NCBI RefSeq assembly: GCF_015709515.1
Contig: NZ_JADNQZ010000054.1
Coordinates: forward strand, 124,001 to 188,000
Origin: Methylocystis sp. H62
Lineage (GTDB): Bacteria; Pseudomonadota; Alphaproteobacteria; Rhizobiales; Beijerinckiaceae
Length of the DNA stretch: 64,000 bases
Direction of reading: 5' to 3'
Below the pieces are notes generated by a model. That model was given only the letters and a program-made list of their open reading frames with translations, had not been told where the DNA came from and did not search any database. Made by a program: the position numbers and the translations under genes. Below, piece after piece: positions 1-64,000 of the stretch (its first letter is position 1; each line of letters begins with the position of its first letter).

Positions 1-381
1 TTGCGCGCGTATTTCGTCGGGGGCGACGCCCGAGGCCGCGGCGCTCGACAAGACGTAATCGAACGTGCCGAGCAGCTTGTCGTGGCCCTTTTCGCGCTCG
101 ATTCGGCGGCGACGGCGCATCGCGTACGCCTGCTCTGCGATGGAGACGAGCTGAAATAGGATGCCCTGCGCCTGAAGCGCGCGCGCCATCTGGCGCGGCT
201 CCAGACCGGCGCCCGCCTTTGAGTCGCGCACGACGGCCTCGATCTCCGGCGTGTGACGGCGAATCACGGTGAGCAATTGCTCGCGCAGGAAGTCGGAAGC
301 TTCGGTGACCGAACGAGTCGCGTAAGCAGACGGCAGGCCGGTCGAAGACAGGCTCTTGAATGTCTGGGTCTCGGCGGTCAT
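1..381 (-). CDS. ppc: Phosphoenolpyruvate carboxylase, N-terminal part (cut by window edge)
   Basis: The 127 residues in view are the start of a protein that continues beyond base 1. They contain the helical N-terminal pattern of bacterial PEP carboxylase (LREQLLTVIRRHTPEIEAVV, then LVSIAEQAYAMRRRRRIERE). The enzyme adds bicarbonate to PEP to give oxaloacetate, the carboxylation step of the serine cycle. The ATG at 381 follows a clear AAGGAG. It lies 104 bp downstream of mtkB on the same strand, the same order as in the Methylobacterium serine-cycle cluster. The catalytic His and Arg residues lie outside the window, so identity rests on the N-terminus and on gene order. Confidence 0.8.
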   Translation of the reverse strand, partial: MTAETQTFKSLSSTGLPSAYATRSVTEASDFLREQLLTVIRRHTPEIEAVVRDSKAGAGLEPRQMARALQAQGILFQLVSIAEQAYAMRRRRRIEREKGHDKLLGTFDYVLSSAAASGVAPDEIRAQ

Positions 382-484
382 CAAAACTCCTTAGGCGCTC
401 ACGACGCCGCGCAGGATGAACGGCTTCGCGGGGAATACAGACCGGCGGCGGCGCACGACGGCGCCGACGCCGACGCTGCATTTC

Positions 485-1372
485 TCAGGCGCTCTGCAAT
501 ACCTTGGCGACGGTCGATCCGAATTCCGCCGGGCTCGGCGCGACCGTGAGCCCGTAAGACTTCATGATCTCGGTTTTTTCCGCGGCGCTGTCGCCCGTCG
601 CCGAAATGATGGCGCCGGCGTGGCCCATGCGGCGGCCCTTGGGCGCCGTGAGGCCGGCGACAAAGCCGATCACCGGCTTGGAGAAATTCTCCTTGATCCA
701 GGCGGAGGCTTCGGCCTCCTGCGGACCGCCAATTTCGCCGATGATCAGCACGGCCTCGGTCTCCGGGTCCTTGTCGAACAGCACCAGATGATCGAGGAAC
801 GACGAGCCGTTGATCGGATCGCCGCCGATGCCGACGGATGTCGATATGCCGATGCCAAGCGCCTTCAGCTGCGACGCCGCTTCATAGCCGAGCGTGCCGG
901 AGCGCGAGATCAGTCCCACCGCGCCCTGCTTGTAGATATGGCCCGGCATGATGCCGAGCATCGCCTTGCCCGGCGAAATAATGCCGGCGCAATTCGGGCC
1001 GACCAGCATCGGCCGGCGATCCTTGGGAAAGCGCAGGAAGTAGCGCTTCACGCGCATCATGTCCTGCGCCGGAATGCCGTCGGTGATCGAGCAGATCAGG
1101 CGGACGCCGGCGTCGGCGGCCTCCATGATCGCGTCGGCGCAAAAGGCCGGCGCGACGAAGGTGATCGACGCCTGCGCGCCGGTTTCGCGCACCGCTTCGC
1201 GCACGGTGTTGAACACCGGCACGCCGTGGTGAGTCTTGCCGCCCTTTCCGGGCGTGACGCCGGCGACGACATTGCTGCCGTAGTCGATCATCTCCTTGGT
1301 GTGGAAACTGCCCTTGTCGCCGGTGATGCCCTGGACCAGGATCGGCGTCTTTTCGTCAATGAGAATGCTCAT
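485..1372 (-). CDS. mtkB: Malate-CoA ligase (malate thiokinase), alpha (small) subunit
   Basis: This 295-residue protein has the succinyl-CoA ligase alpha layout: an N-terminal CoA-binding Rossmann domain (ILVQGITGDKGSFHT, then GVTPGKGG) and a C-terminal ligase domain with the phosphohistidine loop (RRMGHAGAII). With MtkA it makes malyl-CoA from malate, CoA and ATP, the serine-cycle step before cleavage to acetyl-CoA and glyoxylate. The sequence alone cannot fully separate malate from succinate ligase. Position directly after mtkA (17-bp gap) and before ppc, in a complete serine-cycle block, makes malate the likely substrate. No frameshift is seen. Confidence 0.92.
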   Translation of the reverse strand: MSILIDEKTPILVQGITGDKGSFHTKEMIDYGSNVVAGVTPGKGGKTHHGVPVFNTVREAVRETGAQASITFVAPAFCADAIMEAADAGVRLICSITDGIPAQDMMRVKRYFLRFPKDRRPMLVGPNCAGIISPGKAMLGIMPGHIYKQGAVGLISRSGTLGYEAASQLKALGIGISTSVGIGGDPINGSSFLDHLVLFDKDPETEAVLIIGEIGGPQEAEASAWIKENFSKPVIGFVAGLTAPKGRRMGHAGAIISATGDSAAEKTEIMKSYGLTVAPSPAEFGSTVAKVLQSA

Positions 1373-1389
1373 GTGTCGTTCTCCGGCGC

Positions 1390-2562
1390 TTACTTGGCGC
1401 CCTGATAGGCGGCGACAGCCTTCTCGGCGGCTTCGGCCAGCGTGTCGGCCTGGATGATCGGAATGCCGCTTTCGGCGATGATCTTTTTGCCCGCTTCGAC
1501 ATTGGTGCCGGCGAGACGCACGACGAGCGGCACGCCCTCGATTTTTTCGGCGCGGACCGCGTCAACGACGCCCTGCGCGACCCAGTCGCAACGATTGATG
1601 CCGGCGAAAATGTTGACGAGCACGACCTTCACGCGTCGATCCGACAGAACGAGACGGAACGCGGTCGCGACGCGCTCGGGCGAAGCGCCGCCGCCGACGT
1701 CGAGGAAGTTGGCCGGATTGCCGCCGGCGTGCTTGATCATGTCCATCGTCGCCATGGCGAGTCCGGCGCCATTGACGATGCAGCCGATCTCGCCGTCGAG
1801 GCCGATGTAATTGAGGCTGTGCTCCGACGCCTGCGCCTCGCGCGGGTCGCTCTGCGAGGGATCGTTCATGTCGACGATGTTGCGGCGGCGGAACAGCGCA
1901 TTGTCGTCGAAGGACATCTTCGCGTCGAGCGCCAGCACCTTATCGTCCTTGGTGACGACGAGCGGATTGATCTCCAGCATGGTCGCGTCATTGTCGCGGA
2001 AGGCGCGATAGGCGCCCATGATCGTCTTCACGGCGCGCGAGACCTGCTTGATATTGAGGCCGAGCTGAAAGGCGAGTTCGCGCGCCTGAAACGGCTGCAG
2101 GCCGACGGCGGGCTCGACGATGACCTGGAGCAGTTCGTCAGGGGTGTTCTTGGCGATCTCTTCGATATCCATGCCGCCGTGCTTCGAAGCGATGACGCGC
2201 ACGCGCTCCAATTTGCGGTCGAGAACATAGCCAAGATAAATCTCGCGCTCGAAAGGATCGGCGACTTCGACATAGACGCGCTGCACCGGCTTGCCTTCCG
2301 GCCCGGTCTGCGACGTGACGAGCCGTTTGCCGAGCAGATCGCGCGCCGCCTGCTGCACTTCATGATAGGTGCGGCAGAGCTTGACGCCGCCCGCCTTGCC
2401 GCGCGCGCCGGCATGAATCTGCGCCTTGACGACCCAATGCGAGCCGCCAAGCTCCGTCGCGGCGTAGACCGCCTGATCCGGGCTGAAAGCGACGGTGCCG
2501 GGCGGAACTTCGACGCCGTGGCTCGCCAGTATTTCCTTGGCCTGATACTCGTGGACGTCCAT
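1390..2562 (-). CDS. mtkA: Malate-CoA ligase (malate thiokinase), beta (large) subunit
   Basis: The 390-residue product opens with the ATP-grasp signature of succinyl-CoA ligase beta subunits ([17 protein letters not shown]). It has the basic nucleotide-binding stretch [15 protein letters not shown], the metal-site motif EINPLVV and the C-terminal phosphate-binding loop GGGASPERV with [11 protein letters not shown]. It pairs with MtkB to activate malate to malyl-CoA. An in-frame ATG eight codons upstream (2586) exists, but the family begins at MDVHEYQ, so 2562 is preferred. It sits between fch (31-bp gap) and mtkB, so the C1 genes are probably cotranscribed. Confidence 0.92.
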
Positions 2563-2593
2563 TTCAGTCCTCTCTTCGCAATTCAACGCGGCT

Positions 2594-3226
2594 TCAGCCG
2601 CCTATTTTGGTTTTGACCGTCTCATAGACCGCTTCCGTTTCGGCCGCGGCCTTGGCGAGCAGCGCATTGACGTCGGCAAGCTGCTGCTCGGCGAAGCCGC
2701 GATCCTTGATCGCCTTGGCGTTGATGAAGACATTGAGCGCGCAGCTGCGCAGTCCGGCATTGGCGGCAAGCACCGCGACTCCGGCGTCGCTGATGACGTT
2801 GAGGTTGCCCTTGTCGGCGGCCTCTTTCGACAGGCTGATGACCTCATAACAGATTTTGCACGTCTTCAGCGGCGCCAGCGTCGCTTCTTTCAGCGCCGAC
2901 TGAATCGTCTCCGAGCGCTTCGCCTTCTCCTCATCGGTGCCGCGCGGCAGGCCATAGGCGGCCATCAGCGTGTTGAAGGCGACAACGTCTTCATCGACGC
3001 CCGCAGTCAGCTCGGCGCGCAGCTTTTCAGCCTTGGCGAGGGTCTGCTGCAGATCGGCGGAAACGGCTTCGTAATTCTTTTTGCCGATGGTGAGATTGCA
3101 CACCATCGAAACCAGCGCCGCGCCCATGGCGCCCGAAAGCGCCGCCGCGCCGCCGCCGCCGGGAGTCGGCGCATCGCTGGCGAGTTCGTCGAGGAATTTT
3201 CCAATCGTATCGGTCTTGGCGCTCAT
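2594..3226 (-). CDS. fch: Methenyltetrahydrofolate cyclohydrolase
   Basis: The 210-residue helical protein belongs to the FchA/FTCD cyclodeaminase-like family. It shows the conserved N-terminal glycine-rich segment [20 protein letters not shown] and the following [12 protein letters not shown]. It interconverts 5,10-methenyl-H4F and 10-formyl-H4F in the cytoplasm, linking FtfL to MtdA. Length matches the methylotroph enzyme (about 208 residues). It starts 12 bp after mtdA stops and is followed by mtkA, the gene order known from Methylobacterium extorquens. Confidence 0.95.
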
Positions 3227-3238
3227 ATCTTTCCTCGC

Positions 3239-4099
3239 TCAGGCGAGCTCTTTGGCTTGCGCATAAATGTTTTCGCAGTCGAACACCTGATCGGCGGCGT
3301 CAAACAGCTTGCCGACGCATTCGCGATGCAATTTCAGCTTGAGTCCGCCCAGTCCCAGCGCGCCGATGACGATCTTGCCGTGGCGCTCTTTGGCCTTGTC
3401 GGTCGCCTCGACCCCGCCGACGCCGAGCGGCGGCTGCGCGTTGCAGTCGGCGATGAGCTCGATCGTCGGATCGTTCTGCCAATCCGTCTCGTCGAGCAGC
3501 GGAACGCCGATGGCGCCTGCCGCGAAGACGATCTGAGCGCCTTTGACGGCCTGAGCGCGCGCCGCATTGTCCGCGGCTTCGATCGCCGCGGGCATGAAGC
3601 CGAAGCGCTCCTGAATGGCTTTGGCGGCCGCCTCGGCGCGCGCCTTCTGACGCGAGGTAATTGTCACTTCGGCGCCTTCGATGTTGAGCATCGCCGCGGC
3701 GCGCATGCCGACCGGGCCGGTGCCGGCGAGAACGACGGCCTTCTTGCCCTTGAGCGAACTTGCCTTGGCGAGCAGCGCGACGCCGGCGGCGGCGGTCGTG
3801 TTCGATCCGTTCGAATCGAGCATCGCCGACACGCGGAAATTCGAGAAGAAACGCTTCTTCACCGCTTTGAACACGGCTTCGCCGGCCGCCATGTCGCCGC
3901 CGCCGACGAAGATCGCCGTATATTGCTTCTCTTTCGGACCGCGCGTGTAGATGCAGCCGTCGACCAGCGCCCCGACGCTCGCGGGCGTCACGCCGCCATA
4001 GCCGATGATGCGGTCGGCGCCGCCGTCATAGCCGACCACCGTGTCGAAAACGCTCGGAACCGGATCGGTGTCAAAAAGGAAAAGCAGCTTCTTGGTCAT
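3239..4099 (-). CDS. mtdA: NADP-dependent methylene-H4F/H4MPT dehydrogenase
   Basis: The 286-residue protein matches MtdA: start MTKKLLFLFDTDPVPSVFDT, a substrate-binding lobe with GYGGVTP, then a Rossmann domain with the NADP loop LAGTGPVGMRAA at about residues 128-139. It oxidises or reduces methylene-tetrahydrofolate (and methylene-H4MPT) with NADP, feeding methylene groups to serine synthesis. It sits between the repeat-filled gap after hprA and fch. The 167-bp gap upstream is the only sizeable one inside the cluster and holds a palindromic repeat, so a separate promoter or RNA end may lie there. Confidence 0.95.
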   Translation of the reverse strand: MTKKLLFLFDTDPVPSVFDTVVGYDGGADRIIGYGGVTPASVGALVDGCIYTRGPKEKQYTAIFVGGGDMAAGEAVFKAVKKRFFSNFRVSAMLDSNGSNTTAAAGVALLAKASSLKGKKAVVLAGTGPVGMRAAAMLNIEGAEVTITSRQKARAEAAAKAIQERFGFMPAAIEAADNAARAQAVKGAQIVFAAGAIGVPLLDETDWQNDPTIELIADCNAQPPLGVGGVEATDKAKERHGKIVIGALGLGGLKLKLHRECVGKLFDAADQVFDCENIYAQAKELA

Positions 4100-4120
4100 A
4101 GGAACTCGAACCTTTCACTG

Positions 4121-4258
4121 ACCCCCTCCCCAACCCTCCCCCGCGCTTCGCGCAGAAGAGGGAGCAGACTCGGCCATCGACGCGCATTCGCGCAACCTCG
4201 GGCGTTGGTCCCCTCTCCCGCTTGCGGGGGAGGGTGGCGCGAAGCGCCGGGAGGGGGC
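4121..4258. repeat. GC-rich intergenic palindromic element
   Basis: The gap between hprA and mtdA is filled by an imperfect inverted repeat. The left arm carries CCCCCTCCCC followed by CCCGCGCTTCGCGC. The right arm carries GGCGCGAAGCGCC and GGGAGGGGGC, which read back to the left arm, and a smaller hairpin (CCCCTCTCCCGC / GCGGGGGAGGG) lies inside. It resembles the dispersed extragenic palindromes common in alphaproteobacteria. It may fold in the hprA-mtdA transcript as an attenuator or RNA-processing site. No second copy was noticed in this window. Confidence 0.7.
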
Positions 4259-4265
4259 GTAAGAC

Positions 4266-5207
4266 TCACCCCGTCACGACGTTGCGCGGGCTGCCGGCGA
4301 CAAAGGCGTCGATGTTGTCAACAAGCTGGTCGGCGAGCACCTGCATCGCTTCTTTCGAGGCCCAGGCCACATGTGGCGTGATGATGAGATTGGGAATCGT
4401 CGGATCGAGCAGAATGTTGCCGTTCTTGGGCGGCTCGACGGTCAGCACGTCGAAGCCGGCGCCGCCAATGACGCCCTTGCGCAGCGCGTCGGCCAGCGCC
4501 GCTTCGTCGACGATGCCGCCGCGCGCCGTATTGATGATGCAGGCGCTCTTCTTCATCGACGCAAGCTCCTTCGCGCCGATCATGTTCTTGGTCTCCGGGG
4601 TGAGCGGCAGGTTAAGCGTGATGACGTCCGCCTCGCGCAGGATCGTCGGGATGTCGACCTTGTTCGGCACGTCCGTGACGTCGTTGATCAGCACTTTCAT
4701 GCCGAGCGCGACGGCCCGCTTTTCGATTTCCCTGCCGAGCGCGCCATAGCCGATAATGCCAAGCGTAGAGCCGGCGATGTCATAGATCGGATAGTCGAAG
4801 TAGCAGAACTGATTGGCTTCGCCCCAGCGCCCCTGCCGAACAGAATTATAATAGTTCACCAAATTGCGCCGCAGCGCGAACAGCAGCGCGAACACATGCT
4901 CGGGCAGCGTATTGAATGCGTAGTTGCGAATGTTGGAGACGACGATCCCGTTGCCGCTCGTATAGGCCTTGTCGATGACGTCCGTGCCGGTCGCGGCGAC
5001 GGCGATGAGCTTGAGGCCCGGAAGCTGCTTCAACGTCGCTTCGCGCAGCGGCACCTTATTGGTGATGCAGATCGTCGCGCCCTTCAGGCGTTCAACGATC
5101 TGGTCGGGCGCCGTCTGGGCGTATTCCGTGTATTCGTGAGGAAAATTCGGCTTGCGCACATTGGCGTCGAGCGTTTCCCGATCGAGAAAGACGATTTTGT
5201 GCGACAT
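4266..5207 (-). CDS. hprA: NAD(P)H-dependent hydroxypyruvate reductase
   Basis: A 313-residue D-2-hydroxyacid dehydrogenase. It has the Rossmann loop GIIGYGALGREI near residues 151-162, the active-site Arg in INTARGGIVDEAAL and the catalytic His in LIITPHVAWAS. It reduces hydroxypyruvate to D-glycerate in the serine cycle. The N-terminus MSHKIVFLDRETLDANVRKP and the position next to sgaA are typical of the methylotroph HprA rather than of a glyoxylate or phosphoglycerate dehydrogenase. The start is the ATG at 5207. Confidence 0.93.
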   Translation of the reverse strand: MSHKIVFLDRETLDANVRKPNFPHEYTEYAQTAPDQIVERLKGATICITNKVPLREATLKQLPGLKLIAVAATGTDVIDKAYTSGNGIVVSNIRNYAFNTLPEHVFALLFALRRNLVNYYNSVRQGRWGEANQFCYFDYPIYDIAGSTLGIIGYGALGREIEKRAVALGMKVLINDVTDVPNKVDIPTILREADVITLNLPLTPETKNMIGAKELASMKKSACIINTARGGIVDEAALADALRKGVIGGAGFDVLTVEPPKNGNILLDPTIPNLIITPHVAWASKEAMQVLADQLVDNIDAFVAGSPRNVVTG

Positions 5208-5296
5208 GTCCTGGTATCCCCCTCTTTCTCAATTCTTTTTTTGGCAGTCGTGCATCGGGCTCCGGCGGTCGGAAGGCTCCGACCGCCGGTCGCCGA

Positions 5297-6490
5297 TTAC
5301 ATCTTAAGCAGCGGATTGGCGCGATAGACCGCCTGCGCGGCCGCAGCGCCTGAACCCGGAGTCACGGGGATACCGACGTCACACATGGCCATCTCCGCGC
5401 CGCCAATGGCGCCGAGCAGCATCAGCTCGTTGAGGTCGCCGAGATGGCCGATGCGGAACACCTTGCCCGCGACTTCGGACAGACCGGCGCCGAGCGCGAG
5501 ATTGTAGCGCTTGTAGGCGATCTCGATCACCTTGGCGGCGTCAAAGCCCTCCGGCACGACGATTGCCGTGACGGTGTCAGAGTTCCACTTCGGCTCCTTG
5601 GCGCAGCACTTGAGGCCCCATGCGGAAACAGCCGCGCGGACGCCCTCGGCGAGATGATGGTGCCGCTTGTAGACCTGATCGAGGCCCTCTTCGAACAGGA
5701 CCGAGAGCGATTCCTTCAGGCCATAGAGCAGCGGCACGGAGGGCGTATAAGGGAAATAGCCGTTCGCGTTCTGGGCGATCATGTCCTGGAACTCGAAATA
5801 GGCGCGGCGCCCCTTGTTGCTCTTGCCGGCGGCGATCGCCTTCGGGCTCGCCGCCATCAGCAGCAGGCCGGCCGGCAGCATGAAGCCCTTCTGCGAGCCC
5901 GACACGATCACGTCGACGCCCCACTCGTCCATTTTGAACTCGAGCGACGCGACCGAGGACACGCCGTCGACGAAGAGCAGCGCCGGGTGCTTGGCGTTGT
6001 CCATCGCGCGGCGCACCGCGGCGATGTCGGAGGTGACGCCCGTCGCCGTTTCGTTATGCGTGGCGAGAACCGCCTTGATTTCGTGATTCTTGTCGGCCTT
6101 CAGCGTCTCTTCGATCAGCTCCGGATCATTGCCCGTGCCCCATTCGCGCTCCTGCACGACGACTTCCAGGCCCTGACGCTTACAAAGATCAATCCACAGA
6201 TGGGAGAACTGGCCGAAGCGCTGCGCCAGAACCTTGTCGCCGGGCGACAGCGTGTTGGTGATCGCGGCTTCCCAGCCGCCGGTGCCGGACGCCGGGAAAA
6301 TGAACGCATGGCCCTTGTCGGTGCCGAAGATCTTCTTCAGGCCGGGGAAGAGCGGCTTGACGAGATCGGGGAACGTCGGCGAGCGATGATCTTCGGACGC
6401 GACCGACATGGCGCGCACGATGCGGTCGGGCAGATTGGTCGGGCCCGGCACAAACAGGAAGTTCTTGCCGGGAATTCTGGAATTCAACAT
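5297..6490 (-). CDS. sgaA: Serine-glyoxylate aminotransferase
   Basis: The 397-residue class V PLP aminotransferase begins with the family motif FLFVPGPTNLPDRI. It contains FPASGTGGWEAA for cofactor phosphate binding, LLFVDGVSSVAS, and the Schiff-base lysine in VSGSQKGFMLPAG (about residue 196). It transfers the amino group of serine to glyoxylate, giving hydroxypyruvate and glycine. It lies between ftfL and hprA on the same strand. A good AGGAG lies before the ATG at 6490. Confidence 0.95.
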   Translation of the reverse strand: MLNSRIPGKNFLFVPGPTNLPDRIVRAMSVASEDHRSPTFPDLVKPLFPGLKKIFGTDKGHAFIFPASGTGGWEAAITNTLSPGDKVLAQRFGQFSHLWIDLCKRQGLEVVVQEREWGTGNDPELIEETLKADKNHEIKAVLATHNETATGVTSDIAAVRRAMDNAKHPALLFVDGVSSVASLEFKMDEWGVDVIVSGSQKGFMLPAGLLLMAASPKAIAAGKSNKGRRAYFEFQDMIAQNANGYFPYTPSVPLLYGLKESLSVLFEEGLDQVYKRHHHLAEGVRAAVSAWGLKCCAKEPKWNSDTVTAIVVPEGFDAAKVIEIAYKRYNLALGAGLSEVAGKVFRIGHLGDLNELMLLGAIGGAEMAMCDVGIPVTPGSGAAAAQAVYRANPLLKM

Positions 6491-6554
6491 TTCTCAAGCT
6501 CCTTTCGAGCGGCGGGTTTCAATATGGCGCGGCGGCGACGATGCCGAGAACGCG

Positions 6555-8288
6555 CTAGAACAGGCCGGCGATGCGGCCGGAGTCGTCAACGTAGATGTTG
6601 TTGGCGGCTGGGACCTTCGGCAGTCCCGGCATCGTCATGATGTCGCCGCACACCACCACGATGAACTCGGCGCCTGCGGAGAGACGCAATTCGCGGATCG
6701 GGATCGTGAAGGCCGAGGGCGCGCCTTTGGCGTTCGCATCCGTCGAGAAGCTGTATTGCGTCTTGGCGATGCAGACCGGGAAGTTGCCGAAGCCTTCCTT
6801 CTCCAGTTCGGCAAAGCGCGCCTTGATGCTCGAATCATAGGAGATATCAGCGGCGCCATAGAGCTCCTTGGCGATCGTGCGCACCTTCTCGGCAAGCGGC
6901 ATGTCGTCCGGATAGAGCGGCTTGAACTTCGAGGGCTGCGTCTCGATGGTGTTGACGACCGCCCTGGCGAGATCCGCCGCGCCGGCGCCGCCGGAGCCCC
7001 AATTGTCGGCGACGACGCATTCGACGCCTTCCGCCTTGCAGAGCTTGTCGAGCGCCGCCATTTCGGCCGCGGTGTCGGCCGAGAACTTATTGATCGAGAC
7101 AAGCACCGGCACGCCGAATTTGCGGACATTGCCGATATGGCGCTTCAGATTCTCGAAGCCCTTCTCGACAGCGGCGACATTCTCGGCCTTCAGATCGTCC
7201 TTGGCGACGCCGCCATGCATCTTGAGCGCGCGGATCGTCGCGACGATCACCGTGATGTCGGGCGTGAGGCCCGCCTTGCGGCACTTGATGTCGAAGAACT
7301 TCTCCGCGCCGAGATCCGCGCCGAAGCCCGCCTCCGTCACGACGTAGTCGGCGAGCTTCAGGCCGGCTTTCGTCGCGATCACCGAATTGCAGCCATGCGC
7401 GATATTGGCGAAAGGCCCGCCGTGGATGATCGCCGGGTTGTTCTCCAACGTCTGCACGAGATTGGGCGCGATCGCGTCCTTAAGCAGCGCGGCCATGGAG
7501 CCCGCCGCCTTCACTTCCGAGGCGCGCACGCTCTTTTTCTCACGGGTCTGGCCGACGATGATGTCGCCGAGCCGCCGCTGCAGATCGGCGAAGTCCGAAG
7601 CGAGGCAAAAGATCGCCATCACTTCCGACGCGACGGTGATGTCGAATCCGTCCTCGCGGGCGAAGCCGTTCGTGACGCCGCCGAGAGACGAGACGATCGA
7701 GCGCAACGCGCGGTCGTTCATATCGACGACGCGCCGCCATGCGACGCGGCGCGAGTCGATCTTGGGCTCGCCGCCCCAATAAATATGATTGTCGATCAGC
7801 GCCGCGAGCAGATTGTTCGCCGCGCCGATGGCGTGGAAGTCGCCGGTGAAGTGGAGGTTGATGTCCTCCATCGGCACGACCTGCGCATAGCCGCCGCCGG
7901 CGGCGCCGCCCTTGACGCCGAAACAGGGACCGAGCGAAGGCTCGCGCAGACAGCACAGCGCCTTTTTGCCGATGTGATTGAGGCCGTCCGTGAGGCCGAC
8001 GGTCGTCGTCGTCTTGCCTTCGCCGGCGGGCGTGGGCGTGATGGCCGTGACCAGGATCAGCTTGCCGTCGGCCTGGCTGTCGAGCGAGGAGATGTAGTCG
8101 AGGGAGATCTTGCCCTTGTAGTGGCCATACGGCTGCACATGTTCGGCCGGGATGCCGAGCTTGTCGCGCGCGACGTCGATAATCGGCCGCATCTTGGCGG
8201 CCTGCGAAATCTCGATGTCGGACTTCGGCGCAAGATGCTGATTGTCCTTTCCGCTCGCGCCCGGCGCGGCGGCTGACCGTTCTGACAT
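6555..8288 (-). CDS. ftfL: Formate-tetrahydrofolate ligase
   Basis: The protein of about 577 residues is a formyltetrahydrofolate synthetase. It has the N-terminal P-loop [16 protein letters not shown] and the downstream [20 protein letters not shown] and [11 protein letters not shown] motifs. It joins formate to H4F with ATP, the entry of C1 units into assimilation. The ATG at 8288 has GGGAG eight bases upstream. An ATG three codons earlier (8297) is less well placed. It is the first gene of the minus-strand C1 cluster, so the long non-coding stretch upstream is the likely main promoter region. In Methylobacterium this regulon is under the LysR regulator QscR, but no binding site was identified here. 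Confidence 0.96.
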
Positions 8289-8973
8289 GCAGTCCACTCC
8301 CTATCAGGCCTGCGTCGCACAAGCCCAGAATTCGTTTTTTTCGGTCGTCGAGAACCGAGCGTCGGCGCCGCCGATCCCGCTCCCGGCCGACCGGGCTGAA
8401 ATCCTGCCGATGCAGGCTGCAGCCTTTTTTGCGACCGTAGTTTTATCCAATTCGCGCATCAAGGCCCGCGGTTCGCCGCAACGAGCCGACGCGCGCATGA
8501 ATCCGCTTACTGAAAATTCATTGGCGGACACCTCGTATGACGGGAATCAAAATTGATCGTCAAGCCGGCAGAGCCGTGAGCGGCGTGACGACGTCACCGG
8601 CGCCGCGACGCGGCTCCCGCTCGCGCGACACACGCGCGAGGCGAATCGCTTATTCGACAAGCCGGGCCGACCGCCTATCCTTCACCTACCCAACAGAACA
8701 GGAAGAGGCAGGCTGCACGCACATCGATCAATGCGCGCATTTGCTACAAGAATTGTGACGTTTCCTACACGGCCGAAAAGCTGATGCGACGGGTCTGGAC
8801 AGGCTTGCCGCTTGCGCCGGGAAGAAACCGAGCCCCATCCTTACCTATCCGAAGAAACCGCAAGCCAGCGGGCGCAGCATGCGTTGCGACGTCCCTCGAA
8901 AAAAATTTGTCGCAGTCAGCGTCGCAGCCTTGACTCTATCGGGCGATCGCGAGGCTCGATAGTCTTTAGACGC
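8289..8973. other. Non-coding stretch upstream of ftfL and downstream of msrB
   Basis: About 685 bases without a convincing gene. Short open frames cross it on both strands, but their predicted products are biased in composition and resemble no family. It must hold the promoter for the ftfL-led cluster, and the 3' end of msrB faces it. The motif GAAGAAACCG occurs twice about 34 bp apart near 8819-8862. No tRNA, terminator or clear sigma-70 promoter was recognised. Confidence 0.5.
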
Positions 8974-9375
8974 CTAATCGGGCTGAAAATCGAGCGCGAC
9001 GCCATTGATGCAATAGCGCAGGCCGGTCGGCGGCGGGCCATCGTTGAAGACATGCCCGAGATGGGAGCCGCAGCGGCTGCAATGCACTTCCGTGCGCGCC
9101 ATGCCATAGCTGCGATCGACCGTCGAGCCGAGCGCGCCGGGAAGCGGATCGAAGAAACTCGGCCAGCCGGTGCCGCTTTCGAACTTCTCGCCCGAGCGAA
9201 ACAACGGCTGGCCGCAGCCGGCGCAATTGAATGCGCCGCGACGCTTTTCATGATTGAGCGCGCAGCTTCCCGGGCGTTCGGTGCCATGCCCGCGCATGAC
9301 GTCATATTGCTCGGGAGTGAGAAGCGCGCGCCATTCGGCGTCGGTGCGGGTTACGGGGAAGATCTCGTCGGCCAT
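8974..9375 (-). CDS. msrB: Peptide-methionine (R)-S-oxide reductase
   Basis: The 133-residue protein is a single-domain MsrB. It has the two zinc-binding CxxC pairs (NCAGCGQPL and HCSRCGSH), the substrate motif SGTGWPSF and the catalytic Cys in [12 protein letters not shown]. It repairs methionine-R-sulfoxide in the cytoplasm, as no signal peptide is seen. It is divergent from the following oxidoreductase gene with a 119-bp gap, and no operon partner is apparent. Confidence 0.95.
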
Positions 9376-9494
9376 CGCCAGCGCCTTGTCTGAGATTCTT
9401 GGGCTGGGTCCTATCTTGTATCGCCCGCCGCCTTTCGCCAGAGGGGCGTGGCGGGATAGAGTGACGATCTTTCAGTGGGAAAGACGATTCGAGA

Positions 9495-11063
9495 ATGAGC
9501 GACAAGAAATTCGACGCCGTGGTGATCGGCTCGGGACTGGGCGGATTGACGGCGGGCGCGATGCTTGCGCATGACGGCTACAGCGTCTGTCTGCTCGAAC
9601 GTAATTTCAGCCTCGGTGGCGCGGCGTCGGTTTACAAGGTCGGTCCGCTGACTGTCGAAGCCTCGCTTCATCAGACCTCCGACGCGCGCAACCCCCGCGA
9701 CGTGAAGCACGATATTCTCCGCCGCCTGGGGATTCTCGATGAAATCGAATGGCTGCCCACCGGCGCGCTCTATACGGTGCGCGGCGGGCCGGTTGGCGAG
9801 GCCTTCGAACTGCCTTTCGGCTTTGCCCCCGCCTATGAGGCGCTCGCCGCCCGTTTCCCCGACAAGCGCGCCGCCATCCAAAGATTTCTCGGCGAAGTCG
9901 AGCAGATTCACGACGCGCTGTGGACCTTGAAACAGGCCCGCGAGGAAAGCTCCTTCGCCAAATTGGCGCGCGGACTTTGGGAAGTCGCGCCGGCCGCGGC
10001 CGGCTGGCAGAATTCATTGCACGAGATCATGGAGCGCGATTTCGCCGGCTGCGAGGCCCTGAAATGCGCGCTGGGCGCCAATCTCGCCTATTACGGCGAC
10101 GACCCGCGCCGGCTGTGGTGGATTTTCTACGCGCTCGCTCAGGGCGGCTATATCGCGTCCGGCGGCGCCTATATCAAAGGCGGCTCGCGACAGTTGAGCC
10201 TCAAGCTCGCCAAGTGCATCACCAAGACCGGCGGTGTGGTGCGCATGGGCCGGCAGGTCAGCGCCATCGAGACCGATGCGGGCGGCAATGTGATCGCCAT
10301 ACGCCATGTCGCGCGGCGCGCCGGCGACAGCGAGGAACGCATAGAAGCGCGGGTGGCGATGGCGAATTGCGCGCCTTCGGAGGCGGCGGCGATGATGGAC
10401 GCGCCGGCGCGCGCGAAAATGGAGGAGACCTTCGGGTCCCGCCGGCTTTCAACATCGCTGTTTGCGGCCAATTTCGGCTTGAGCGCGAAACCGTCCACAG
10501 TCGGGTTGACGGATTTCACGACCGTCGTGATGCCGCAAAATATGCGGCGCTTCGATCAATATGGCGATGGCGCCGGCGCGATGGCGGAAGATCCCAAGGG
10601 GGAACTGCCCCTGCATACGATCGCCAATTTCACCGCAGTCGACTCAGGTCTTTGGGACGAGCCGCCAATCCTCGTCAGCGTGCTGGGCCTCGATCGCCTC
10701 GACAATTGGCGCGATCTGCCGCGCGAAGAAGCGATCGCCCGGCGCGAGCGCTGGCTCGACGCCATCCAGGCGTCTCTCGACCGCGACTATCCCGGCTTTT
10801 CCGGCCTGGTCACGACGCGCATGCTGCTCAACGCCTATTCGATGGCGAGCTATCTCAACACGCCGGAGGGCGCGGTGTACGGCTTTGCGGCGCTGCCCGC
10901 CGAAGCGCCGATCTTGATGGGATTTCCGCGCACGCCGCACACGCCGATCGCCGGACTCTATCTCGCCTCGGCTTTTGGCGGCGAGCATGGCTTCAACGGC
11001 GCGATGTTGTCGGGCGCCGAGGCCGCGCGGCTCGCCGAAAGGCGGCTCGCCGTCGCGACCTGA
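9495..11063 (+). CDS. FAD-dependent NAD(P)-binding oxidoreductase, CrtI / retinol-saturase-like
   Basis: The 522-residue protein starts with a classic dinucleotide-binding fold (VVIGSGLGGLTAGAMLA, then LLERNFSLGGAAS). Its C-terminus has the carotenoid-desaturase-type FAD-contact segment GLYLASAFGGEHGFNGAMLSG. It belongs to the phytoene desaturase / all-trans-retinol 13,14-reductase-like superfamily. The substrate cannot be told: no phytoene synthase or other carotenoid gene adjoins it, so a role in carotenoid or other isoprenoid oxidation is only possible. The ATG at 9495 is well placed and no truncation is visible. Confidence 0.8.
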   Translation: MSDKKFDAVVIGSGLGGLTAGAMLAHDGYSVCLLERNFSLGGAASVYKVGPLTVEASLHQTSDARNPRDVKHDILRRLGILDEIEWLPTGALYTVRGGPVGEAFELPFGFAPAYEALAARFPDKRAAIQRFLGEVEQIHDALWTLKQAREESSFAKLARGLWEVAPAAAGWQNSLHEIMERDFAGCEALKCALGANLAYYGDDPRRLWWIFYALAQGGYIASGGAYIKGGSRQLSLKLAKCITKTGGVVRMGRQVSAIETDAGGNVIAIRHVARRAGDSEERIEARVAMANCAPSEAAAMMDAPARAKMEETFGSRRLSTSLFAANFGLSAKPSTVGLTDFTTVVMPQNMRRFDQYGDGAGAMAEDPKGELPLHTIANFTAVDSGLWDEPPILVSVLGLDRLDNWRDLPREEAIARRERWLDAIQASLDRDYPGFSGLVTTRMLLNAYSMASYLNTPEGAVYGFAALPAEAPILMGFPRTPHTPIAGLYLASAFGGEHGFNGAMLSGAEAARLAERRLAVAT

Positions 11064-11115
11064 TGCTGTGTAAGGCGCGGATTGAGGGGGCGCGGCCTCG
11101 TTGCGCCGCGCGTTG

Positions 11116-11358
11116 TTAGCGCTTGCGCTTTTTGCCGCCCGCCGACGCGAGGCCGAGTTCGGCTTTGCAGGCGGCGCTGATCGATCCCGCATTGGCTCTC
11201 AGGCATCGCTCGATGGCGACGGCGTCCGGAATATACGCCTCGCAGACGCGATTCGCGTCGCCTTCACAAGCCTCGCGCTGTTCGGGCGTGCCCTGAGCGT
11301 AAGCCGGCGCGAGCGCAAAAAGAGCCAGAATAGCCGATAGCCTCAGAATGATGCGCAT
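11116..11358 (-). CDS. Small secreted cysteine-containing protein
   Basis: An 80-residue product with a clear signal peptide (MRIILRLSAILALFALAPAYA, cleavage near residue 21). The mature part has about 59 residues with four cysteines (REACEGDANRVCEAY, IERCLR and ISAACKAEL) and a lysine/arginine-rich tail (GGKKRKR). The paired Cys spacing suggests two disulfides in the periplasm. Similar short proteins occur in Hyphomicrobiales without known function. The gene points away from the antiporter gene upstream and converges with the oxidoreductase gene. Confidence 0.7.
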   Translation of the reverse strand: MRIILRLSAILALFALAPAYAQGTPEQREACEGDANRVCEAYIPDAVAIERCLRANAGSISAACKAELGLASAGGKKRKR

Positions 11359-11483
11359 TCAGATTGTCCTTCCTGTTGTCCGCGCTTCGAGGCGTACCGC
11401 AGGCGCGCCACTCGCCAGGCGCGCTTCCTCGAGCGACAATGGGGACGTTGATTGCATCGCGCCCGCCGGGAATCAAGTCGCAT

Positions 11484-12695
11484 TTATCCTTCGAGGACGG
11501 ACTCCTTCTCCGGCTCCGCGGAACGAACGTGCTGCGGCGCCGTCTCTTGGGGCAGCCGATGGCGCGGCAAATAAAGACTATTCGCAATCATCGTGGGCAC
11601 GATCGCCGTCGCGATGATCGCGGCGACGAGCGTCGAATATTGGTTTTCGTCGATGATATTGTTCGACAGGCCGAAAAGCGCCGAAATCGTGCCGAATGTG
11701 AGGCCGGAGGCCATCAGCAGCGTCGTGTACATCGCGTCCTTGTGCGGCGACCCGAATCGGCGCGCCACGGGATAGACGCTGACGACCTTGGTCGCCATCT
11801 CGACGGCAAGAAAGGCGGCGACGCCAAGCGGCGCGGCGAGAACGGTCGGGATGGAGACAAAATATCCGGCTCGGATGAAATAGAAGGGCGTCAGCAGGCC
11901 GATGGTCACCGCCCGAATCTTGCGAATGAGCGCATGGTCGCGCCCGACGGAGCCTGCGAGCGCCATGCCGATCAGATAGGCGGGCAAGACGCCTTCGCTT
12001 CCGGCCCAGGTCGCGAGCGCGCCAAGCGCCATCAGCGCGAAGAACAGGAATTTCGTCTCGAATTCCGAAGGACGTCCGCCGAACTTCGTAAAGATCACAG
12101 GCGTCGCCCGCGGCAATCCGACAAACGCCGCGCCGACCGCTGCGACGAAAACGGCGGTCTTCCAGGTGAACGGCGCGAAGACGAGGCCAAGCGTCACGAC
12201 CGTGCCGAGATCGGTGATGAAACAGGCGGCGAGAATGGTCTTGCCGAAATCGGTGCGGTTGAAGCCATATTCCATCATCACCGTATAAACGACGGCGACG
12301 GAGGTGGCGGCGAGCGCGATGCCGGCAAGCAGCGCCGGCGAACTCTCCCAACCCAGCAGATAACAGGCGACCGCCCAGCAGCCGATGGCGGGCGCGAGGA
12401 AGCTCGCAGCGCCGACCGACGCAGCCTCCTTCCACTTCAGCTTAAAAACGTCGGGATCAAGTTCGGCGCCTGCGAGAAACGTCAGCGCGATGGCGCCAAG
12501 TCCGGCGAGCGTTTTGACCCAAGGCTCCTGGGCGCTAAAAATTTCGACGCCGACCGTCGCGGCGAACAGCGTTCGCGCGCACATGCCGACGATAATTTCG
12601 GTCAGCGCGGTCGAGATGCGAAATCTCGCAGCGATCATCGCGGCGATGAGCGCGAGGCCGAGTATGAGCGCCACCTGAAACCAGATCCCCGTCAT
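11484..12695 (-). CDS. Cation:proton antiporter, CPA2 (Kef/Na+/H+ exchanger) family
   Basis: A 403-residue integral membrane protein with about 12 hydrophobic segments and the Na_H_Exchanger pattern. It includes the acidic site in AACFITDLGTVVTLGLVF (Thr-Asp of the CPA2 exchange site) and MEYGFNRTDFGKTILA. It probably exchanges Na+ or K+ for protons across the inner membrane. There is no C-terminal RCK/TrkA domain, so it is not a full-length KefB/C. It starts 101 bp from the divergent MFS gene, so the two may share a control region. Confidence 0.85.
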   Translation of the reverse strand: MTGIWFQVALILGLALIAAMIAARFRISTALTEIIVGMCARTLFAATVGVEIFSAQEPWVKTLAGLGAIALTFLAGAELDPDVFKLKWKEAASVGAASFLAPAIGCWAVACYLLGWESSPALLAGIALAATSVAVVYTVMMEYGFNRTDFGKTILAACFITDLGTVVTLGLVFAPFTWKTAVFVAAVGAAFVGLPRATPVIFTKFGGRPSEFETKFLFFALMALGALATWAGSEGVLPAYLIGMALAGSVGRDHALIRKIRAVTIGLLTPFYFIRAGYFVSIPTVLAAPLGVAAFLAVEMATKVVSVYPVARRFGSPHKDAMYTTLLMASGLTFGTISALFGLSNNIIDENQYSTLVAAIIATAIVPTMIANSLYLPRHRLPQETAPQHVRSAEPEKESVLEG

Positions 12696-12796
12696 CGGGC
12701 TTCCCCTTGCAAGCGGCTGGTATGGCGCATGGCGCCCGCCATTGACAAGCCTGCGGCGTTATTCGCGCACATGCGCTTCGTGACAAATGCGCGTTT

Positions 12797-14485
12797 TTGA
12801 GCCATGACTCGCACGCGCATAATGAGAAAACGGATGAACCTGCGCTCTTCAGGCGACCTGCGATCGGCTTGGCGCTCCGCGCTCACGGCTGGAACGTAAC
12901 GGTGGTCACACAGGCGCGAATGACAGGCTGGCGATTCCTGCTGCTCAACGTCGCGGCGGGCGCGGCGAACGTCGTCATGTTGTCGAATGTGCCGGGCTAC
13001 ACGGTGCTCGCGCCCTACGCCGCCGGAAGCCTCGAGGGCGTCACGCCGAGCTACGGCACCTGGGCGACGACCGACCATATGGTTGGGATCGCACTCGGCC
13101 TTCCGTTATCGCGGTGGCTCTCGGGACGACTTGGCGCCTATCGCGTGCTGGTCGGCGCCCTTGTGGCCTACGCCGCCGTTTCCCTGATGTGCGCGGCGAG
13201 CGAGACGATCTGGTTCTTCGCGCCGATGCGCTTTCTGCTCGGCCTGATTGGCGGCGTCGCCCTTCCGCTCGCGCAATCCGTGACGCTTGGGCAATATCGG
13301 GACGATCAGCGCACGCTTGGCGTCGGCTTTTGGGGCGTCATGAGCATGGCGCCCTTCACCATCGGCGTCTTCATGGGCGGCTTCTGGGCCGAATATTTCA
13401 ACTGGCGCTGGCTATTTTATTCCAATGTCCTGGTCGCCTTACCCGCGGCAGGCGTTGTTGCTGCGCTGTTCTATGGGAGCGGCTTCGAGCGCCGCATGAC
13501 GCGCTTCGACACGATCGGCTTCATTCTGCTCGCGACCGTGCTGATCGGCGTGCAGACGATTCTCAACATGGGCAATGATTTCGACTGGTTCGCCTCGCCC
13601 GTGCTCGCATGGCTGCTCCTGGTCGTTCTCCTCGCTTTGCCGATGTTCATCTTCTGGGAGTTCGGCGAGAGGCGGCCCGCCCTCGACCTGCGGCTGTTTC
13701 TGCACCGCAATTTCGCGATCGCGACATTCTGTTCGCTGATCGGCTTTCTGATCATTCAGGGCCTGCTGTCGGTGTTCATCGTGCAACTGCAGGTGCTGCT
13801 CGGCTACACGTCCTCGCTCGCCGGCATGGTCTATCTGGCCATGATCTTTCTGGCGATCGCCGCCGCCGCCGTGGTGCATGAGATCACGAGAAACGTCGAC
13901 GCGCGACTCATCGTCTTCCTCAATTTCATCGGCCTCGCGGTGACATTCGTGTGGCTCGGCCACTACGACAAGAGCGCCTCTTTCGATAATGTTACGACGC
14001 CGATGTTCTTCTTCGGCTTCTCGCTCGCGATGTTCTTTGCGCCGCTCGCGACGCTCGCCATGACCGGACTCGCCGGCGAACGACTGATCCGCGCCGCGGA
14101 GGAGCTCGCGATGCTGCGCACCGTGTTCGGCGCCATGGGCATCACGCTGCTCGGCGTGCTCTTTTTCCGCCGCACGCCCTTCCATCAGCTCGACCTCGCT
14201 GATCATTTCGGCGGACGCCGCTTCGCCTCGCTCGACCTGCTCGCCTCGTTCCTGGAACGCATGCAGGCGATGGGCATGTCGCCGAACGCCGCGCGCGCCC
14301 GGGCGGCGCAGCTCATCCGCCAACAGGCCGGGATCCTGGCGCTCAACGACGCCTTTCTGTTCGGCGCGATGACGTTCATCCTGCTGGCGGGAGTCATCTG
14401 GCTCGCCTACCCCAGCTACGCATCCAAGAAGCGCAGTCAGAAGCTTACCCGGCTTACAGCCGAGGAGCTGATGGAGCAGCCGTAA
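12797..14485 (+). CDS. MFS transporter, DHA2 (EmrB/QacA-like) type
   Basis: The product has about 562 residues and some 14 hydrophobic segments, with MFS motif A-like LPLSRWLSGRLGAYRVL and motif C-like GFWGVMSMAPFTIGVFMGG, as in drug:H+ antiporter-2 exporters. The gap before the last membrane segment contains a soluble stretch (ERMQAMGMSPNAARARAAQL) common in this family. The start is uncertain: a TTG at 12797 gives the longest form, and an ATG at 12920 begins closer to the first membrane helix. Neither has a strong ribosome site. Substrate is unknown and no adaptor (EmrA) gene is next to it. Confidence 0.85.
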   Translation: MSHDSHAHNEKTDEPALFRRPAIGLALRAHGWNVTVVTQARMTGWRFLLLNVAAGAANVVMLSNVPGYTVLAPYAAGSLEGVTPSYGTWATTDHMVGIALGLPLSRWLSGRLGAYRVLVGALVAYAAVSLMCAASETIWFFAPMRFLLGLIGGVALPLAQSVTLGQYRDDQRTLGVGFWGVMSMAPFTIGVFMGGFWAEYFNWRWLFYSNVLVALPAAGVVAALFYGSGFERRMTRFDTIGFILLATVLIGVQTILNMGNDFDWFASPVLAWLLLVVLLALPMFIFWEFGERRPALDLRLFLHRNFAIATFCSLIGFLIIQGLLSVFIVQLQVLLGYTSSLAGMVYLAMIFLAIAAAAVVHEITRNVDARLIVFLNFIGLAVTFVWLGHYDKSASFDNVTTPMFFFGFSLAMFFAPLATLAMTGLAGERLIRAAEELAMLRTVFGAMGITLLGVLFFRRTPFHQLDLADHFGGRRFASLDLLASFLERMQAMGMSPNAARARAAQLIRQQAGILALNDAFLFGAMTFILLAGVIWLAYPSYASKKRSQKLTRLTAEELMEQP

Positions 14486-14501
14486 GAGCCGACCTGTGGC
14501 C

Positions 14502-14520
14502 GGCGCAATCGAATTGCGCC
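14502..14520 (+). terminator. Stem-loop after the MFS gene
   Basis: A perfect 8-bp inverted repeat (GGCGCAAT / ATTGCGCC) with a 3-base loop starts 17 bp after the MFS stop codon. There is no T-run after it, so it is either a weak or Rho-assisted terminator or an RNA-stabilising hairpin. Confidence 0.45.
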
Positions 14521-14786
14521 TCGTCAGCTTCAACGCAACAGTTTCGATCAGGATTCGCGCTGCCACATGCAAGGCCTTGAATAAAGATTAGCTTTGGATT
14601 GGGAACACAGCGCAGCTTCATTCGTTACAGTTTCGAATTTTTCGAGTCTTCGAAGGCGCCCGTGGTTCATCGCACACTGATCGCCGACTCCGCGCCCATG
14701 TCCGTATGCATTGTGCGTAAGCATGGAGCCGATGCGCGCGCGATGGGCGTCCCGGATGGCTGCGCGAAACCTCAGGACCGGCTTCG

Positions 14787-15299
14787 GTGATCGGTCCGCT
14801 CACGCCCCTGGTCCCCCATTTCCTAGCGTTCCACGTCTTAACGCTTGCGCTATGGTGCGCAGGCCTCATCGCGTTGCCTTTGATGCTGTCGCGCCACGAC
14901 CCAGCGATCAGCCAGGCGGACTATGCGCGAATCCGGCGCTATACGCATTTCGCCTATACGCTTGGCGTAACGCCTGCCGCGGTTCTGGCGGTAGCCTCAG
15001 GGACAGTGCTCGTCTTTCTGCGCGACGCGTTCACGCCATGGATGTTCTTGAAGCTCGTCTTCGTCGGCGCTCTGGTCCTCACCCATGGCTGGGTCGGGCA
15101 CACGGTCACGTCGATGGAGGAAACCCAGGGTCTTCATCAGCCGCCGCATCCTGTCCTGCAGCCGGTGGCGGCGTTTATCCCGATCCTCGCGATCCTGTTT
15201 CTCGTGCTCGACAAGCCTGACTTCAGCGAGCTTCGCTTTCCGCACTGGCTCTCGCAGCCGCAGGGCGGTCAGCTCCCCTTTTTGGCGCCCAGCCGATAG
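14787..15299 (+). CDS. CopD/HemJ-like four-helix membrane protein
   Basis: A 170-residue membrane protein with at least four hydrophobic segments and histidines at helix ends (HFLAFHVLTLALWCAGL, IRRYTHFAYTLGV, LTHGWVGHTV). This is the pattern of the CopD / HemJ-like family, where such histidines bind heme or copper. It starts with GTG at 14787 after a weak AGGA. Its 3' end overlaps the convergent DUF2231 gene by 31 bp. It precedes the terminal oxidase genes and may help deliver heme or copper to that oxidase; this is inference from position. Confidence 0.7.
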   Translation: MIGPLTPLVPHFLAFHVLTLALWCAGLIALPLMLSRHDPAISQADYARIRRYTHFAYTLGVTPAAVLAVASGTVLVFLRDAFTPWMFLKLVFVGALVLTHGWVGHTVTSMEETQGLHQPPHPVLQPVAAFIPILAILFLVLDKPDFSELRFPHWLSQPQGGQLPFLAPSR

Positions 15300-15781
15300 T
15301 CGAAGACGAGCTTGCCGCCATGCCATCCTGTCACCGACACCATGATCACGCAAAAGATCGACAAAAGAAGTCCGTAGGGCAGCACGACGGCTTCGTAGTC
15401 GTACAGCCTATAGCCCCAGTTCACGCCAAGAAGAGCGAGCAGCAACACGGCAAGAATGAAATGCGACCAGGCCGCGGTCCTCGCGCGTATGCCGGCGACG
15501 AGCAACAATTCCGCGGTTCCCGACAGCCCCGCGACGAGGCCGAGCAGGAAACCTCCGCCCGCCGACCATACGCCGGCGCGGGCCCAGAAGGCGTCGCCTG
15601 TCCACCAGTACAGGAGATCGGCGCCGAGCAGGGTGAATGTCAGCGCAATCGGAAAGGCGACGGACATCGCGTGAATCGGATGGCCGAGCACCGCCACTCG
15701 AGATTCGGTGTCGTAAAACTCTGGAAGCTGTTCGATCGGATCAATGAAGCCTCGTGGCTCACCGTCTTGTGTGTTCGGCAT
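15269..15781 (-). CDS. DUF2231-family membrane protein
   Basis: The 170-residue protein contains the DUF2231 hallmark VLGHPIHAMSVAFPIALTFT followed by three more hydrophobic segments. The conserved HP-x-H motif near the first helix hints at heme or metal contact, but the function of the family is unknown. The gene overlaps the end of the CopD-like gene tail to tail, and its start overlaps the probable start of oxidase subunit II head to head. It is thus embedded antisense inside the oxidase locus. DUF2231 genes often lie near cytochrome genes. Confidence 0.8.
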   Translation of the reverse strand: MPNTQDGEPRGFIDPIEQLPEFYDTESRVAVLGHPIHAMSVAFPIALTFTLLGADLLYWWTGDAFWARAGVWSAGGGFLLGLVAGLSGTAELLLVAGIRARTAAWSHFILAVLLLALLGVNWGYRLYDYEAVVLPYGLLLSIFCVIMVSVTGWHGGKLVFDYRLGAKKGS

Positions 15782-16468
15782 CGGCGTTCCTCCGCGCGTC
15801 GTCTCGTCCTCTTAACGCCGCTGGCGGTCACAGGTTGCGCCGGCGGCCTCTCAACAGTCGATCCGGCGGGCCCGGCCGCCGCACGGATCGCCGCGCTATG
15901 GTGGACGATGTTGGCGGGGTCAGCGGCGATTTTCGCGCTGGTAATGCTGCTGCTGCTGATCGCCTATCGGCGAACGCCTGCCTCTCATCAGAGCGAGCGT
16001 CGGCAGGAGCGCTTCTGGCTGTATGGCCTCGGCCTCGCCTTCCCGCTCGTCACCCTGGCCGCACTGCTGATCTATGGGCTGGTTCTGGGGGAAACGCTTC
16101 TTCCCAAAGCTAGCGAAAACGTCGTGACGGTGCGCGCAGAGGCGCGTCAGTGGTCCTGGAGCTTCGGCTACGCTGACGCCGCCGGGCGGCGCACGCAAGG
16201 CGTTCTGCACATCCCCGCCGGCCGGCCTGTCGACGTCGAGATCACTTCGCTCGACGTGGTCCACAGTTTCTGGGCCCCTCGGCTCGCGGGCAAGCTCGAC
16301 GCCATTCCGGGGCAGGTGAACGTGCTGAGGATCGAAGCCGCGGCGCCGGGAGAATATCACGGAGTCGACGCGGAATTCAGCGGTCCCGGATACAGCGGCG
16401 ACGCCTTCACCGTGATCGCGCATGATCCGGCGGGCTGGGGCGCCTTCCTCGGGCGCTCAAAAGAATGA
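15767..16468 (+). CDS. Heme-copper oxidase subunit II, lipoprotein, lacking CuA ligands
   Basis: The C-terminal cupredoxin domain is recognisable (AEARQWSWSFGYAD, LDVVHSFWAPRLAGKLDAIPG), preceded by two membrane helices. The CuA loop, normally containing two Cys, a His and a Met, reads GVDAEFSGPGYSGDAF. This has no Cys, His or Met and resembles the CyoA loop of quinol oxidases. It therefore probably does not accept electrons from cytochrome c. A lipobox (LAVTGC) follows a short basic start, favouring the in-frame TTG at 15767. An ATG-led frame opening further upstream would run through the divergent DUF2231 gene and looks unreal. The stop overlaps the start of the subunit I-III gene. Confidence 0.8.
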   Translation: MCVRHRRSSARRLVLLTPLAVTGCAGGLSTVDPAGPAAARIAALWWTMLAGSAAIFALVMLLLLIAYRRTPASHQSERRQERFWLYGLGLAFPLVTLAALLIYGLVLGETLLPKASENVVTVRAEARQWSWSFGYADAAGRRTQGVLHIPAGRPVDVEITSLDVVHSFWAPRLAGKLDAIPGQVNVLRIEAAAPGEYHGVDAEFSGPGYSGDAFTVIAHDPAGWGAFLGRSKE

Positions 16469-18948
16469 ACGCGCTCGCGCGCCATCGCGCCCTCAGCCGC
16501 ATCTGGTCTTCCGAGCCGGGCTGGAGAGGCGTCATTTCGACCGTCAATCACAGCGATATCGGCAGAATGTTTCTTCTCGTCGCGACGCTTTTCTTTCTGA
16601 TCGGCGGCGTTCTCGCAATGTTGATCCGAACGCAGCTCGCCACGCCGCATTCGGCGTTCGTCGCGCCTGCGATCTACGATCAGATCTTCACGATGCATGG
16701 AACAGTGATGATGTTCCTCTTCGCGATTCCGCTGTTCGAAGGCGCGGCCGTCTATCTGCTGCCGAAGCTGCTGGGCACGCGCGACCTCGCCTATCCGCGC
16801 CTCTCGGCCTATGGCTTCTGGTGTTACGTGTTCGGCGGGTTGATGCTGGTCTTCGCGATGCTGGCCGGCCTTGCGCCGGACAGCGGCTGGTTCATGTATC
16901 CGCCGCTGTCTTCGAGCGCGCATTCGCCCGGCGTCAACGCCGACTTCTGGCTCATCGGCGTCACCTTCGTCGAAGTGTCAGCGATCGCCGCGGCCGTCGA
17001 GATTTGCGTCTCGATCCTGAAGTTTCGCGCGCCAGGCATGTCGCTCGACCTCATGCCGATCTTCGCCTGGTACGCGCTCGTCACCGCGCTGATGATCCTG
17101 ATGGGATTTCCGCCGTTGATCCTTGGCTCGATTTTGCTCGAACTGGAGCGCGCCTTCGGCTTTCCCTTTTTCGAATCCGCGCTTGGCGGGAGCCCCCTGC
17201 TTTGGCAGCACCTCTTTTGGCTCTTCGGCCATCCCGAGGTCTACATCATCTTTTTGCCCGCGGCCGGCGTCATTTCCACAGTCCTTCCGGTGATGGCGCG
17301 CACGAGGCTGCTTGGTTATCGCTGGATCGTGGCGGCGGCCGTCGCGCTCGCATTCCTGAGCTTCGGGCTCTGGGTGCACCACATGTTCGCGACAGGCATC
17401 CCGCATATGGGACTGGCGTTCTTCTCGGCCGCCTCGACGCTTGTCGCCGTTCCCACGGGGATTCAGATCTTCGCCTGGCTCGGCACGCTATGGAAGGGCC
17501 AGCCGCGCCTGACGCTGCCGATGCTCTACATCATCGGCTTTTTCTTCACCTTCGTCATCGGGGGCCTGACCGGCGTGATGGTGGCGATCGTGCCGTTCGA
17601 CTGGCAGGCGCATGACACGGCTTTCGTCACGGCGCATCTGCATTATGTGCTGTTTGGCGGATTCGTCTTTCCGATGCTCGCCGGGCTGTATTACTGGCTC
17701 CCCCAGTTCACCGGCCGCAAGCGCTTCTTTCGAATCGGCGAGATGGCGTTTTGGCTCATCTTTCTGGGATTCAACGGCGCCTTCCTGGCGATGCATTGGG
17801 TTGGCCTTCTCGGCCAGCGGCGCCGAATCGCCTGGTATCCCGAGGACGCCGGCTGGACCGAGATCAATCTGATGTCCTCGATCAGCGCTTTCATCATGGC
17901 GATCGGCGTCGCAATGGTGGTCTTCGACATCGCGCTGCATGCGCTTCTCGCGATCCGAGGGTCTCGCAATCCCTGGGGCGCCGGGACGCTCGAATGGGCG
18001 ATGCCGACGCCGCCCGCCGCGTATAACTTCGCCAGCATACCGATCGTCGGCGATCGTGAGCCGCTGGCGAAGGACCCGGCGCTCGCGAATAAAATCGCCC
18101 GCGGCGAATATTTCCTTGGCGCGCCGCGCGGAGATTTGCGCGAGACGTTGACCGTCGACGCGGCGAGCGGAAGGCCTGAAGCTCTGGTCATCTTCCCCGG
18201 CAATTCGACGCTGCCCATCGCGCTTGCGGCGGCCACCGGCGCGGCCTTCCTCGGCGCTTTGATAAGAGTCTATTGGGTGATTCCACTGGCCTTGCTGTTC
18301 GTTGTCGGCTTGTCGCTGCGCTGGGGCTGGTCGCAAAGACAGGCGACGCATTCCGGACTTCAGAATGTCGGGCGCGCGACGCTTCTGCCCCAGGCCATCG
18401 AGACCGATCGGTCTCCCGGCTGGTGGGGATCGGTCTTCCTGCTTGGCGCGGACACCGTTCTCTACGGTTCCCTCTTCTTCGGATACGCCTTTCTTTGGAC
18501 GGTCGGACCGAACTGGCCGCCGCCGCAATGGCTGTCGCTCTCCATTCTCGAACTGGCCCTCGGTCTCATCGGCGCGGCGGCGGCAGCCGTTGGCCTCCAG
18601 GCCGCGGCGCGCGCCGTTTCGCGCGGCTCGCCGCCCTCGCTCGGAGTTCTCCTTGCCCTCACCGGCGTCGCCATCACAATCGCGGCGCTTGCGATGACGC
18701 TAACGCGCGCGGGCCAACTGACGGATTACGCCTATGGCGCGACGATTTTCGTGATGATCGCCTATGCGCTCATTCATGCTGCGATCGCGGCGATCATGAC
18801 GTCCTCGCTCGCGTATCGAACCTGGCGCGGCGGCGCGGCGCGCCCCCGAACATCCAACGTCAACATTGTGCGCCTCTGGACCGATTACGCGGCCTTCGTC
18901 GCCGCAACCAGCCTCATCGCGACGCAATTCTCGAGCTATCTCACATGA
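16465..18948 (+). CDS. Heme-copper oxidase subunit I-III fusion
   Basis: An 827-residue membrane protein. Residues 1-540 are subunit I: IFTMHGTVMM with the low-spin heme His, WLFGHPEVY with the CuB His and cross-linked Tyr, WVHHMFATG with two CuB His, and the heme ligands in VTAHLHYVLFGG. Residues 610-827 are a subunit III-like helical domain (GSVFLLGADTVLYGSLFFGYAFLW). The Asp of the D channel is kept (GTRDLAYPR). The K-channel lysine is replaced by Gln (PTGIQIFAW), and the Asn residues lining the D channel are absent. It starts four bases before the subunit II stop. With a CuA-less subunit II, it is likely a quinol-type or atypical terminal oxidase. Confidence 0.9.
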   Translation: MNALARHRALSRIWSSEPGWRGVISTVNHSDIGRMFLLVATLFFLIGGVLAMLIRTQLATPHSAFVAPAIYDQIFTMHGTVMMFLFAIPLFEGAAVYLLPKLLGTRDLAYPRLSAYGFWCYVFGGLMLVFAMLAGLAPDSGWFMYPPLSSSAHSPGVNADFWLIGVTFVEVSAIAAAVEICVSILKFRAPGMSLDLMPIFAWYALVTALMILMGFPPLILGSILLELERAFGFPFFESALGGSPLLWQHLFWLFGHPEVYIIFLPAAGVISTVLPVMARTRLLGYRWIVAAAVALAFLSFGLWVHHMFATGIPHMGLAFFSAASTLVAVPTGIQIFAWLGTLWKGQPRLTLPMLYIIGFFFTFVIGGLTGVMVAIVPFDWQAHDTAFVTAHLHYVLFGGFVFPMLAGLYYWLPQFTGRKRFFRIGEMAFWLIFLGFNGAFLAMHWVGLLGQRRRIAWYPEDAGWTEINLMSSISAFIMAIGVAMVVFDIALHALLAIRGSRNPWGAGTLEWAMPTPPAAYNFASIPIVGDREPLAKDPALANKIARGEYFLGAPRGDLRETLTVDAASGRPEALVIFPGNSTLPIALAAATGAAFLGALIRVYWVIPLALLFVVGLSLRWGWSQRQATHSGLQNVGRATLLPQAIETDRSPGWWGSVFLLGADTVLYGSLFFGYAFLWTVGPNWPPPQWLSLSILELALGLIGAAAAAVGLQAAARAVSRGSPPSLGVLLALTGVAITIAALAMTLTRAGQLTDYAYGATIFVMIAYALIHAAIAAIMTSSLAYRTWRGGAARPRTSNVNIVRLWTDYAAFVAATSLIATQFSSYLT

Positions 18949-19268
18949 AGGAAATCGTTCGGATCGTCATCGCCATGCTCGTGTGGCTCGCCGTGTTCAG
19001 CGCCCTCTATGGACTGGAAGGCGTCGGTTGCGCAGCAGGCTGGCATCGCATCCCGGTCAATGGCGCGACGCTCTTCCAAGCCGCCATGACGATCGCGTTT
19101 TTTGTCGCGCTTCTTATCCTTGTCGCCGTTCTCGTCGCGCTGCGCGCGCCGCGCTTTCGCTCCGCCTCACCCTTTGTCGCGCACATCAGCATTGTTCTCG
19201 CGGTCGCGGCTCTCATCGCGGGCGCATGGACTCTGTTTCCGGCCCTGGCGCTTTCACATTGCGCCTGA
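18945..19268 (+). CDS. Small membrane protein of the oxidase operon
   Basis: A 107-residue protein with three predicted hydrophobic segments (IVIAMLVWLAVFSALYGL, MTIAFFVALLILVAVLVAL, ISIVLAVAALIAGAWTLF). Its ATG overlaps the stop of the subunit I-III gene (ATGA), so translation is probably coupled. It has no recognised family signature. Size and place suggest an accessory subunit, comparable to the small extra gene found in coxMNOP-type clusters, but this is inference. It lies in a different frame from the oxidase gene inside a longer open frame. Confidence 0.65.
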   Translation: MKEIVRIVIAMLVWLAVFSALYGLEGVGCAAGWHRIPVNGATLFQAAMTIAFFVALLILVAVLVALRAPRFRSASPFVAHISIVLAVAALIAGAWTLFPALALSHCA

Positions 19269-19305
19269 GGGCTTCAGGCCGAGCGCTCAGACGCGGCGCG
19301 GCTTT

Positions 19306-19818
19306 TTACGGAAAGCGCTCCAGCGGCTGGTCGGCGCGAACATAGAGCGGATGACGCGGCGCTCCGTTCCGTGTTCTGCCAAGGCAGGCGAGACGCGCGC
19401 CCGATGCGTGAAACATCCGCAGCGTGCCGTCGATTTGATCTTGTCGGGCCAGCGCGCCCCACGCGCAGATGATGGGGAGCGACTGAGCGACCGCTTGCGC
19501 GGCAAGGCCAATGAGCGTGCGCCGATTCCTCGGGCCGATCGGATCGCGCGCCGCCCACAGGGCCTCGGGCAAGGGCGAGCGCAGCGCATAAAGATTGGCG
19601 ACGATGAGTCCGCCGGCGCCTTCGCGCCGCGCAAAGCCGATGCAGCGGCGAAGCGTCGGATCGTCCTCTTTCGCGTCGGCCGTCGACGGATTGAGCATGA
19701 CGAAGGACAGAATCGGCGCGCCGCTCCATTTGCGCATGAGGCTGTAACGATAAGCGCCGCACTTTGAGATGACGGCGGCTCTCTCGATCTCGCACGCTAC
19801 GCCGGAGAGGTGAGGCAT
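19306..19818 (-). CDS. DUF1643-domain protein
   Basis: The product of about 170 residues contains the DUF1643 core: YRYSLMRKWSGAPILSFVML followed by NPSTADAKEDDPTLRRC, then GLIVANLYALRSP and a C-terminal ICAWG. The family is widespread and uncharacterised. The ATG at 19818 with AAGGG upstream fits the family start. An earlier in-frame ATG at 19905 would add 29 atypical residues. It converges with the oxidase operon. Confidence 0.8.
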   Translation of the reverse strand: MPHLSGVACEIERAAVISKCGAYRYSLMRKWSGAPILSFVMLNPSTADAKEDDPTLRRCIGFARREGAGGLIVANLYALRSPLPEALWAARDPIGPRNRRTLIGLAAQAVAQSLPIICAWGALARQDQIDGTLRMFHASGARLACLGRTRNGAPRHPLYVRADQPLERFP

Positions 19819-19925
19819 TGAGTTGACCCTTCGGCGCTCTGTTCCGGCGTTGGCGCTTTCAAATATACCGAATGATCTAACAATCGTCCTTGCCTCGAAG
19901 CCCAACTAATAAATCGGCCGAAACC

Positions 19926-19950
19926 GGAACATATCTGCAGCACGGCAGTT
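19926..19950 (+). promoter_or_regulatory. Possible EcfG-type general-stress promoter of the csbD-like gene
   Basis: GGAAC at 19926-19930 and GTT at 19948-19950 are separated by 17 bases. This resembles the alphaproteobacterial general-stress sigma factor EcfG consensus (GGAAC, 16-17 bases, CGTT), though the C of CGTT is an A here. It lies 61 bp upstream of a CsbD-like stress gene, which is a typical EcfG target. Confidence 0.4.
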
Positions 19951-20010
19951 ATTCATTTGTCTTGACCGTGGCGATGGTCACGTAGCTATCTTCACAAGGA
20001 GGAAGTTTTC

Positions 20011-20262
20011 ATGAGTTCGACCAGCGATAAACTTAAAGGCGCCCTGAATGAAGCCACAGGGTCTGCGAAGCAGGCGGCCGGAAAGGTGATCGACTCTCCC
20101 CAACTGGAAGGCGAGGGCGTGTTGCAGGAAATGAAGGGGAAGGGCCAGACGGCGCTCGGAGAGGCCAAGGACGCCATTGCCGATGCGCTGGATGCCGCGG
20201 CGACCAAGGCGAAGGAAGTCGCCAAAAACGCCAAGGACGCCGTTCACCGCGCGACCGAATAG
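20011..20262 (+). CDS. CsbD-family stress protein
   Basis: An 83-residue hydrophilic, helical, Ala/Lys/Glu-rich protein with the CsbD pattern (DKLKGALNEATGSAKQAAGK, then GEGVLQEMKGKGQTALGEAKD). CsbD-like proteins are general-stress proteins of unknown mechanism. A strong AAGGAGG lies seven bases before the ATG, and a stem-loop follows the stop, so it is likely a monocistronic, well-translated transcript. Confidence 0.9.
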   Translation: MSSTSDKLKGALNEATGSAKQAAGKVIDSPQLEGEGVLQEMKGKGQTALGEAKDAIADALDAAATKAKEVAKNAKDAVHRATE

Positions 20263-20277
20263 AGTTCCGCTCGCGAG

Positions 20278-20300
20278 CCTCCCTCTTCTTACGAGGGAGG
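20278..20300 (+). terminator. Stem-loop downstream of the csbD-like gene
   Basis: CCTCCCTC and GAGGGAGG form a perfect 8-bp stem with a 7-base loop, 15 bp after the stop codon. It has no long T-run but is GC-rich and is followed immediately by the truncated tRNA-Val copy. It probably marks the end of the transcript. Confidence 0.5.
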
Positions 20301-20317
20301 TTCGCCGTGCGACGCTT

Positions 20318-20365
20318 ATGGTGGGCGGCACAGGGATTGAACCTGTGACCCCTCCCGTGTGAAGG
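20318..20365. repeat. att-like repeat, left copy (tRNA-Val 3' fragment)
   Basis: These 48 bases are identical to 22359-22406. On the minus strand they read from the anticodon loop through the T arm to the CCA end of tRNA-Val. The match stops exactly at 20365, so this is not a functional tRNA but the second attachment-site copy made by integration. Confidence 0.85.
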
Positions 20366-20412
20366 AACCCCTTTACTGTTTTCTGCGGTTTACTGCGTCT
20401 CTCTAACTCTTA

Positions 20413-20520
20413 CTAATATTCTGTTTTCATGTGCTGTATCCCCTCGGGCGAATAGATTTGGTCGCCAATCTGGTAAAAGGCCGGCTGACCTTGTGGTGTG
20501 TAAATCCAACGCGTGTCCAT
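20413..20520 (-). CDS. 35-residue island protein with a beta-flower-like repeat
   Basis: A short open frame, MDTRWIYTPQGQPAFY then QIGDQIYSPEGIQHMKTEY, starts 21 bp after the end of the 133-residue gene on the same strand. The pattern G-x-P-x-F-Y, x-x-G-D-x-I-Y-S-P-x-G resembles the short Tyr/Pro/Gly repeat seen in the so-called 4-fold beta-flower proteins. Composition is far from random for this GC-rich DNA and the frame fits the other two island genes. A G-rich stretch (GCGGGGG) precedes the ATG. Function is unknown, and it may be a small partner of the two larger proteins. Confidence 0.6.
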   Translation of the reverse strand: MDTRWIYTPQGQPAFYQIGDQIYSPEGIQHMKTEY

Positions 20521-20541
20521 TGAACCCCCGCGGGAGTCGTT

Positions 20542-20943
20542 TTATTTCGGGTGCTGTTTTCCGCGCGCCACAGCTTTTTGTTTAAGTCTCTTAGCGATCT
20601 TTCCCTGCTGACTAACGTTGTGAGTTGAGAAGTCTGCAACGGCGTGAGCCGGATTTGCTTTCATCTTTTCCGAAGCCTCCACCGGATCTTCAACGCAATT
20701 TATTTTCTCACCGGTGAATTCGCCCACGGAAAGTGCGTAGACAGCGATCGATTTTCGGCCATTCGAAATATAGAGGTCGAACGCCTCCTCGGCCGTCGCC
20801 AAAGATGATCGATCAACCGAAAGCATATTCTCGTCACTTGGCTTTGGCTTGAAATTGCTGCTCGCCGGGATATCGCCGTCTAACAGATCCGGGTGAACCT
20901 GTCTGAAAAGCAATTCTTCTTCGTCGGTCAATTGCGTAGACAT
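20542..20943 (-). CDS. Unrecognised 133-residue island protein
   Basis: A hydrophilic 133-residue protein. Its N-terminal half reads TDEEELLFRQVHPDLLDGD, then FKPKPSDENMLSVDRSSL, and its C-terminal half contains NPAHAVADFS. I recall this pattern (RQ-x-HP, F-x-P-x-x-x-D-E-x-x-L-S-V-x-R) from uncharacterised two-gene modules, but I cannot name a function. It ends with a basic tail (AKRLKQKAVARGKQHPK). It starts 2 bp after the stop of the 376-residue gene, so the two are probably cotranslated. Possible roles include a toxin, an antitoxin or a defence partner, with nothing in the sequence to choose between them. Confidence 0.75.
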   Translation of the reverse strand: MSTQLTDEEELLFRQVHPDLLDGDIPASSNFKPKPSDENMLSVDRSSLATAEEAFDLYISNGRKSIAVYALSVGEFTGEKINCVEDPVEASEKMKANPAHAVADFSTHNVSQQGKIAKRLKQKAVARGKQHPK

Positions 20944-20945
20944 GC

Positions 20946-22076
20946 CTATTTCGTCAGCTCGTTAAACCTGGAGAGAAATGCGTCATCGACTCCATCGAAT
21001 ATAATTTCATCGATTACGTGATCACCGCTGATCTCGATCCCATAGATTTTGACTTTCCCATCAGACAGGAACTCAACCGACAGATCCCAGCCTTTGACTT
21101 CAAGCTCAAAAAGGATGCCGCCTTCGTCAGTCGGGTAGATCCGATAGTACTCACAGAGCGCGACTCGGAGAACCAAAAACCAATTAGCGGATCTAACCGC
21201 CTCGATACTCGGTGCGCTTCCTTCTCCGTCATGCCAGCCGTCTTGCAGGGCAGCCACCTGACTCAATCGGTCCTTACATCGTTTTACTTGGGCGGCGATT
21301 TGCTCGTCGATCAGGCTAATGCTGTGAACGTCTATCACGCCCTTTACGCGATCCTCATTATCCAACTGAACCGTCAAGTTCAGCTCTATCGGCTGATCGA
21401 TGTTGCCATCGAATTCCAGCTTTATGGTCTCGTTGTCGATCGGAATGTCGAATGCGCCATGGCTGTCAGATCGAACGCGGATATGCCCGAGGTCGCCCTC
21501 AGGGTTCGAGACAGAGCCTAGGAGCATGCCGACGTCGGCGATTTGGGAATCGTATCGGTCTCTTAAACTTCCGATCAGCCGTTTCCGGACGTCCGACGAT
21601 AAATAGATGACCTCGCCACGAGCGTTCGTTCTGCCTTCGAATTCGATCCGTTCTTTATCGCGAAGGTTCGCCCCAAATTTGTTCAGTGCCCTGATTTGCT
21701 CGGGCGCCATAGCTGCCGGAAATTGCCCAACTGCCGCTTCGTCGAAAAGCTTAACGACTCCGTCGAATGAGGACAGTAGGACATCCTCAATCTGATCGGT
21801 GAAACCAGGGAGTCTAGACTGCGTCGTCTCTCGATTCCATTCTAGGACGGGAACCGCGCTGCCATCTTCGACCGCGACCAAGTCAAAAGCCAAGCTGGCG
21901 TCAAATCCCTTTGGTACGCGCTTCCGGTCCTCGTGCAACTTGCGCCACTCAGCTTTCGCGAAAGCGACAAGTAGTTCACGAAATGCAGGCAAGTCGACCA
22001 GCACGTCGACCGGCAGGCGTTTACCGCTGAAACGAGCGCCAACATACCTCAACCTAAATGACGTTATTTGGGACAT
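20946..22076 (-). CDS. Unrecognised 376-residue island protein
   Basis: The protein has a mixed alpha/beta N-terminal part (SFRLRYVGARFSGKRLPVDV, then FRELLVAFAKAEWRKL) and a middle beta-rich part around residues 190-250 (IELNLTVQLDNEDRVKGVID). The C-terminal domain reads LQDGWHDGEGSAPSIEAVRS, then YPTDEGGILFELEVKGWDLS. The last part matches a motif I know from small uncharacterised proteins (G-W-D-G-x-G-A-x-P, PT-x-x-G-G-I-x-x-E-W). No catalytic motif, signal peptide or membrane helix is seen. It heads the three-gene unit of the tRNA-Val island and starts 283 bp inside the right boundary. Confidence 0.75.
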   Translation of the reverse strand: MSQITSFRLRYVGARFSGKRLPVDVLVDLPAFRELLVAFAKAEWRKLHEDRKRVPKGFDASLAFDLVAVEDGSAVPVLEWNRETTQSRLPGFTDQIEDVLLSSFDGVVKLFDEAAVGQFPAAMAPEQIRALNKFGANLRDKERIEFEGRTNARGEVIYLSSDVRKRLIGSLRDRYDSQIADVGMLLGSVSNPEGDLGHIRVRSDSHGAFDIPIDNETIKLEFDGNIDQPIELNLTVQLDNEDRVKGVIDVHSISLIDEQIAAQVKRCKDRLSQVAALQDGWHDGEGSAPSIEAVRSANWFLVLRVALCEYYRIYPTDEGGILFELEVKGWDLSVEFLSDGKVKIYGIEISGDHVIDEIIFDGVDDAFLSRFNELTK

Positions 22077-22278
22077 AAATCCGCGCTGAGCTCCAAGCGA
22101 GTTCAGGGTGCCATGCTTCAGTCAATCACTCGTTAAACACATTGAGACAATAATTCATAGCGAGTGCATAGGCCCTCCTCATGCCGTCAGCTCGTTGTCT
22201 AGCTAGACGCCCTACCCAGGCGTTCGCTGGACCGCAATAGATTCTGGACAACAGGAAACGGGAGCGCCAACCGCATCT

Positions 22279-22302
22279 AGTCACCATAGACGAGTGGTGA
22301 CT
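22279..22302. repeat. Inverted repeat near the tRNA-Val attachment site
   Basis: AGTCACCA (22279-22286) and TGGTGACT (22295-22302) form a perfect 8-bp inverted repeat inside the island, 58 bp from the tRNA 3' end. A further TGTGACT follows at about 22308. Such repeats near attachment sites may be arm-type integrase sites. A related TGGTGACC repeat lies next to the tRNA-Lys site at 36730. Confidence 0.5.
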
Positions 22303-22358
22303 ATTTTGTGACTCGCCTCACGCTCTAGCTTTATATTATTGCTTAAGTCTTTGATTTA

Positions 22359-22406
22359 ATGGTGGGCGGCACAGGGATTGAACCTGTGACCCCTCCCGTG
22401 TGAAGG
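22359..22406. repeat. att-like repeat, right copy within intact tRNA-Val
   Basis: Identical over 48 bp to 20318-20365 and part of the functional tRNA gene. Integration here keeps the tRNA intact because the element brought the matching 3' sequence. Confidence 0.85.
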
Positions 22407-22434
22407 GAGTGCTCTCCCGCTGAGCTAGCCGCCC
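22360..22434 (-). tRNA. tRNA-Val (anticodon CAC)
   Basis: The minus strand folds as a complete 75-base tRNA. The acceptor is GGGCGGC/GCCGCCC with encoded CCA, the D arm is GCTC/GAGC, the anticodon stem is CTCCC/GGGAG around a TTCACAC loop (anticodon CAC, reading GTG), and the T stem is ACAGG/CCTGT. Its 3' end is the integration target of the adjacent 2-kb island. Confidence 0.95.
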
Positions 22435-22582
22435 GTCGCCATCGGCGATCGATCCTCATCCTGTAGGAGAGCCCGGCGCCCTCCGTCAAGATCGGAGATC
22501 GCCCTCCACCGCCGGAGATCGCCGCCTCGCCGCCGACTGCCCTCCGCCGAGGCTCAAGCCTGGGCGCCGAGCCGCCGGCCGC

Positions 22583-23134
22583 TCACGGCGGGGTCCAATC
22601 CTTCGAGAGAACGCGCCGCACCATCGGCTCGAAGGTCGCGAGCGGCTCGTTTTTATAAGCGGGATCGAACGACACTTCGTCATATTTGGCGCAGAACTCG
22701 ATCGTCTGCTCATAGGCCGGGTCCGACCGGAATTTGTCGCGGGCGTTGGGATCGAGGCCAAGGTGGGCGGCGTAGAAATAGGTCTGAAACAGGCCGTGCT
22801 GCGCCAGCATCCAGTAATTGTCGCGGCTGATGAAGGGCCTCAGAATCGCGGCGATCACCTCGCCATGATTGAACGGTCCCAGCGTTTCGCATGCGTCGTG
22901 CAGCAGCGCGACGACCACATATTCTTCGTCCTTGCCGTCGCGCAGCGCGCGCGTCGCCGATTGCAGACAGTGATCGCGGCGCGTGATGTTATAGGCGGTG
23001 TCCTTGCCTAGATCGCTAAGCAGTCCAAAGAGCCGGTCCGGCAGCTCCTTGAGCGTGTGCTCGTGGACCTGTTTGAGGATCTGAAAATCTTCATCGGTGC
23101 CCTGGTCCATCCGCGTGAAATGCATTTTCTCCAT
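22583..23134 (-). CDS. HD-domain metal-dependent phosphohydrolase-like protein
   Basis: A 183-residue helical protein with the HD signature: H55 in RRDHCLQSATRA, the His-Asp pair at residues 79-80 in VVVALLHDACETLG, and a later His/Asp-rich segment (FNHGEVIAAILRPFISRDNY). HD proteins hydrolyse phosphoesters of nucleotides or related molecules, but the substrate here is unknown. It precedes a phosphoglycolate-phosphatase-like gene on the same strand, and an AGGTTCG-type weak ribosome site lies before the ATG. Confidence 0.8.
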   Translation of the reverse strand: MEKMHFTRMDQGTDEDFQILKQVHEHTLKELPDRLFGLLSDLGKDTAYNITRRDHCLQSATRALRDGKDEEYVVVALLHDACETLGPFNHGEVIAAILRPFISRDNYWMLAQHGLFQTYFYAAHLGLDPNARDKFRSDPAYEQTIEFCAKYDEVSFDPAYKNEPLATFEPMVRRVLSKDWTPP

Positions 23135-23197
23135 ATTGCGAACCTTTCCCGGAACGTGCGCGGCGCCGGCCTCGACGCCGAAGCGGGGCTCAAAAGA

Positions 23198-23902
23198 TCA
23201 AGACGCCTCAATCGCGCGCTGGAACAGCGCCTCGTCCAGCGACGCCACCGCATCCCACAGCTCGTCGAAATGCGAAATCACGCGATCGGGCGAAAACGCC
23301 GCGACCGGCGTGTCGGTATAGCCGAAATCCACCGCCACCGACGGCGTTCCGGCGGCGCGGGCGGTGTCGATGTCGGTCTTGGAATCCCCGACCATCACCG
23401 CGCGCCTCGGGTCGCCGTCCGCCGCCTCGACCGTCAGCCACAGCGTGCGCGGATCGGGCTTGTGCATCGGAAAGCTGCCGCGGCCGCAGATCGCCGCGAA
23501 GCGGTCCGCCGCCGAGAGTTTCTGCAACAGCAGCCGCGCCAGTTCTTCAGTCTTATTGGTGCAGACGGCGAGGCGAAAGCCGGCCGCCTTAAACCGGTCG
23601 AGCGCCGCGAGCGCGCCGGGGAACAGCCGGCTTTCATCGGCGATGTGCGCCTCGTAATACACCAGGAAATCGCGCACCAGCCCCTCGGCGCGCGCCGGAT
23701 CGAGCGGCGCGCCCTGATGGGCGAAGCCGCGCTCGATCAGCGCCCGCGCGCCGGCGCCGACAAGCGGCCGTCCGGCCTCGAGCGCGAGCGGCGTCAGTCC
23801 CTCGCGCATGAGCAGCACATTGAGCGTGCCGATGAGATCATAGGCGGTGTCGGCCAATGTGCCGTCGAGATCGAAAACGAGAACAGGGAAGCGGGCTGTC
23901 AT
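23198..23902 (-). CDS. gph: HAD-family phosphatase, phosphoglycolate phosphatase-like
   Basis: The protein of about 234 residues contains the HAD motifs: motif I VFDLDGTLADTAYD with the nucleophilic Asp, motif II VCTNKTEELA, motif III Lys in MHKPDPRTL and motif IV MVGDSKTDIDTARAAG. It probably dephosphorylates 2-phosphoglycolate in the cytoplasm. The ATG at 23902 puts motif I at the usual distance from the N-terminus. An ATG 12 codons upstream would add an unlikely Gly/Pro-rich stretch. It lies upstream of the HD gene with a 63-bp gap. Confidence 0.85.
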   Translation of the reverse strand: MTARFPVLVFDLDGTLADTAYDLIGTLNVLLMREGLTPLALEAGRPLVGAGARALIERGFAHQGAPLDPARAEGLVRDFLVYYEAHIADESRLFPGALAALDRFKAAGFRLAVCTNKTEELARLLLQKLSAADRFAAICGRGSFPMHKPDPRTLWLTVEAADGDPRRAVMVGDSKTDIDTARAAGTPSVAVDFGYTDTPVAAFSPDRVISHFDELWDAVASLDEALFQRAIEAS

Positions 23903-24032
23903 AGCGAAGGGGGTAGCCGCGCCGCCCCCCGGGATCAAGCGCCGTTGATTCGATAGGCGTATTTTGCCGCCTCCGCACGCGACGGCTCAGCGTGTAGACT
24001 GCGCCGACCGATTCGCGACAGGGAGCGCAAAT

Positions 24033-24431
24033 ATGCGTGGAACGCGCCATTTCCATACGCGTCGACGTGCAGCTTTGACGGCCGGCGCGCTTGTCTTCGT
24101 CCTTTCCGGGGCGTCGATGGCGGCGGCCGGAAATTACGAATTTCTGGCGGCGCCGCAGACGGATCTCAATCGCGTGTTTCGCCTGGACCGTTCCAATGGC
24201 GAGGTCGGCGCCTGCCAATACGGCTTGAAGGAAGGCGCCGCGATCGGCGTGACGCTGTGCTATCCGCCTGGCGAAGGCGCGCGCGCCGGCGTTTTCAGCG
24301 AATATGCGCTGGTCGCATCGCGTCATACCGGAGAAGGCGGCGTATTCCGCGTCGATCTGCGTTCCGGCATAATGTCGATCTGCTTCGTGCTGAACGAAAC
24401 GTCGGTGGTCTGCACGCCGCCGGCCAAATGA
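24033..24431 (+). CDS. Secreted protein of unknown function
   Basis: A 132-residue product with a signal peptide ([24 protein letters not shown], cleavage near residue 32). The mature domain is beta-rich and carries cysteines in [28 protein letters not shown] and VVCTPP. It contains a repeated theme of strand-rich segments ([18 protein letters not shown] and [17 protein letters not shown]), which look like two copies of one unit. No family is recognised. GGGAG precedes the ATG at 24033, and the stop overlaps the start of rpiA. Confidence 0.7.
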
Positions 24432-25183
24432 GCGAACGAAGAAGCGAAGCGAATGTCCGCATGAGCGCTTTTTCCGCCGAGGCCATGAAGCGCGCCGCCG
24501 CGCAAGCGGCGCTCGAGTCCGTCACGCATGGCATGCGGTTGGGGCTCGGCACGGGATCAACGGCGGCGCATTTCGTCGATCTTCTTGGCGCCCGCGTCAG
24601 GGAGGGGCTGGAGGTCGTTTGCGTGCCGACCTCCGAGCGCACCCGCGCGCAGACCGAAAGCCTCGGGATACCGCTCTCCACCCTCGACGAGACCCCGCAA
24701 CTCGATCTCACCGTCGACGGCGCTGATGAATTCGACGCGGCGCTTCGCCTGATCAAAGGCGGCGGCGGCGCGCTGCTGCGCGAAAAGATCGTCGCCGCCG
24801 CCTCGACGCGCATGTTCGTCATCGCCGACGCGACAAAGGAAGTAAAAACGCTCGGCGCCTTTCCCCTGCCGGTCGAAATCGATCGGTTCGGCGCGCGCTC
24901 CACCATGCTGCATATCGAACGGGTCGCGCGCGGTCTGGGACTCATCGGCCCGCTGACGATGCGCGACGCGGAGCCTGGCGAGCGCTTCATCACCGACGGC
25001 GGCCATTACATCGTTGACTGCGCATTCGGCGCCATCGACGATGCTGACGCCCTCGCTGCGCGGCTTTCGGCGATACCCGGAGTCGTGGATCACGGGCTGT
25101 TCATCGGACTCGCGACGGCGATCTTCATCGCCGGCGCCGAGGGCGTGCGCGTCCTGGGAAACATATCGGGCGACCCCTTATGA
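24428..25183 (+). CDS. rpiA: Ribose-5-phosphate isomerase A
   Basis: The protein of about 251 residues has the RpiA motifs [16 protein letters not shown], the catalytic [22 protein letters not shown] and the C-terminal SGDPL region. It interconverts ribose-5- and ribulose-5-phosphate. The ATG at 24428 overlaps the preceding stop (ATGA). A second ATG at 24461 ([14 protein letters not shown]) matches the usual family start better, so the first 11 residues may not be used. It overlaps gor by four bases downstream. Confidence 0.92.
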
Positions 25184-26553
25184 CTTTCGACTATGACCTT
25201 ATCGTCGTGGGCGCCGGATCCGGCGGCGTCCGTGCGGCGCGCGTCGCCGCCAGCCATGGCGCGAAAGTCGCGATCGCCGAGGAATTTCGCGTCGGCGGCA
25301 CCTGCGTCATTCGCGGCTGCGTTCCCAAAAAGCTTTACGTGCTGGCGAGCCGCTTCCACGATGATTTCCAGGACGCCGCCGGTTTCGGCTGGCGCGTCGG
25401 CGACGTGTCTTTTGACTGGCCGACTCTCGTCGCCGCAAAAGAAAAGGAGATCACGCGGCTTTCAGGACTTTACGCTGAAACGCTCGCGAGTTCCGGCGTC
25501 GAGCTCATCCGCGCGCGCGCGACGCTCACCGATCCAAACGGCGTGCGTTTTTCCAACGGCCGCTCCGCCCGCGCTCGCTACATTCTCATCGCCACCGGCG
25601 GCGCGCCGGTGCTCGCCCCCCACATTCCGGGCATCGAATTCGGCGTATCTTCAAACGAGATTTTCGATCTGCCGAAGTTTCCGCAAAGGCTGCTGATCGT
25701 TGGAGCGGGATATATCGCCGTCGAATTCGCCAGCGTCTTCGCGCGGCTCGGCGCTAAGGTGCATCTCGCCTATCGCGGCGATCTGCCGCTGCGCGGCTTC
25801 GACGACGATCTGCGTTCGCGCCTCTGCGAAGCGCTCAAGACGGCGGGCGTCGAACATCGGGCCGGCGTCCTGCCGACGCGCGTTACGAAAAGCGCTGACG
25901 TTCTGGAGGTCGAGATGAGCGACGGCGCGCCGCTTGAGGTCGACTGCCTGCTCATCGCGACCGGGCGCAGGCCGATGACGCAGAATCTCGGCCTGGAGGC
26001 GGCGGGCGTCGAGCTGCGTGAGAACGGCGCGGTCGCGGTCGATGAGAATTCACGCACGAACCTTGAATCCATCTACGCCGTCGGCGACGTCACCGATCGG
26101 ATCAATCTGACGCCTGTCGCCATTCGCGAGGGGCAAGCCTTCGCCGACAGCGTCTTCGGCGCGACGCCGACGACGGTCGATTACGAATGCACGCCAAGCG
26201 CCGTCTTCACGACGCCCGAAATCGGAACGGTGGGTCTGACCGAGGCCGAGGCGCTCGCGCAGCATGGCGCGATCGACATTTATGAGACGCAGTTTCGCCC
26301 CATGCGCGCGACGCTCTCTGGACGCGGCGAACGCGTTTATATGAAGCTGATCATCCACGGCTCGAATGGACGTGTGCTTGGCGCGCATATTTTGGGTCCC
26401 GAGGCGGGGGAGATGGCGCAGCTCATCGCCGTCTCCCTGCGGATGGGCGCGACGAAGAGCGATTTCGACGCGACGATGGCCGTGCATCCGACGATGGCGG
26501 AAGAACTCGTGACGATGCGCGCGCCGTCACGACTGCTCAGGCCGCAGGCTTAG
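25180..26553 (+). CDS. gor: Glutathione-disulfide reductase
   Basis: A 457-residue flavoprotein disulfide reductase. It has the FAD fold ([17 protein letters not shown]), the redox-active pair in [16 protein letters not shown], the NADPH-binding loop [15 protein letters not shown], the second FAD motif [17 protein letters not shown] and the C-terminal catalytic His-Glu in [10 protein letters not shown]. It keeps glutathione reduced in the cytoplasm. The RGCVPKK form of the active site is typical of glutathione reductase rather than lipoamide dehydrogenase. It is translationally coupled to rpiA, so NADPH and pentose metabolism may be coordinated. Confidence 0.93.
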
Positions 26554-27767
26554 GCTTCGATCCGCTGGCGCGGCGGCTGCGCCGCAACAGGCTGCTGCTC
26601 CGGAGCGGGAGCGGCGGGCCCTGGCGCCCATCTATCGAGAAGGGCGCGAAGCTTGCGCCGCGCCGCGCCCGTTTTCGCCTCCGTGACCCGGGAGAAGAAA
26701 TAGCCGGCGACGATGGCGACCCCCATCACCGAGAAGGCCACAGCATAATTTTGCGGGGTGGCGAGCTGCGTCGCCCAGTCATTCCCCAATGTGCTGCCGA
26801 CCGCCGCGCGGGCGAAGATCAGAATCGGCATGTGGATGCTGTAGAGCGAGAAGGAAAAATCCGCGAGCGTCTTGTGGAACTTCGGACGCAGCAATGAAAA
26901 GCCTTCGGCCGGCCCATAGCGGAAGGCGAGCAGGACATTGACGAACAAGCCCGACGCGAGAAGATCGCCAGCATCGGCGAGCCAGGGATGGGCCTCGAGA
27001 AGATGGCCGCGCACGACGAGCCGGATGACCGCGACGACGGCGGCATAGAGGATGAGCGCCTGCCAGCGCGAGCGGATGATCGGCCGGCCGATCAGCGTGG
27101 CGAAGGCGCCGCCGGCCCAGAGAATATAGCCGAATTTGAACCAGCTCGGCGGCATGGAAAGCGCCAGGAAGAGCGCCGCGCCCAGCGCGAAACCCAAAAA
27201 GCGCAGCGCCAGCGGGTAGTTGCGCGCGAAGGGCAGCAGCAGCAGCGGAAACGTCACGTAGTACCAGAATTCGCAGGCGAGCGACCACAAGGGCCCGTTG
27301 GTGCCGAAATAGTCGAAGGCGATGCCTTGCAGATTGAGAAAGCTTGCAAGAAACAGAACCGGGGAGAAATGGCCCTTGAACAGCGGCCATTCGTAGACGC
27401 CGCTGCTGGCGAACAGCCACCTGCCGAGCGAATCAAGAACGAGGGTGAGCGCGACGGCTGGCCCCACGACGAGATAGATTCGCGACACGCGATGAATGAA
27501 ATATTCGCGCAGGAAGCCCTGATTCTTGCGCATATGGGCGAGAACGGCGCCGCCGACGAGATAGCCCGACATCACGAAGAAGGCGAGCACCGCCTGATGC
27601 CCCAGCTCGAAGGCCGAGTAGAACCACCAGACATAGGCGAGCGGCCCGTGCGGCGCGCTCATGATGTCCGCCTGGTTGGTGAACATGTTGTTCGTGTGGA
27701 CCGCCAGCACGACCAGCGCGCCGAGCCAGCGGGACGCCTCGATGAATTGCGATAGAATGAACGGCAT
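26550..27767 (-). CDS. Acyltransferase family 3 (OafA/OpgC-like) membrane protein
   Basis: A 405-residue protein with about ten hydrophobic segments. Its N-terminus has the acyltransferase-3 pattern (EASRWLGALVVLAVHTNNMF with the conserved His, then YLVGGAVLAHMRKNQGFLREYFIHRVSRIY broken by helix 2). The C-terminus has a soluble Pro/Ala/Gln-rich tail. Such enzymes O-acylate polysaccharides, lipids or glycans at the inner membrane. The acceptor is unknown. It overlaps the end of gor by four bases, tail to tail. Confidence 0.8.
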   Translation of the reverse strand: MPFILSQFIEASRWLGALVVLAVHTNNMFTNQADIMSAPHGPLAYVWWFYSAFELGHQAVLAFFVMSGYLVGGAVLAHMRKNQGFLREYFIHRVSRIYLVVGPAVALTLVLDSLGRWLFASSGVYEWPLFKGHFSPVLFLASFLNLQGIAFDYFGTNGPLWSLACEFWYYVTFPLLLLPFARNYPLALRFLGFALGAALFLALSMPPSWFKFGYILWAGGAFATLIGRPIIRSRWQALILYAAVVAVIRLVVRGHLLEAHPWLADAGDLLASGLFVNVLLAFRYGPAEGFSLLRPKFHKTLADFSFSLYSIHMPILIFARAAVGSTLGNDWATQLATPQNYAVAFSVMGVAIVAGYFFSRVTEAKTGAARRKLRALLDRWAPGPAAPAPEQQPVAAQPPRQRIEA

Positions 27768-27959
27768 CGCCCCGGTTCGCCCCTCGCTCTCGGCCGCGCT
27801 CGCGCCCCGGCGTTATAGCGGGTCTCCCCCGGCTTCGCCAAATCGCCGCGGCCAAGCGCAGGGTCGCATTAAGGGCAATAATCCACTATAAGCGCCGCTG
27901 GCGTCGCTGCGAGAACGACCCCAGCGCCTATCGGGCCTGATTTTGCGGAGTTTTGCGAA

Positions 27960-29339
27960 GTGGAACGTTGGTCGCCGGGCAGCTGGAGAAATCTACCGAT
28001 CGAGCAGACGCCGGTCTATCGGGACCAGACGGGGCTCGCCGACGTCGAGCGCCAGCTCGCCGGCTTCCCGCCGCTCGTTTTCGCCGGTGAAGCGCGCAAC
28101 CTGAAGCGCCACCTGGCCGAAGTCGCCGCCGGCAAGGCGTTCCTGCTGCAGGGCGGGGACTGCGCCGAGAGCTTCTCGGAACATTCGGCGGACAATATCC
28201 GCGACTTTTTCCGCGTCTTCCTGCAGATGGCCGTCGTGTTGACCTATGCCGCCGCGTCGCCGGTGGTGAAGGTCGGACGCATCGCCGGCCAGTTCGCCAA
28301 GCCGCGCTCCTCGCCGCTCGAGAAGCAGGGCGACCTTGAGCTGCCGAGCTATCGCGGCGACATCATCAACGATCTCGCGTTCAATCCGCAGGCGCGCGAA
28401 CCCGATCCGCAGCGCCAGCTGCTCGCCTATCGGCAATCCGCGGCGACGCTGAACCTCATCCGCGCCTTTGCGGCGGGCGGCTTCGCCAATCTCGAAAACG
28501 TCCACCGCTGGATGCTCGGCTTCGTCAAAAGCAGCCCGCAGTCCGAGCGCTACCAGAAGCTCGCCGATCAGATCACCGAGACCCTAAGCTTCATGCGCGC
28601 GATCGGTCTCGATCCGGAGCATCATCCGGAGTTGCGCGGCACCGACTTCTACACGTCGCATGAGGCGCTGCTGCTCTGCTACGAACAGGCGCTGACCCGC
28701 ATCGACTCGACGACAGGCGACTATTACGCGACCTCCGGCCATATGCTGTGGGTCGGCGACCGCACCCGTCAGGAAGACGGCGCCCATATCGAATTCGTCC
28801 GCGGCGTCAAAAACCCGCTTGGACTGAAATGCGGTCCGAGCCTGAAGCCCGATGCGCTGCTGCGCCTCATCGACGCGCTCGATCCCGAGAACGAGCCCGG
28901 CAGGCTCACGCTGATCTGCCGTTTCGGCGCGGACAAGGTCGAGGACGCGCTGCCGGCGCTGGTGCGGGCGGTGACGCGCGAAGGCCGCAACATCGTCTGG
29001 TCCTGCGATCCGATGCATGGCAACACGGTCAGCGCCGGAGGCTATAAAACACGGCCGTTCGATCGAATCATGTCGGAAATTCGCAACTTCTTCGCCGTGC
29101 ATCAGGCGGAAGGCTCTTACGCTGGCGGCATCCATCTCGAGATGACCGGCAAGGACGTCACCGAATGCATGGGCGGCGCGCGGGCGATTTCGGAGAGCGA
29201 TCTGCGCGACCGCTATCACACCTATTGCGATCCGCGCCTCAACGCCGAACAGGCGATCGAAGTGGCCTTCCTGGTGGCCGAGCTGTTGAAGGCGGAACGT
29301 GTCGCCCGCGGCGTGCGGGAGCAGCACGCGGCGGAGTGA
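27960..29339 (+). CDS. 3-deoxy-7-phosphoheptulonate synthase, class II
   Basis: A 459-residue class II (plant-like) DAHP synthase. It has [17 protein letters not shown] at the N-terminus, the active-site segment [37 protein letters not shown] and the metal/phosphate motif SCDPMHGNT, then [15 protein letters not shown]. It catalyses the first step of the shikimate pathway from PEP and erythrose-4-phosphate. It starts with GTG at 27960, with GGAG about 10 bases upstream. It is complete and stands alone between two minus-strand genes. Confidence 0.95.
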
Positions 29340-29373
29340 GCCAAGAGTTAAGCCAAGAAGACGCGCGGGCTGG

Positions 29374-30516
29374 TTAGCCCGTCGTCTCCTCCGCCTCGCG
29401 CACCGTCATCTCGGCGCCGTGCCAGACGAAATCGTCGTAAAGCAGCGCGTCGATGAACATCACCGGCAGCATCAGGTCGCGCACCATCAGCGCGAAGGGC
29501 GTGCGCCAGTCGAGCGGGAAGCCGCAGACGCGCGCCAGCCAGATCTCGCCGCCGTGCAGCGAAAAGACGATGAGCGTCGTGACCAGCGCCACCGTGGAGA
29601 TCCCGCCGTCGAGCTGAACAGCGGCATAGGCGCCAAGCACGATCGCCGCAAAACTGCCGTTCATGAATTCCGGGACGTAATGCGCGGGAAAGGTCGCGCG
29701 CCGCAGCCGCGCCCAGCGCACATGCCGTGAATAGACCTCACGGGCGGTGCGTCGGCCAAGCGGCTGTTCGAAAGGCATGTCGACGAGGCGCACATCCATG
29801 CCTTGAGCGCGGATGACTTTGGTCGAGGCGGCGTCCTCGGCGATTTCACTCGCCAGCGCGCGAATGCCGCCAGCCCTGTCGAGCACGTCGCGCCGCCACA
29901 TCATGTTCTTGCCCTGAGCGAAGGCGGCGCCGATCGCCTCGGCGCCATATTGCCAGCGCGCCTGGAATGTATTGAGGATCGCGCATTCGACCATCGCCCA
30001 GAAGCCCTTCGGACGCGAACCGATCGGCATCGACACGCTCATCGCCGTATTGTCGCGGAACGCGGCAAGCATGGTCTGGATATAGTCGCGGGGCGGCAGC
30101 GCGTTGGAGTCGGCGAGGATGACATGATGATGCCGCGCCGCGTCCCACCCCTTGACGCAGTTGTTGAGCTTGGGATTGGCGCTGACATAATCGTCGCCGA
30201 CGAGCAGCCGCGCCTCGCGCTGGGGATGCGCCGCGATCAGCCGCTCGACCAGCGGAATGACCGGATCGCTCGGCGACTGCACGCAGAAGACGATCTCATA
30301 GTCGGGATAGTCGAGGTTGAAGGTCGCGCCGAGCGTCTCCTCGCTGAAAGGCTCCAGCCCGCGCAAGGGCCGCACGATGCTCACCGGCGGCGCATTCTCC
30401 GGTGCAGGCAGAGTCCGCGCCCGCGCCCGACATTTTCGGGACATCAGGGCCACGCTTGTGAAATTGAGGATGAGAATGACGGCGCACCAGCCGGCGCAGA
30501 TATAGGCCAGGATCAT
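29374..30516 (-). CDS. Ceramide glucosyltransferase-like glycosyltransferase (GT21 / HpnI-like)
   Basis: A 380-residue membrane-anchored glycosyltransferase. The N-terminal helix is MILAYICAGWCAVILILNFT. The GT-A domain has VSIVRPLRGLEPFSEETL, the DxD-like VILADSNALPP, a Lys-Asn acceptor segment (AQGKNMMWRRDVLDRAGG) and the (Q/R)xxRW-type RHVRWARLRR near the end, followed by C-terminal membrane helices. This is the pattern of ceramide glucosyltransferases and of hopanoid-associated HpnI. The lipid acceptor cannot be decided from sequence, and no hopanoid genes adjoin it. Confidence 0.8.
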   Translation of the reverse strand: MILAYICAGWCAVILILNFTSVALMSRKCRARARTLPAPENAPPVSIVRPLRGLEPFSEETLGATFNLDYPDYEIVFCVQSPSDPVIPLVERLIAAHPQREARLLVGDDYVSANPKLNNCVKGWDAARHHHVILADSNALPPRDYIQTMLAAFRDNTAMSVSMPIGSRPKGFWAMVECAILNTFQARWQYGAEAIGAAFAQGKNMMWRRDVLDRAGGIRALASEIAEDAASTKVIRAQGMDVRLVDMPFEQPLGRRTAREVYSRHVRWARLRRATFPAHYVPEFMNGSFAAIVLGAYAAVQLDGGISTVALVTTLIVFSLHGGEIWLARVCGFPLDWRTPFALMVRDLMLPVMFIDALLYDDFVWHGAEMTVREAEETTG

Positions 30517-30760
30517 GAACGGCGCTTTTTCTTAAGAGTCGTAACGCAGAGAATCGGAACGCCGAACGCCCACGGAGTGGCTCGGCTTGCGGCGCGAGAC
30601 GCCGGGGCGCGGCCATTTCGAAATTCCGCCTGACAAAGACGCGGCGTCTTGGCAAAAGGAGGGTGGCGCGAGAATCTTCTCCCGACGCGCGGCTGTTGAA
30701 AATTCCTGCTGAAAGCTCTGCTGCCGAATTCCCTGTTGAAACTCCTGACGAAGCTTCCTC

Positions 30761-32113
30761 ATGACCTCTCCGATCGTTCGTTTCGCGCCTTCGCCGACCG
30801 GCCGCATTCACATCGGCAACGCGCGCGTCGCGCTATTCAATTTTCTGTTCGCCGCCGCCAACCTTGGACGATTCGCGCTACGGTTCGATGACACTGATTT
30901 TGCTAGATCCAGCGAGGAATTCGCGCGTGGAATCGAGATTGATCTCGCCTGGCTGGGCGTCGTTCCGCACGAGGTTTTCCGCCAGTCGGAGCGCGTCGCG
31001 CTCTATGAGGACGCCGCCGATCGCCTGCGGCGATCCGGCCGTCTCTATCCTTGCTACGAAACCCAGGAAGAGTTGGATAAGCGCCGCAAAATGCAGCAGG
31101 CGCGCGGACTGCCGCCGGTCTACGATCGCGCCGCGCTGCGCCTCTCCGCGTCTGATCGCGCCGCGCTCGAAGCCGAGGGACGCCGGCCGCATTGGCGATT
31201 CATGCTCGAGCCGGGCGTCGCCGAATGGAACGATATGGTTCGCGGTCCGGCGCACATCGACTGTTCGGCGCTGTCGGACCCGGTGCTGATCCGCGGGGAC
31301 GGCAGTTTTCTATACACGCTGCCCTCGGTCGTCGACGACATCGATATGGGAATCACCCATGTCATTCGGGGCGAAGACCACGTCACCAATACGGCCGTGC
31401 AGTTGCAGCTCATCCGAGCGCTTGCGCCGCATGCGCCGGCGCCGATTTTCGCCCATCACAATCTTCTCATCGGCGCGGGCGGCGAAGCCCTATCGAAGCG
31501 GACGGGGTCGCTCTCCATCGCTTCGCTGCGCGAAGACGGCTATGAGCCCCTCGCCGTCGCTGCGCTGGCGACGCTGACCGGCTCCTCGGACAATGTCCAT
31601 GCGGTGCGCTCGCTCGGCGAACTGGCGCAGAGGTTCGATCTGTCGCATGTCTCGCGCAATCCGGCGCGTTTCGACCCCGCCGATCTCGAAACGCTGACGC
31701 ATCGGACGCTCGCGCTCTACGAATATGATGACGTGCGCGAGCGGCTCGAAGCCTTGACGATCGTCGGCCGCAAGGCGGAGCCTCTATGGCACGCGGCGCG
31801 CGGCAATCTTGCGCGTTTCGACGATATTCTGACATGGTGGCGCGTCGTGGACGCGGAGATCGAGCCGGTCCGCGAGGATGAATCATTCCTGAAAGACGCG
31901 GCAAAGCTTTTACCGTCGGAGCCTTGGGACGAGACCACATGGGCGGCCTGGACGAGCGACATCAAGACGGCGACCGGCAGGAAGGGCAAGGCGCTCTTTC
32001 ATCCGCTGCGGCTGGCGCTGACCAGCGCCGAGAGCGGGCCGGAGCTCGCCGCGCTGCTGCCGCTCATCGGCCACGCCAAGGCGTTGTCGCGGCTCGTGGG
32101 CGCCGGCGCATGA
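30761..32113 (+). CDS. gltX: Glutamyl-tRNA synthetase
   Basis: A 450-residue class I aminoacyl-tRNA synthetase. The HIGH-type motif is in FAPSPTGRIHIGNARVALFN, the Glu-tRNA synthetase segment is RFDDTDFARSSEEFARGI, and the KMSKS-equivalent is LSKRTGSLSI. It charges tRNA-Glu. Alphaproteobacteria often carry two gltX copies, and whether this one is the main or a tRNA-Gln-mischarging form cannot be told here. The ATG at 30761 follows a run of imperfect TGAAA-CTCCTG-like repeats (30697-30755) but lacks a strong ribosome site. Confidence 0.93.
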   Translation: MTSPIVRFAPSPTGRIHIGNARVALFNFLFAAANLGRFALRFDDTDFARSSEEFARGIEIDLAWLGVVPHEVFRQSERVALYEDAADRLRRSGRLYPCYETQEELDKRRKMQQARGLPPVYDRAALRLSASDRAALEAEGRRPHWRFMLEPGVAEWNDMVRGPAHIDCSALSDPVLIRGDGSFLYTLPSVVDDIDMGITHVIRGEDHVTNTAVQLQLIRALAPHAPAPIFAHHNLLIGAGGEALSKRTGSLSIASLREDGYEPLAVAALATLTGSSDNVHAVRSLGELAQRFDLSHVSRNPARFDPADLETLTHRTLALYEYDDVRERLEALTIVGRKAEPLWHAARGNLARFDDILTWWRVVDAEIEPVREDESFLKDAAKLLPSEPWDETTWAAWTSDIKTATGRKGKALFHPLRLALTSAESGPELAALLPLIGHAKALSRLVGAGA

Positions 32114-32126
32114 AAGCGATGCGCTA

Positions 32127-32519
32127 GTGCCCTATCTCGCGAGCATCCACGAGATCATCAACTTCGCCGGTCTGGCGCTCGACGTCGTCGGCGTGCTGAT
32201 CATCGTCATTGGCGCGGTCCTGTCGACGCTCGCTTTTCTGACGCCCTGGAGAGCGCACCCCCTCACCTATCGCGGCTACCGAAAGAATGTCGGCCGCTCG
32301 ATCCTGCTCGGGCTGGAGTTTCTCGTCGGCGGCGACATCATCCGCACCGTCTCCGTCGAACATCCCAGCCTCGAGAACGTCTTCGTGCTCGGCCTGATCG
32401 TGATGATCCGCACGGAGATGAGCTTTACGATGGAGGCGGAGCTCGAAGGCCGCTGGCCGTGGCAGGGCCGAAGCCTGGAGACGGCGGCGCCAAGCGAAGA
32501 CGAATCGGCGCCGTCATAG
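32127..32519 (+). CDS. DUF1622-family membrane protein
   Basis: A 130-residue protein with two hydrophobic helices (IHEIINFAGLALDVVGVLII and following) and the DUF1622 region RKNVGRSILLGLEFLVGGDI followed by IIRTV. It has a hydrophilic acidic C-terminus. The family is uncharacterised. It starts with GTG at 32127, 13 bp after gltX, so it is probably cotranscribed with it. Confidence 0.8.
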   Translation: MPYLASIHEIINFAGLALDVVGVLIIVIGAVLSTLAFLTPWRAHPLTYRGYRKNVGRSILLGLEFLVGGDIIRTVSVEHPSLENVFVLGLIVMIRTEMSFTMEAELEGRWPWQGRSLETAAPSEDESAPS

Positions 32520-32525
32520 CGCTGC

Positions 32526-33101
32526 TCACCCAGGCAGCACCGAAACGCCGAACAGCCACGGATGCAGATAGAGCACGGTGAGGAACAGCGCCGTTCCGAC
32601 GCCGAGCGCGATCGCATCGCCGCGCGTGAACTGCGAAATCCGCGGCGCGCCGCCGTCCCCGCGCTTCTTCACCGCGATGCGGTCGAAGACGCCCCAGGCG
32701 AGAAAAGACCCGAACAGGATCATGCCGCCGAGATCGCCATTGACGAGCAGATGCGCCAGCGCCCAGCTCTTGATCGCGACGAGCGTCGGATGTCGCAGCG
32801 CGCCGCGAATCCGGCCCGGAGGCGCGCGACGGCTCGCGATCGCGACGAAGGCGAACCAGACGAGCGGCATGGCGAGATGGCGTCCCCATGACGGCGGCGT
32901 CCAGACATAAATCAGGCCCTCCGCGCGATACCGAATGAAGCCATAGACGATGAGGCCAAGACCGATGGCGGCGACGATCCCGTAGGCGGCCTTATAGGTT
33001 TGAAGGCCATAACGCTCGATCAGGCTGGCGCGCGTCTCGCGAAACGCCGTAAGCGTATGGACCCCGAGAAAAATCACGATTCCGAGAATGAGGATAAGCA
33101 T
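32526..33101 (-). CDS. NnrU-family membrane protein
   Basis: The product of about 191 residues has six hydrophobic segments and the NnrU hallmarks: LGVHTLTAFRETRASLIERY near the start, WGRHLAMPLVWFAF and RGALRHPTLVAIKSWALAHL. NnrU proteins are linked to nitric oxide and nitrite metabolism in some denitrifiers, and a related family acts in carotenoid isomerisation. The role here is open. The ATG at 33101 is preferred to the one eight codons upstream because the helix starts at once. It converges with the DUF1622 gene. Confidence 0.8.
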   Translation of the reverse strand: MLILILGIVIFLGVHTLTAFRETRASLIERYGLQTYKAAYGIVAAIGLGLIVYGFIRYRAEGLIYVWTPPSWGRHLAMPLVWFAFVAIASRRAPPGRIRGALRHPTLVAIKSWALAHLLVNGDLGGMILFGSFLAWGVFDRIAVKKRGDGGAPRISQFTRGDAIALGVGTALFLTVLYLHPWLFGVSVLPG

Positions 33102-33132
33102 GGTCTCTCCAGCTCTTGCATTCAATTAGCTT

Positions 33133-33480
33133 CTAAAAGCACCGCACCTGCGCCTCGGCCTGGGCGCGGCGCAATTCCTGGAGCGCATCGCGCGCCGCAT
33201 CCGTATTGCGCATCAGCGCGCCGACCTGCCCCGCCTGCTGATTGACGCTCGCGACGGTCTCGGCCGTGACATACCGCTCATAAGGCAGAATGGTCGCGAT
33301 GACGTCTATGGAGCAAGAGCACTGTTCCAAGGAGAGGCGCGTATCGCCGTTCGCCTTCATGCAGCCGAAGACGTAATCGGCGCGCGCGGCGGTCGGATAG
33401 TCATTGAGATCCGTCGCCCGCGCCCAGCCGCCCGGAAGCGAAAGCAGCGCGATCATGAGGAATTTCGATACCGGGCGCAT
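33133..33480 (-). CDS. Secreted four-cysteine protein
   Basis: A 115-residue product with a signal peptide (MRPVSKFLMIALLSLPGGWA, cleavage near residue 22). The helical mature part contains FGCMKANGDTRLSLEQCSCS, then VIATILPYERYVTAETVASV and the ending AQVRCF. The four Cys suggest two disulfides in the periplasm. I have seen similar proteins in methylotrophs near periplasmic alcohol oxidation genes, but that link is from memory and no such gene is present here. It is divergent from the next gene, with 142 bp between them. Confidence 0.7.
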   Translation of the reverse strand: MRPVSKFLMIALLSLPGGWARATDLNDYPTAARADYVFGCMKANGDTRLSLEQCSCSIDVIATILPYERYVTAETVASVNQQAGQVGALMRNTDAARDALQELRRAQAEAQVRCF

Positions 33481-33622
33481 CTTTTTCGTTCCTGCCGGGT
33501 TCTTTCCTTGGACAGCCTATCGCATGCGCGTGGGCGACAACCGAACCGCTATTCGACGAAGGGATGACGCGCAAGCTGAGTTTCAGGGCAGCGTCGTCCA
33601 GCATTTGAACGGGGAGGACGGC

Positions 33623-34201
33623 ATGTCGAAGCTTCTTACTCCTATCTGGTTGCTGATGATGGCGGCGCTCGTCTGCGCGCCTCTGTCATTCGCTTTCGCT
33701 CATGGCGCGATGCAGCGCCAGCAGAACGCCTGCATGCTGAAGATCGGGCCGGACTTGATGTATTTCTCCGGCTACCAGCCCGCAGTGTCGCGAAACAGGT
33801 TCTGCGAGGACATACCCACGCTTGGCGCGACAATTTTCGTCCTCGATTATGCTCAGGACGAGCTGCGGGAGATGTCGACCGACTTTCGCATCATCCGCGC
33901 CATCGGCGACACGGAGCCGCTGCAGCGCCTCGACGCCGTCACCGTGGCCTATCTGCCGCCAAAGGTCTATCCGGCCGGCACGCTGAATTTTGAACATGTC
34001 TTCAACGAGACCGGCCAATTCGTCGGGATCGTCACGGCCAAAGGTCCCAACGGCGAGCACTGGGTGTCGCGATTCCCCTTCACCGTCGGCGGCCGGCCGC
34101 TGCTCGCGCGGATGCCTTACTTTCTTTTTGCGGCCGCCGGCGTTCTCGCTCTCGTGCTTTTCGTTTGGGGAAAGGATGACGAGAGCGCGCGCGGCGGTTA
34201 G
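33623..34201 (+). CDS. Unrecognised membrane-anchored periplasmic protein
   Basis: A 192-residue protein with an N-terminal hydrophobic segment (IWLLMMAALVCAPLSFAFA), a soluble domain of about 130 residues and a C-terminal helix (MPYFLFAAAGVLALVLFVW). The soluble part is beta-rich (TLNFEHVFNETGQFVGIVTA, then HWVSRFPFTVGG), reminiscent of an immunoglobulin-like fold. An excellent GGGGAGG precedes the ATG at 33623. No family or function is recognised, though anchoring at both ends resembles copper or cytochrome assembly proteins. Confidence 0.65.
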   Translation: MSKLLTPIWLLMMAALVCAPLSFAFAHGAMQRQQNACMLKIGPDLMYFSGYQPAVSRNRFCEDIPTLGATIFVLDYAQDELREMSTDFRIIRAIGDTEPLQRLDAVTVAYLPPKVYPAGTLNFEHVFNETGQFVGIVTAKGPNGEHWVSRFPFTVGGRPLLARMPYFLFAAAGVLALVLFVWGKDDESARGG

Positions 34202-34292
34202 AACGTGCGGCGCAGCGTCATGCGGCCGTCAATTTGGACGCGCATAGACTGCGGCCGAGCCTTCCGAACGTGTTGCGTATAAAGGAAGGCTC

Positions 34293-34331
34293 AAACGCCG
34301 GGCCGGAGGTACGTCCGGCGTTTTTTATTTT
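34293..34331 (+). terminator. Rho-independent terminator
   Basis: AACGCCGG at 34294-34301 pairs with CCGGCGTT at 34314-34321, and a T-rich tail (TTTTTTATTTT) follows. A second hairpin (AGCCTTC / GAAGGCT) lies just upstream at about 34258-34291. It ends transcription 90-130 bp after the preceding gene, or it is the end of a small RNA. Confidence 0.8.
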
Positions 34332-34451
34332 AGGGAGCCCCTCGGAACGGCCTGATTTCAAAAAACTATGCAATTTTGAAGACTTAACCCTATTCTGCCT
34401 CTTGCCGAAGCCGCGCTGTCTTGCCATCATCGCGGCAGGTTGGGGGCTGCC

Positions 34452-35765
34452 ATGGGCGAGTTGGTGAAGCGATTTTCAGGATTTAGTTACAGCGCGCAGG
34501 GCGGACTGCTGCGCGACGGAAAGCGCATTCAGCTGGGCCCGCAGGCGCGTCAACTCCTTGAAATGCTTCTGGAGTCGCCTGGCGTCCTGCTCACCAAGGC
34601 CGAAATCGCCGCGCGCCTGTGGCCGGATCGCGCCGCTTCCGACGATTCAATCGACCGGTGCGCCTATCTTTTGCGGAAGCCGCTGCGCGACGCCGGCGGC
34701 GAGGAGCTGATCGCCACCGCCTACGGCCGAGGGCTGTTGCTCCGCGGGACGGTCGAAACCATCGACGAAGGCGCGGCGCAAACGCTCCGTCTCGCGCCGT
34801 TGAGCGAGCCGCATATTCTCGATCTCTGGCAGACCGCCTACGAACTCGCCGGCGACCGCACGCGAGAGGGCTTCGCCCGCGCGCAGGAAGCGATCGCCTC
34901 CGCCGCCCAGATCGACCCCGGCAATCCGGCGGTCTGGTCGCTCGCCGCCGACATCGCCGCCGGCCGAGTCGTGCGCGGGTTTCTCCGTCCCGCCCAGGCG
35001 GCGGCGATGATCGAGGACTTCGCCGGCCGGGCGCTCGGCGTCCTGCGCGATCATACGCCGGCGCTGGCCGTTCTCGGCTGGGCCCGCGGCTCGCTCAGGG
35101 GCAAGGTTGCCGAGGGCCTCGCGCTCCTCGAGCAGGCGGTCGCCGATGATCCTCTCTACGGCAAAGCGCGAGTCTACCGCAGTTGGCTGCTCGCGGCGGC
35201 CGATCGTCTCGACGACGGCCTCGCCGATTGCGAAGAGGGCCTCGTCAATTCGCCGCACGATCAGGCGCTGCTGTCGTTGCGCGCGTGGCTCCTGCTCTGC
35301 GCCGGCGACCTCGAGCGGGCGCGCCGCTATGCGCGCGACGGACTCGATTTAAGGCCCGACGCCGCGACGCTGCACTTGGTGATGTCCATCGCCTACAGCC
35401 TTCAGGGCGTTCACGAACAGGCGGTAAGCACGGCGCGCCGCGCCGTCGCCTCGAGCCCAGACGATCCCTTCCAATTGACCGTGCTCGCCTATGCGCTCGC
35501 CCGCGCCGGCCGCGCCGAGGAAGCGCAAGCGCTCATCGGCAGGCTCGTCGAGGACGCCGAGCTCTATGCGCCGCCGTGCTTTCTCGGCGCGGCGTATTTC
35601 GCTCTGGGCAAGCGCGCTGAAGCGCTTGAAGCGATTCGGCGTGGCCTTTCCGAAGGCTGTCCCTGGAGCTCCTTCGCACGCGTCGACCCGCGCTTCGTCG
35701 CCTTGCGCGGCGCGATCGACGGATTTGGCCGCTCGCAGCAGGCCGAGGCGCGCCCGGCCGGTTGA
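34452..35765 (+). CDS. Winged-helix (OmpR/CadC-type) regulator with TPR repeats
   Basis: The protein of about 437 residues has an N-terminal winged-helix DNA-binding domain in the first 100 residues (IQLGPQARQLLEMLLESPG, then LTKAEIAARLWPDRAASDDS and a recognition helix with LRKPLRDAGG). A long array of TPR-like helical pairs follows (LRAWLLLCAGDLERARRYAR, VMSIAYSLQGVHEQAVSTAR). There is no membrane helix, unlike CadC. It may sense a protein or small ligand through the TPR part, but target genes are unknown. The ATG at 34452 is preferred to a TTG four codons upstream. Confidence 0.8.
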   Translation: MGELVKRFSGFSYSAQGGLLRDGKRIQLGPQARQLLEMLLESPGVLLTKAEIAARLWPDRAASDDSIDRCAYLLRKPLRDAGGEELIATAYGRGLLLRGTVETIDEGAAQTLRLAPLSEPHILDLWQTAYELAGDRTREGFARAQEAIASAAQIDPGNPAVWSLAADIAAGRVVRGFLRPAQAAAMIEDFAGRALGVLRDHTPALAVLGWARGSLRGKVAEGLALLEQAVADDPLYGKARVYRSWLLAAADRLDDGLADCEEGLVNSPHDQALLSLRAWLLLCAGDLERARRYARDGLDLRPDAATLHLVMSIAYSLQGVHEQAVSTARRAVASSPDDPFQLTVLAYALARAGRAEEAQALIGRLVEDAELYAPPCFLGAAYFALGKRAEALEAIRRGLSEGCPWSSFARVDPRFVALRGAIDGFGRSQQAEARPAG

Positions 35766-35820
35766 AATTGCCCGCGTCAGCGCTTATTGGCGCTGCACAG
35801 CATTCTTCCGGAAGGTGAAA

Positions 35821-36225
35821 ATGATCGGCCGTCTGAACCATGTCGCTATCGCTGTCGATAGCGTCGAAAAGGCTTCCGCCGTCTATCGCGACGCCCTGGG
35901 GGCGAAGGTCTCGGCGCCAGAACGCGTCGCTGAGCACGGCGTTACGGTCGTTTTCGTCGAATTGCCGAACACCAAGATCGAGTTGCTCGAGCCTTACGGC
36001 GAAAACTCGCCGATCGCCGGCTTCGTCGCGAAAAATCCGGCGGGCGGCATCCACCACATCTGCTACGAGGTCGAAGACATCATCGCGGCGCGCGAGCAGC
36101 TCAAGGCCTCGGGCGCGCGCGTATTGGGCGACGGGGAGCCCAGGATCGGCGCGCATGGCAAGCCCGTGCTGTTTCTGCATCCCAAGGACTTCTGCGGCGC
36201 CTTGATCGAACTCGAGCAGGCTTAG
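35821..36225 (+). CDS. mce: Methylmalonyl-CoA epimerase
   Basis: A 134-residue vicinal-oxygen-chelate protein. Its metal-binding positions are visible in IGRLNHVAIAVDSVEKA (His), KIELLEPYGENSPI (Glu), GGIHHICYEVEDI (His) and CGALIELEQA (Glu). It epimerises (2S)- and (2R)-methylmalonyl-CoA, which serine-cycle bacteria need in the ethylmalonyl-CoA route for glyoxylate regeneration. GGAAGGTG precedes the ATG at 35821. The downstream DUF1467 gene follows after four bases, an arrangement common in alphaproteobacteria. Confidence 0.92.
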   Translation: MIGRLNHVAIAVDSVEKASAVYRDALGAKVSAPERVAEHGVTVVFVELPNTKIELLEPYGENSPIAGFVAKNPAGGIHHICYEVEDIIAAREQLKASGARVLGDGEPRIGAHGKPVLFLHPKDFCGALIELEQA

Positions 36226-36229
36226 GCGC

Positions 36230-36466
36230 ATGCCCTTTTCATGGCCGTTGGCGGCGGCGATCTACCTGACGATCTGGTGGATCGTGCTGTTCGCCGTGCT
36301 GCCGCTTGGCGTGCGCTCTTCCGAAGAAGCCGACGAAGATCTTCCCGAAGGCGCCGACCCTGGCGCCCCCGCCTCGCCCGATCTCTTGAAAAAAGCCGGG
36401 ATCACGACGGTCGTCTCGGCTGTCCTCTTCGGCCTGCTGGTGCTTTTCGCCAAGGTGACGGCATGA
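36230..36466 (+). CDS. DUF1467-family small membrane protein
   Basis: A 78-residue protein with two membrane helices (LAAAIYLTIWWIVLFAVLPL and GITTVVSAVLFGLLVLFAKV) separated by an acidic loop. The WWIVLFAVLPLGVRS segment is the DUF1467 signature. Function is unknown. It is nearly always next to mce in this bacterial order. Confidence 0.9.
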   Translation: MPFSWPLAAAIYLTIWWIVLFAVLPLGVRSSEEADEDLPEGADPGAPASPDLLKKAGITTVVSAVLFGLLVLFAKVTA

Positions 36467-36606
36467 GAGGGGCGCGGCGCTCCGGGGGTTGACCGGCCCG
36501 CCGCCCGCCGGTAGTTGATCGCGAGGCGCGGGACAGACGACCCGCACGGCCGAACGGACCGACCCGCTCAGTCGACTTCGGCGGCGCCGCCCGCCGCCTC
36601 TGGAGC

Positions 36607-36682
36607 GAGCGCGTAGCTCAGTCGGTAGAGCACCTGACTTTTAATCAGGGGGTCGTGGGTTCGAGCCCCACCGCGCTCACCA
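36607..36682 (+). tRNA. tRNA-Lys (anticodon TTT)
   Basis: A complete 76-base cloverleaf. The acceptor is GAGCGCG/CGCGCTC with encoded CCA, the D arm is GCTC/GAGC, the anticodon stem is CCTGA/TCAGG around CTTTTAA (anticodon TTT), and the T stem is GTGGG/CCCAC. The conjugative element starts just after its 3' end, so it is the probable integration target. Confidence 0.96.
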
Positions 36683-36729
36683 ACAAAATCAATTAGATAT
36701 CTTCTAGCCCGCTGTCGTGCTTAGCAGTC

Positions 36730-36749
36730 TGGTGACCACATGGTGACCA
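36730..36749. repeat. Tandem TGGTGACCA motif next to the tRNA-Lys 3' end
   Basis: TGGTGACCA occurs at 36730-36738 and again at 36741-36749, each copy being a palindrome around the central G. It lies 47 bp from the tRNA. It resembles the TGGTGACT inverted repeat near the tRNA-Val attachment site and may be an integrase arm site or the relic of an integrase gene end. Confidence 0.45.
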
Positions 36750-36858
36750 GTCACGGGCCGCAAACTTTTTCTTGTGGATGATCGTGTGCTGTCGGCGCCG
36801 CATACCTCAATAGGCGAGCCCGCGAGACACGAGAGTGAGAGCGGGGTCGGGTTTCCGA

Positions 36859-36899
36859 GACGGGTTGAGGACCGGGAGAGAGTTTCCTGGCGGCCCGTC
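36859..36899 (+). ncRNA. Structured 5' leader motif, copy 1 (before DUF932 gene)
   Basis: A 41-base hairpin begins with GACGGGTTG and ends with CCCGTC, giving a 6-bp outer stem. An inner stem pairs CC(G)GGAG with TTTCC(T)GG around an AGAG loop. A copy of exactly the same length lies before the ParB gene (31 of 41 bases equal), with compensatory G-C/G-U changes in the inner stem. It ends 13 bases before the GTG start, so it could control translation. It is reminiscent of structured leaders described for radC and other mobile-element DNA-processing genes. Confidence 0.6.
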
Positions 36900-36912
36900 A
36901 GGGAGACGAACC

Positions 36913-38109
36913 GTGACTCAGGTGGAAATTCTGGACGCCGCGCGCGGACATGACGGCGGCTACAAGGTGGATGCGAGCCGCGGCGTGCGGATTGGACGCG
37001 TGTCCTCTGAATGGTTCTCGCGGCCCGCGGATGAGCGGTATCTGTCGCTGTCGGAGCTGTTCGCGGCCGTGTACGGCCGGACCGAGCGCAGCCGAACGCG
37101 CACGGTAGAGAGCGCTGCGATCCGCGTCGAAGCCAGACGCGACGATTCCGATAAGCTTGCGCTCTCGCTGCCTGGTTCCGATGCGCCAATCGCGCCGACG
37201 CATTGGAGCTTCGGGCAACTCGCCAGTCTCGTCGGCGCGCCCGCGACATATCTGCGTCAGCTGCCGGCATCGCTCGCGGGGATCAATCTGCAATATGGGC
37301 TGAGCTCGCATCGCGCCGAGCAGGTCAAGACCCTCGAGATCGACGACGGTCGCGTTGAGCTGCGCGCAGTGACCGGTCCAGACTATGGCCGGATCTTCGA
37401 TTATGAACTCGTATCCGCAGTGCAGCGCATCGCGGGCAATGGGACAGGCGACACGCGCTGGAAAGTTCCGGGCGTGCTCGACTGGTCGACAGGAATCTAC
37501 AACCCCAATGTCGACGTGACACAGGATACGACGACACTCTATGCCTCAGACCGCGACGTCTTCCTCTTCCTCGTCGATGATATGAACCCGATCGAGGCCG
37601 GCCGTCTGCCTGACGGGTCGCCTGATCTTTTCTTTCGAGGTTTCTACTGCTGGAACTCAGAAGTCGGCGCGAAAACGCTAGGCATTGCGAGCTTTTATCT
37701 TCGGGCCGTTTGTCAGAACCGCAATCTTTGGGGCGTCGAGGATTTCGAAGAGATCACGATCCGCCATTCCAAATATGCAGCATCGCGCTTCGCGCATGAG
37801 GCGGCGCCGGCGCTGACACGATTCGCCAATTCCTCGCCCATGCCCTTTATCAATGGCGTCAAGGCTGCGCGAGAACGGATTGTCGCCCACAATGACGATG
37901 ATCGCGCCGAATTCCTGCGCAAGCGCGGCTTTTCGAAACCGGAGACCGCGAAGATCATCGAAACGGTGCTGACTGAGGAAGGTCGCAAGCCGGAAAGTGT
38001 CTTCGATTTCGTGCAGGGGATTACAGCGATCGCGCGTAAGAAGACGCATCAGGACGCAAGGCTCGATCTCGAGACGCGTGCAAAGAAACTGTTCGACCGC
38101 GCGGCGTAA
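36913..38109 (+). CDS. DUF932 (phage/plasmid-related, TIGR03299-like) protein
   Basis: A protein of about 398 residues of the DUF932 family, abundant on plasmids and ICEs. Recognisable parts are HWSFGQLASLVGAPATYLRQ, VPGVLDWSTGIYNPN and FLVDDMNPIEAGRLPDGSPD, followed by a long helical C-terminus. Its molecular role is unknown. It starts with the GTG at 36913 behind GGGAG, directly after the structured leader. It is the first gene of the element. Confidence 0.85.
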   Translation: MTQVEILDAARGHDGGYKVDASRGVRIGRVSSEWFSRPADERYLSLSELFAAVYGRTERSRTRTVESAAIRVEARRDDSDKLALSLPGSDAPIAPTHWSFGQLASLVGAPATYLRQLPASLAGINLQYGLSSHRAEQVKTLEIDDGRVELRAVTGPDYGRIFDYELVSAVQRIAGNGTGDTRWKVPGVLDWSTGIYNPNVDVTQDTTTLYASDRDVFLFLVDDMNPIEAGRLPDGSPDLFFRGFYCWNSEVGAKTLGIASFYLRAVCQNRNLWGVEDFEEITIRHSKYAASRFAHEAAPALTRFANSSPMPFINGVKAARERIVAHNDDDRAEFLRKRGFSKPETAKIIETVLTEEGRKPESVFDFVQGITAIARKKTHQDARLDLETRAKKLFDRAA

Positions 38110-38228
38110 TTCCAGGCCCTACTGGCGCAGTGGCAAGCGCTGTGTGCGGCGCCCCTTGCTACCCTTGCCCTCAACTCCGTGATGTCCCGGCGTCGCCCTT
38201 AAAGTCAGAGGGCGGCGCCGCGCTTCGT

Positions 38229-38269
38229 GACGGGTTGGAGGCCAGGAGAGAGGCTCTCGGCCACCCGTC
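38229..38269 (+). ncRNA. Structured 5' leader motif, copy 2 (before ParB gene)
   Basis: The same 41-base design as at 36859-36899: GACGGGTTG start, GGAGAGAG in the inner part and CCCGTC end. The outer 6-bp stem is identical. In the inner stem the positions 17/29 and 20/26 change from G-C and G-U to G-U and G-C, so pairing is kept. It ends 15 bases before the ParB start codon. Confidence 0.6.
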
Positions 38270-38284
38270 GCGGAGTTCATTGCC

Positions 38285-40429
38285 ATGGCCAAGTCGGCTC
38301 AGAAAATTCAGCTCAGCGCCTCGCGCGATATCCCTTTCAACAAGCTGGTCCTGTCTCAGGCGAATGTCCGCCGGATCAAGGCCGGCGTCTCGATCGAAGA
38401 ACTCGCGGAGGATATCGCCCGCCGCACGCTCCTGCAGAGTATCACCGTGCGGCCGGTCTTCGATGATCAGGGCGCAGAGACCGGCATGTTCGAAATTCCC
38501 GCGGGAGGGCGCCGTTACCGCGCCCTGGAGCTGCTGGTGAAGCAGAGGCGCCTCGCACGCAACGCCCCAATCCCTTGCGTCATTCGTCTGGGGGGGACCC
38601 CTGAGGAAGACAGCCTCGCCGAGAACGTCCAGCGCGCGCCTTTGCACCCCCTAGATCAATTCCGGGCCTTTCTGACCTTGCGCGAGAAAGGCCAAAGTGA
38701 GGAGGAGATCGCCGCCGCCTTTTTCGTCAGCGTCGCCGTCGTGAAGCAGCGGCTGCGGCTTGCCTCGGTGTCCTCAAACCTTCTCGACATCTACGCCGAG
38801 GATGGCATGACGCTCGACCAGCTCATGGCCTTTACCGTCAATTCTGATCATGAGCGTCAGGAGCAGGTCTGGGAGGCGGTCCAGCGCTCCTACAACAAAG
38901 AGGCGTATCAGATCCGCCGGCTTCTCACGGAAGGCGCGGTGCGGGCTTCAGACAAGCGCGCGCAATATGTCGGCGAAGACTATCTCGCCGCCGGCGGGCC
39001 CATCATGCGCGACCTTTTCCAGAGCGATGACGGCGGCTGGCTACAGGATGCCGCTCTACTTGAACGGCTGGTCGCCGAAAAATTAGCACGCGACGCCGAG
39101 CCCGTCCGGGCCGAGGGGTGGAAATGGGTCCAGACGGCGATCGACTTCCCCTATGGCCACACCTATGGGCTCCGCCACCTTCAGGGCGAACGCCAGCCTT
39201 TGATCGAAGAGGAAGTCGCAACCCGTGAGTCGCTTCGTCTCGAAGCCGCTCAGCTCGAAGCGGACTATTCCGAAGCCGACGAAATCCCCGAGGAAGTCGA
39301 TATGCGACTTGGGGAGATCGAGGCGGCGCTCGAAGCGATGGAAGACCGCCCGGTTATTTACGCGCAGGAGGATATCGCCCGCGCGGGCGTTTTTGTCAGC
39401 ATCGACGGCTCTGGACGGCTGCGGGTCGAGCGCGGCTACGTCCGCCCCAAGGACGAAGCGCAAAGCGAGAAGCCCGAAGCATCAACCGCCAGAAGCGAGA
39501 TCGAAAAAGCCGCTGGCGCAGGTTCGACTGCGGCCGTTGTGCCTCATCCCGACGCATCCGATGGCGATGACGCTGTTCGAACGAGTCCAGCGGAAGACGA
39601 GGAAGACGAAGGCGTTAGGCCGCTACCAGACAAATTGCTGACCGAACTCACCGCCTATCGCACGCTGGCGCTGCGCGAGGCGCTCGGCAATGACCCGGAC
39701 ACCGCGTTCCTCGCGGCGCTTCATGCCCTGTGTCTGCGGCTCTTCTATCGCTACGGCTCCGACACCTGTCTTGAGATCGAAGCAAAGAATGTTTGTTTCG
39801 GCGCACAGGCGCCAGGTCTCTCGGATACGCCGCTCGCAGCGAAGGTCGACGCGCGTCATCTCGACTGGTCGCAGCAACTCCCGGCGGAGCCGCAAGACCT
39901 CTGGGACGCACTCACGACCTTTGACGTCGAAGCGCGCCAGCAACTCTTCGCACATTGCGTCTCGCTGACGGTAAACGCCGTGCACGAGCCCTGGAGCCGA
40001 CGGCCGCGCGCTATCGCCCATGCGGATTGTCTCGCGGTTTCGCTTTCCCTCGACATCGCAGCAACGGGGTGGACGCCAACGGTCGACAATTTCCTCGGCC
40101 GCGTCACCAAGGTGCGGATGGTCCAGGCGGTTCGCGAAGCAAAAGGTGCCGGCGCCGCCCGGCGCATCGAGGGGCTGAAGAAGGGCGACATGGCGCAAGA
40201 AGTGGAACAGCTTCTTTCCGGAACGAACTGGCTTCCTGAGCCGCTCCGCACGCCCGGACATCCGCTGAATGTTTCGGCGCACGCATCTTCCGATGCCGCC
40301 GGTCCGGAAGACTACGCGGCCGTCGAACAATCGGCGGCGATCGAAAGCGAATCGGCCATCGACGAAACCACGCCCAGGGACGATGCTGATCGGGCGTCGG
40401 TCGGCCCCCAGGGCATCGCCGCCGAGTAG
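38285..40429 (+). CDS. ParB/RepB/Spo0J-like partition protein of the element
   Basis: A 714-residue protein. The N-terminal ParB/sulfiredoxin-like domain includes PFNKLVLSQANVRRIKAGVS, then EIPAGGRRYRALELL and the box-II-like SLAENVQRAPLHPLDQF. A helix-turn-helix follows (SEEEIAAAFFVSVAVVKQRL). The remaining 500 residues are helical with acidic stretches and are typical of the large ParB of Hyphomicrobiales plasmids and ICEs. No ParA gene is seen in the element, so a role in gene control or DNA organisation rather than partition is possible. Confidence 0.88.
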   Translation: MAKSAQKIQLSASRDIPFNKLVLSQANVRRIKAGVSIEELAEDIARRTLLQSITVRPVFDDQGAETGMFEIPAGGRRYRALELLVKQRRLARNAPIPCVIRLGGTPEEDSLAENVQRAPLHPLDQFRAFLTLREKGQSEEEIAAAFFVSVAVVKQRLRLASVSSNLLDIYAEDGMTLDQLMAFTVNSDHERQEQVWEAVQRSYNKEAYQIRRLLTEGAVRASDKRAQYVGEDYLAAGGPIMRDLFQSDDGGWLQDAALLERLVAEKLARDAEPVRAEGWKWVQTAIDFPYGHTYGLRHLQGERQPLIEEEVATRESLRLEAAQLEADYSEADEIPEEVDMRLGEIEAALEAMEDRPVIYAQEDIARAGVFVSIDGSGRLRVERGYVRPKDEAQSEKPEASTARSEIEKAAGAGSTAAVVPHPDASDGDDAVRTSPAEDEEDEGVRPLPDKLLTELTAYRTLALREALGNDPDTAFLAALHALCLRLFYRYGSDTCLEIEAKNVCFGAQAPGLSDTPLAAKVDARHLDWSQQLPAEPQDLWDALTTFDVEARQQLFAHCVSLTVNAVHEPWSRRPRAIAHADCLAVSLSLDIAATGWTPTVDNFLGRVTKVRMVQAVREAKGAGAARRIEGLKKGDMAQEVEQLLSGTNWLPEPLRTPGHPLNVSAHASSDAAGPEDYAAVEQSAAIESESAIDETTPRDDADRASVGPQGIAAE

Positions 40430-40499
40430 ACCTCCCCGAGGCCGATAGCGAGGGGCTCGCCAGAGATGGCGGGTCCCTTTTTTCTTGGAGGATGAATCA

Positions 40500-41579
40500 G
40501 TGTCGAGCTCGGTCGCCTCGGAACTGGCCCGCCGCCTCGCGCAAGAGGCTGAGGCGGTCTGCCGCCGGTATTTATCGAACGGTCGTCGCTCGGGCGGCTA
40601 TTGGCTCGTCGGCGACATCAACAATACGCCGGGCCGCTCGCTTTTTGTGCGCCTGAATGGCAACGCATATGGAAGAACCGCCGCCGGCAAATGGGTGGAT
40701 GCGGCGACGGGCGAGCACGGCGATTTGCTCGACGTCATCCGCATCCGATGCAATTTGAGCAATTTCGGCGACGTGCTCGACGAGGCGCGGCGCTTGTTGA
40801 ACAGCCCGCGATGCCACCCAGCACCCATGTCGACAAACCCTACTTCGCTCTCTCCGACCGGCTCTTCCGAGTCGGCGCGCCGATTGTTCCATATGTCGTA
40901 CCCGATCGCGAGCACGCTGGCGGAAGCCTATCTCAGACATCGCGGCATCACGGTCTTTCTCGAAACAAGCGAGCTTCGCTTTCATCCACGCTGCTACTAC
41001 CGCCCCGATCGACACGCGCCGACGCAGACCTTTCCGGCGCTGATCGCCGCTATCGCCGACGCGTCGGGCGCTATCGTCGGCGTTCAGCGCACTTGGCTCG
41101 ATCCGTCTGGCAAGGACAAAGCCGCGATCGAAACGCCAAGGCGCGCCATGGGCCAGCTGCGCGGTCATGGCGTCAGGTTCGGATCCGTCGAGGACACTGC
41201 GGCGGCCGGTGAAGGCGTCGAGACCATGATGTCGCTTCGGTGTGCACTACCGCGCCTGCCTATGATCGCGGCGCTCTCCGCCAGCAATCTGGCGGCCCTG
41301 TCGCTCCCGCCGACTTTGCGCCGCCTCTACATCGCGCGCGACAATGACGCCGCCGGAGACGATGCGACGGACCAACTCGCGCAACGCGCTTCATCAGCCG
41401 GCATTGAGACGATCGTCCTGTCGCCGATGCTCGCCGACTTCAACGACGACCTCCGCCTTCTCGGTATCGCCGAACTTCTTGCGGCGCTGCGAACGCAGCT
41501 CGCTCCTGAAGATGTCGTTCGCTTCATCCCACGAATGTCAACGCACAGCGCGGTCGGTTGGCCGACGGTCCAAATCTGA
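40500..41579 (+). CDS. Toprim-domain protein (ICE/plasmid primase-like, DUF7146 type)
   Basis: A protein of about 359 residues. The N-terminal part resembles the zinc-less CHC2-like region of mobile-element primases (YWLVGDINNTPGRSLFVRLN, then GKWVDAATGEHGDLLDVI). The C-terminal part is a Toprim domain with AAGEGVETMMSLRCALP (catalytic Glu) and LYIARDNDAAGDDAT (DxD motif). It probably helps initiate DNA synthesis or processes DNA after transfer. The GTG start at 40500 has GGAGG eight bases upstream. A TTG five codons earlier is unlikely. Confidence 0.85.
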   Translation: MSSSVASELARRLAQEAEAVCRRYLSNGRRSGGYWLVGDINNTPGRSLFVRLNGNAYGRTAAGKWVDAATGEHGDLLDVIRIRCNLSNFGDVLDEARRLLNSPRCHPAPMSTNPTSLSPTGSSESARRLFHMSYPIASTLAEAYLRHRGITVFLETSELRFHPRCYYRPDRHAPTQTFPALIAAIADASGAIVGVQRTWLDPSGKDKAAIETPRRAMGQLRGHGVRFGSVEDTAAAGEGVETMMSLRCALPRLPMIAALSASNLAALSLPPTLRRLYIARDNDAAGDDATDQLAQRASSAGIETIVLSPMLADFNDDLRLLGIAELLAALRTQLAPEDVVRFIPRMSTHSAVGWPTVQI

Positions 41580-41868
41580 CGGCGCAATCGACGAATTGCT
41601 CGTGGCGATCCTGATCGCCGAAAGGGCCGCGCCTGCGGCCTTCAAAAGGGGTTGGTCCTGCGGCAAGCGATCCGGCGCCGCAACGGCGGACGGCAACTAT
41701 TTTCCGCCGCACCCTCAAGGGCGCTTTGCAGCGCGAAACAAAATAGCCGCCGCCCGCCATCCTCCGCTGCGCTACGGCCGCTGCGCGGTGCGCGCCGGCT
41801 CTTGCTTGCCGCTTCGGACGCCCATGAAGGCCGCGAAGGGCGCGGCCAATCCGGCAAAGAGCAACACC

Positions 41869-42807
41869 ATGACAGTCCATTCCGATGATTTGCGCTCGGC
41901 TTCGTCGCTCTCGACGTCCCCAACTGGGCGCGTTCTCACCGAGTTGCAGCTCTATGGCTTTCGTCCCTTCGAGGGCGAACCCGACCCTCGGCAATTGCCG
42001 GAAGCGCAGTCTATCGCCGGCGCGGTCGCGGACATCTTCGACGCGCTCGTCTCGACGTTGTCAGATACCCGTCTCGAACCGGATATCGAAGATCTGCTGT
42101 GGTCGACGGTCAATATCTTTCATCGCGCCGTGCTGCGGACCGAACGTGGGCTCGCCGACAATGAAGCCGCCCAAAAGCGCAGCCAGAGCGAACAAGACGG
42201 CTCCGAAATCCGTTCCGTGGAATTGGAGCGTCTGATCGCCGAAGGCGTCACCCTCATCGAGCGCCGCGACAGCATGGAGCTTTTCCGCGACGAGGCCGCC
42301 AATCAATTCGAGCGCCATACCGGCTCGGCCTGGCGACCCCGGTCGGGTTCCAGAGTCAATCACCGCGCTTTGACCTCCGCGATGATCGACAGCCGCGATT
42401 TTATCGCCGCCAAACGTCGCGCCGATTCCGACGCACTTCTTCCCCCCGGTCCAAAAATCGCCTTTACCGGCGGACTCGATTTCAACGATCATCGGGCAAT
42501 CTGGGATCGTCTCGACAAGGCTCTCGCGAAACATCCCGATATGGCGCTATTGCACGGCGGATCGCCTAGGGGCGCCGAACGCATCGCCGCCTGCTGGGCC
42601 GAGAACCGCGCGGTTCCGCAGATCATCTTCAAACCCGACTGGAAGCGTCACGCCAAGGCTGCGCCGTTCAAGCGAAACGACCACATGCTCGCGACGCTGC
42701 CAATCGGCGTCATCGTCTTTCCCGGGTCAGGCATCTCCGCCAATCTCGCCGATAAGGCGCGAATGCTCGGCATCCCGGTATGGAAATTCATCGATGGCGG
42801 CGCATGA
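41869..42807 (+). CDS. DUF2493 (SLOG/YspA-like) domain protein
   Basis: A protein of about 312 residues. After a variable N-terminus, residues from about 200 form a Rossmann-like SLOG domain: KIAFTGGLDFNDHRAIWDRL, then ALLHGGSPRGAERIAACWAE, IIFKPDWKRHAKAAPFKRND and VIVFPGSGISANL. SLOG domains bind nucleotide-derived ligands such as ADP-ribose or cyclic nucleotides. It is a standard backbone gene of this ICE family. The ATG at 41869 is chosen, with another at 41824. The 289 bp before it is GC-rich, hairpin-prone leader sequence. Confidence 0.82.
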   Translation: MTVHSDDLRSASSLSTSPTGRVLTELQLYGFRPFEGEPDPRQLPEAQSIAGAVADIFDALVSTLSDTRLEPDIEDLLWSTVNIFHRAVLRTERGLADNEAAQKRSQSEQDGSEIRSVELERLIAEGVTLIERRDSMELFRDEAANQFERHTGSAWRPRSGSRVNHRALTSAMIDSRDFIAAKRRADSDALLPPGPKIAFTGGLDFNDHRAIWDRLDKALAKHPDMALLHGGSPRGAERIAACWAENRAVPQIIFKPDWKRHAKAAPFKRNDHMLATLPIGVIVFPGSGISANLADKARMLGIPVWKFIDGGA

Positions 42808-42962
42808 ACGTCACAACCTCACGCCATTCAGAGGATTGAAACCTATGAACTATCCGCATCACGCGACCGGCTCTTGATCGTCAGACCCTCCGATAGCCAA
42901 GCGCTGTATCTCAAATCGACGACTGCTTCTGACCCGAAGCGGACGCTACTGGCGAGCAGTGG

Positions 42963-45900
42963 TCAAGCGTTCCATTGAGCATCCCGCTCATCATCGTCGC
43001 GCTTAGCGGCTTCGACCTTCTTGCGAATTTGCAAGTGTGCTTCTCTCGCCCAGCGACGGAGAGAGCCGATAGGGTGGTCGAAGAGCGAACGCAGCGGCTC
43101 TTCATAGAGGGCATAGTAGGTCGTGAGAGAGCCAGTCCAGCCGAAGGTGTGCATGTTCTGTGTAAGGTAGCGGCGCACGTCATCGCGGTCGCCGAACTCG
43201 TTTAGAAGCCGGGTCATCAATGGATGGAACGTGCGGTCGGCGCCTTCGGCACGGGTTGTTAGAACTGGCAGAACACGCGCCAGAAATGCGGGGCCTGCGT
43301 CCGGATGGGCGTGAGCCCAAGCAAACAGAACGTCTTCCGGTAAGTGCAGGATCGCAGGCTGCTTTCTGTCGGCGAACGAAAAACCATCACCAAGCGCGTG
43401 TTCAATCAGCCAAGCCGCAGCTCGGTCCTGCACAATCGCATTCCCCAACGGCGGCCACACAGTCGAAGCGAAGTTCTTCATCATGATCGGCAACAGCGGT
43501 TTGATAAGGTCCGCTGCGTTGCCGTCGGGTTCGGATGCGAGGTACGACGCGAGCGTGCCCGCTGCCGCGCGCGCATCAGCGTCATCGTGCCCCTTCCTGA
43601 GTAGCCAACCGACAATGTGCTCGAAGTGGTGAGCATCCCTTTGCGAGCCCCGTCGCTTTGGCCGTTTGCTAACGTTCTGGACCGCCAGCATCACCTGTGG
43701 CCGGAGCTCATTCAGGCGATCAAGTTTCCCGTGAACGAACATTCCCATCACGTCGAGAGCGACCGAATAGCCAATCCCATTCATCGTGAGGAGTTGATCG
43801 AACAACGGCGCAGCTGAGGTCGCGTCGAGCTTTGCGAGCACACCGCCGAACCCCCAGTGTGACATTGCACCCGGAGGCAAGATGCCCGCTTTGAGACTTT
43901 CACAGACAAGACGAACATCATTCGCCGTGATGCCGATAAGTAGGCAGACGAACGGCAGCGTGTGCGCATAGACCCTCGAATGAACCGCTTCGCGCTTGTA
44001 TGCGGCGACCGCCTCCGGCTTTCGCGTTGCCAGGCCCGAGTAGTAGCCCGCGACCAATCCATAATTTCGGCTGTCATCGGCGACAGAAGCGTAGGCGCTT
44101 TTGATCGGCTCTTCCCATAACAGCGGATCATCCGCCATCTCGGCAATCGCTTTGCCGAACTCAACTGACATCCGCTGCTCGCCAACAGACAGGTCGGCTA
44201 GGCACCCGCGCAATGCCTCCGGCTGCGTCAGCATCTCGCGCGCTAGATCGCGCACGATTTCAACCTGTCGCTTTCCGCGCTCGTCGAATTCGAGATCCTC
44301 GTCGACCGGATAGTCCCAAGGCATCTCGGTGACAAGAAAGCGGACGCGGCTCGCCGCATCCAGCGGAGAAAGATCAGCAATGAGTTTGCGGACACGTTCT
44401 TCTTCGCCTTCCTTGAGCCCGCTCAGGTCGTATTGGAGGACATCGCCCAGGGCATTCAAAGCTGCTGGCCAATACGGATGAACCGCCCTGGTGCGCGCTA
44501 CCCAGCGTTCGATTTGTTCGATTTGGCCCCCGCCAATGTAGGAGCGAAACTGATGGGCAATGCCATTTCGTGCTCGGGCGCCGATCGCGTCGTCGCGCAG
44601 GCCAAGGTCAACCAGCCTATCAACACACGCGATGATGTAGTCCCAAGCGTCACTCCAATATTTTGGCTGCCACGGAATTAACTGCGGCCGACTGCCGTGC
44701 GTTCCAGGACCCATCATCCGCGCGTGCGAGTGCATGCTCGATGCTTCAAGTAATGCGTCCACCACGAGTGCCATTTGCATCGGATCGTTGGCTTGCAGCA
44801 ATTCATCAAGGAGTTGAAGGCGAGGCTTTGCGGGCGCTGTCGTGTTGGCGCCGAGTACCGGAAAGAGCGCCTTAAATTGCCCGACCGAGTTGTCACCCCA
44901 AGTTTCGTTTTCAGCGACGGCTAGCTTTAGCAGCAACAGCGCACCGCGCTCGAAGGTGTTCTCAATGAAGGAGATGTTTTCCAGCGCATGAACAAGCCCA
45001 CGACGCAAGTCGCCATCGATGCGCTTTAACTCTTCGACGGTGAGCGGGTTCAGTATCCGCTGCAGAAGTGTGACCACGGCCGCGGCGTCGATCTCAGACA
45101 TGGCGCTTAAAACGTCAGGGCTGCCCTTGCGATTGAGGGCTGTCAGCGACGCAAACGGTCCATCGAGACGCATCGCGTGGCGCGCGACCTGGGGACCGAT
45201 GTCTTGCGTGTTCAACAGCGTGAGCTGATTCGCCACGTTCTTGCGCAACCGTTCCGGCAAATCGCCTGCTAACACCTCGTCCCATCTGGCTTGGCCCCAT
45301 TGCCGCCACTGGCGTTCAGCAAGCTTAAGCGCAAGGGGCTTGGGCTGAAGGCTCGCTAGGCGTCCGTGTTGCTGCACGACGCCGCGTTCCTGAAGATCAG
45401 CCAAGGCGGCGCGCAGGTCTTCGGGAGATCGGTCTCGCGTGAACTTGGCGACGTGCGCAAGGTCGTCCAGTTCGTCGGTCGTGCCAAGGAGCCTAAAAGC
45501 GCCGAGCAACATGCCGGCATCTTTCAGCAAGGCGGGATCTAACGGTTTCCGCCCAAGCAGAATACGATCGATTAGTTCATCGTTTGTGGCGGCGGCAATG
45601 GGCATATCGTTCAGCCACGCCTGACCAAGCAAGGTTGCCATCTGCGGGAAACCGCGCGCGAACTTTAGGAGCCGGCGATGATCTTCGCTCGGCAAGTCGG
45701 GAGCGATCTGCTTGATCATCCCCTCCACGACGGCGTCGGCAGCCGGTTCAACCATCAACAGCTCGTCATCACCTTTCAACGACGGCGGCACTTCGTGATC
45801 GATCGTCACTAGCGAAATCCGGCTGCCGGTCCGCTTCACCATCCCGACCAGGTCATGGTGCGAATCCAAGGAGCAGCGGTCCACAACGACGATCGCCCGG

Positions 45901-46994
45901 AAGCCGGAATCGACGAGATTCTGAATGATGTTCTTAATAGCCACCGATCCTGCTTCAGATTCCACCGTATAGAGAACCAGATCGCAGAGCCGCGCGCCGG
46001 AAGTCTCTTCTTCGTCCGTAGGGCCGAGGGCTTCGTGCGTGAGCCGCGACTTGCCAACGCCCGAAAGGCCAACGACTCGAGCGACGCCTCTCGGCTTCGC
46101 TACAAGAGAGCGCAGCTTCTCGCGGAACGCTGGCAAGCGAGCATCTGAAATCCAGGGCGATGCGTCGTAGCGACCAGCCCAATGGGTCCAATCCTTAAGT
46201 GGTCCGACGAGTCCCGGCTGGGTCTGCTCCAGTACCCAGGCCGCAACGGGCGGCAAGGAATTCACCCAAGAGGCAATCTGGTCGGCATCGCGGAACTGGA
46301 CTTGGTCCGGACGAATCTTGAGTCCGGCCTTGGCAAGCGCCTCCCGTATGCGATCGGCCCGCGCCTTGACGAGTTTGTTTTCGTACGAATGGGCGCACGC
46401 CATAATGTAGCAGCCGCCCTGCGCTAGGGCGTCGCGCACCATCACCTTCACCTCGCCAGCCGGCGTCAACAGATCGTCGCCCGCTTCTTTGGGTGTGATT
46501 GGGCCGGCCTTCAGCTGAAACTGCGAGATGCGGTTCGGCAGGAACTTGGTTCGCTCGGGCTCGCCCTGCCATTCGATGCGCGCATCCTCTCCCCCGTCGG
46601 CAGCGGTGATGTTTGCCGCCACGTGGATTCCGTCCATGGGCAAGTCACCGCTGAAGGCCTCGCCGTCCAGCAGCCGCCGCGTTAGGAGAACCAGTTTTCG
46701 TGGACTCAACGCCGCGATGTGCCTGCCGGTCACCTCAAATAGCCGCGTGTCGTCCGATTCCATCGGTGCGACCTTTCCCCCGGACAACGTGATGATGGCG
46801 GAAGGCTTGACATCCAGCAGGCGCAACAAGTTCGCGGTCGCCGTCGTCGGCTTGATGGTGCCGCTCTCGTATTTCGTGAAGGCGCGGGGCCCACCACCCA
46901 AGAGCTCTCCCGCCTCGACCTGGGTCAGACCGATCTTCTCCCGGATACGCCGGATTTCTGGTGGCGAAAGTTCGCCCGAGGCTTTTAGTTCCAT
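42963..46994 (-). CDS. HTH - candidate PD-(D/E)XK nuclease - STAND NTPase protein (putative Avs-like defence)
   Basis: A 1343-residue protein. Residues 9-62 are an MqsA/YgiT-type helix-turn-helix (EIRRIREKIGLTQVEAGELL, then AFTKYESGTIKPTT). Residues about 120-250 fit a PD-(D/E)XK nuclease of Mrr type: D137 in GGEDARIEW and Q160-x-K162 in QFQLKAG. A P-loop NTPase follows with Walker A GLSGVGKS (309-316) and Walker B RAIVVVDRCS (about 366-375). The remaining ~900 residues are helical, like the sensor part of STAND proteins. It is opposite in strand to the ICE genes and sits in a variable slot between DUF2493 and DUF736. Two palindromic operators lie before its ATG. It probably senses a phage component and cleaves nucleic acid. 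The nuclease assignment is by motif only. Confidence 0.75.
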   Translation of the reverse strand: MELKASGELSPPEIRRIREKIGLTQVEAGELLGGGPRAFTKYESGTIKPTTATANLLRLLDVKPSAIITLSGGKVAPMESDDTRLFEVTGRHIAALSPRKLVLLTRRLLDGEAFSGDLPMDGIHVAANITAADGGEDARIEWQGEPERTKFLPNRISQFQLKAGPITPKEAGDDLLTPAGEVKVMVRDALAQGGCYIMACAHSYENKLVKARADRIREALAKAGLKIRPDQVQFRDADQIASWVNSLPPVAAWVLEQTQPGLVGPLKDWTHWAGRYDASPWISDARLPAFREKLRSLVAKPRGVARVVGLSGVGKSRLTHEALGPTDEEETSGARLCDLVLYTVESEAGSVAIKNIIQNLVDSGFRAIVVVDRCSLDSHHDLVGMVKRTGSRISLVTIDHEVPPSLKGDDELLMVEPAADAVVEGMIKQIAPDLPSEDHRRLLKFARGFPQMATLLGQAWLNDMPIAAATNDELIDRILLGRKPLDPALLKDAGMLLGAFRLLGTTDELDDLAHVAKFTRDRSPEDLRAALADLQERGVVQQHGRLASLQPKPLALKLAERQWRQWGQARWDEVLAGDLPERLRKNVANQLTLLNTQDIGPQVARHAMRLDGPFASLTALNRKGSPDVLSAMSEIDAAAVVTLLQRILNPLTVEELKRIDGDLRRGLVHALENISFIENTFERGALLLLKLAVAENETWGDNSVGQFKALFPVLGANTTAPAKPRLQLLDELLQANDPMQMALVVDALLEASSMHSHARMMGPGTHGSRPQLIPWQPKYWSDAWDYIIACVDRLVDLGLRDDAIGARARNGIAHQFRSYIGGGQIEQIERWVARTRAVHPYWPAALNALGDVLQYDLSGLKEGEEERVRKLIADLSPLDAASRVRFLVTEMPWDYPVDEDLEFDERGKRQVEIVRDLAREMLTQPEALRGCLADLSVGEQRMSVEFGKAIAEMADDPLLWEEPIKSAYASVADDSRNYGLVAGYYSGLATRKPEAVAAYKREAVHSRVYAHTLPFVCLLIGITANDVRLVCESLKAGILPPGAMSHWGFGGVLAKLDATSAAPLFDQLLTMNGIGYSVALDVMGMFVHGKLDRLNELRPQVMLAVQNVSKRPKRRGSQRDAHHFEHIVGWLLRKGHDDADARAAAGTLASYLASEPDGNAADLIKPLLPIMMKNFASTVWPPLGNAIVQDRAAAWLIEHALGDGFSFADRKQPAILHLPEDVLFAWAHAHPDAGPAFLARVLPVLTTRAEGADRTFHPLMTRLLNEFGDRDDVRRYLTQNMHTFGWTGSLTTYYALYEEPLRSLFDHPIGSLRRWAREAHLQIRKKVEAAKRDDDERDAQWNA

Positions 46995-47002
46995 GCAACA
47001 CC

Positions 47003-47039
47003 ACCATGGTCACTTTAATGCGCTTTACACCATTATGGT
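47003..47039 (-). promoter_or_regulatory. Palindromic operators upstream of the HTH-STAND gene
   Basis: ACCATGGT (47003-47010) and ACCATTATGGT (47029-47039) are palindromes with centres about 27.5 bp apart, 8-45 bp before the start codon. Each is followed on the plus strand by CAC(C). Palindromes at this place suit autoregulation by the protein's own MqsA-type HTH, since MqsA represses its own promoter by binding palindromes. Confidence 0.55.
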
Positions 47040-47046
47040 CACCTAA

Positions 47047-47952
47047 TGGATTTTATCGCCGATCGCAATGATTTTTTAGGGCGTGTCACGCCGTCGAAGC
47101 CGAGAAACTCTCGTTGGCGCTACAGATCGCTTGTCGGAAGCATAAGCGGCGGCTTGCGCAGGTCTGCTCCGCTTCCGTCGCCAGAGCCGCCCGTGGACAG
47201 TTTGTCCGAAGGTGGGTTGGCGGCCACCGCACTCGCGCCCGAACCAATGTCCGTTCATGGCGCTAAGCGGAAATGCACTACTGTGGCGATTCCTGAGCGG
47301 TTTCTTTGTCCGGCGTGCCGGCTTCGATTATCGTAGCGGTGGCGCTGCGGCCGATTGGTGTGTCAAGGAAACCCGCGGATGCTCAGCCTTATATTTCATC
47401 AACGTCATCGCATTCGCTATTCGGCGTGGCTTCTGTTCAATCTCACGGTTCGTGCGCGTACCAACCGCTGGCGGGTCGCTGGGCGCTTGTAGGCACGTTG
47501 ACGGACCGATTAGACTCGCCGGCCGCATTTTCCTTCTTCTAGGCAGATATGTTCGAAGCGACCTATCCCTGACGCCGCCGCCTTTTCGTGCGCTGCTACT
47601 TCTTTTCCCTCGCTTTGAATTCTGCCGGTCTTGTGCTTTTTCCCTCTCGTTGGCGAAGTCATTCATAGAGGTTGCTGTCTGGCCAGCTACGACCATCACG
47701 ACCTCTCTTATGGCTTCATCTGGCCGAAGACCGGCTCCGCCTCGATCGCCATAGCCGCAACAGCATAGGCGCAACCTTCTTCCCCTGACGCCTGCGGCGT
47801 CATTCCTCGCGAAGCAAGAAAGCCGCGCCCATGCCGTCCTCCGCTTCGCTGCGGCCCTGGGGGTGCGTCGACGAATCGCCTTCGGCTGCGAAGCGCCATC
47901 GAGGCCGCGATGGTCGCGGGCTCGAAGACAGCAGAACCTAAGGAGACTTACA
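47047..47952. other. Stretch without a recognised gene between STAND gene and DUF736 gene
   Basis: About 900 bases. Open frames exist on both strands, but their products are Arg/Ser/Pro-rich, start poorly and match no family. The part from 47047 to about 47270 reads like the decayed end of a gene. From 47780 on it is GC-rich leader sequence of the DUF736 gene with hairpins, including GACGCC TGC GGCGTC at 47789-47803. It may be the far edge of the cargo insertion. Confidence 0.5.
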
Positions 47953-48276
47953 ATGGCGAACATCGGCTCTTTCAAGAAGTCCGGCAATGAATTCCTCGGC
48001 GAAATCGTGACGCTCAGCGTCCAGGCCAAAGGCGTCCGCATCGTTCCGGAAGCCAACCGTTCTAACGATAACGCCCCGAGCCACCGGGTTTTCGTCAGAC
48101 GCGCGGAAATCGGCGCCGCCTGGTCCAAGCGCTCGAACGAGGGTCGCGACTATCTCTCGGTCAAGCTCGACGATCCGAGCTTCACGGCTCCGATTTACGC
48201 CAATCTCTTCGACGACGAGGATGGCGACGGCCACTCGCTGATCTGGTCGCGGGGGCGGAAGCCGAATGGAGACTGA
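47953..48276 (+). CDS. DUF736-family protein
   Basis: A 107-residue protein with the full DUF736 pattern: ANIGSFKKSGNEFLGEIVTL, WSKRSNEGRDYLSVKLDDP and FTAPIYANLFDDE. The family is found almost only on conjugative elements and plasmids of alphaproteobacteria. Its function is unknown, though a single-strand-DNA or DNA-processing role is often supposed. AAGGAG precedes the ATG. It converges with the QseC-like gene. Confidence 0.92.
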   Translation: MANIGSFKKSGNEFLGEIVTLSVQAKGVRIVPEANRSNDNAPSHRVFVRRAEIGAAWSKRSNEGRDYLSVKLDDPSFTAPIYANLFDDEDGDGHSLIWSRGRKPNGD

Positions 48277-48369
48277 ACGCCAATGCCCCGCCTGAGAAAT
48301 CGGGCGGGGCAGTCCTTCACTTTCGGATAAGTCACGCTTTGGCGCATGATTTTCCACTTACTCGCGCTG

Positions 48370-48675
48370 TTATCTTCGAGCCTTTGACTCCCGTCGCTTC
48401 GCGCTACTTTTCGACCGCCCGCGCGCTTTCCCTTCGAGGCGTCGGGCCTCTTCTTCGCGCGCTTCGTCATCCGGGGTGATCAAGGCGACATGATTGACGC
48501 CGAGCGCAAGCGCGATTTCATAAAGGCTCACGATCGTTGGATTTCGGAGACCACGCTCAAGGCCGCTCACATATTGCTGGGTAAATCCCGACTGTTCGGC
48601 AAACTTCTCTTGCGTCAGGCCTTTCTCGAGCCTGATTCTTCGCACGTTTCTTCCGACCAGCCTCCGCATATCCAT
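48370..48675 (-). CDS. XRE-family regulator, QseC-like
   Basis: A protein of about 101 residues with a canonical XRE helix-turn-helix (NVRRIRLEKGLTQEKFAEQS, then GFTQQYVSGLERGLRNPT) and a Lys/Arg-rich C-terminus (RRLEGKARGRSKSSAKRR). It is divergent from a small DUF2285-like gene. In ICEMlSymR7A this same arrangement is qseC-qseM, where QseC represses or activates the two promoters and sets an on/off transfer switch. The start is uncertain: an ATG at 48675 gives MDMRRLVGRN as in relatives, while a GTG at 48696 or an ATG at 48669 is possible. Confidence 0.82.
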   Translation of the reverse strand: MDMRRLVGRNVRRIRLEKGLTQEKFAEQSGFTQQYVSGLERGLRNPTIVSLYEIALALGVNHVALITPDDEAREEEARRLEGKARGRSKSSAKRRESKARR

Positions 48676-48697
48676 GGGGAAAGGCTGGACCGACACA

Positions 48698-48726
48698 CAC
48701 TATGAGGTTTATCCACTATAGTATGT
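48698..48726. promoter_or_regulatory. Possible operator between the qseC- and qseM-like genes
   Basis: The intergenic DNA holds CACTATGAGG at 48698 and CCACTATAGTATG at 48713, the latter containing the perfect palindrome ACTATAGT (48715-48722). The repeated CACTAT blocks between the two divergent promoters are the expected place for QseC-like binding. No footprint knowledge exists for this element. Confidence 0.4.
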
Positions 48727-48786
48727 ATTTGCGCCGTAATTTCGCGCGAGACGATCGCAGGAAAGATTGGCTAGAGTAAACATCTA

Positions 48787-49077
48787 ATGTTCCCGGAATC
48801 GGAAATCGTGCCGCACACCAAAGCCAGTTCAATCGCCGACGTCGCGCCCACTGACAACCACGTGGTCGACTACGACCGCGCGCATTCGATCATTTATCTG
48901 CGATTGCTAGACGCCGCTAAGGAAGGGGCCGCCTGGGAGGAGGTTTCGAAGAACGTCCTTGGAATCGATCCGGAACGTGAGCCAGAACGCGCGAAGCGCG
49001 CCTATGATACGCACCTTCAGCGTGCGAAATGGATGACGACGAGCGGCTACAGGGACTTTCTCGACGGGTCGCCGTGA
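48787..49077 (+). CDS. Small DUF2285-like protein, QseM-like antiactivator
   Basis: A 96-residue protein whose C-terminal 60 residues match the DUF2285 helix-turn-helix variant (YLRLLDAAKEGAAWEEVSKN, then ERAKRAYDTHLQRAKWMTTS and GYRDFL). In ICEMlSymR7A the small DUF2285 protein QseM binds and blocks the activators TraR and FseA. Position, size and the divergent XRE gene support the same role here, acting on the FseA-like protein encoded next. No TraR/TraI quorum-sensing genes are in view. Confidence 0.78.
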   Translation: MFPESEIVPHTKASSIADVAPTDNHVVDYDRAHSIIYLRLLDAAKEGAAWEEVSKNVLGIDPEREPERAKRAYDTHLQRAKWMTTSGYRDFLDGSP

Positions 49078-49260
49078 ATGGTTCTTTGGGCCGAGTTTTG
49101 CAGCGCTAAATTGATATGGTTCGGTCAGGACGCCATTGGGAAGGTGATGTAACGGCCGTTCGCCGAGAACGATCACGCCGTAGTTCCGGGATTTCTTAGA
49201 CAAATTATCGACAAATAGTCTTTCGAACATGGGCTTAGCCACTCCTATCCGAGAATTTCC

Positions 49261-50002
49261 ATGACCATCGGCGATTGGCGCTCAGAAGGCGCATATGAGC
49301 ATTTGCGAGATACGAATTGGCGCGACTACGCCTGGGAATATCTACGGCGCAACGATGACTATCAGGCGCAATACGCCGATCCCGAGTTCCGGTCGCGGCT
49401 CGACGCTGGCATAGATGGACCCGAGCGGTGTTGGGGGCTTCGATTTCGCGGCTGACCCAGCGCTGAACGCCACTGAAGCCGAAATTTTCTGGCGTCCCGA
49501 ATGCTGCTCCAGCGTTGTGATGCTCGACGCGCATCCAGCTCTTACCTCGATGCTCGCCTACGCGCCGCAAAATTGGCCCGACCTACGGTCTCGCCGCACG
49601 ACGTCGGACGGAGACTATGTGATCCTTGGCGCGAGACGCCGGGAACATCGGCTCTGGTTGCCCGGCCCTCCGGCGCCAGGCGCCGCGCTTTCAGCGCTTA
49701 TTCCCGTCGATAAGTCGACACAGACGCGTTCCGCAGCAACCTTGCGCTTTCTCCGTCATGTCAATGGATCGTCCCCGGGCGCGGCGAAGATCGACGATAA
49801 GCGATTTTCAGAAATGCTCTGTGCGCTCGATGGACACCTCGCGAAGGCGTCCTATCGCGACATTGCAGAGCAGCTATTCGGTCATGAACGACTGAATCGT
49901 GAGCCCTGGAAGACATCCTCGATACGCGCCATGACGATCCGTCTTGTGAAAGGCGGCATTGCGCTGATGCGCGGCGGCTATCGTAAGTTTCTGACGAAAT
50001 AG
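49261..50002 (+). CDS. FseA-like activator (DUF6499 + DUF2285), joined by apparent +1 frameshift
   Basis: Frame 1 (49261-49455) encodes a DUF6499-like start (TNWRDYAWEYLRRNDDYQAQ) and stops soon after WGLRF. The overlapping +1 frame, open from 49415 to 50002, continues exactly where the family does, with AADPALNATEAEIFWRPE and then a DUF2285 domain (KRFSEMLCALDGHLAKASYR). A +1 slip at TTT C (49444-49447) gives one protein of about 246 residues with uninterrupted homology. In ICEMlSymR7A, FseA is made by a programmed +1 frameshift joining msi172 and msi171, so this is probably regulated recoding rather than decay. FseA activates rdfS, and an rdfS-like gene follows. Confidence 0.78.
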
Positions 50003-50052
50003 CCGATCCGCTCGCGGACAATTCCGCTCAGTCGTTCGCGGCGCCTCGACAA

Positions 50053-50066
50053 CTCGCAGCTGCGAG
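50053..50066. promoter_or_regulatory. Perfect palindrome upstream of the rdfS-like gene
   Basis: CTCGCAGCTGCGAG is a perfect 14-bp palindrome 118 bp before the rdfS-like start codon, in the only gap between the fseA- and rdfS-like genes. It is a candidate activator site, but it has not been compared with known FseA targets. Confidence 0.35.
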
Positions 50067-50184
50067 GGTGACGAATCTCGCACTCAACATATCCGTCATC
50101 CCTCCCTCCGGACCTTCTCCGCCAATGTGATCGACGACGCCCGTCGGCTGTCGGCGGCGCGCTTCGCTATTCGAAGGTTCGATC

Positions 50185-50469
50185 ATGTCCGCACAACCAG
50201 CAGAACTCCCGCCGCGCTACCTCCGCACGCCCGAAGCCGCACGCTTCCTCGGCCTCTCCGGCCGCACGCTCGAAAAGCACCGTACCTATGGCACCGGTCC
50301 CCGCTACTCCAAGCTCGGCGGCCGCGTCGTTTATCGCGTCGACGACCTCCAGGCATGGGTGGAACGCGGAACCAAAGCCTCGACGTCCGATCCTGGCTCC
50401 GGGACCGTTCTACCCGCGCGTCGGCACGCCAGCGACGTGCTCCTGCGCGCCCATCTGCCGCTTCGCTGA
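50185..50469 (+). CDS. Excisionase-like HTH protein, RdfS-like recombination directionality factor
   Basis: A 94-residue protein with an N-terminal MerR/AlpA-type helix-turn-helix of the excisionase class (RYLRTPEAARFLGLSGRTLE, then GPRYSKLGGRVVYRVDDLQA and WVERG). In ICEMlSymR7A, RdfS turns the integrase towards excision and is the output of the QseM/FseA switch. It follows the FseA-like gene and precedes repA, as in that family. No integrase is visible in this element, so its partner may be encoded elsewhere or lost. Confidence 0.8.
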   Translation: MSAQPAELPPRYLRTPEAARFLGLSGRTLEKHRTYGTGPRYSKLGGRVVYRVDDLQAWVERGTKASTSDPGSGTVLPARRHASDVLLRAHLPLR

Positions 50470-50486
50470 AGCGTCCGACGCACGCC

Positions 50487-51380
50487 ATGAACGGCCGACC
50501 TATGCGCCTTCGCAACGACGAACGCGAGCAGCTCAAATTGTTTCGCGCGCTCCCCGGCGATCTCGCGGCGCGCGACGCCCAGGACCTGATGTCCTACCCA
50601 TTTTTCAGCCTCGCCAAATCCAAACGCCTGACGCCGATCGACTTCCGGATGGGAGAGATCGTCATCAAGGTCGAAGCGACGCCTGAACACGGCATGGCGA
50701 CCATTTGGGACGCAGACGTGCTCATTTGGGCGGCCTCACAGATCGTTCAGGCGCGCGACAACGGCTTAAAAACCTCGCGCCTGATGGCGGCGACTCCGTA
50801 TGAAATTTTGACCTTTATCGGGCGTGCGACGAGCGCCCGAGACTATCAGCGGCTGAAGGCCGCGCTCGACAGGCTGCAGTCGACAAGCGTCGCGACATCC
50901 ATTCGCCAGTCGGCAGAGCGGCGGCGCCACCGCTTCTCCTGGATCAACGAATGGAAGGAAACATCCGACGCGAACGGCCGGCCGCTCGGCGTCGAATTGA
51001 TCCTACCGGATTGGTTCTACGCCGGAGTCATGAACGAAGCTTTGGTGCTGACGATCGATCGGGAATATTTCGCGCTGACGGGCGGTCTCGAGCGTTGGCT
51101 CTATCGCCTCGTGCGAAAGCATGGCGGACGTAAGGGCGGCGGCTGGAGTTTCGATTTCCGGCATCTCCACGTGAAGTCCGGCGCGCTGTCGCCGCTCAAA
51201 CATTTTGCGTTTGACCTGCGCGACATCGTACGTCGGCAGCCGCTTCCAAACTACCAGCTCTCCATCCGTCACGACCCGCTTGGCGACGAGCGTCTCGTCT
51301 TCGCGCCAATTCCATTCGACCCGTTCAAGCGCGCTTTAGGCCGCCTCGATCCCTCTCTCCCCTCTGTGGATAAGCTGTGA
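50487..51380 (+). CDS. repA: Replication initiator protein A
   Basis: A protein of about 297 residues of the RepA-like plasmid/ICE replication initiator family: LMSYPFFSLAKSKRLTPIDF near the start, a first winged-helix unit (FIGRATSARDYQRLKAALDR) and a second one (ALTGGLERWLYRLVRKHGGR). It should bind the iterons that lie just after the gene and start rolling or theta-type autonomous replication of the excised element. The ATG at 50487 fits. The next ATG is five codons later. No parA follows, unlike in relatives. Confidence 0.85.
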   Translation: MNGRPMRLRNDEREQLKLFRALPGDLAARDAQDLMSYPFFSLAKSKRLTPIDFRMGEIVIKVEATPEHGMATIWDADVLIWAASQIVQARDNGLKTSRLMAATPYEILTFIGRATSARDYQRLKAALDRLQSTSVATSIRQSAERRRHRFSWINEWKETSDANGRPLGVELILPDWFYAGVMNEALVLTIDREYFALTGGLERWLYRLVRKHGGRKGGGWSFDFRHLHVKSGALSPLKHFAFDLRDIVRRQPLPNYQLSIRHDPLGDERLVFAPIPFDPFKRALGRLDPSLPSVDKL

Positions 51381-51476
51381 AAACGTTCGTGCTATCGGGG
51401 ACCTACCCTATCGTGCCATCAGGGACCAGATCCTCGTGCTATCGGGGACCAAAATGGGCACTAACGCCGTGCTATG
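51365..51476. repeat. Iteron cluster with DnaA box (candidate oriV)
   Basis: A perfect DnaA box (TGTGGATAA, 51365-51373) lies at the end of repA. After it, the 16-mer CGTGCTATCGGGGACC occurs at 51388-51403 and 51435-51450, with a two-mismatch copy at 51412-51427 and a truncated copy (CGTGCTAT) at 51468. Starts are 24, 23 and 33 bp apart, that is about two or three DNA turns. This is the usual design of an iteron-controlled replication origin. Confidence 0.75.
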
Positions 51477-51756
51477 TCATCGTTCACGGCGTTCCTAACT
51501 GTACTAACATTGAATCCTTCGGATTCATCCTAACGGACCACGCCGCAATCCACCGTATGGATGATCGCGGCAAAGCTTTGCCGGAAAGAGAGGACAGGCA
51601 GCGACATCGGTTCGGAGCAATCGCCGCTTCTTGGCTTCCGAGCGGCACGCATCAAAGTCGCGCACCTGCGCAAAAGCGGCGCATTCAAAGAACTCCCTCC
51701 GTCGATTCAAACGTCGCAAGAAACTCAGCCAGCTCTGTGCCTCGCGGAGGCGCGCC

Positions 51757-52224
51757 ATGACCGCGCTCACCGAAGTGGAGCTCTATTTTCTTAAAGGCAA
51801 GATCGAGCGCTGGATTCGTTTCGGCGCGCCCGTTAATGAACGCACGCTCGACCGCAGACGACGCATTGCTTACTTCGCGCCGGGATCCATTTTCGCATTC
51901 GTCCGTTGGGCGTCGAACGGTTACGGGACGCTTGTTTCGCGCATCGATATCCTGCGCGCCTGTGAATCGATTGAGCCCCATTCCACTATCCCCGCCGTCA
52001 AGCCCGGCGCCGAAATTCTTCTTAGAGCGGCGGGTTGGGACAGAGTTCAGCGGGTTCTGCGCGCCATCGATGCTGTTGAGTCGCTGGGCTTTGCGCCACA
52101 AGATATCTGTCCGGATCATTGGCGGCATATCCACAATCGATCGGCTGCCGGCCTGTCTACGCGACCCTATTCGCGAGAACGCCATCAAGCCTGGCTCCTG
52201 CGCGCGAGGGTCAATTCCAAATGA
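51757..52224 (+). CDS. DUF2840-family protein
   Basis: A 155-residue protein with the DUF2840 pattern (VELYFLKGKIERWIRFGAPV, RRRRIAYFAPGSIFAFVRWA, NGYGTLVSRIDILRAC). The family is restricted to conjugative elements and lies between repA/parA and traF. Its function is unknown. CGGAGG precedes the ATG, and its stop overlaps the start of traF. Confidence 0.88.
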   Translation: MTALTEVELYFLKGKIERWIRFGAPVNERTLDRRRRIAYFAPGSIFAFVRWASNGYGTLVSRIDILRACESIEPHSTIPAVKPGAEILLRAAGWDRVQRVLRAIDAVESLGFAPQDICPDHWRHIHNRSAAGLSTRPYSRERHQAWLLRARVNSK

Positions 52225-52721
52225 TCAGATCCATCGTTCTCACATTGCTCGCAAGCTGCGCCGTCGCTTCAACATTCGTGACGACACACGACCCGCTTCT
52301 GGTTTGGAACGCCTCCGCCAGCGTCCCAATAGGTCTCTATGCCGTCCAGCCTAAAGGAAAACTCGCCGTTACCAATCTTGTTGTCGCGCGACCACCGGAA
52401 GCGCTCGAAGACTGGCTAGCTGAGCGTCGCTATCTCGCTAAGGGCGCGCTGCTGATCAAGCGCGTCGCTGCATTACCCGGCCAGCGAGTCTGCCGCAATA
52501 GGCGCACCGTGATCGTCGACGGCATTGAGATGGCGGTGGCGCAGGAACGCGACCATGCCGGACGACCCCTGCCCGTTTGGAACGGCTGCCTTTCGGTGGC
52601 TGAAGACCAGGTTTTTCTCATCAACTGGGATGAACCCTCGTCGCTCGATGGACGATACTTCGGAACCATTCCTTCCGAAAAATTGATTGGACGCGCAGTC
52701 CCGCTTTGGACATTGGAGTGA
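52221..52721 (+). CDS. traF: TraF, conjugal-transfer S26-family signal peptidase
   Basis: A 166-residue protein with an N-terminal membrane helix (SIVLTLLASCAVASTFV). The S26 active site is visible: the catalytic Ser in NASASVPIGLYAV and the catalytic Lys in LIKRVAALPGQRVC. In RP4, TraF cyclises the pilin TrbC and so matures the conjugative pilus. No trbC gene is present in this window, so its substrate is missing. It overlaps the DUF2840 stop and the next start. Confidence 0.88.
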   Translation: MIRSIVLTLLASCAVASTFVTTHDPLLVWNASASVPIGLYAVQPKGKLAVTNLVVARPPEALEDWLAERRYLAKGALLIKRVAALPGQRVCRNRRTVIVDGIEMAVAQERDHAGRPLPVWNGCLSVAEDQVFLINWDEPSSLDGRYFGTIPSEKLIGRAVPLWTLE

Positions 52722-53557
52722 CGCCATTGACGCCAAGCGAAATTCGAACACTCTCCAGCAGACGTCGCCGCCGATTGGCGTTTCCCGCGGCTATGCTCGC
52801 CTCTATGACAGCCTCCGCCGCGACTTCGCATGCGCAGGCCCGCGCCGCCCAGATCGCCAAATGCGCGCTAAATTCGACTCAGGCATCGGCGGAAGCCATC
52901 AGCAGTGCGACTGACGAGGCGTCGCGCCGCTTCCATATCCCGCCTCAATGGATTCGCGCCGTCATGCGCGCTGAAAGTTATGGCGACGCATGCGCCGTCT
53001 CCGGCAAAGGCGCAATCGGTCTGATGCAGATCATGCCGGCGACATACGAGGAGCTACGCCTCAAGCATGCTCTTGGACCCGATCCCTTCGATCCAGGCGA
53101 CAATATTTTGGCGGGCGCAGCCTATCTTTCCGAGGTGTTCGAGCGTTATCGCGAAGGCGGCTTCCTCGCCGCCTATAACGCCGGTCCACAGCGCTATGAA
53201 CAATATTTGCGTGGACGCCCATTGCCGACTGAGACGATAATTTACGTTACGGGACTTGCATCAAAACTCGGCCTCGAGGAGCTTGCTGCGACGCAAAGTT
53301 CCCCATCCGCCGACATCAGCAAACCGTCAACCTTCGTCGCTCTAACCAAACTGAATTCTACGCGGCAAATCGCCCAAAACAGCGCGGCCAGCGCCGGAGC
53401 GACTACCGGGGAATCCGTCGATCACCCTCTTTTTCCGGCGCAGCGCGATGACAAGATATTTGCGCGAGTTTCGCTTTCGGACGGTGGCTCGATTGCACGC
53501 TTGCGCGTGGTCCAGCATTCGCCTGCCGATATTTTTGTAGATCGTCGCGCTCGATGA
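52718..53557 (+). CDS. Conjugal-transfer lytic transglycosylase (VirB1-like)
   Basis: A protein of about 279 residues with an export signal after a basic N-terminus (LAFPAAMLASMTASAATSHA) and a goose-lysozyme-type SLT domain: the catalytic Glu in IRAVMRAESYGDACAVSGKG, then GLMQIMPATYEEL and AAYNAGPQRYEQYL. It would open peptidoglycan for the mating channel. The C-terminal 100 residues are low in conservation. The GTG at 52718 overlaps the traF stop (GTGA). Confidence 0.87.
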   Translation: MTPLTPSEIRTLSSRRRRRLAFPAAMLASMTASAATSHAQARAAQIAKCALNSTQASAEAISSATDEASRRFHIPPQWIRAVMRAESYGDACAVSGKGAIGLMQIMPATYEELRLKHALGPDPFDPGDNILAGAAYLSEVFERYREGGFLAAYNAGPQRYEQYLRGRPLPTETIIYVTGLASKLGLEELAATQSSPSADISKPSTFVALTKLNSTRQIAQNSAASAGATTGESVDHPLFPAQRDDKIFARVSLSDGGSIARLRVVQHSPADIFVDRRAR

Positions 53558-53592
53558 TCCCTTTCAAGCTCTATCGCATGTTAGCGCAGCAA

Positions 53593-53724
53593 CTCGCGCC
53601 TTTGTGCGCGAGCGTGGCGGAGGGAGCGCAAGTGAGTGACCTATGGCAAGATAAAAGGGACAGCCTGCGGCTTTGTCCAGCGGTCGGTTTGTCGTTGTGC
53701 ATCAATGCATTCGCGCAGGCTGTC
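53593..53724. other. Candidate oriT (origin of transfer)
   Basis: The 243-bp gap between the transglycosylase and relaxase genes holds a 7-bp inverted repeat CTCGCGC (53593-53599) / GCGCGAG (53606-53612). A longer perfect 11-bp inverted repeat follows, GACAGCCTGCG (53659-53669) / CGCAGGCTGTC (53714-53724). In ICEMlSymR7A the transfer origin lies just upstream of the relaxase gene rlxS. A small open frame (53554-53799) crosses the region but resembles nothing. Confidence 0.5.
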
Positions 53725-53800
53725 AATTCCATCCGCAGCCTCCCCCAAACAATAACTCATTGCGCCCGCACCTTCATTTCCACTTCGCGAGACTTTTGAC

Positions 53801-55540
53801 ATGGCCAGCGATGACGATATCCGCATTCGTCCCGAGCGCATTCGGCAGACGAAGCCCGGAAAGGTAAAGTCTTTCGTTTCCCGCGTGTTGGCCGCGACGC
53901 AGAAGGCGGGCGGACTAAATCGTTCGAGTTCACACGGAAAGGGACGCCACGCTTTCGGTCGTGGCCGCGCCGCGAGCTTCTCCGCGCTGCGCGGACTGAC
54001 CTCCCGACCGCGAATTGTGGTGGTGAAGGCCCGTGTGGTTCGACATCGCGGAAAGTCGATGTCCCTCGCGGCGCATCTTTCCTATCTGCGTCGCGACGGC
54101 GTCACGCGCGATGGCGCGCCCGGAAAAATGTTTGATGCCAGTGGCGATGGCGTTGACGTCAAGTCCTTCACCGAGCGATGCCAGAGCGATCGCCATCACT
54201 TTCGCTTTATCGTCGCGCCGGATGACGCGATGGAGCTTAGCGACCTGCGGGCCTTCACGCGGGATCTCATGGCCGACATGGCGCGCGATCTTGGGACCAA
54301 GCTCGACTGGGTCGCGATCGACCATTGGAACACCGAGCATCCGCATATCCATGTCCTCTTGCGCGGACGCGCCGATGACGGCGCCGATCTCGTCATCAGT
54401 CGCGACTATATCAGCCGGGGTCTTCGCGCCCGCGCCGAGCGGCTCGCCACCCTAGAGCTCGGTCAACGCAGCGAACAAGAGATTCGCCAATCGCTCGAAC
54501 GCCGGGTCGACGCCGACCGCTGGACGCCGCTTGATCAGGCGCTGGCCCGCGAAGCCGGGGAAAGGGACGGCCTCATTGATCTCCGGCCGGATGTGGAACA
54601 GGCGAACGACATGGAGCGAAGCCTCCTCGTTGGACGGGCGCGCAAGCTGGAGAAGCTCGGTCTCGCCGCCCCCGTCGGCGTGGGCAAATGGGTGATGGCC
54701 GAGGAGGCCGAGAGCGTGCTTCGCAAGCTTGGAGAACGCGGTGACATCATCAAGCGGATTCATCAAGGCCTCGCCGCCCAGGGCGTCGATCGTGCGACGG
54801 GCGATTTCTGCTGGGACGGCGAAACGCGCGGCGATCCGATCATCGGACGACTCATCTCGCGCGGCCTCGACGACGAATTAAAGGGCTCCGCCTTCGCGAT
54901 CGTGGATGGCGTCGACGGTCGCACCTATCACCTCCGCTTCAACGACATCGATGCGACGGGTGACGCCGCTCCAGGCGCGATTGTCGAAGTTCGACGCCTC
55001 ACATCTGGCGACGATCGGACAGCGCGTCTTGTTCTCGCCGTTCGTTCCGATCTTTCCATTGAAAATCAGATCGACGCGAACGGCGCTACCTGGCTTGATC
55101 GACGCCTCGTCGCCAAAGAGTCTATGCCGATATCGGAATCGGGCTTTGGTCAGGATGTCCGTGACGCGATGGAGGCGCGGGCCGACCACCTTATCGCCGA
55201 CGGGCTTGCCAGGCGACAAGGTCAGCGACTGGTCTTCGCCAGCAATCTCATCGAAACGCTGCGCGCTCGCGAGCTGAACGAAGCGTCCGCCCGACTCACG
55301 TCCGAGACCGGCTTATCCCAACATTCGGTCACCGAGGGAGATTCCGTCGCTGGCGTCTATCGGCGGCGTGTGACCCTGGCGTCCGGTCGCTACGCCATGA
55401 TCGATGACGGGCTCGGCTTCAGTCTTGTCCCTTGGACCCCTTCGCTCGAAAAGCAACTTGGACGGCAGGTGTCAGGCGTGCTGGGCCCAGGGGGCGGCGT
55501 GGACTGGAGCTTCGGTCGCAAGAGAGGCATCGGTTTGTAG
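53801..55540 (+). CDS. rlxS: Relaxase, DUF3363 / RlxS type
   Basis: A 579-residue relaxase. Its basic N-terminus precedes the MOB domain, with AAHLSYLRRDGVTRDG and the three-His metal centre in IDHWNTEHPHIHVLLRG (about residues 173-189). The C-terminal half is the DUF3363 region. It nicks oriT and leads the strand into the recipient. It lacks a clear ribosome site at 53801 but the ATG fits the family. TraG follows, as expected for a relaxase/coupling-protein pair. Confidence 0.88.
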   Translation: MASDDDIRIRPERIRQTKPGKVKSFVSRVLAATQKAGGLNRSSSHGKGRHAFGRGRAASFSALRGLTSRPRIVVVKARVVRHRGKSMSLAAHLSYLRRDGVTRDGAPGKMFDASGDGVDVKSFTERCQSDRHHFRFIVAPDDAMELSDLRAFTRDLMADMARDLGTKLDWVAIDHWNTEHPHIHVLLRGRADDGADLVISRDYISRGLRARAERLATLELGQRSEQEIRQSLERRVDADRWTPLDQALAREAGERDGLIDLRPDVEQANDMERSLLVGRARKLEKLGLAAPVGVGKWVMAEEAESVLRKLGERGDIIKRIHQGLAAQGVDRATGDFCWDGETRGDPIIGRLISRGLDDELKGSAFAIVDGVDGRTYHLRFNDIDATGDAAPGAIVEVRRLTSGDDRTARLVLAVRSDLSIENQIDANGATWLDRRLVAKESMPISESGFGQDVRDAMEARADHLIADGLARRQGQRLVFASNLIETLRARELNEASARLTSETGLSQHSVTEGDSVAGVYRRRVTLASGRYAMIDDGLGFSLVPWTPSLEKQLGRQVSGVLGPGGGVDWSFGRKRGIGL

Positions 55541-55684
55541 GAGCGTTGCCGAATGGGCTCTCACGGCATCCCTTGGCGCGGACCGCTTGGTCTCCTCCGG
55601 TATTTGTGCGCTGTGGCGCGCCGATCTGCGACGCGAGGTTAATTTTCCTTGCAGACACAAAACTGGAAGCCACAAGCTGGCGTT

Positions 55685-57679
55685 ATGTCGGCAACGCGCA
55701 TCCTCTGGGACCAGATCTTAATCGTCTTCGCCATTGTGCTCGCGACGACGTGGAGCGCGACGCAATGGACGGCCTGGCGATTGGCGTTCCAACCGGAATT
55801 GGGCCCGCCCTGGTTTCTACTCGGAACATGGCGACTCTATCCGCCGCCGGCTTTCTTTTGGTGGTGGTATCACTTCGACGCCTATGCGCCCGATATTTTT
55901 GTCGAAGGCGCCGTCATCGCCGCATCGGGCGGCTTTGCTTCCATCGCGGTCGCCATCGGCATGTCGGTGCATCGCGCCGGCGAAGCTAAGAACGTTGTCA
56001 CTTATGGTTCTGCCCGCTGGGCGACGCCGGAAGAAGTTCGACAGGCGGGGCTTCTCGAATCAGATGGCGTCATGCTCGGAAAATTCGAGGACAAATATCT
56101 GCGCCATGACGGACCCGAGCATGTCCTGTGTTTTGCTCCAACCCGTTCTGGCAAGGGCGTCGGCCTAGTCGTTCCGACGCTTCTTACCTGGCCCGGGTCC
56201 ATCATCGTCCATGACATCAAGGGCGAGAACTGGTCCCTTACCGCCGGCTGGCGTGCGCGATTTGGCCGCGTGCTGCTGTTCGATCCAACGAACGCCAGCT
56301 CCTCTACCTACAATCCCTTGCTCGAAGTTCGGCGCGGCCCCGCGGAAGTGCGAGACGTCCAGAATGTCGCCGATATTCTTGTTGACCCGGAAGGGGCTCT
56401 TGAGCGACGCAATCACTGGGAAAAGACCAGCCATTCGCTTCTCGTCGGCGCCATTCTTCACGTCCTTTATGCCGAACCCGAAAAGACGCTCGCGGGCGTC
56501 GCCAACTTCCTCTCTGATCCGAAGCGCCCAATCGAAACGACGCTGCGAGCCATGATGACGACGCAGCATCTTGGCGCGGCCGGCCCGCACCCGGTCGTCG
56601 CTTCAACCGCCCGCGAGCTCCTCAACAAATCCGAGAATGAACGCTCAGGCGTACTTTCCACCGCAATGTCTTTTCTTGGTCTCTATCGCGACCCCGTCGT
56701 CGCTGAGGTCACGCGCCGCTGCGACTGGCGCATCGCCGACCTTGTCTCCGGGGAGACGCCCACAACGCTGTATCTCGTCGTTCCCCCGTCCGACATCTCG
56801 CGGACCAAGCCGCTCGTGCGCCTCGTGCTCAATCAGATCGGCCGTCGGCTGACGGAGGAGCTGGAGTCAAGGGAGCGCCGGCATCGCCTACTGCTCATGC
56901 TCGATGAGTTTCCGGCGCTCGGCCGGCTCGACTTCTTCGAATCCGCGCTGGCCTTCATGGCTGGCTATGGACTGAAAAGTTTCCTCATCGCCCAGTCGCT
57001 CAATCAGATCGAGAAGGCTTACGGCCCCAACAACGCCATTCTCGATAATTGCCACGTCAGAGTGTCCTTCGCGACCAATGACGAACGCACGGCCAAGCGG
57101 GTCTCAGACGCGCTCGGCACCGCAACCGAAATGCGGGCGATGAAGAACTACGCCGGCCATCGTCTCAGTCCATGGCTTGGACATTTGATGGTGTCGCGTC
57201 AGGAAACCGCGCGTGCGCTGCTGACGCCGGGCGAGGTGATGCAATTGCCGCCCGATAACGAAATCGTCCTTGTCTCCGGCCTACCGCCGATCAGAGCAAA
57301 AAAAACGCGCTATTACGAGGACCGCCGATTGGCGGCGCGAATTATGTCGCCGCCGGCGCCCCGCCCCGTCCGCGCGTCCGCGGCGCCCATGATGGCAGGC
57401 AACAGCATAACCAAGGACGATTGGACCGCGTTGCGGACACCGCAACCGAAAACGCCAAGCGACGAGGATTTCGCCAACTGCGGGATCCGCCGTGAACCTG
57501 AGCTCCCCGAGCACGAAGACATCGCGCTTCCAGAACCAAATTTGGTGCTGAAACCAGAAGTCTTCCTTGTCGAAGACGCGGATGACGACGAGGCGATCAG
57601 AGCTCGCATTCTACGAGCTCAATCTCGCTCGCTGGCGCGACAGGCGACGATGGACCCCGATGACGGCATAGCGCTGTAG
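55685..57679 (+). CDS. traG: TraG/VirD4-type conjugal coupling ATPase
   Basis: A protein of about 664 residues with N-terminal membrane helices (ILIVFAIVLATTWSATQW and PDIFVEGAVIAASGGFASIA). The VirD4 ATPase domain has Walker A in APTRSGKGVGLVVPTLLTWP (about residue 155) and Walker B in RLLLMLDEFPALGRLDFFES (about 405). It docks the relaxosome to the mating channel. The ATG at 55685 fits the family. A TTG at 55649 would extend it by 12 residues. It has an acidic C-terminal tail. Confidence 0.92.
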   Translation: MSATRILWDQILIVFAIVLATTWSATQWTAWRLAFQPELGPPWFLLGTWRLYPPPAFFWWWYHFDAYAPDIFVEGAVIAASGGFASIAVAIGMSVHRAGEAKNVVTYGSARWATPEEVRQAGLLESDGVMLGKFEDKYLRHDGPEHVLCFAPTRSGKGVGLVVPTLLTWPGSIIVHDIKGENWSLTAGWRARFGRVLLFDPTNASSSTYNPLLEVRRGPAEVRDVQNVADILVDPEGALERRNHWEKTSHSLLVGAILHVLYAEPEKTLAGVANFLSDPKRPIETTLRAMMTTQHLGAAGPHPVVASTARELLNKSENERSGVLSTAMSFLGLYRDPVVAEVTRRCDWRIADLVSGETPTTLYLVVPPSDISRTKPLVRLVLNQIGRRLTEELESRERRHRLLLMLDEFPALGRLDFFESALAFMAGYGLKSFLIAQSLNQIEKAYGPNNAILDNCHVRVSFATNDERTAKRVSDALGTATEMRAMKNYAGHRLSPWLGHLMVSRQETARALLTPGEVMQLPPDNEIVLVSGLPPIRAKKTRYYEDRRLAARIMSPPAPRPVRASAAPMMAGNSITKDDWTALRTPQPKTPSDEDFANCGIRREPELPEHEDIALPEPNLVLKPEVFLVEDADDDEAIRARILRAQSRSLARQATMDPDDGIAL

Positions 57680-57688
57680 GAAACCTAC

Positions 57689-58120
57689 ATGGCGGTGAAG
57701 CAGCGCCTTTCCGTCTATCTCGACGCCGACATGATGGCGCAGCTCGAAAAGCTTGCAAGCAAGGAACGCGCAGCGAAGTCTTCGATCGCGGAAGCCGCGA
57801 TCATTTCGTTCCTGACGGCGGACGATGCCGACCGCTGGGAAGCCGCAGTGACGCGCCGGCTCGATCGCCTAACGCGCTCCGTTGATCGCCTTGAGCGTGA
57901 TCTTGAATTCTCCGTCGAGGCGCTCGCGCTCTATGTCCGCGCCTGGCTCACCGCGACGCCGCCATTGCCCGAAGGTACGCAGCCGGCGGCGCAAGCCAAG
58001 GGACGAGAACGCTACGAGAGTTTTATCGAGGCGTTGGGGCGAAGGATGGCTAAAGGACAAAGACTGACAAAAGAAATCTCGGAGGAATTCCAGTCCGAAA
58101 CTGCTGGCGAGATTTCGTGA
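57689..58120 (+). CDS. CopG-family ribbon-helix-helix protein (between traG and missing trbB)
   Basis: A 143-residue protein with an N-terminal ribbon-helix-helix (KQRLSVYLDADMMAQLEKLA, then SIAEAAIISFL) and a helical C-terminus. In this ICE family it sits between traG and trbB and may regulate transfer or assist the relaxosome. It starts 9 bp after traG. It is the last intact backbone gene, and the sequence after its stop codon is unrelated to trbB, so the trb operon has been lost or separated. Confidence 0.88.
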   Translation: MAVKQRLSVYLDADMMAQLEKLASKERAAKSSIAEAAIISFLTADDADRWEAAVTRRLDRLTRSVDRLERDLEFSVEALALYVRAWLTATPPLPEGTQPAAQAKGRERYESFIEALGRRMAKGQRLTKEISEEFQSETAGEIS

Positions 58121-58720
58121 AAGGTCGCACTGAGATCACGGGACTGCAAGGCATCAATCAACCCAGGCACGGTGAGCATCATGCCATAGTTTACGTCCGG
58201 TGAGCTGTTCCGTCGGGTCCGGAAACATGGATTGCTACCGCCACTTCCACGCCGTTAAAAGCACCGGCCCACCGCCCAGCTGGGTGTCGACGCCATAGCA
58301 GATCGTGTTCGCCTGATTGCCGCTCCCCTGAAGAGGTCCGGTTGCCGTCTGTTGCGTCTGATTGTACTTATTGAGGGCCCCGACGCGCCGTAATTTCGGC
58401 GGAGGGCCATCGGCGCCATAGCCGGTGACTCCCGGGCCATTGGCCCTTGGTTAGAAACACGAGATTCGATGTCGAAGTGATCCGAACGAAGGCCCCTTGC
58501 CGTGCAACTGCCCCCCATAGGATCAGCGACGAGTACGGCTCAGTCGTTGGCGCCGTATTCGTAGTCGGCCAACCTCAATTTATAGATGTCATCAGGGTTG
58601 TACGCAGCGGCGCAATAGTCGGCCATTGAGCGTCGCATATTGCGGCCGCGTGGCGGCGTAAAGTCCGCACAGTTTTAGGCTGACTTCCCGAACATTGATT
58701 CGGGAGGGCGGCCGGGGACG
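58121..58720. other. Scar region after the conjugative element, no intact gene
   Basis: About 600 bases with no full gene. Two minus-strand stretches read like protein remnants: 58243-58450, Gly/Gln/Asn-rich with a terminal stop but no start codon, and 58543-58640, about 32 residues ending YKLRLADYEYGAND. Neither can be assigned. Just before 58721, a CTTCCCGAA / TTCGGGAG hairpin is the left end of the IS21-type remnant. Confidence 0.45.
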
Positions 58721-58960
58721 GTGGAGATTTACGCGGCGGCTCGACGCTTTGTTTTCATTGAGGGCAATAGCCAGCGCGAAGCGGCGCGCGTGTTTGGACT
58801 GAGCCGGGACACGATCGCGAAGATGTGCCGCCATTCCGCACGGCCGGATTACGTGCGCACAAAGGCGCCGAAGCGGCCGAAGCTCGGGCTGCTGCTCACG
58901 GTGATTGACGCGATCCTGGAGACGGACAAGACTGCTCCGCAGTGCAAGCCGACATCAGTG
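58721..58960 (+). pseudogene. IS21-family transposase IstA, N-terminal fragment
   Basis: A GTG-led frame begins VEIYAAARRFVFIEGNSQRE, then ARVFGLSRDTIAKMCRHSAR, then RTKAPKRPKLGLLLTVIDAI and ILETDK. This is the helix-turn-helix start of IS21 IstA. Similarity ends after about 75 residues, and the integrase core and istB are absent. The hairpin at 58685-58705 is the matching IS end. The fragment lies at the point where the conjugative element stops, so an IS21 event may have removed the trb genes. Confidence 0.75.
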
Positions 58961-59140
58961 GTCAGATTGCTCTTTTCATCCCAAGAGACGGCGTCGGTCA
59001 CCCAGCGGCGGCCAGCAAGACACGTTTCGGACGGGCCTGCACACCCCTGGGCCTCCAGCCTTAATGATGAGCTACCCGTTGAAATGATCCGCCTGCAAAA
59101 GCCTGTTCCCTTCACATCCCCCAGATCGACCCAAATTGGT

Positions 59141-60151
59141 TCAATTCTGCTCCGCTTCGGCCAGGCATTGTGCGAGATCGTCATAGCCATACAAGAGCGC
59201 CAGCTCCCTTGGCGTCAGGCCTGCGTGCGATCTCAGGTCCAGGCGCGCGCCAGCGGCGATGAGCGCTCGCGCCGCTTCCAGATGGCCGTGCCAGACCGCA
59301 TCGTGCAGCGCTGTCAAGCCGTTGTAGGCACCCTGCGCATCCAACTCTGACGCTGGCCCAACAGCGCGAGTGCGCTTTTCCGTTAGCGCCTGGATGACCT
59401 CGGCGTGCCCGAAATAACTCGCCTCGTGGACCGGCGTGCCCCGCATCAATCCGATGGCCCGTCGCGGGTCCGCTCCCGCGTCCAGCAGTAAGCGCACGAT
59501 GTCGGCCCGGCCTTGACGAGCAGCGATGCCAAGCGAGGTATAATTGTCGTCGGGGCTCCCCACGATCGGCGCCCGTTCGTCAACGCAGGCGCCGTTCGCA
59601 AGCAGCCGCTTGACCTCGCCGATGTCGCCTGCCTTGACTGCCCCCATCAGCGCAAGCGCACCTATCTGCTTGGTGTGAGCCTCCTCTTGCGCCTCGATCA
59701 GACGCGCGATCGCGTCGAGCTTGTCCTCTCTCGCAAGGTCGAGGGCTGTTTGCCGCCAATGGTTGCTGATTGCCGCTCGGGCGCCCCGCTCCAGGAGAAG
59801 TCGGACCGCCTCCACGTGCTTGTGCAGCACCGCATCCATTAGCGCAGTATTTCCGAGGACGGGAGACTGTTGATCGATAAAGGCGCCATGGTTCAGGAGT
59901 AGCCGGATGACGTCGGTATTGCCGGATTGCGCCGCCTTGTGAAACGCCGTCGCGCCCATCCTCGGCTCTATCACGTGGACCTCCGCACCAGCCGTGAGCA
60001 GAAGTTCGACCAATTGCGACTGGCCGAGTCCGGAGGCGACCATTAGCGGCGTGAAGCCCTCGGGGCCGCGGCGGTTTACTTCGGCGCCTGAGCGGAGACT
60101 GTCGATAACACCCGCAAGGTCGCCGGCCCGGACCGACGCTTCGAGCGTCAC
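59141..60151 (-). CDS. Ankyrin-repeat protein
   Basis: A 336-residue protein made of about nine ankyrin units. Clear ones are GFTPLMVASGLGQSQLVELL, GATAFHKAAQSGNTDVIRLL, GNTALMDAVLHKHVEAVRLL, YTSLGIAARQGRADIVRLLL and GLTALHDAVWHGHLEAARAL. There is no signal peptide or membrane helix, so it is probably cytoplasmic and binds a partner protein. It starts with GTG overlapping the stop of the hydrolase gene (GTGA) and is thus coupled to an SDR-hydrolase operon. A link to an enzyme operon rather than to a host-interaction locus is unusual. Confidence 0.88.
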   Translation of the reverse strand: MTLEASVRAGDLAGVIDSLRSGAEVNRRGPEGFTPLMVASGLGQSQLVELLLTAGAEVHVIEPRMGATAFHKAAQSGNTDVIRLLLNHGAFIDQQSPVLGNTALMDAVLHKHVEAVRLLLERGARAAISNHWRQTALDLAREDKLDAIARLIEAQEEAHTKQIGALALMGAVKAGDIGEVKRLLANGACVDERAPIVGSPDDNYTSLGIAARQGRADIVRLLLDAGADPRRAIGLMRGTPVHEASYFGHAEVIQALTEKRTRAVGPASELDAQGAYNGLTALHDAVWHGHLEAARALIAAGARLDLRSHAGLTPRELALLYGYDDLAQCLAEAEQN

Positions 60152-61119
60152 GTGGGAGTTCCGTCAGATGAACCGATAGCGCCGAGGAATTTGACAAGCT
60201 CGGCGTTGACGCGATCGGCCGCCTCGTGCTGGAGCCAATGGCCGGCATTCTCCACGCGGACGACGTCGAGCAGGCCAGGCTGAGATTGCTGAAGCTGCGA
60301 GGCTGTGGGTGGCTCAGGATGAAACAGCCGGCAGAGGCCATCGTCAGCGCCCCAGATGTAGAGCGTGGGCTGCCGGATGACTGCATTCTTGAACGCCGCC
60401 GTGAGATCGAACGACGTCTGCATGGCGCGGTAGTAATTGAGCCCGCCGCGAAAGCCCGTCCTATCGAACGAGCGAATCGTGTGTTGGACGTATGCCGGAT
60501 TCGCCCAACTCGGCACACCGACCGGAGAAGGCCGTAGCATGTGCTTGGTCGGGTCGATCGGGTCCCATCTCTCGTCGGGTCGCGGGCTTGCCGAAAGCCA
60601 GTACAAAACGCTCGGTATCGTTCTCGGAGCGTCCGCGTAGCGGATCTCGGCGTCGGGCTCCATCATGTCGAACGCATAGTAGCGATTGCCCAGGCCTTTC
60701 CGGCGAAGCTCGTCCCAGAAACTGATCTCGCCACGGGGCGCAAAAGGAATGCTCAAGCTGACGAGCGCGCGAAATCGGTCGGGCCGCATCAGCATTGCGC
60801 GCTGGGCATGGTCGGCGCCCCAGTCGTGGCCGACGAGAACGGCCGACTTGATCTCGAGAGCGTCGAGCACGCCCACGAGGTCGCCTACGATGTGCAGGGA
60901 GCTGTAAAGATTGACGTCCGGGGGAGCATAGCTTTCGCCATAGCCCCGCATGTCGATCGCCACCGCGCGATAGCCCGCCTCTTCAACAGCGCGCATTTGG
61001 CTGCGCCAAGTCTCCGCCGTGTCAGGAAAGCCGTGACAGAACAGAACGGCGGGGCCCTGACCCCGGTGGATGACATGGAATGGTGCGCTGTTGACTTGCA
61101 CCTGCGCCATTTGAGCCAT
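60148..61119 (-). CDS. Alpha/beta hydrolase, epoxide hydrolase-like
   Basis: A 323-residue alpha/beta hydrolase: oxyanion HGFP in VLFCHGFPDTAETWRSQM, AIDMRGYGESYAP, the nucleophile elbow LVGHDWGADHAQRAML with Asp as nucleophile, the cap-domain Tyr region and the catalytic His in VENAGHWLQHEAADRV. The Asp nucleophile in G-H-D-W-G is typical of soluble epoxide hydrolases and haloalkane-dehalogenase-like enzymes. The substrate is unknown. It lies between an SDR gene (36-bp gap) and the ankyrin gene, with which it overlaps. Confidence 0.87.
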   Translation of the reverse strand: MAQMAQVQVNSAPFHVIHRGQGPAVLFCHGFPDTAETWRSQMRAVEEAGYRAVAIDMRGYGESYAPPDVNLYSSLHIVGDLVGVLDALEIKSAVLVGHDWGADHAQRAMLMRPDRFRALVSLSIPFAPRGEISFWDELRRKGLGNRYYAFDMMEPDAEIRYADAPRTIPSVLYWLSASPRPDERWDPIDPTKHMLRPSPVGVPSWANPAYVQHTIRSFDRTGFRGGLNYYRAMQTSFDLTAAFKNAVIRQPTLYIWGADDGLCRLFHPEPPTASQLQQSQPGLLDVVRVENAGHWLQHEAADRVNAELVKFLGAIGSSDGTPT

Positions 61120-61155
61120 GCTCCGCCTTTGCTCCGATCAGAGTCTGTCTTCTGA

Positions 61156-61893
61156 TCAATGAAACGTCGCCCCACCATCGACGACTATGATCTGGCCGGT
61201 AACGAAGCAGGCCGCCTCGCTCGCTAAAAACAGGCAGGCGCCGACGAGATCCTCCGGCCGCTCCTCGCGCGCGATCGCGCGCGACGCAATGACGCCCGCC
61301 AGCATCTCCTCTGAATAATCCTTGTTGCGTCGTATGCCTCCGGTCACGGTGAGGCCGGGCGCGATGGCGTTGACGGTGATGCCGTCACGGCCGACTTCCG
61401 CTGCGAGTGAGCGCGTCATCGCAACGATCGCTCCTTTGCTCGCAACGTAATGCAGCATGTATGGGGTGCCGACAAAGACCGTGGCCGAGGTCAGATTGAC
61501 GATGCGCCCCCATTTCTTTTTCCGCATACGCGGGATGACCGCCTTGCTGCAGAGGAACTGGCTAAGCGTATTGACGGTCAGAACGCGCGTCCAATCCTCC
61601 GGCGTGATCTGCTCGAAGGGCTTGGGCGAGATCTTCGCCGCCAGCGCGGCATTGTTGACCAGGATATCTACGCCTCCCTGACCCAGCTCTATCTGATCAA
61701 TGCATGCCTGGACGCTGGAAGGATCGGCGACATTGCAATGAACCCGCCGAACGCCGGGCGGGCTTGCGTCTTTCTTCCACGCGATGTCGGCGCCGATCAC
61801 CTGCGCCCCCTGCGCCGCAAGCTCCTTTGCGATGACGGCGCCGATGCCCGTGGCCGCACCAGTGACAAGCGCGATTTTTCCTTCAAGGGTCAT
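61156..61893 (-). CDS. Short-chain dehydrogenase/reductase
   Basis: A 245-residue classical SDR: cofactor motif VTGAATGIGAVIAKELAAQG, NNAALA, the active-site Tyr-x-x-x-Lys in MLHYVASKGAIVAMTRSLAA, and the C-terminal FVTGQIIVVDGGATFH. The Asp in VIGADIAWKK after the second strand favours NAD(H). It is the first gene of the SDR-hydrolase-ankyrin unit. The substrate is unknown. Confidence 0.9.
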   Translation of the reverse strand: MTLEGKIALVTGAATGIGAVIAKELAAQGAQVIGADIAWKKDASPPGVRRVHCNVADPSSVQACIDQIELGQGGVDILVNNAALAAKISPKPFEQITPEDWTRVLTVNTLSQFLCSKAVIPRMRKKKWGRIVNLTSATVFVGTPYMLHYVASKGAIVAMTRSLAAEVGRDGITVNAIAPGLTVTGGIRRNKDYSEEMLAGVIASRAIAREERPEDLVGACLFLASEAACFVTGQIIVVDGGATFH

Positions 61894-62054
61894 GGCGTAA
61901 AGCTCTTCTGGTCATGCGCTGAGCGCGCCGCTCGTCATCCGCAAGGAGGCCGAAAATAAGCTCAACGGTTCGACCGCCTGTCGGCTGGCAAATCCCGTGA
62001 TCAGAAAGAACGAAAGTTGCTCCCGGTCGGTTCCCAATGGGTCCCGCCGCTTAT

Positions 62055-62230
62055 TCATATCGGGTACGTCGCGTTCCTCATGCTGGCTAGCCCCTCGGCG
62101 CCCGTGCTGCTGGCGTTGTAGGCGATCGCGACGGTCGCGCCGTCGGCCGCGAGCCGTTCAGCGATCGCCCTACCGATTCCGCGCGAACCTCCGGTCACGA
62201 GCGCGGTTTTTCCATGGGGGCCTGCGACAT
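62055..62230 (-). pseudogene. SDR gene fragment, frameshifted and truncated
   Basis: An ATG at 62230 with a good GAGGAG gives only 11 codons. A second minus-strand frame then reads GKTALVTGGSRGIGRAIAER, then ADGATVAIAYNASSTGAEGL, the cofactor-binding start of another SDR, and stops at 62055. The join needs a one-base change near the CCCCC or AAAAA runs at 62213-62219. The remaining 200 residues of the enzyme are missing. Confidence 0.75.
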
Positions 62231-62478
62231 AAGAATCTCCTCGTTACGCGAGATGCGATTTCTGTGATTGCGGGGTGAGCTTGCGCGGCAGTTCATGCGT
62301 TCGCGGACGATCGGCCCCGGGTTTGCCTCGGTGACCGTGAGAGCCAGGCGAACGAGATCAGCGTCACCGCGCCATATTCATGGTGGGTCACGTGGTGCTG
62401 CGGAACACCGACCTGCTCCAGTTAACGGGCGCCCCTCAGGGGCCCGGCGCGCGCTGGCCAGACAAAGAGCCCAAGAAA

Positions 62479-63150
62479 TTATAGCTTCACGCCGACGCTC
62501 GCCAGGAAGGTGTCGAAACGATTGTCGACTTCAGCCTTCGTTTCAGCCCACGCCGGGAACGACTGCAACAGATTGTCGTGCCAAGCGATGAGGTTTAGAT
62601 AATCCCCGAACGGAAACTTTGCGCGATCGACCTGAGAGAAGGGAGCGGCAATGTCGATGTCCGCAAAGGTCAACGCATCGCCAACCATGAACTTGCGGCC
62701 TTCGAGATGCTTGTCGAGCACCTTCGCTGCGGCACGGATCTTGCCCTCGGCGAATGCGATGAGGGCCTCGTCCTTCGGCAGATTCATGATCGTCTTCCCG
62801 ACTCGCTCGTCGAAGATGGTGGTGGTGAAGGTGCGCCACTGCTCGCCGGACCAGAACATCCACTGAAGGACCTGAAAGCGCCCCTCCTGCGTGGTGCCGA
62901 CCAATGGCGAATTCACCTTGTCGGCAAGGTACAGATTGATCGCCGAGGCCTCATAGAGGATGGTGTCTCCATCTTCAAGAACCGGCGTCAAACCGTGGGG
63001 ATTGAGGCGCGATTTGAACTCGTCGGTCTGGCTCTCGCCTTTAAACAGGTCAACGTTCACGCGTTCGAGTTCGATGCCCATGATCTTCGCAGCGGTGGTC
63101 ACGCGACGCAAGCTGCCCGAGCCGGGATCGCCGTAAATCTTCATCGTCAT
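62479..63150 (-). CDS. Glutathione S-transferase
   Basis: A 223-residue GST: thioredoxin-like N-terminal domain (MKIYGDPGSGSLRRVTTAAK, then NPHGLTPVLEDGDTILYEAS with the cis-Pro and Glu-Ser glutathione contacts) and an all-helical C-terminal domain (KFMVGDALTFADIDIAAPFS). It conjugates or reduces electrophiles with glutathione. The gene is divergent from the LysR gene with a 131-bp gap, the usual layout for a regulator and its target. The SDR and hydrolase nearby suggest a detoxification set. Confidence 0.9.
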   Translation of the reverse strand: MTMKIYGDPGSGSLRRVTTAAKIMGIELERVNVDLFKGESQTDEFKSRLNPHGLTPVLEDGDTILYEASAINLYLADKVNSPLVGTTQEGRFQVLQWMFWSGEQWRTFTTTIFDERVGKTIMNLPKDEALIAFAEGKIRAAAKVLDKHLEGRKFMVGDALTFADIDIAAPFSQVDRAKFPFGDYLNLIAWHDNLLQSFPAWAETKAEVDNRFDTFLASVGVKL

Positions 63151-63281
63151 AACAGTTCCTTTCGGTTCGAGTCCCGTAACCGGGATCGAAGTTGTCCTTT
63201 CGACCGAGAATCTAAGTCACTTAAACAATCTGATAAGATCGGAAGCCGTTATGCCTTCTATTCTTGTTTGGAATGAAAGTG

Positions 63282-64000
63282 ATGGATAAGCTTGATGCGA
63301 TACGGATGTTCGTACGCGTCGTCGAAAGCGGAAGCTTTTCACAGGCAGCGCGGGACCTAAAAGTCAGCCAGCCGACGGTCAGCAAACAGCTTGCTGCGCT
63401 TGAGGCGCGGCTCGGGACACAACTCGTCGCGAGAAATTCCCGTACCCTTGCCGTGACGCCCGCAGGACAGGACTATTACGAGGCCACCTTCCGTATCCTT
63501 CAGGATCTCGACTTCGTCGAAGAACGAGTCCTTGAAGGGCAATCGGCCCCCACAGGACTGGTCCGCGTGACCCTCTCGCCAGCCTTCGGGAGGATGTTCG
63601 TTATTCCCCGGCTTTTAGGTTTCAGGGAACGTTTTCCCGACGTCTCAATCGAGATGGAAGTGTCTGGCCGCCATGTAGACCTCATCGAAGAGGGAATAGA
63701 CGTCGCTATCCGCATCGGTCGGCTTTCAGACTCAGCGCTCGTCGCCCAGCACATTGGCGACATGCGGATGATAACCCTAGCCTCCTCCAGCTATCTTGCC
63801 CAACACGGCACGCCGCAGACGCTGGACGAACTGCGCAGCCACCAGCGTATCAGCTATGTCTACCGGGGCGATATCATGGGGTGGGGTTTCGACGTAGACG
63901 GCCGGCAGGTCACGGTCGACGGAGGAGGAGCATTCCGCACAAATGACGCAGAGCATGTCCGGGGCGCGGTCCTCGCGGGCCTCGGCATCGCCCATCATGC
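63282..64000 (+). CDS. LysR-family transcriptional regulator (cut by window edge)
   Basis: The first 239 residues are visible: the winged helix MDKLDAIRMFVRVVESGSFS, then QAARDLKVSQPTVSKQLAAL and EARLGTQLVARNSRTLAVTP, followed by a LysR effector domain (GLVRVTLSPAFGRMFVIPRL). The ATG at 63282 fits the family, with another ATG three codons upstream (63273). Such divergent LysR proteins usually control the adjacent gene, here the glutathione S-transferase. The effector is unknown and the C-terminus lies beyond the window. Confidence 0.9.
   Translation, partial: MDKLDAIRMFVRVVESGSFSQAARDLKVSQPTVSKQLAALEARLGTQLVARNSRTLAVTPAGQDYYEATFRILQDLDFVEERVLEGQSAPTGLVRVTLSPAFGRMFVIPRLLGFRERFPDVSIEMEVSGRHVDLIEEGIDVAIRIGRLSDSALVAQHIGDMRMITLASSSYLAQHGTPQTLDELRSHQRISYVYRGDIMGWGFDVDGRQVTVDGGGAFRTNDAEHVRGAVLAGLGIAHH

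Follow-up and report, generated by a model that had tools for sequence, protein, structure and literature searches.

In Methylocystis sp. H62, a putative antiphage receptor of the PD-lambda-4A type, NLR-like in its design, has probably acquired the DNA-binding part of an MqsA antitoxin, through which it would shut down its own promoter. Its novelty lies in the antitoxin-type helix-turn-helix (HTH) and a candidate operator; the remainder belongs to a known family. The window analysed is a stretch of 64,000 nt (NZ_JADNQZ010000054.1, contig positions 124,001–188,000, forward strand), in which the open reading frame of this 1343-residue protein, with ATG as start codon, has exactly the bounds given in Table 1.

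Table 1. Features of the fusion gene and its surroundings, in window positions.
Feature	Position	Strand	Evidence
Whole fusion protein: HTH, PD-(D/E)XK-like nuclease, STAND ATPase, C-terminal region; 1343 aa	42963..46994	-	
MqsA-type helix-turn-helix, residues 10-65	46800..46967	-	PF15731, TIGR03830, PDB 3fmy, codon pattern
Linker, residues 66-84	46743..46799	-	83% amino-acid identity with L001 (residues 67-84)
PD-(D/E)XK-like nuclease domain, residues 85-260	46215..46742	-	invariant D133, D137, Q160, K162; model
STAND ATPase, residues 290-560	45315..46127	-	Walker A 309-316, Walker B D372; fold matches
C-terminal region, residues 561-1343, presumed sensor	42966..45314	-	within PADLOC profile match
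Start-proximal operator candidate ACCATGGTGGT	47000..47010	-	
Start-distal operator candidate ACCATAATGGT; one-base centre, perfect palindrome	47029..47039	-	
DUF2493/YAcAr (SLOG) backbone gene, left flank of cargo spot	41344..42807	+	PF10686, 5.1e-30
DUF736 backbone gene, right flank of cargo spot; domain from ATG at 47953	47863..48276	+	PF05284, 4.3e-35

The gene was found to occupy a cargo spot of a conjugative-type element, opposite in strand to both flanking backbone genes, in agreement with the preliminary description. A spurious long reading frame was ruled out by relatives at 78% and 54% identity and by a clear codon-position signal. Translation from Met78, which may give a second product devoid of the HTH, was also considered. 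Both the window protein and its relative L001 have Met as residue 78, the relative L002 does not, and a Shine-Dalgarno-like stretch upstream of Met78 was not seen by eye.

A PADLOC scan of the protein with E up to 10 returned two models, both PD-Lambda-4_A, and no match to an Avs model. Residues 85–1338 were aligned with positions 3–1275 of the 1283 of the profile (E = 3.1e-81). Judged by sequence, the protein minus its HTH is an end-to-end PD-Lambda-4_A homologue and therefore no new kind of defence protein; the candidate new defence system of the preliminary description is thereby excluded. PD-lambda-4, from which the model takes its name, was obtained by selection for phage defence in E. 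coli and validated there (Vassallo et al. 2022, PMC9519451). The window protein has the layout of PD-Lambda-4_A, with nuclease-like, P-loop and C-terminal parts, and in addition 84 N-terminal residues with the MqsA-type HTH, plus the candidate operator; its identity to the protein of the E. coli locus L023 is 19%. The E. coli locus contains both PD-Lambda-4_A and PD-Lambda-4_B, whereas no PD-Lambda-4_B gene (PDLC03992) was found in the single source genome by a search that, among 14 controls, matched E. coli; the mode of action may therefore differ from that of the two-gene E. coli system. A search of viral contigs with the single protein gave no matches. Two papers were found to name PD-lambda-4, once each. 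Searches of open-licence PMC text brought up no title or abstract opening on an HTH-fused PD-lambda-4 or Avs-like protein, and passages of PMC13092281 and PMC10853773 describe none.

The MqsA-type HTH that had been proposed near residues 9–62 was recovered with PF15731 (residues 10–65, E = 1.2e-12), with TIGR03830 (residues 4–67, E = 1.7e-18, above cut-off) and with PDB 3fmy (E = 3.2e-10). The PF15731 match is limited to positions 70–125 of 131, so that the N-terminal, toxin-side half of MqsA is absent. The AlphaFold2 model of the HTH lies mostly under pLDDT 50 (alignment shallow). This type of HTH was found in three relatives, L001, L002 and L117, and these form with the window protein one clade (SH-aLRT 100), the only four carriers of it among 34 tree rows (window included). 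Across residues 8–66, 86% amino-acid identity to L001 is kept despite 51% third-position change, and the HTH codons thus look to be under purifying selection. No MqsR gene was found at the four loci, nor an MqsR partner in the four fusion-bearing genomes by a protein search in which the positive control (G881) was matched.

The palindrome ACCATNNTGGT, a pattern defined post hoc after inspection of the upstream sequences, was located at 50 bp or less from the start codon in all four fused genes, even in that of a relative 54% identical, and nowhere else in the searched stretches. Three matches at two places are present in the 64 kb of the window (0.06 expected), only upstream of the fusion gene, and the 20 kb of L001 likewise have three at two places. 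L117 and L002 have one place each, that of L002 being weak alone, as 3 of 100 shuffles have one. In these genomes the palindrome greatly outnumbers its reversed control and is therefore no rare word, with 32–124 matches in each of the 11 genomes counted; in the genome of the window it occurs at 22 places (27 rows), among which the pair before the fusion gene is the only one less than 1 kb apart. Eleven MqsA-type loci of the same order were read, several of them from one genus: six have it 11–27 bp ahead of the toxin gene, and four lack it within 1200 nt, two of which have an MqsR-like reading frame; at L075 the site is further upstream than these close ones. The toxin was MqsR at both loci tested. 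E. coli MqsA binds 5'-AACCT(N)3AGGTT-3', according to PMC4894380. Promoter scans found no sigma-70-like promoter beside the operator candidates.

Because the palindrome precedes all four fused genes and six of the 11 MqsA-type loci, the HTH likely reads the MqsA operator. The window protein has in common with MqsRA an HTH of the MqsA family and a palindrome of MqsRA operons of the same order, and differs in having neither the N-terminal half of MqsA nor a detected MqsR gene. In its HTH and the shared site the protein resembles an MqsA antitoxin, with binding to the site predicted. Probably the fused HTH still reads this operator and represses its own gene, the MqsR toxin having been lost; the suggestion in the preliminary description that the N-terminal domain could repress its own gene is made likely by the conserved site.

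Two relatives carry HTHs unrelated to that of MqsA, LexA-type in L039 and Cro/C1-type in L119, the latter beside hipA, and the HTH-fusion design therefore recurs. The LexA-type box of L039 is weak alone (present in 42 of 200 shuffles), and a convincing palindrome upstream of the HTH fusion gene was not found for L043/L119. No second LexA fusion was seen in viral contigs, where L039 only matched itself, or among the matches listed from 398 genomes.

The catalytic spacing (D137, Q160-x-K162) and the P-loop (Walker A 309–316) of the preliminary description were found where it had placed them. D133, G135, D137, Q160 and K162 are identical in 12/12 and 13/13 sequences of two alignments that overlap in three rows (window, L001 and L002), as are G309, S311, G312, G314, K315, R317 and D372 of the P-loop region; most of these sequences have no recognised HTH. 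For residues 80–285, the AlphaFold2 model (pLDDT 83.3) shows a core of the order alpha-beta-beta-beta-alpha-beta; in a second structural comparison its best 22 rows were all nucleases (Z 8.2 to 5.6), comprising restriction enzymes, CRISPR-ancillary nucleases and LmuA, which we take to be PD-(D/E)XK enzymes. These matches are modest, with a best Z of 8.2, a best Foldseek E of 0.024 and nothing under E 0.001. Fold and D...(E/Q)xK residues together point to a PD-(D/E)XK-like nuclease in residues 85–260. Residues 261–620 match STAND/NLR ATPases (Z 13.6 with the NB-ARC of NRC1, 13.3 with Apaf-1 and 11.2 with the STAND protein 6mfv), and this NB-ARC/NACHT-like fold with its P-loop argues for a STAND ATPase, so that the nuclease–STAND fusion that had been described holds. 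The C-terminal region is 74% identical to that of L001, the HTH, nuclease and STAND parts 84–86%.

To our knowledge, the known Avs designs contain no DNA-binding repressor domain. Avs1–Avs4 consist of a nuclease at the N-terminus, then a STAND ATPase, then an extended C-terminal region, a layout that the window protein appears to share on the basis of its models, although it matches no Avs model by sequence. Foldseek with residues 1–620 ranked Avs4 fourth and Avs3 sixth (E about 1e-7, TM-scores under 0.3). The nucleases of Avs1–4 cleave phage and host genomes, as stated in PMC12931631. Control by an HTH repressor has a counterpart in Caulobacter, where the NLR-like LypABC, toxic when overproduced, is kept in check by CdxB (PMC13236601). 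CdxB is encoded by a gene of its own and LypABC has peptidases as effectors, whereas the window protein has HTH and nuclease-like domain in one chain.

Homologues had been expected in defence islands or mobile elements, and relatives were found there. L001 is neighboured by SIR2-like, LmuB-like, Mrr_cat and GmrSD genes and L002 by MkoA/MkoB, PycC-like, SoFic and methyltransferase genes; a defence setting is thus seen for two of the other three carriers of the MqsA-type HTH. In E. coli, locus L023 adjoins integrase and recombinase genes, a similar mobile-element setting. Some relatives, such as L018, have no defence neighbours.

In the proposed mechanism, dimers of the HTH would occupy, at rest, both palindromes ahead of the start codon and so limit the protein to a low level, the fused domain standing in for the separate repressor required by some other toxic defence operons. 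Upon infection, a phage product would be recognised by the C-terminal region, the STAND ATPase would then swap its nucleotide and oligomerise, and the PD-(D/E)XK domains would be brought together to cut DNA, by which the infected cell dies or stops. From Avs and NLR precedents we infer the sensing, oligomerisation, DNA cutting and abortive outcome; repression, and its loss when the protein is depleted or oligomerised, would follow TA precedents.

STAND plus HTH is a known layout of regulators, and a MalT/AfsR-type STAND regulator, with an HTH acting on other genes and a non-catalytic nuclease-like domain, was weighed against this. The ATPase part matches a maltose-system regulator structure (8bob_C, Z 11.3), and the palindrome occurs at 22 places of the genome. 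However, the nuclease residues D133, D137, Q160 and K162 are invariant in sequences mostly devoid of a recognised HTH, and the sites of the window lie only before its own gene, as the sole close pair of the genome, which makes such a regulator very improbable. An HTH that guides the nuclease to palindrome-bearing DNA of a phage or rival element, or that guards the MqsRA operators of the resident genome, would agree with the union of both domains in one chain and with the apparent use of the MqsRA operator. It has a very small probability too: the site before their own start in 4/4 fused genes is the expectation for an autorepressor, a site common in all 11 genomes is a poor mark of self and non-self, and a nuclease directed to it would cut its own promoter.

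It is also unlikely that the protein serves in defence as proposed but that its HTH is a relic with little regulation. Such a relic would fit the lack of a promoter-like match near the sites and of an MqsR partner in the four fusion genomes, but not the codon-position pattern across residues 8–66 or the retention of the operator in all four genes, including that of the 54% identical relative.

For the silencing of cell-killing defence receptors, especially once a mobile element has newly entered a cell, the known examples are mainly separate repressors, CdxB among them. A further reading has a fairly low probability when its parts (promoter-bound resting sensor, self-boosting trigger, cross-repression with MqsRA, at least three origins) are taken jointly. 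The sensor itself, when at rest, would then be the promoter-bound dimer, and oligomerisation driven by infection would arm the nuclease and strip the HTH from the promoter, so that synthesis would also be boosted. Since the receptor would read the MqsA operator, mutual repression between it and the resident MqsRA operons is conceivable, which would make a defence receptor part of a TA network, and the design would have three or more origins, each with an HTH unrelated to the others. In the captured, autorepressing MqsA domain that we favour, the DNA-binding domain of an antitoxin would have been reused to control an NLR-like receptor and the toxin discarded. The concrete operator predicted makes autorepression testable, and with repressor and receptor in one molecule, the level and activation state of the receptor could feed its own transcription.

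The MqsA helix-turn-helix (HTH) domain was the sole Pfam match above the cut-off in the fusion protein (residues 10–65, E 1.2e-12), with TIGR03830 placed at residues 4–67 by NCBIfam. The PADLOC model PD-Lambda-4_A covers residues 85–1338 (profile 3–1275 of 1283, E 3.1e-81), and the assignment of family and domains is near certain. The A protein of the E. coli locus L023 scores 2525 bits against this model; directly after its gene comes a B gene that is broken up into two frames that overlap. The B gene (PD-Lambda-4_B) was not found in the genome of strain H62, while the positive control was detected. The PADLOC name leads to Vassallo et al., whose systems were named after the selecting phage and were confirmed to lower its plating in 21 out of 21 cases (PMC9519451). 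A P-loop NTPase domain is given for PD-lambda-4 in a review (PMC10952713). In E. coli GPEC389 (L024), an AbiP2-type reverse transcriptase directly follows PD-Lambda-4_A, at the place of the B gene in L023.

Coordinates of the fusion gene, the operator candidate and related loci
Feature	Record	Position	Strand	Remarks
Fusion protein ORF	window	42963-46994	-	1343 aa, ATG start
ACCATNNTGGT	window	47000-47010 and 47029-47039		only places in the window
Stretch between operator candidates and DUF736	window	47046-47860		about 0.8 kb
ACCATNNTGGT	L001, Bradyrhizobium ivorense	7931 and 7961 only		gene start 7980; protein 78% identical
ACCATNNTGGT	L002, proteobacterial MAG	7927 only		gene start 7950; protein 54% identical; 3/100 shuffles have one
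ACCATNNTGGT	L117 (L011/L117, genome G045)	6004-6014 only		gene start 5969; protein sequence interrupted by Ns
LexA-type fusion	L039, IMGVR_UViG_3300009553_000810	5730-9786		viral contig
Cro/C1-type fusion locus	L119 (L043/L119, genome G496)	6787-12653		1573-aa protein
PD-Lambda-4_A and reverse transcriptase	L024	6001-11613		E. coli GPEC389
1372-aa protein	L019, plasmid pPR4	3819-7937		Rhizobium leguminosarum
Second DUF2493-DUF736 copy	L092, contig C53 of the H62 genome	167236-180600		gap 5.2 kb

Residues D133, G134, G135, D137, F159, Q160, K162 and those of the P-loop are invariant across 12 aligned sequences. D133, G135, D137, Q160 and K162 were also kept in a second alignment of 13, 10 from viral contigs and three common to the first alignment. 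In PD-(D/E)XK enzymes the catalytic residues lie before the second and at the end of the third core strand. An AlphaFold2 model of residues 80–285 (pLDDT 83.3) has an alpha-beta-beta-beta-alpha-beta core, with D137 before the second core strand and Q160-x-K162 at the end of the third. Its best 22 structural matches (Z 8.2 to 5.6, values below 8 possibly reflecting just a common arrangement) were the Can2/Card1/Cdn1 nucleases, FokI, R.BspD6I, EcoT38I, MspJI, AspBHI, LmuA, BstEII and EcoO109I; the 23rd was an RNA polymerase subunit. The L039 relative shows a weak DUF4365 match over the nuclease region (Pfam, E 0.0065, below the cut-off). The model of residues 1–620 (mean pLDDT 72.6, HTH part mostly below 50) resembles NLR/STAND proteins, with Avs4, Avs3 and the archaeal STAND protein 6mfv among the first six Foldseek rows. 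A second structural comparison gave Z 13.6 with NRC1 (271 aligned, rmsd 7.1), 13.3 with Apaf-1 (rmsd 7.7) and 11.2 with 6mfv (rmsd 8.8).

Samples of 289 genomes from the class and 398 from the phylum contained PD-Lambda-4_A in 9 and 10 genomes, respectively, both counts including H62 and the two draws sharing some genomes. By tblastn, 84 of 72,556 plasmid records matched the fusion protein, 12 of them covering at least 80%. Among 50,697 phage records one matched, over residues 7–70 only. Relatives are also encoded at 12 viral-contig loci and held by halophilic archaea and cyanobacteria. The preliminary description had named homologues in defence islands as support, and several defence genes surround L001 and L002. 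Other relatives neighbour pAgo and CBASS genes (L026), Dnd genes (L021), PD-T4-5/AbiD-like and ABC-3C genes (L017), a SIR2 gene (L020) and the L024 reverse transcriptase; counter-examples lie between metabolic genes (L018) and plasmid genes (L022).

Most relatives start around residue 85 of the fusion protein and are without the HTH, as judged by length and by eye. The order of MqsA-type HTH and core, proposed as something to seek in other genomes, recurs in L001, L002 and G045. A quick 34-row tree that includes the window, omits the HTH and has the G045 row 43% filled groups these and the H62 protein as one clade (SH-aLRT 100). Among the matches listed from 397 genomes of the order, HTH and core fell in one match only in the H62 genome, and 27 rows matched the HTH alone; the 11 of these with loci given are MqsA-like proteins. 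H62 and L001 share 86% identity over residues 8–66; in the codons of this part, 10% of first, 7% of second and 51% of third positions differ, a count rather than a formal rate test.

The palindrome ACCATNNTGGT lies ahead of the start codon of all four genes with the MqsA-type HTH. In the window, three matches over both strands were counted against 0.06 expected, a number reached in 0 of 100 shuffles, and of its 22 places in the whole genome the window pair is the only one less than 1 kb apart. Because the pattern was picked after viewing the four upstream sequences, the shuffles overstate its strength, and stand-alone MqsA-type loci are a better test. Of the 27 HTH-only rows, 11 such loci were read; an MqsR-like ORF was seen by eye upstream in nine, and the toxin was MqsR in both of two tested. 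Six (L123–L128; for L125 and L127 the start aligning with the other toxins was taken) have an exact site 11–27 bp ahead of where the toxin gene begins. A single genus accounts for three of these six and for five of all 11. A seventh, L075, carries a site (ACCATCATGGT) well upstream, beyond that distance; none was found within 1200 nt in L071, L077, L079 and L129. The palindrome is a common word in these genomes, since matches over both strands (32 to 124 in the 11 genomes, 27 in H62) far exceed those of the reversed control (2 to 9, and 2); even so, chance would give at most about 0.03 matches in 1200 nt at each locus. A search for MqsR in the four genomes that encode the MqsA-type fusion gave no match (control detected); the HTH thus appears to have parted from its toxin with the site retained. 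The MqsA-like antitoxin frame of L075 (genome G436, same family as H62) extends about 60 residues beyond the end of its relatives.

Two further HTH fusions were found, each a single example. In L039 a LexA DNA-binding domain (PF01726, 2e-13) is fused to the PD-Lambda-4_A core, with a GAAC-N4-GTTC box (GAACATTTGTTC), presumably LexA-type, 26–37 bp before the start; the box is weak alone, and together with the fusion it suggests a putative SOS-type control. In L119 the core is preceded by a Cro/C1-type HTH and some 250 unassigned residues, and a hipA gene ends within the first codons of the fusion gene, its stop overlapping the start. Here the receptor has gained an antitoxin-like domain that still adjoins a toxin-like kinase gene. 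As L039 and L043/L119 are placed elsewhere in the tree than the MqsA-type clade, an HTH seems to have been captured at least three times. In L019, the 1372-aa protein directly upstream of the PD-Lambda-4_A gene is annotated as a 'helix-turn-helix transcriptional regulator', matches PD-Lambda-4_A weakly at 245–288 and has no obvious Walker A by eye. Relatives of it occur in 176 plasmid records, 12 of 15 matches listed extending into the HTH; such proteins may represent a further family of degenerate receptors fused to an HTH.

The position of the fusion gene between DUF2493 and DUF736, proposed earlier as a cargo spot, was confirmed. The plus-strand backbone includes Toprim/DUF7146, an RPA replication initiator, an SLT transglycosylase and, with matches below the cut-off, a ParB-like gene and a relaxase match in a DUF3363 protein. 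Of 20 homologous stretches, hand-picked among matches and representing 19 genomes, 11 have DUF736 0.65–2.3 kb after DUF2493. The gap is ambiguous in L090 (about 1 kb) and 10.6 kb in L102; the sole DUF736 match in L093, L094, L096 and L106 is a weaker one 7–8 kb away, and L091 and L104 contain no DUF736 within the stretch. The second copy in H62 (L092) carries a chromate transporter (PF02417) on the opposite strand. The interval looks like a cargo spot. A different PD-Lambda-4_A gene, on a conjugative plasmid of Sphingomonas (L022), likewise follows a DUF2493 gene. ORFs tested between the operator candidates and DUF736 gave no Pfam match; this stretch may hold remnants of earlier cargo.

The proposed reading is a PD-lambda-4A-type receptor that would be kept under its own antitoxin-derived repressor. 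From its HTH and upstream palindromes, the fusion protein likely represses its own gene. We infer a nuclease-based abortive defence because of the Avs1–4 precedent (PMC12931631), and derepression linked to infection is a guess. Caulobacter LypABC-CdxB (PMC13236601) is an example of why such control would be needed.
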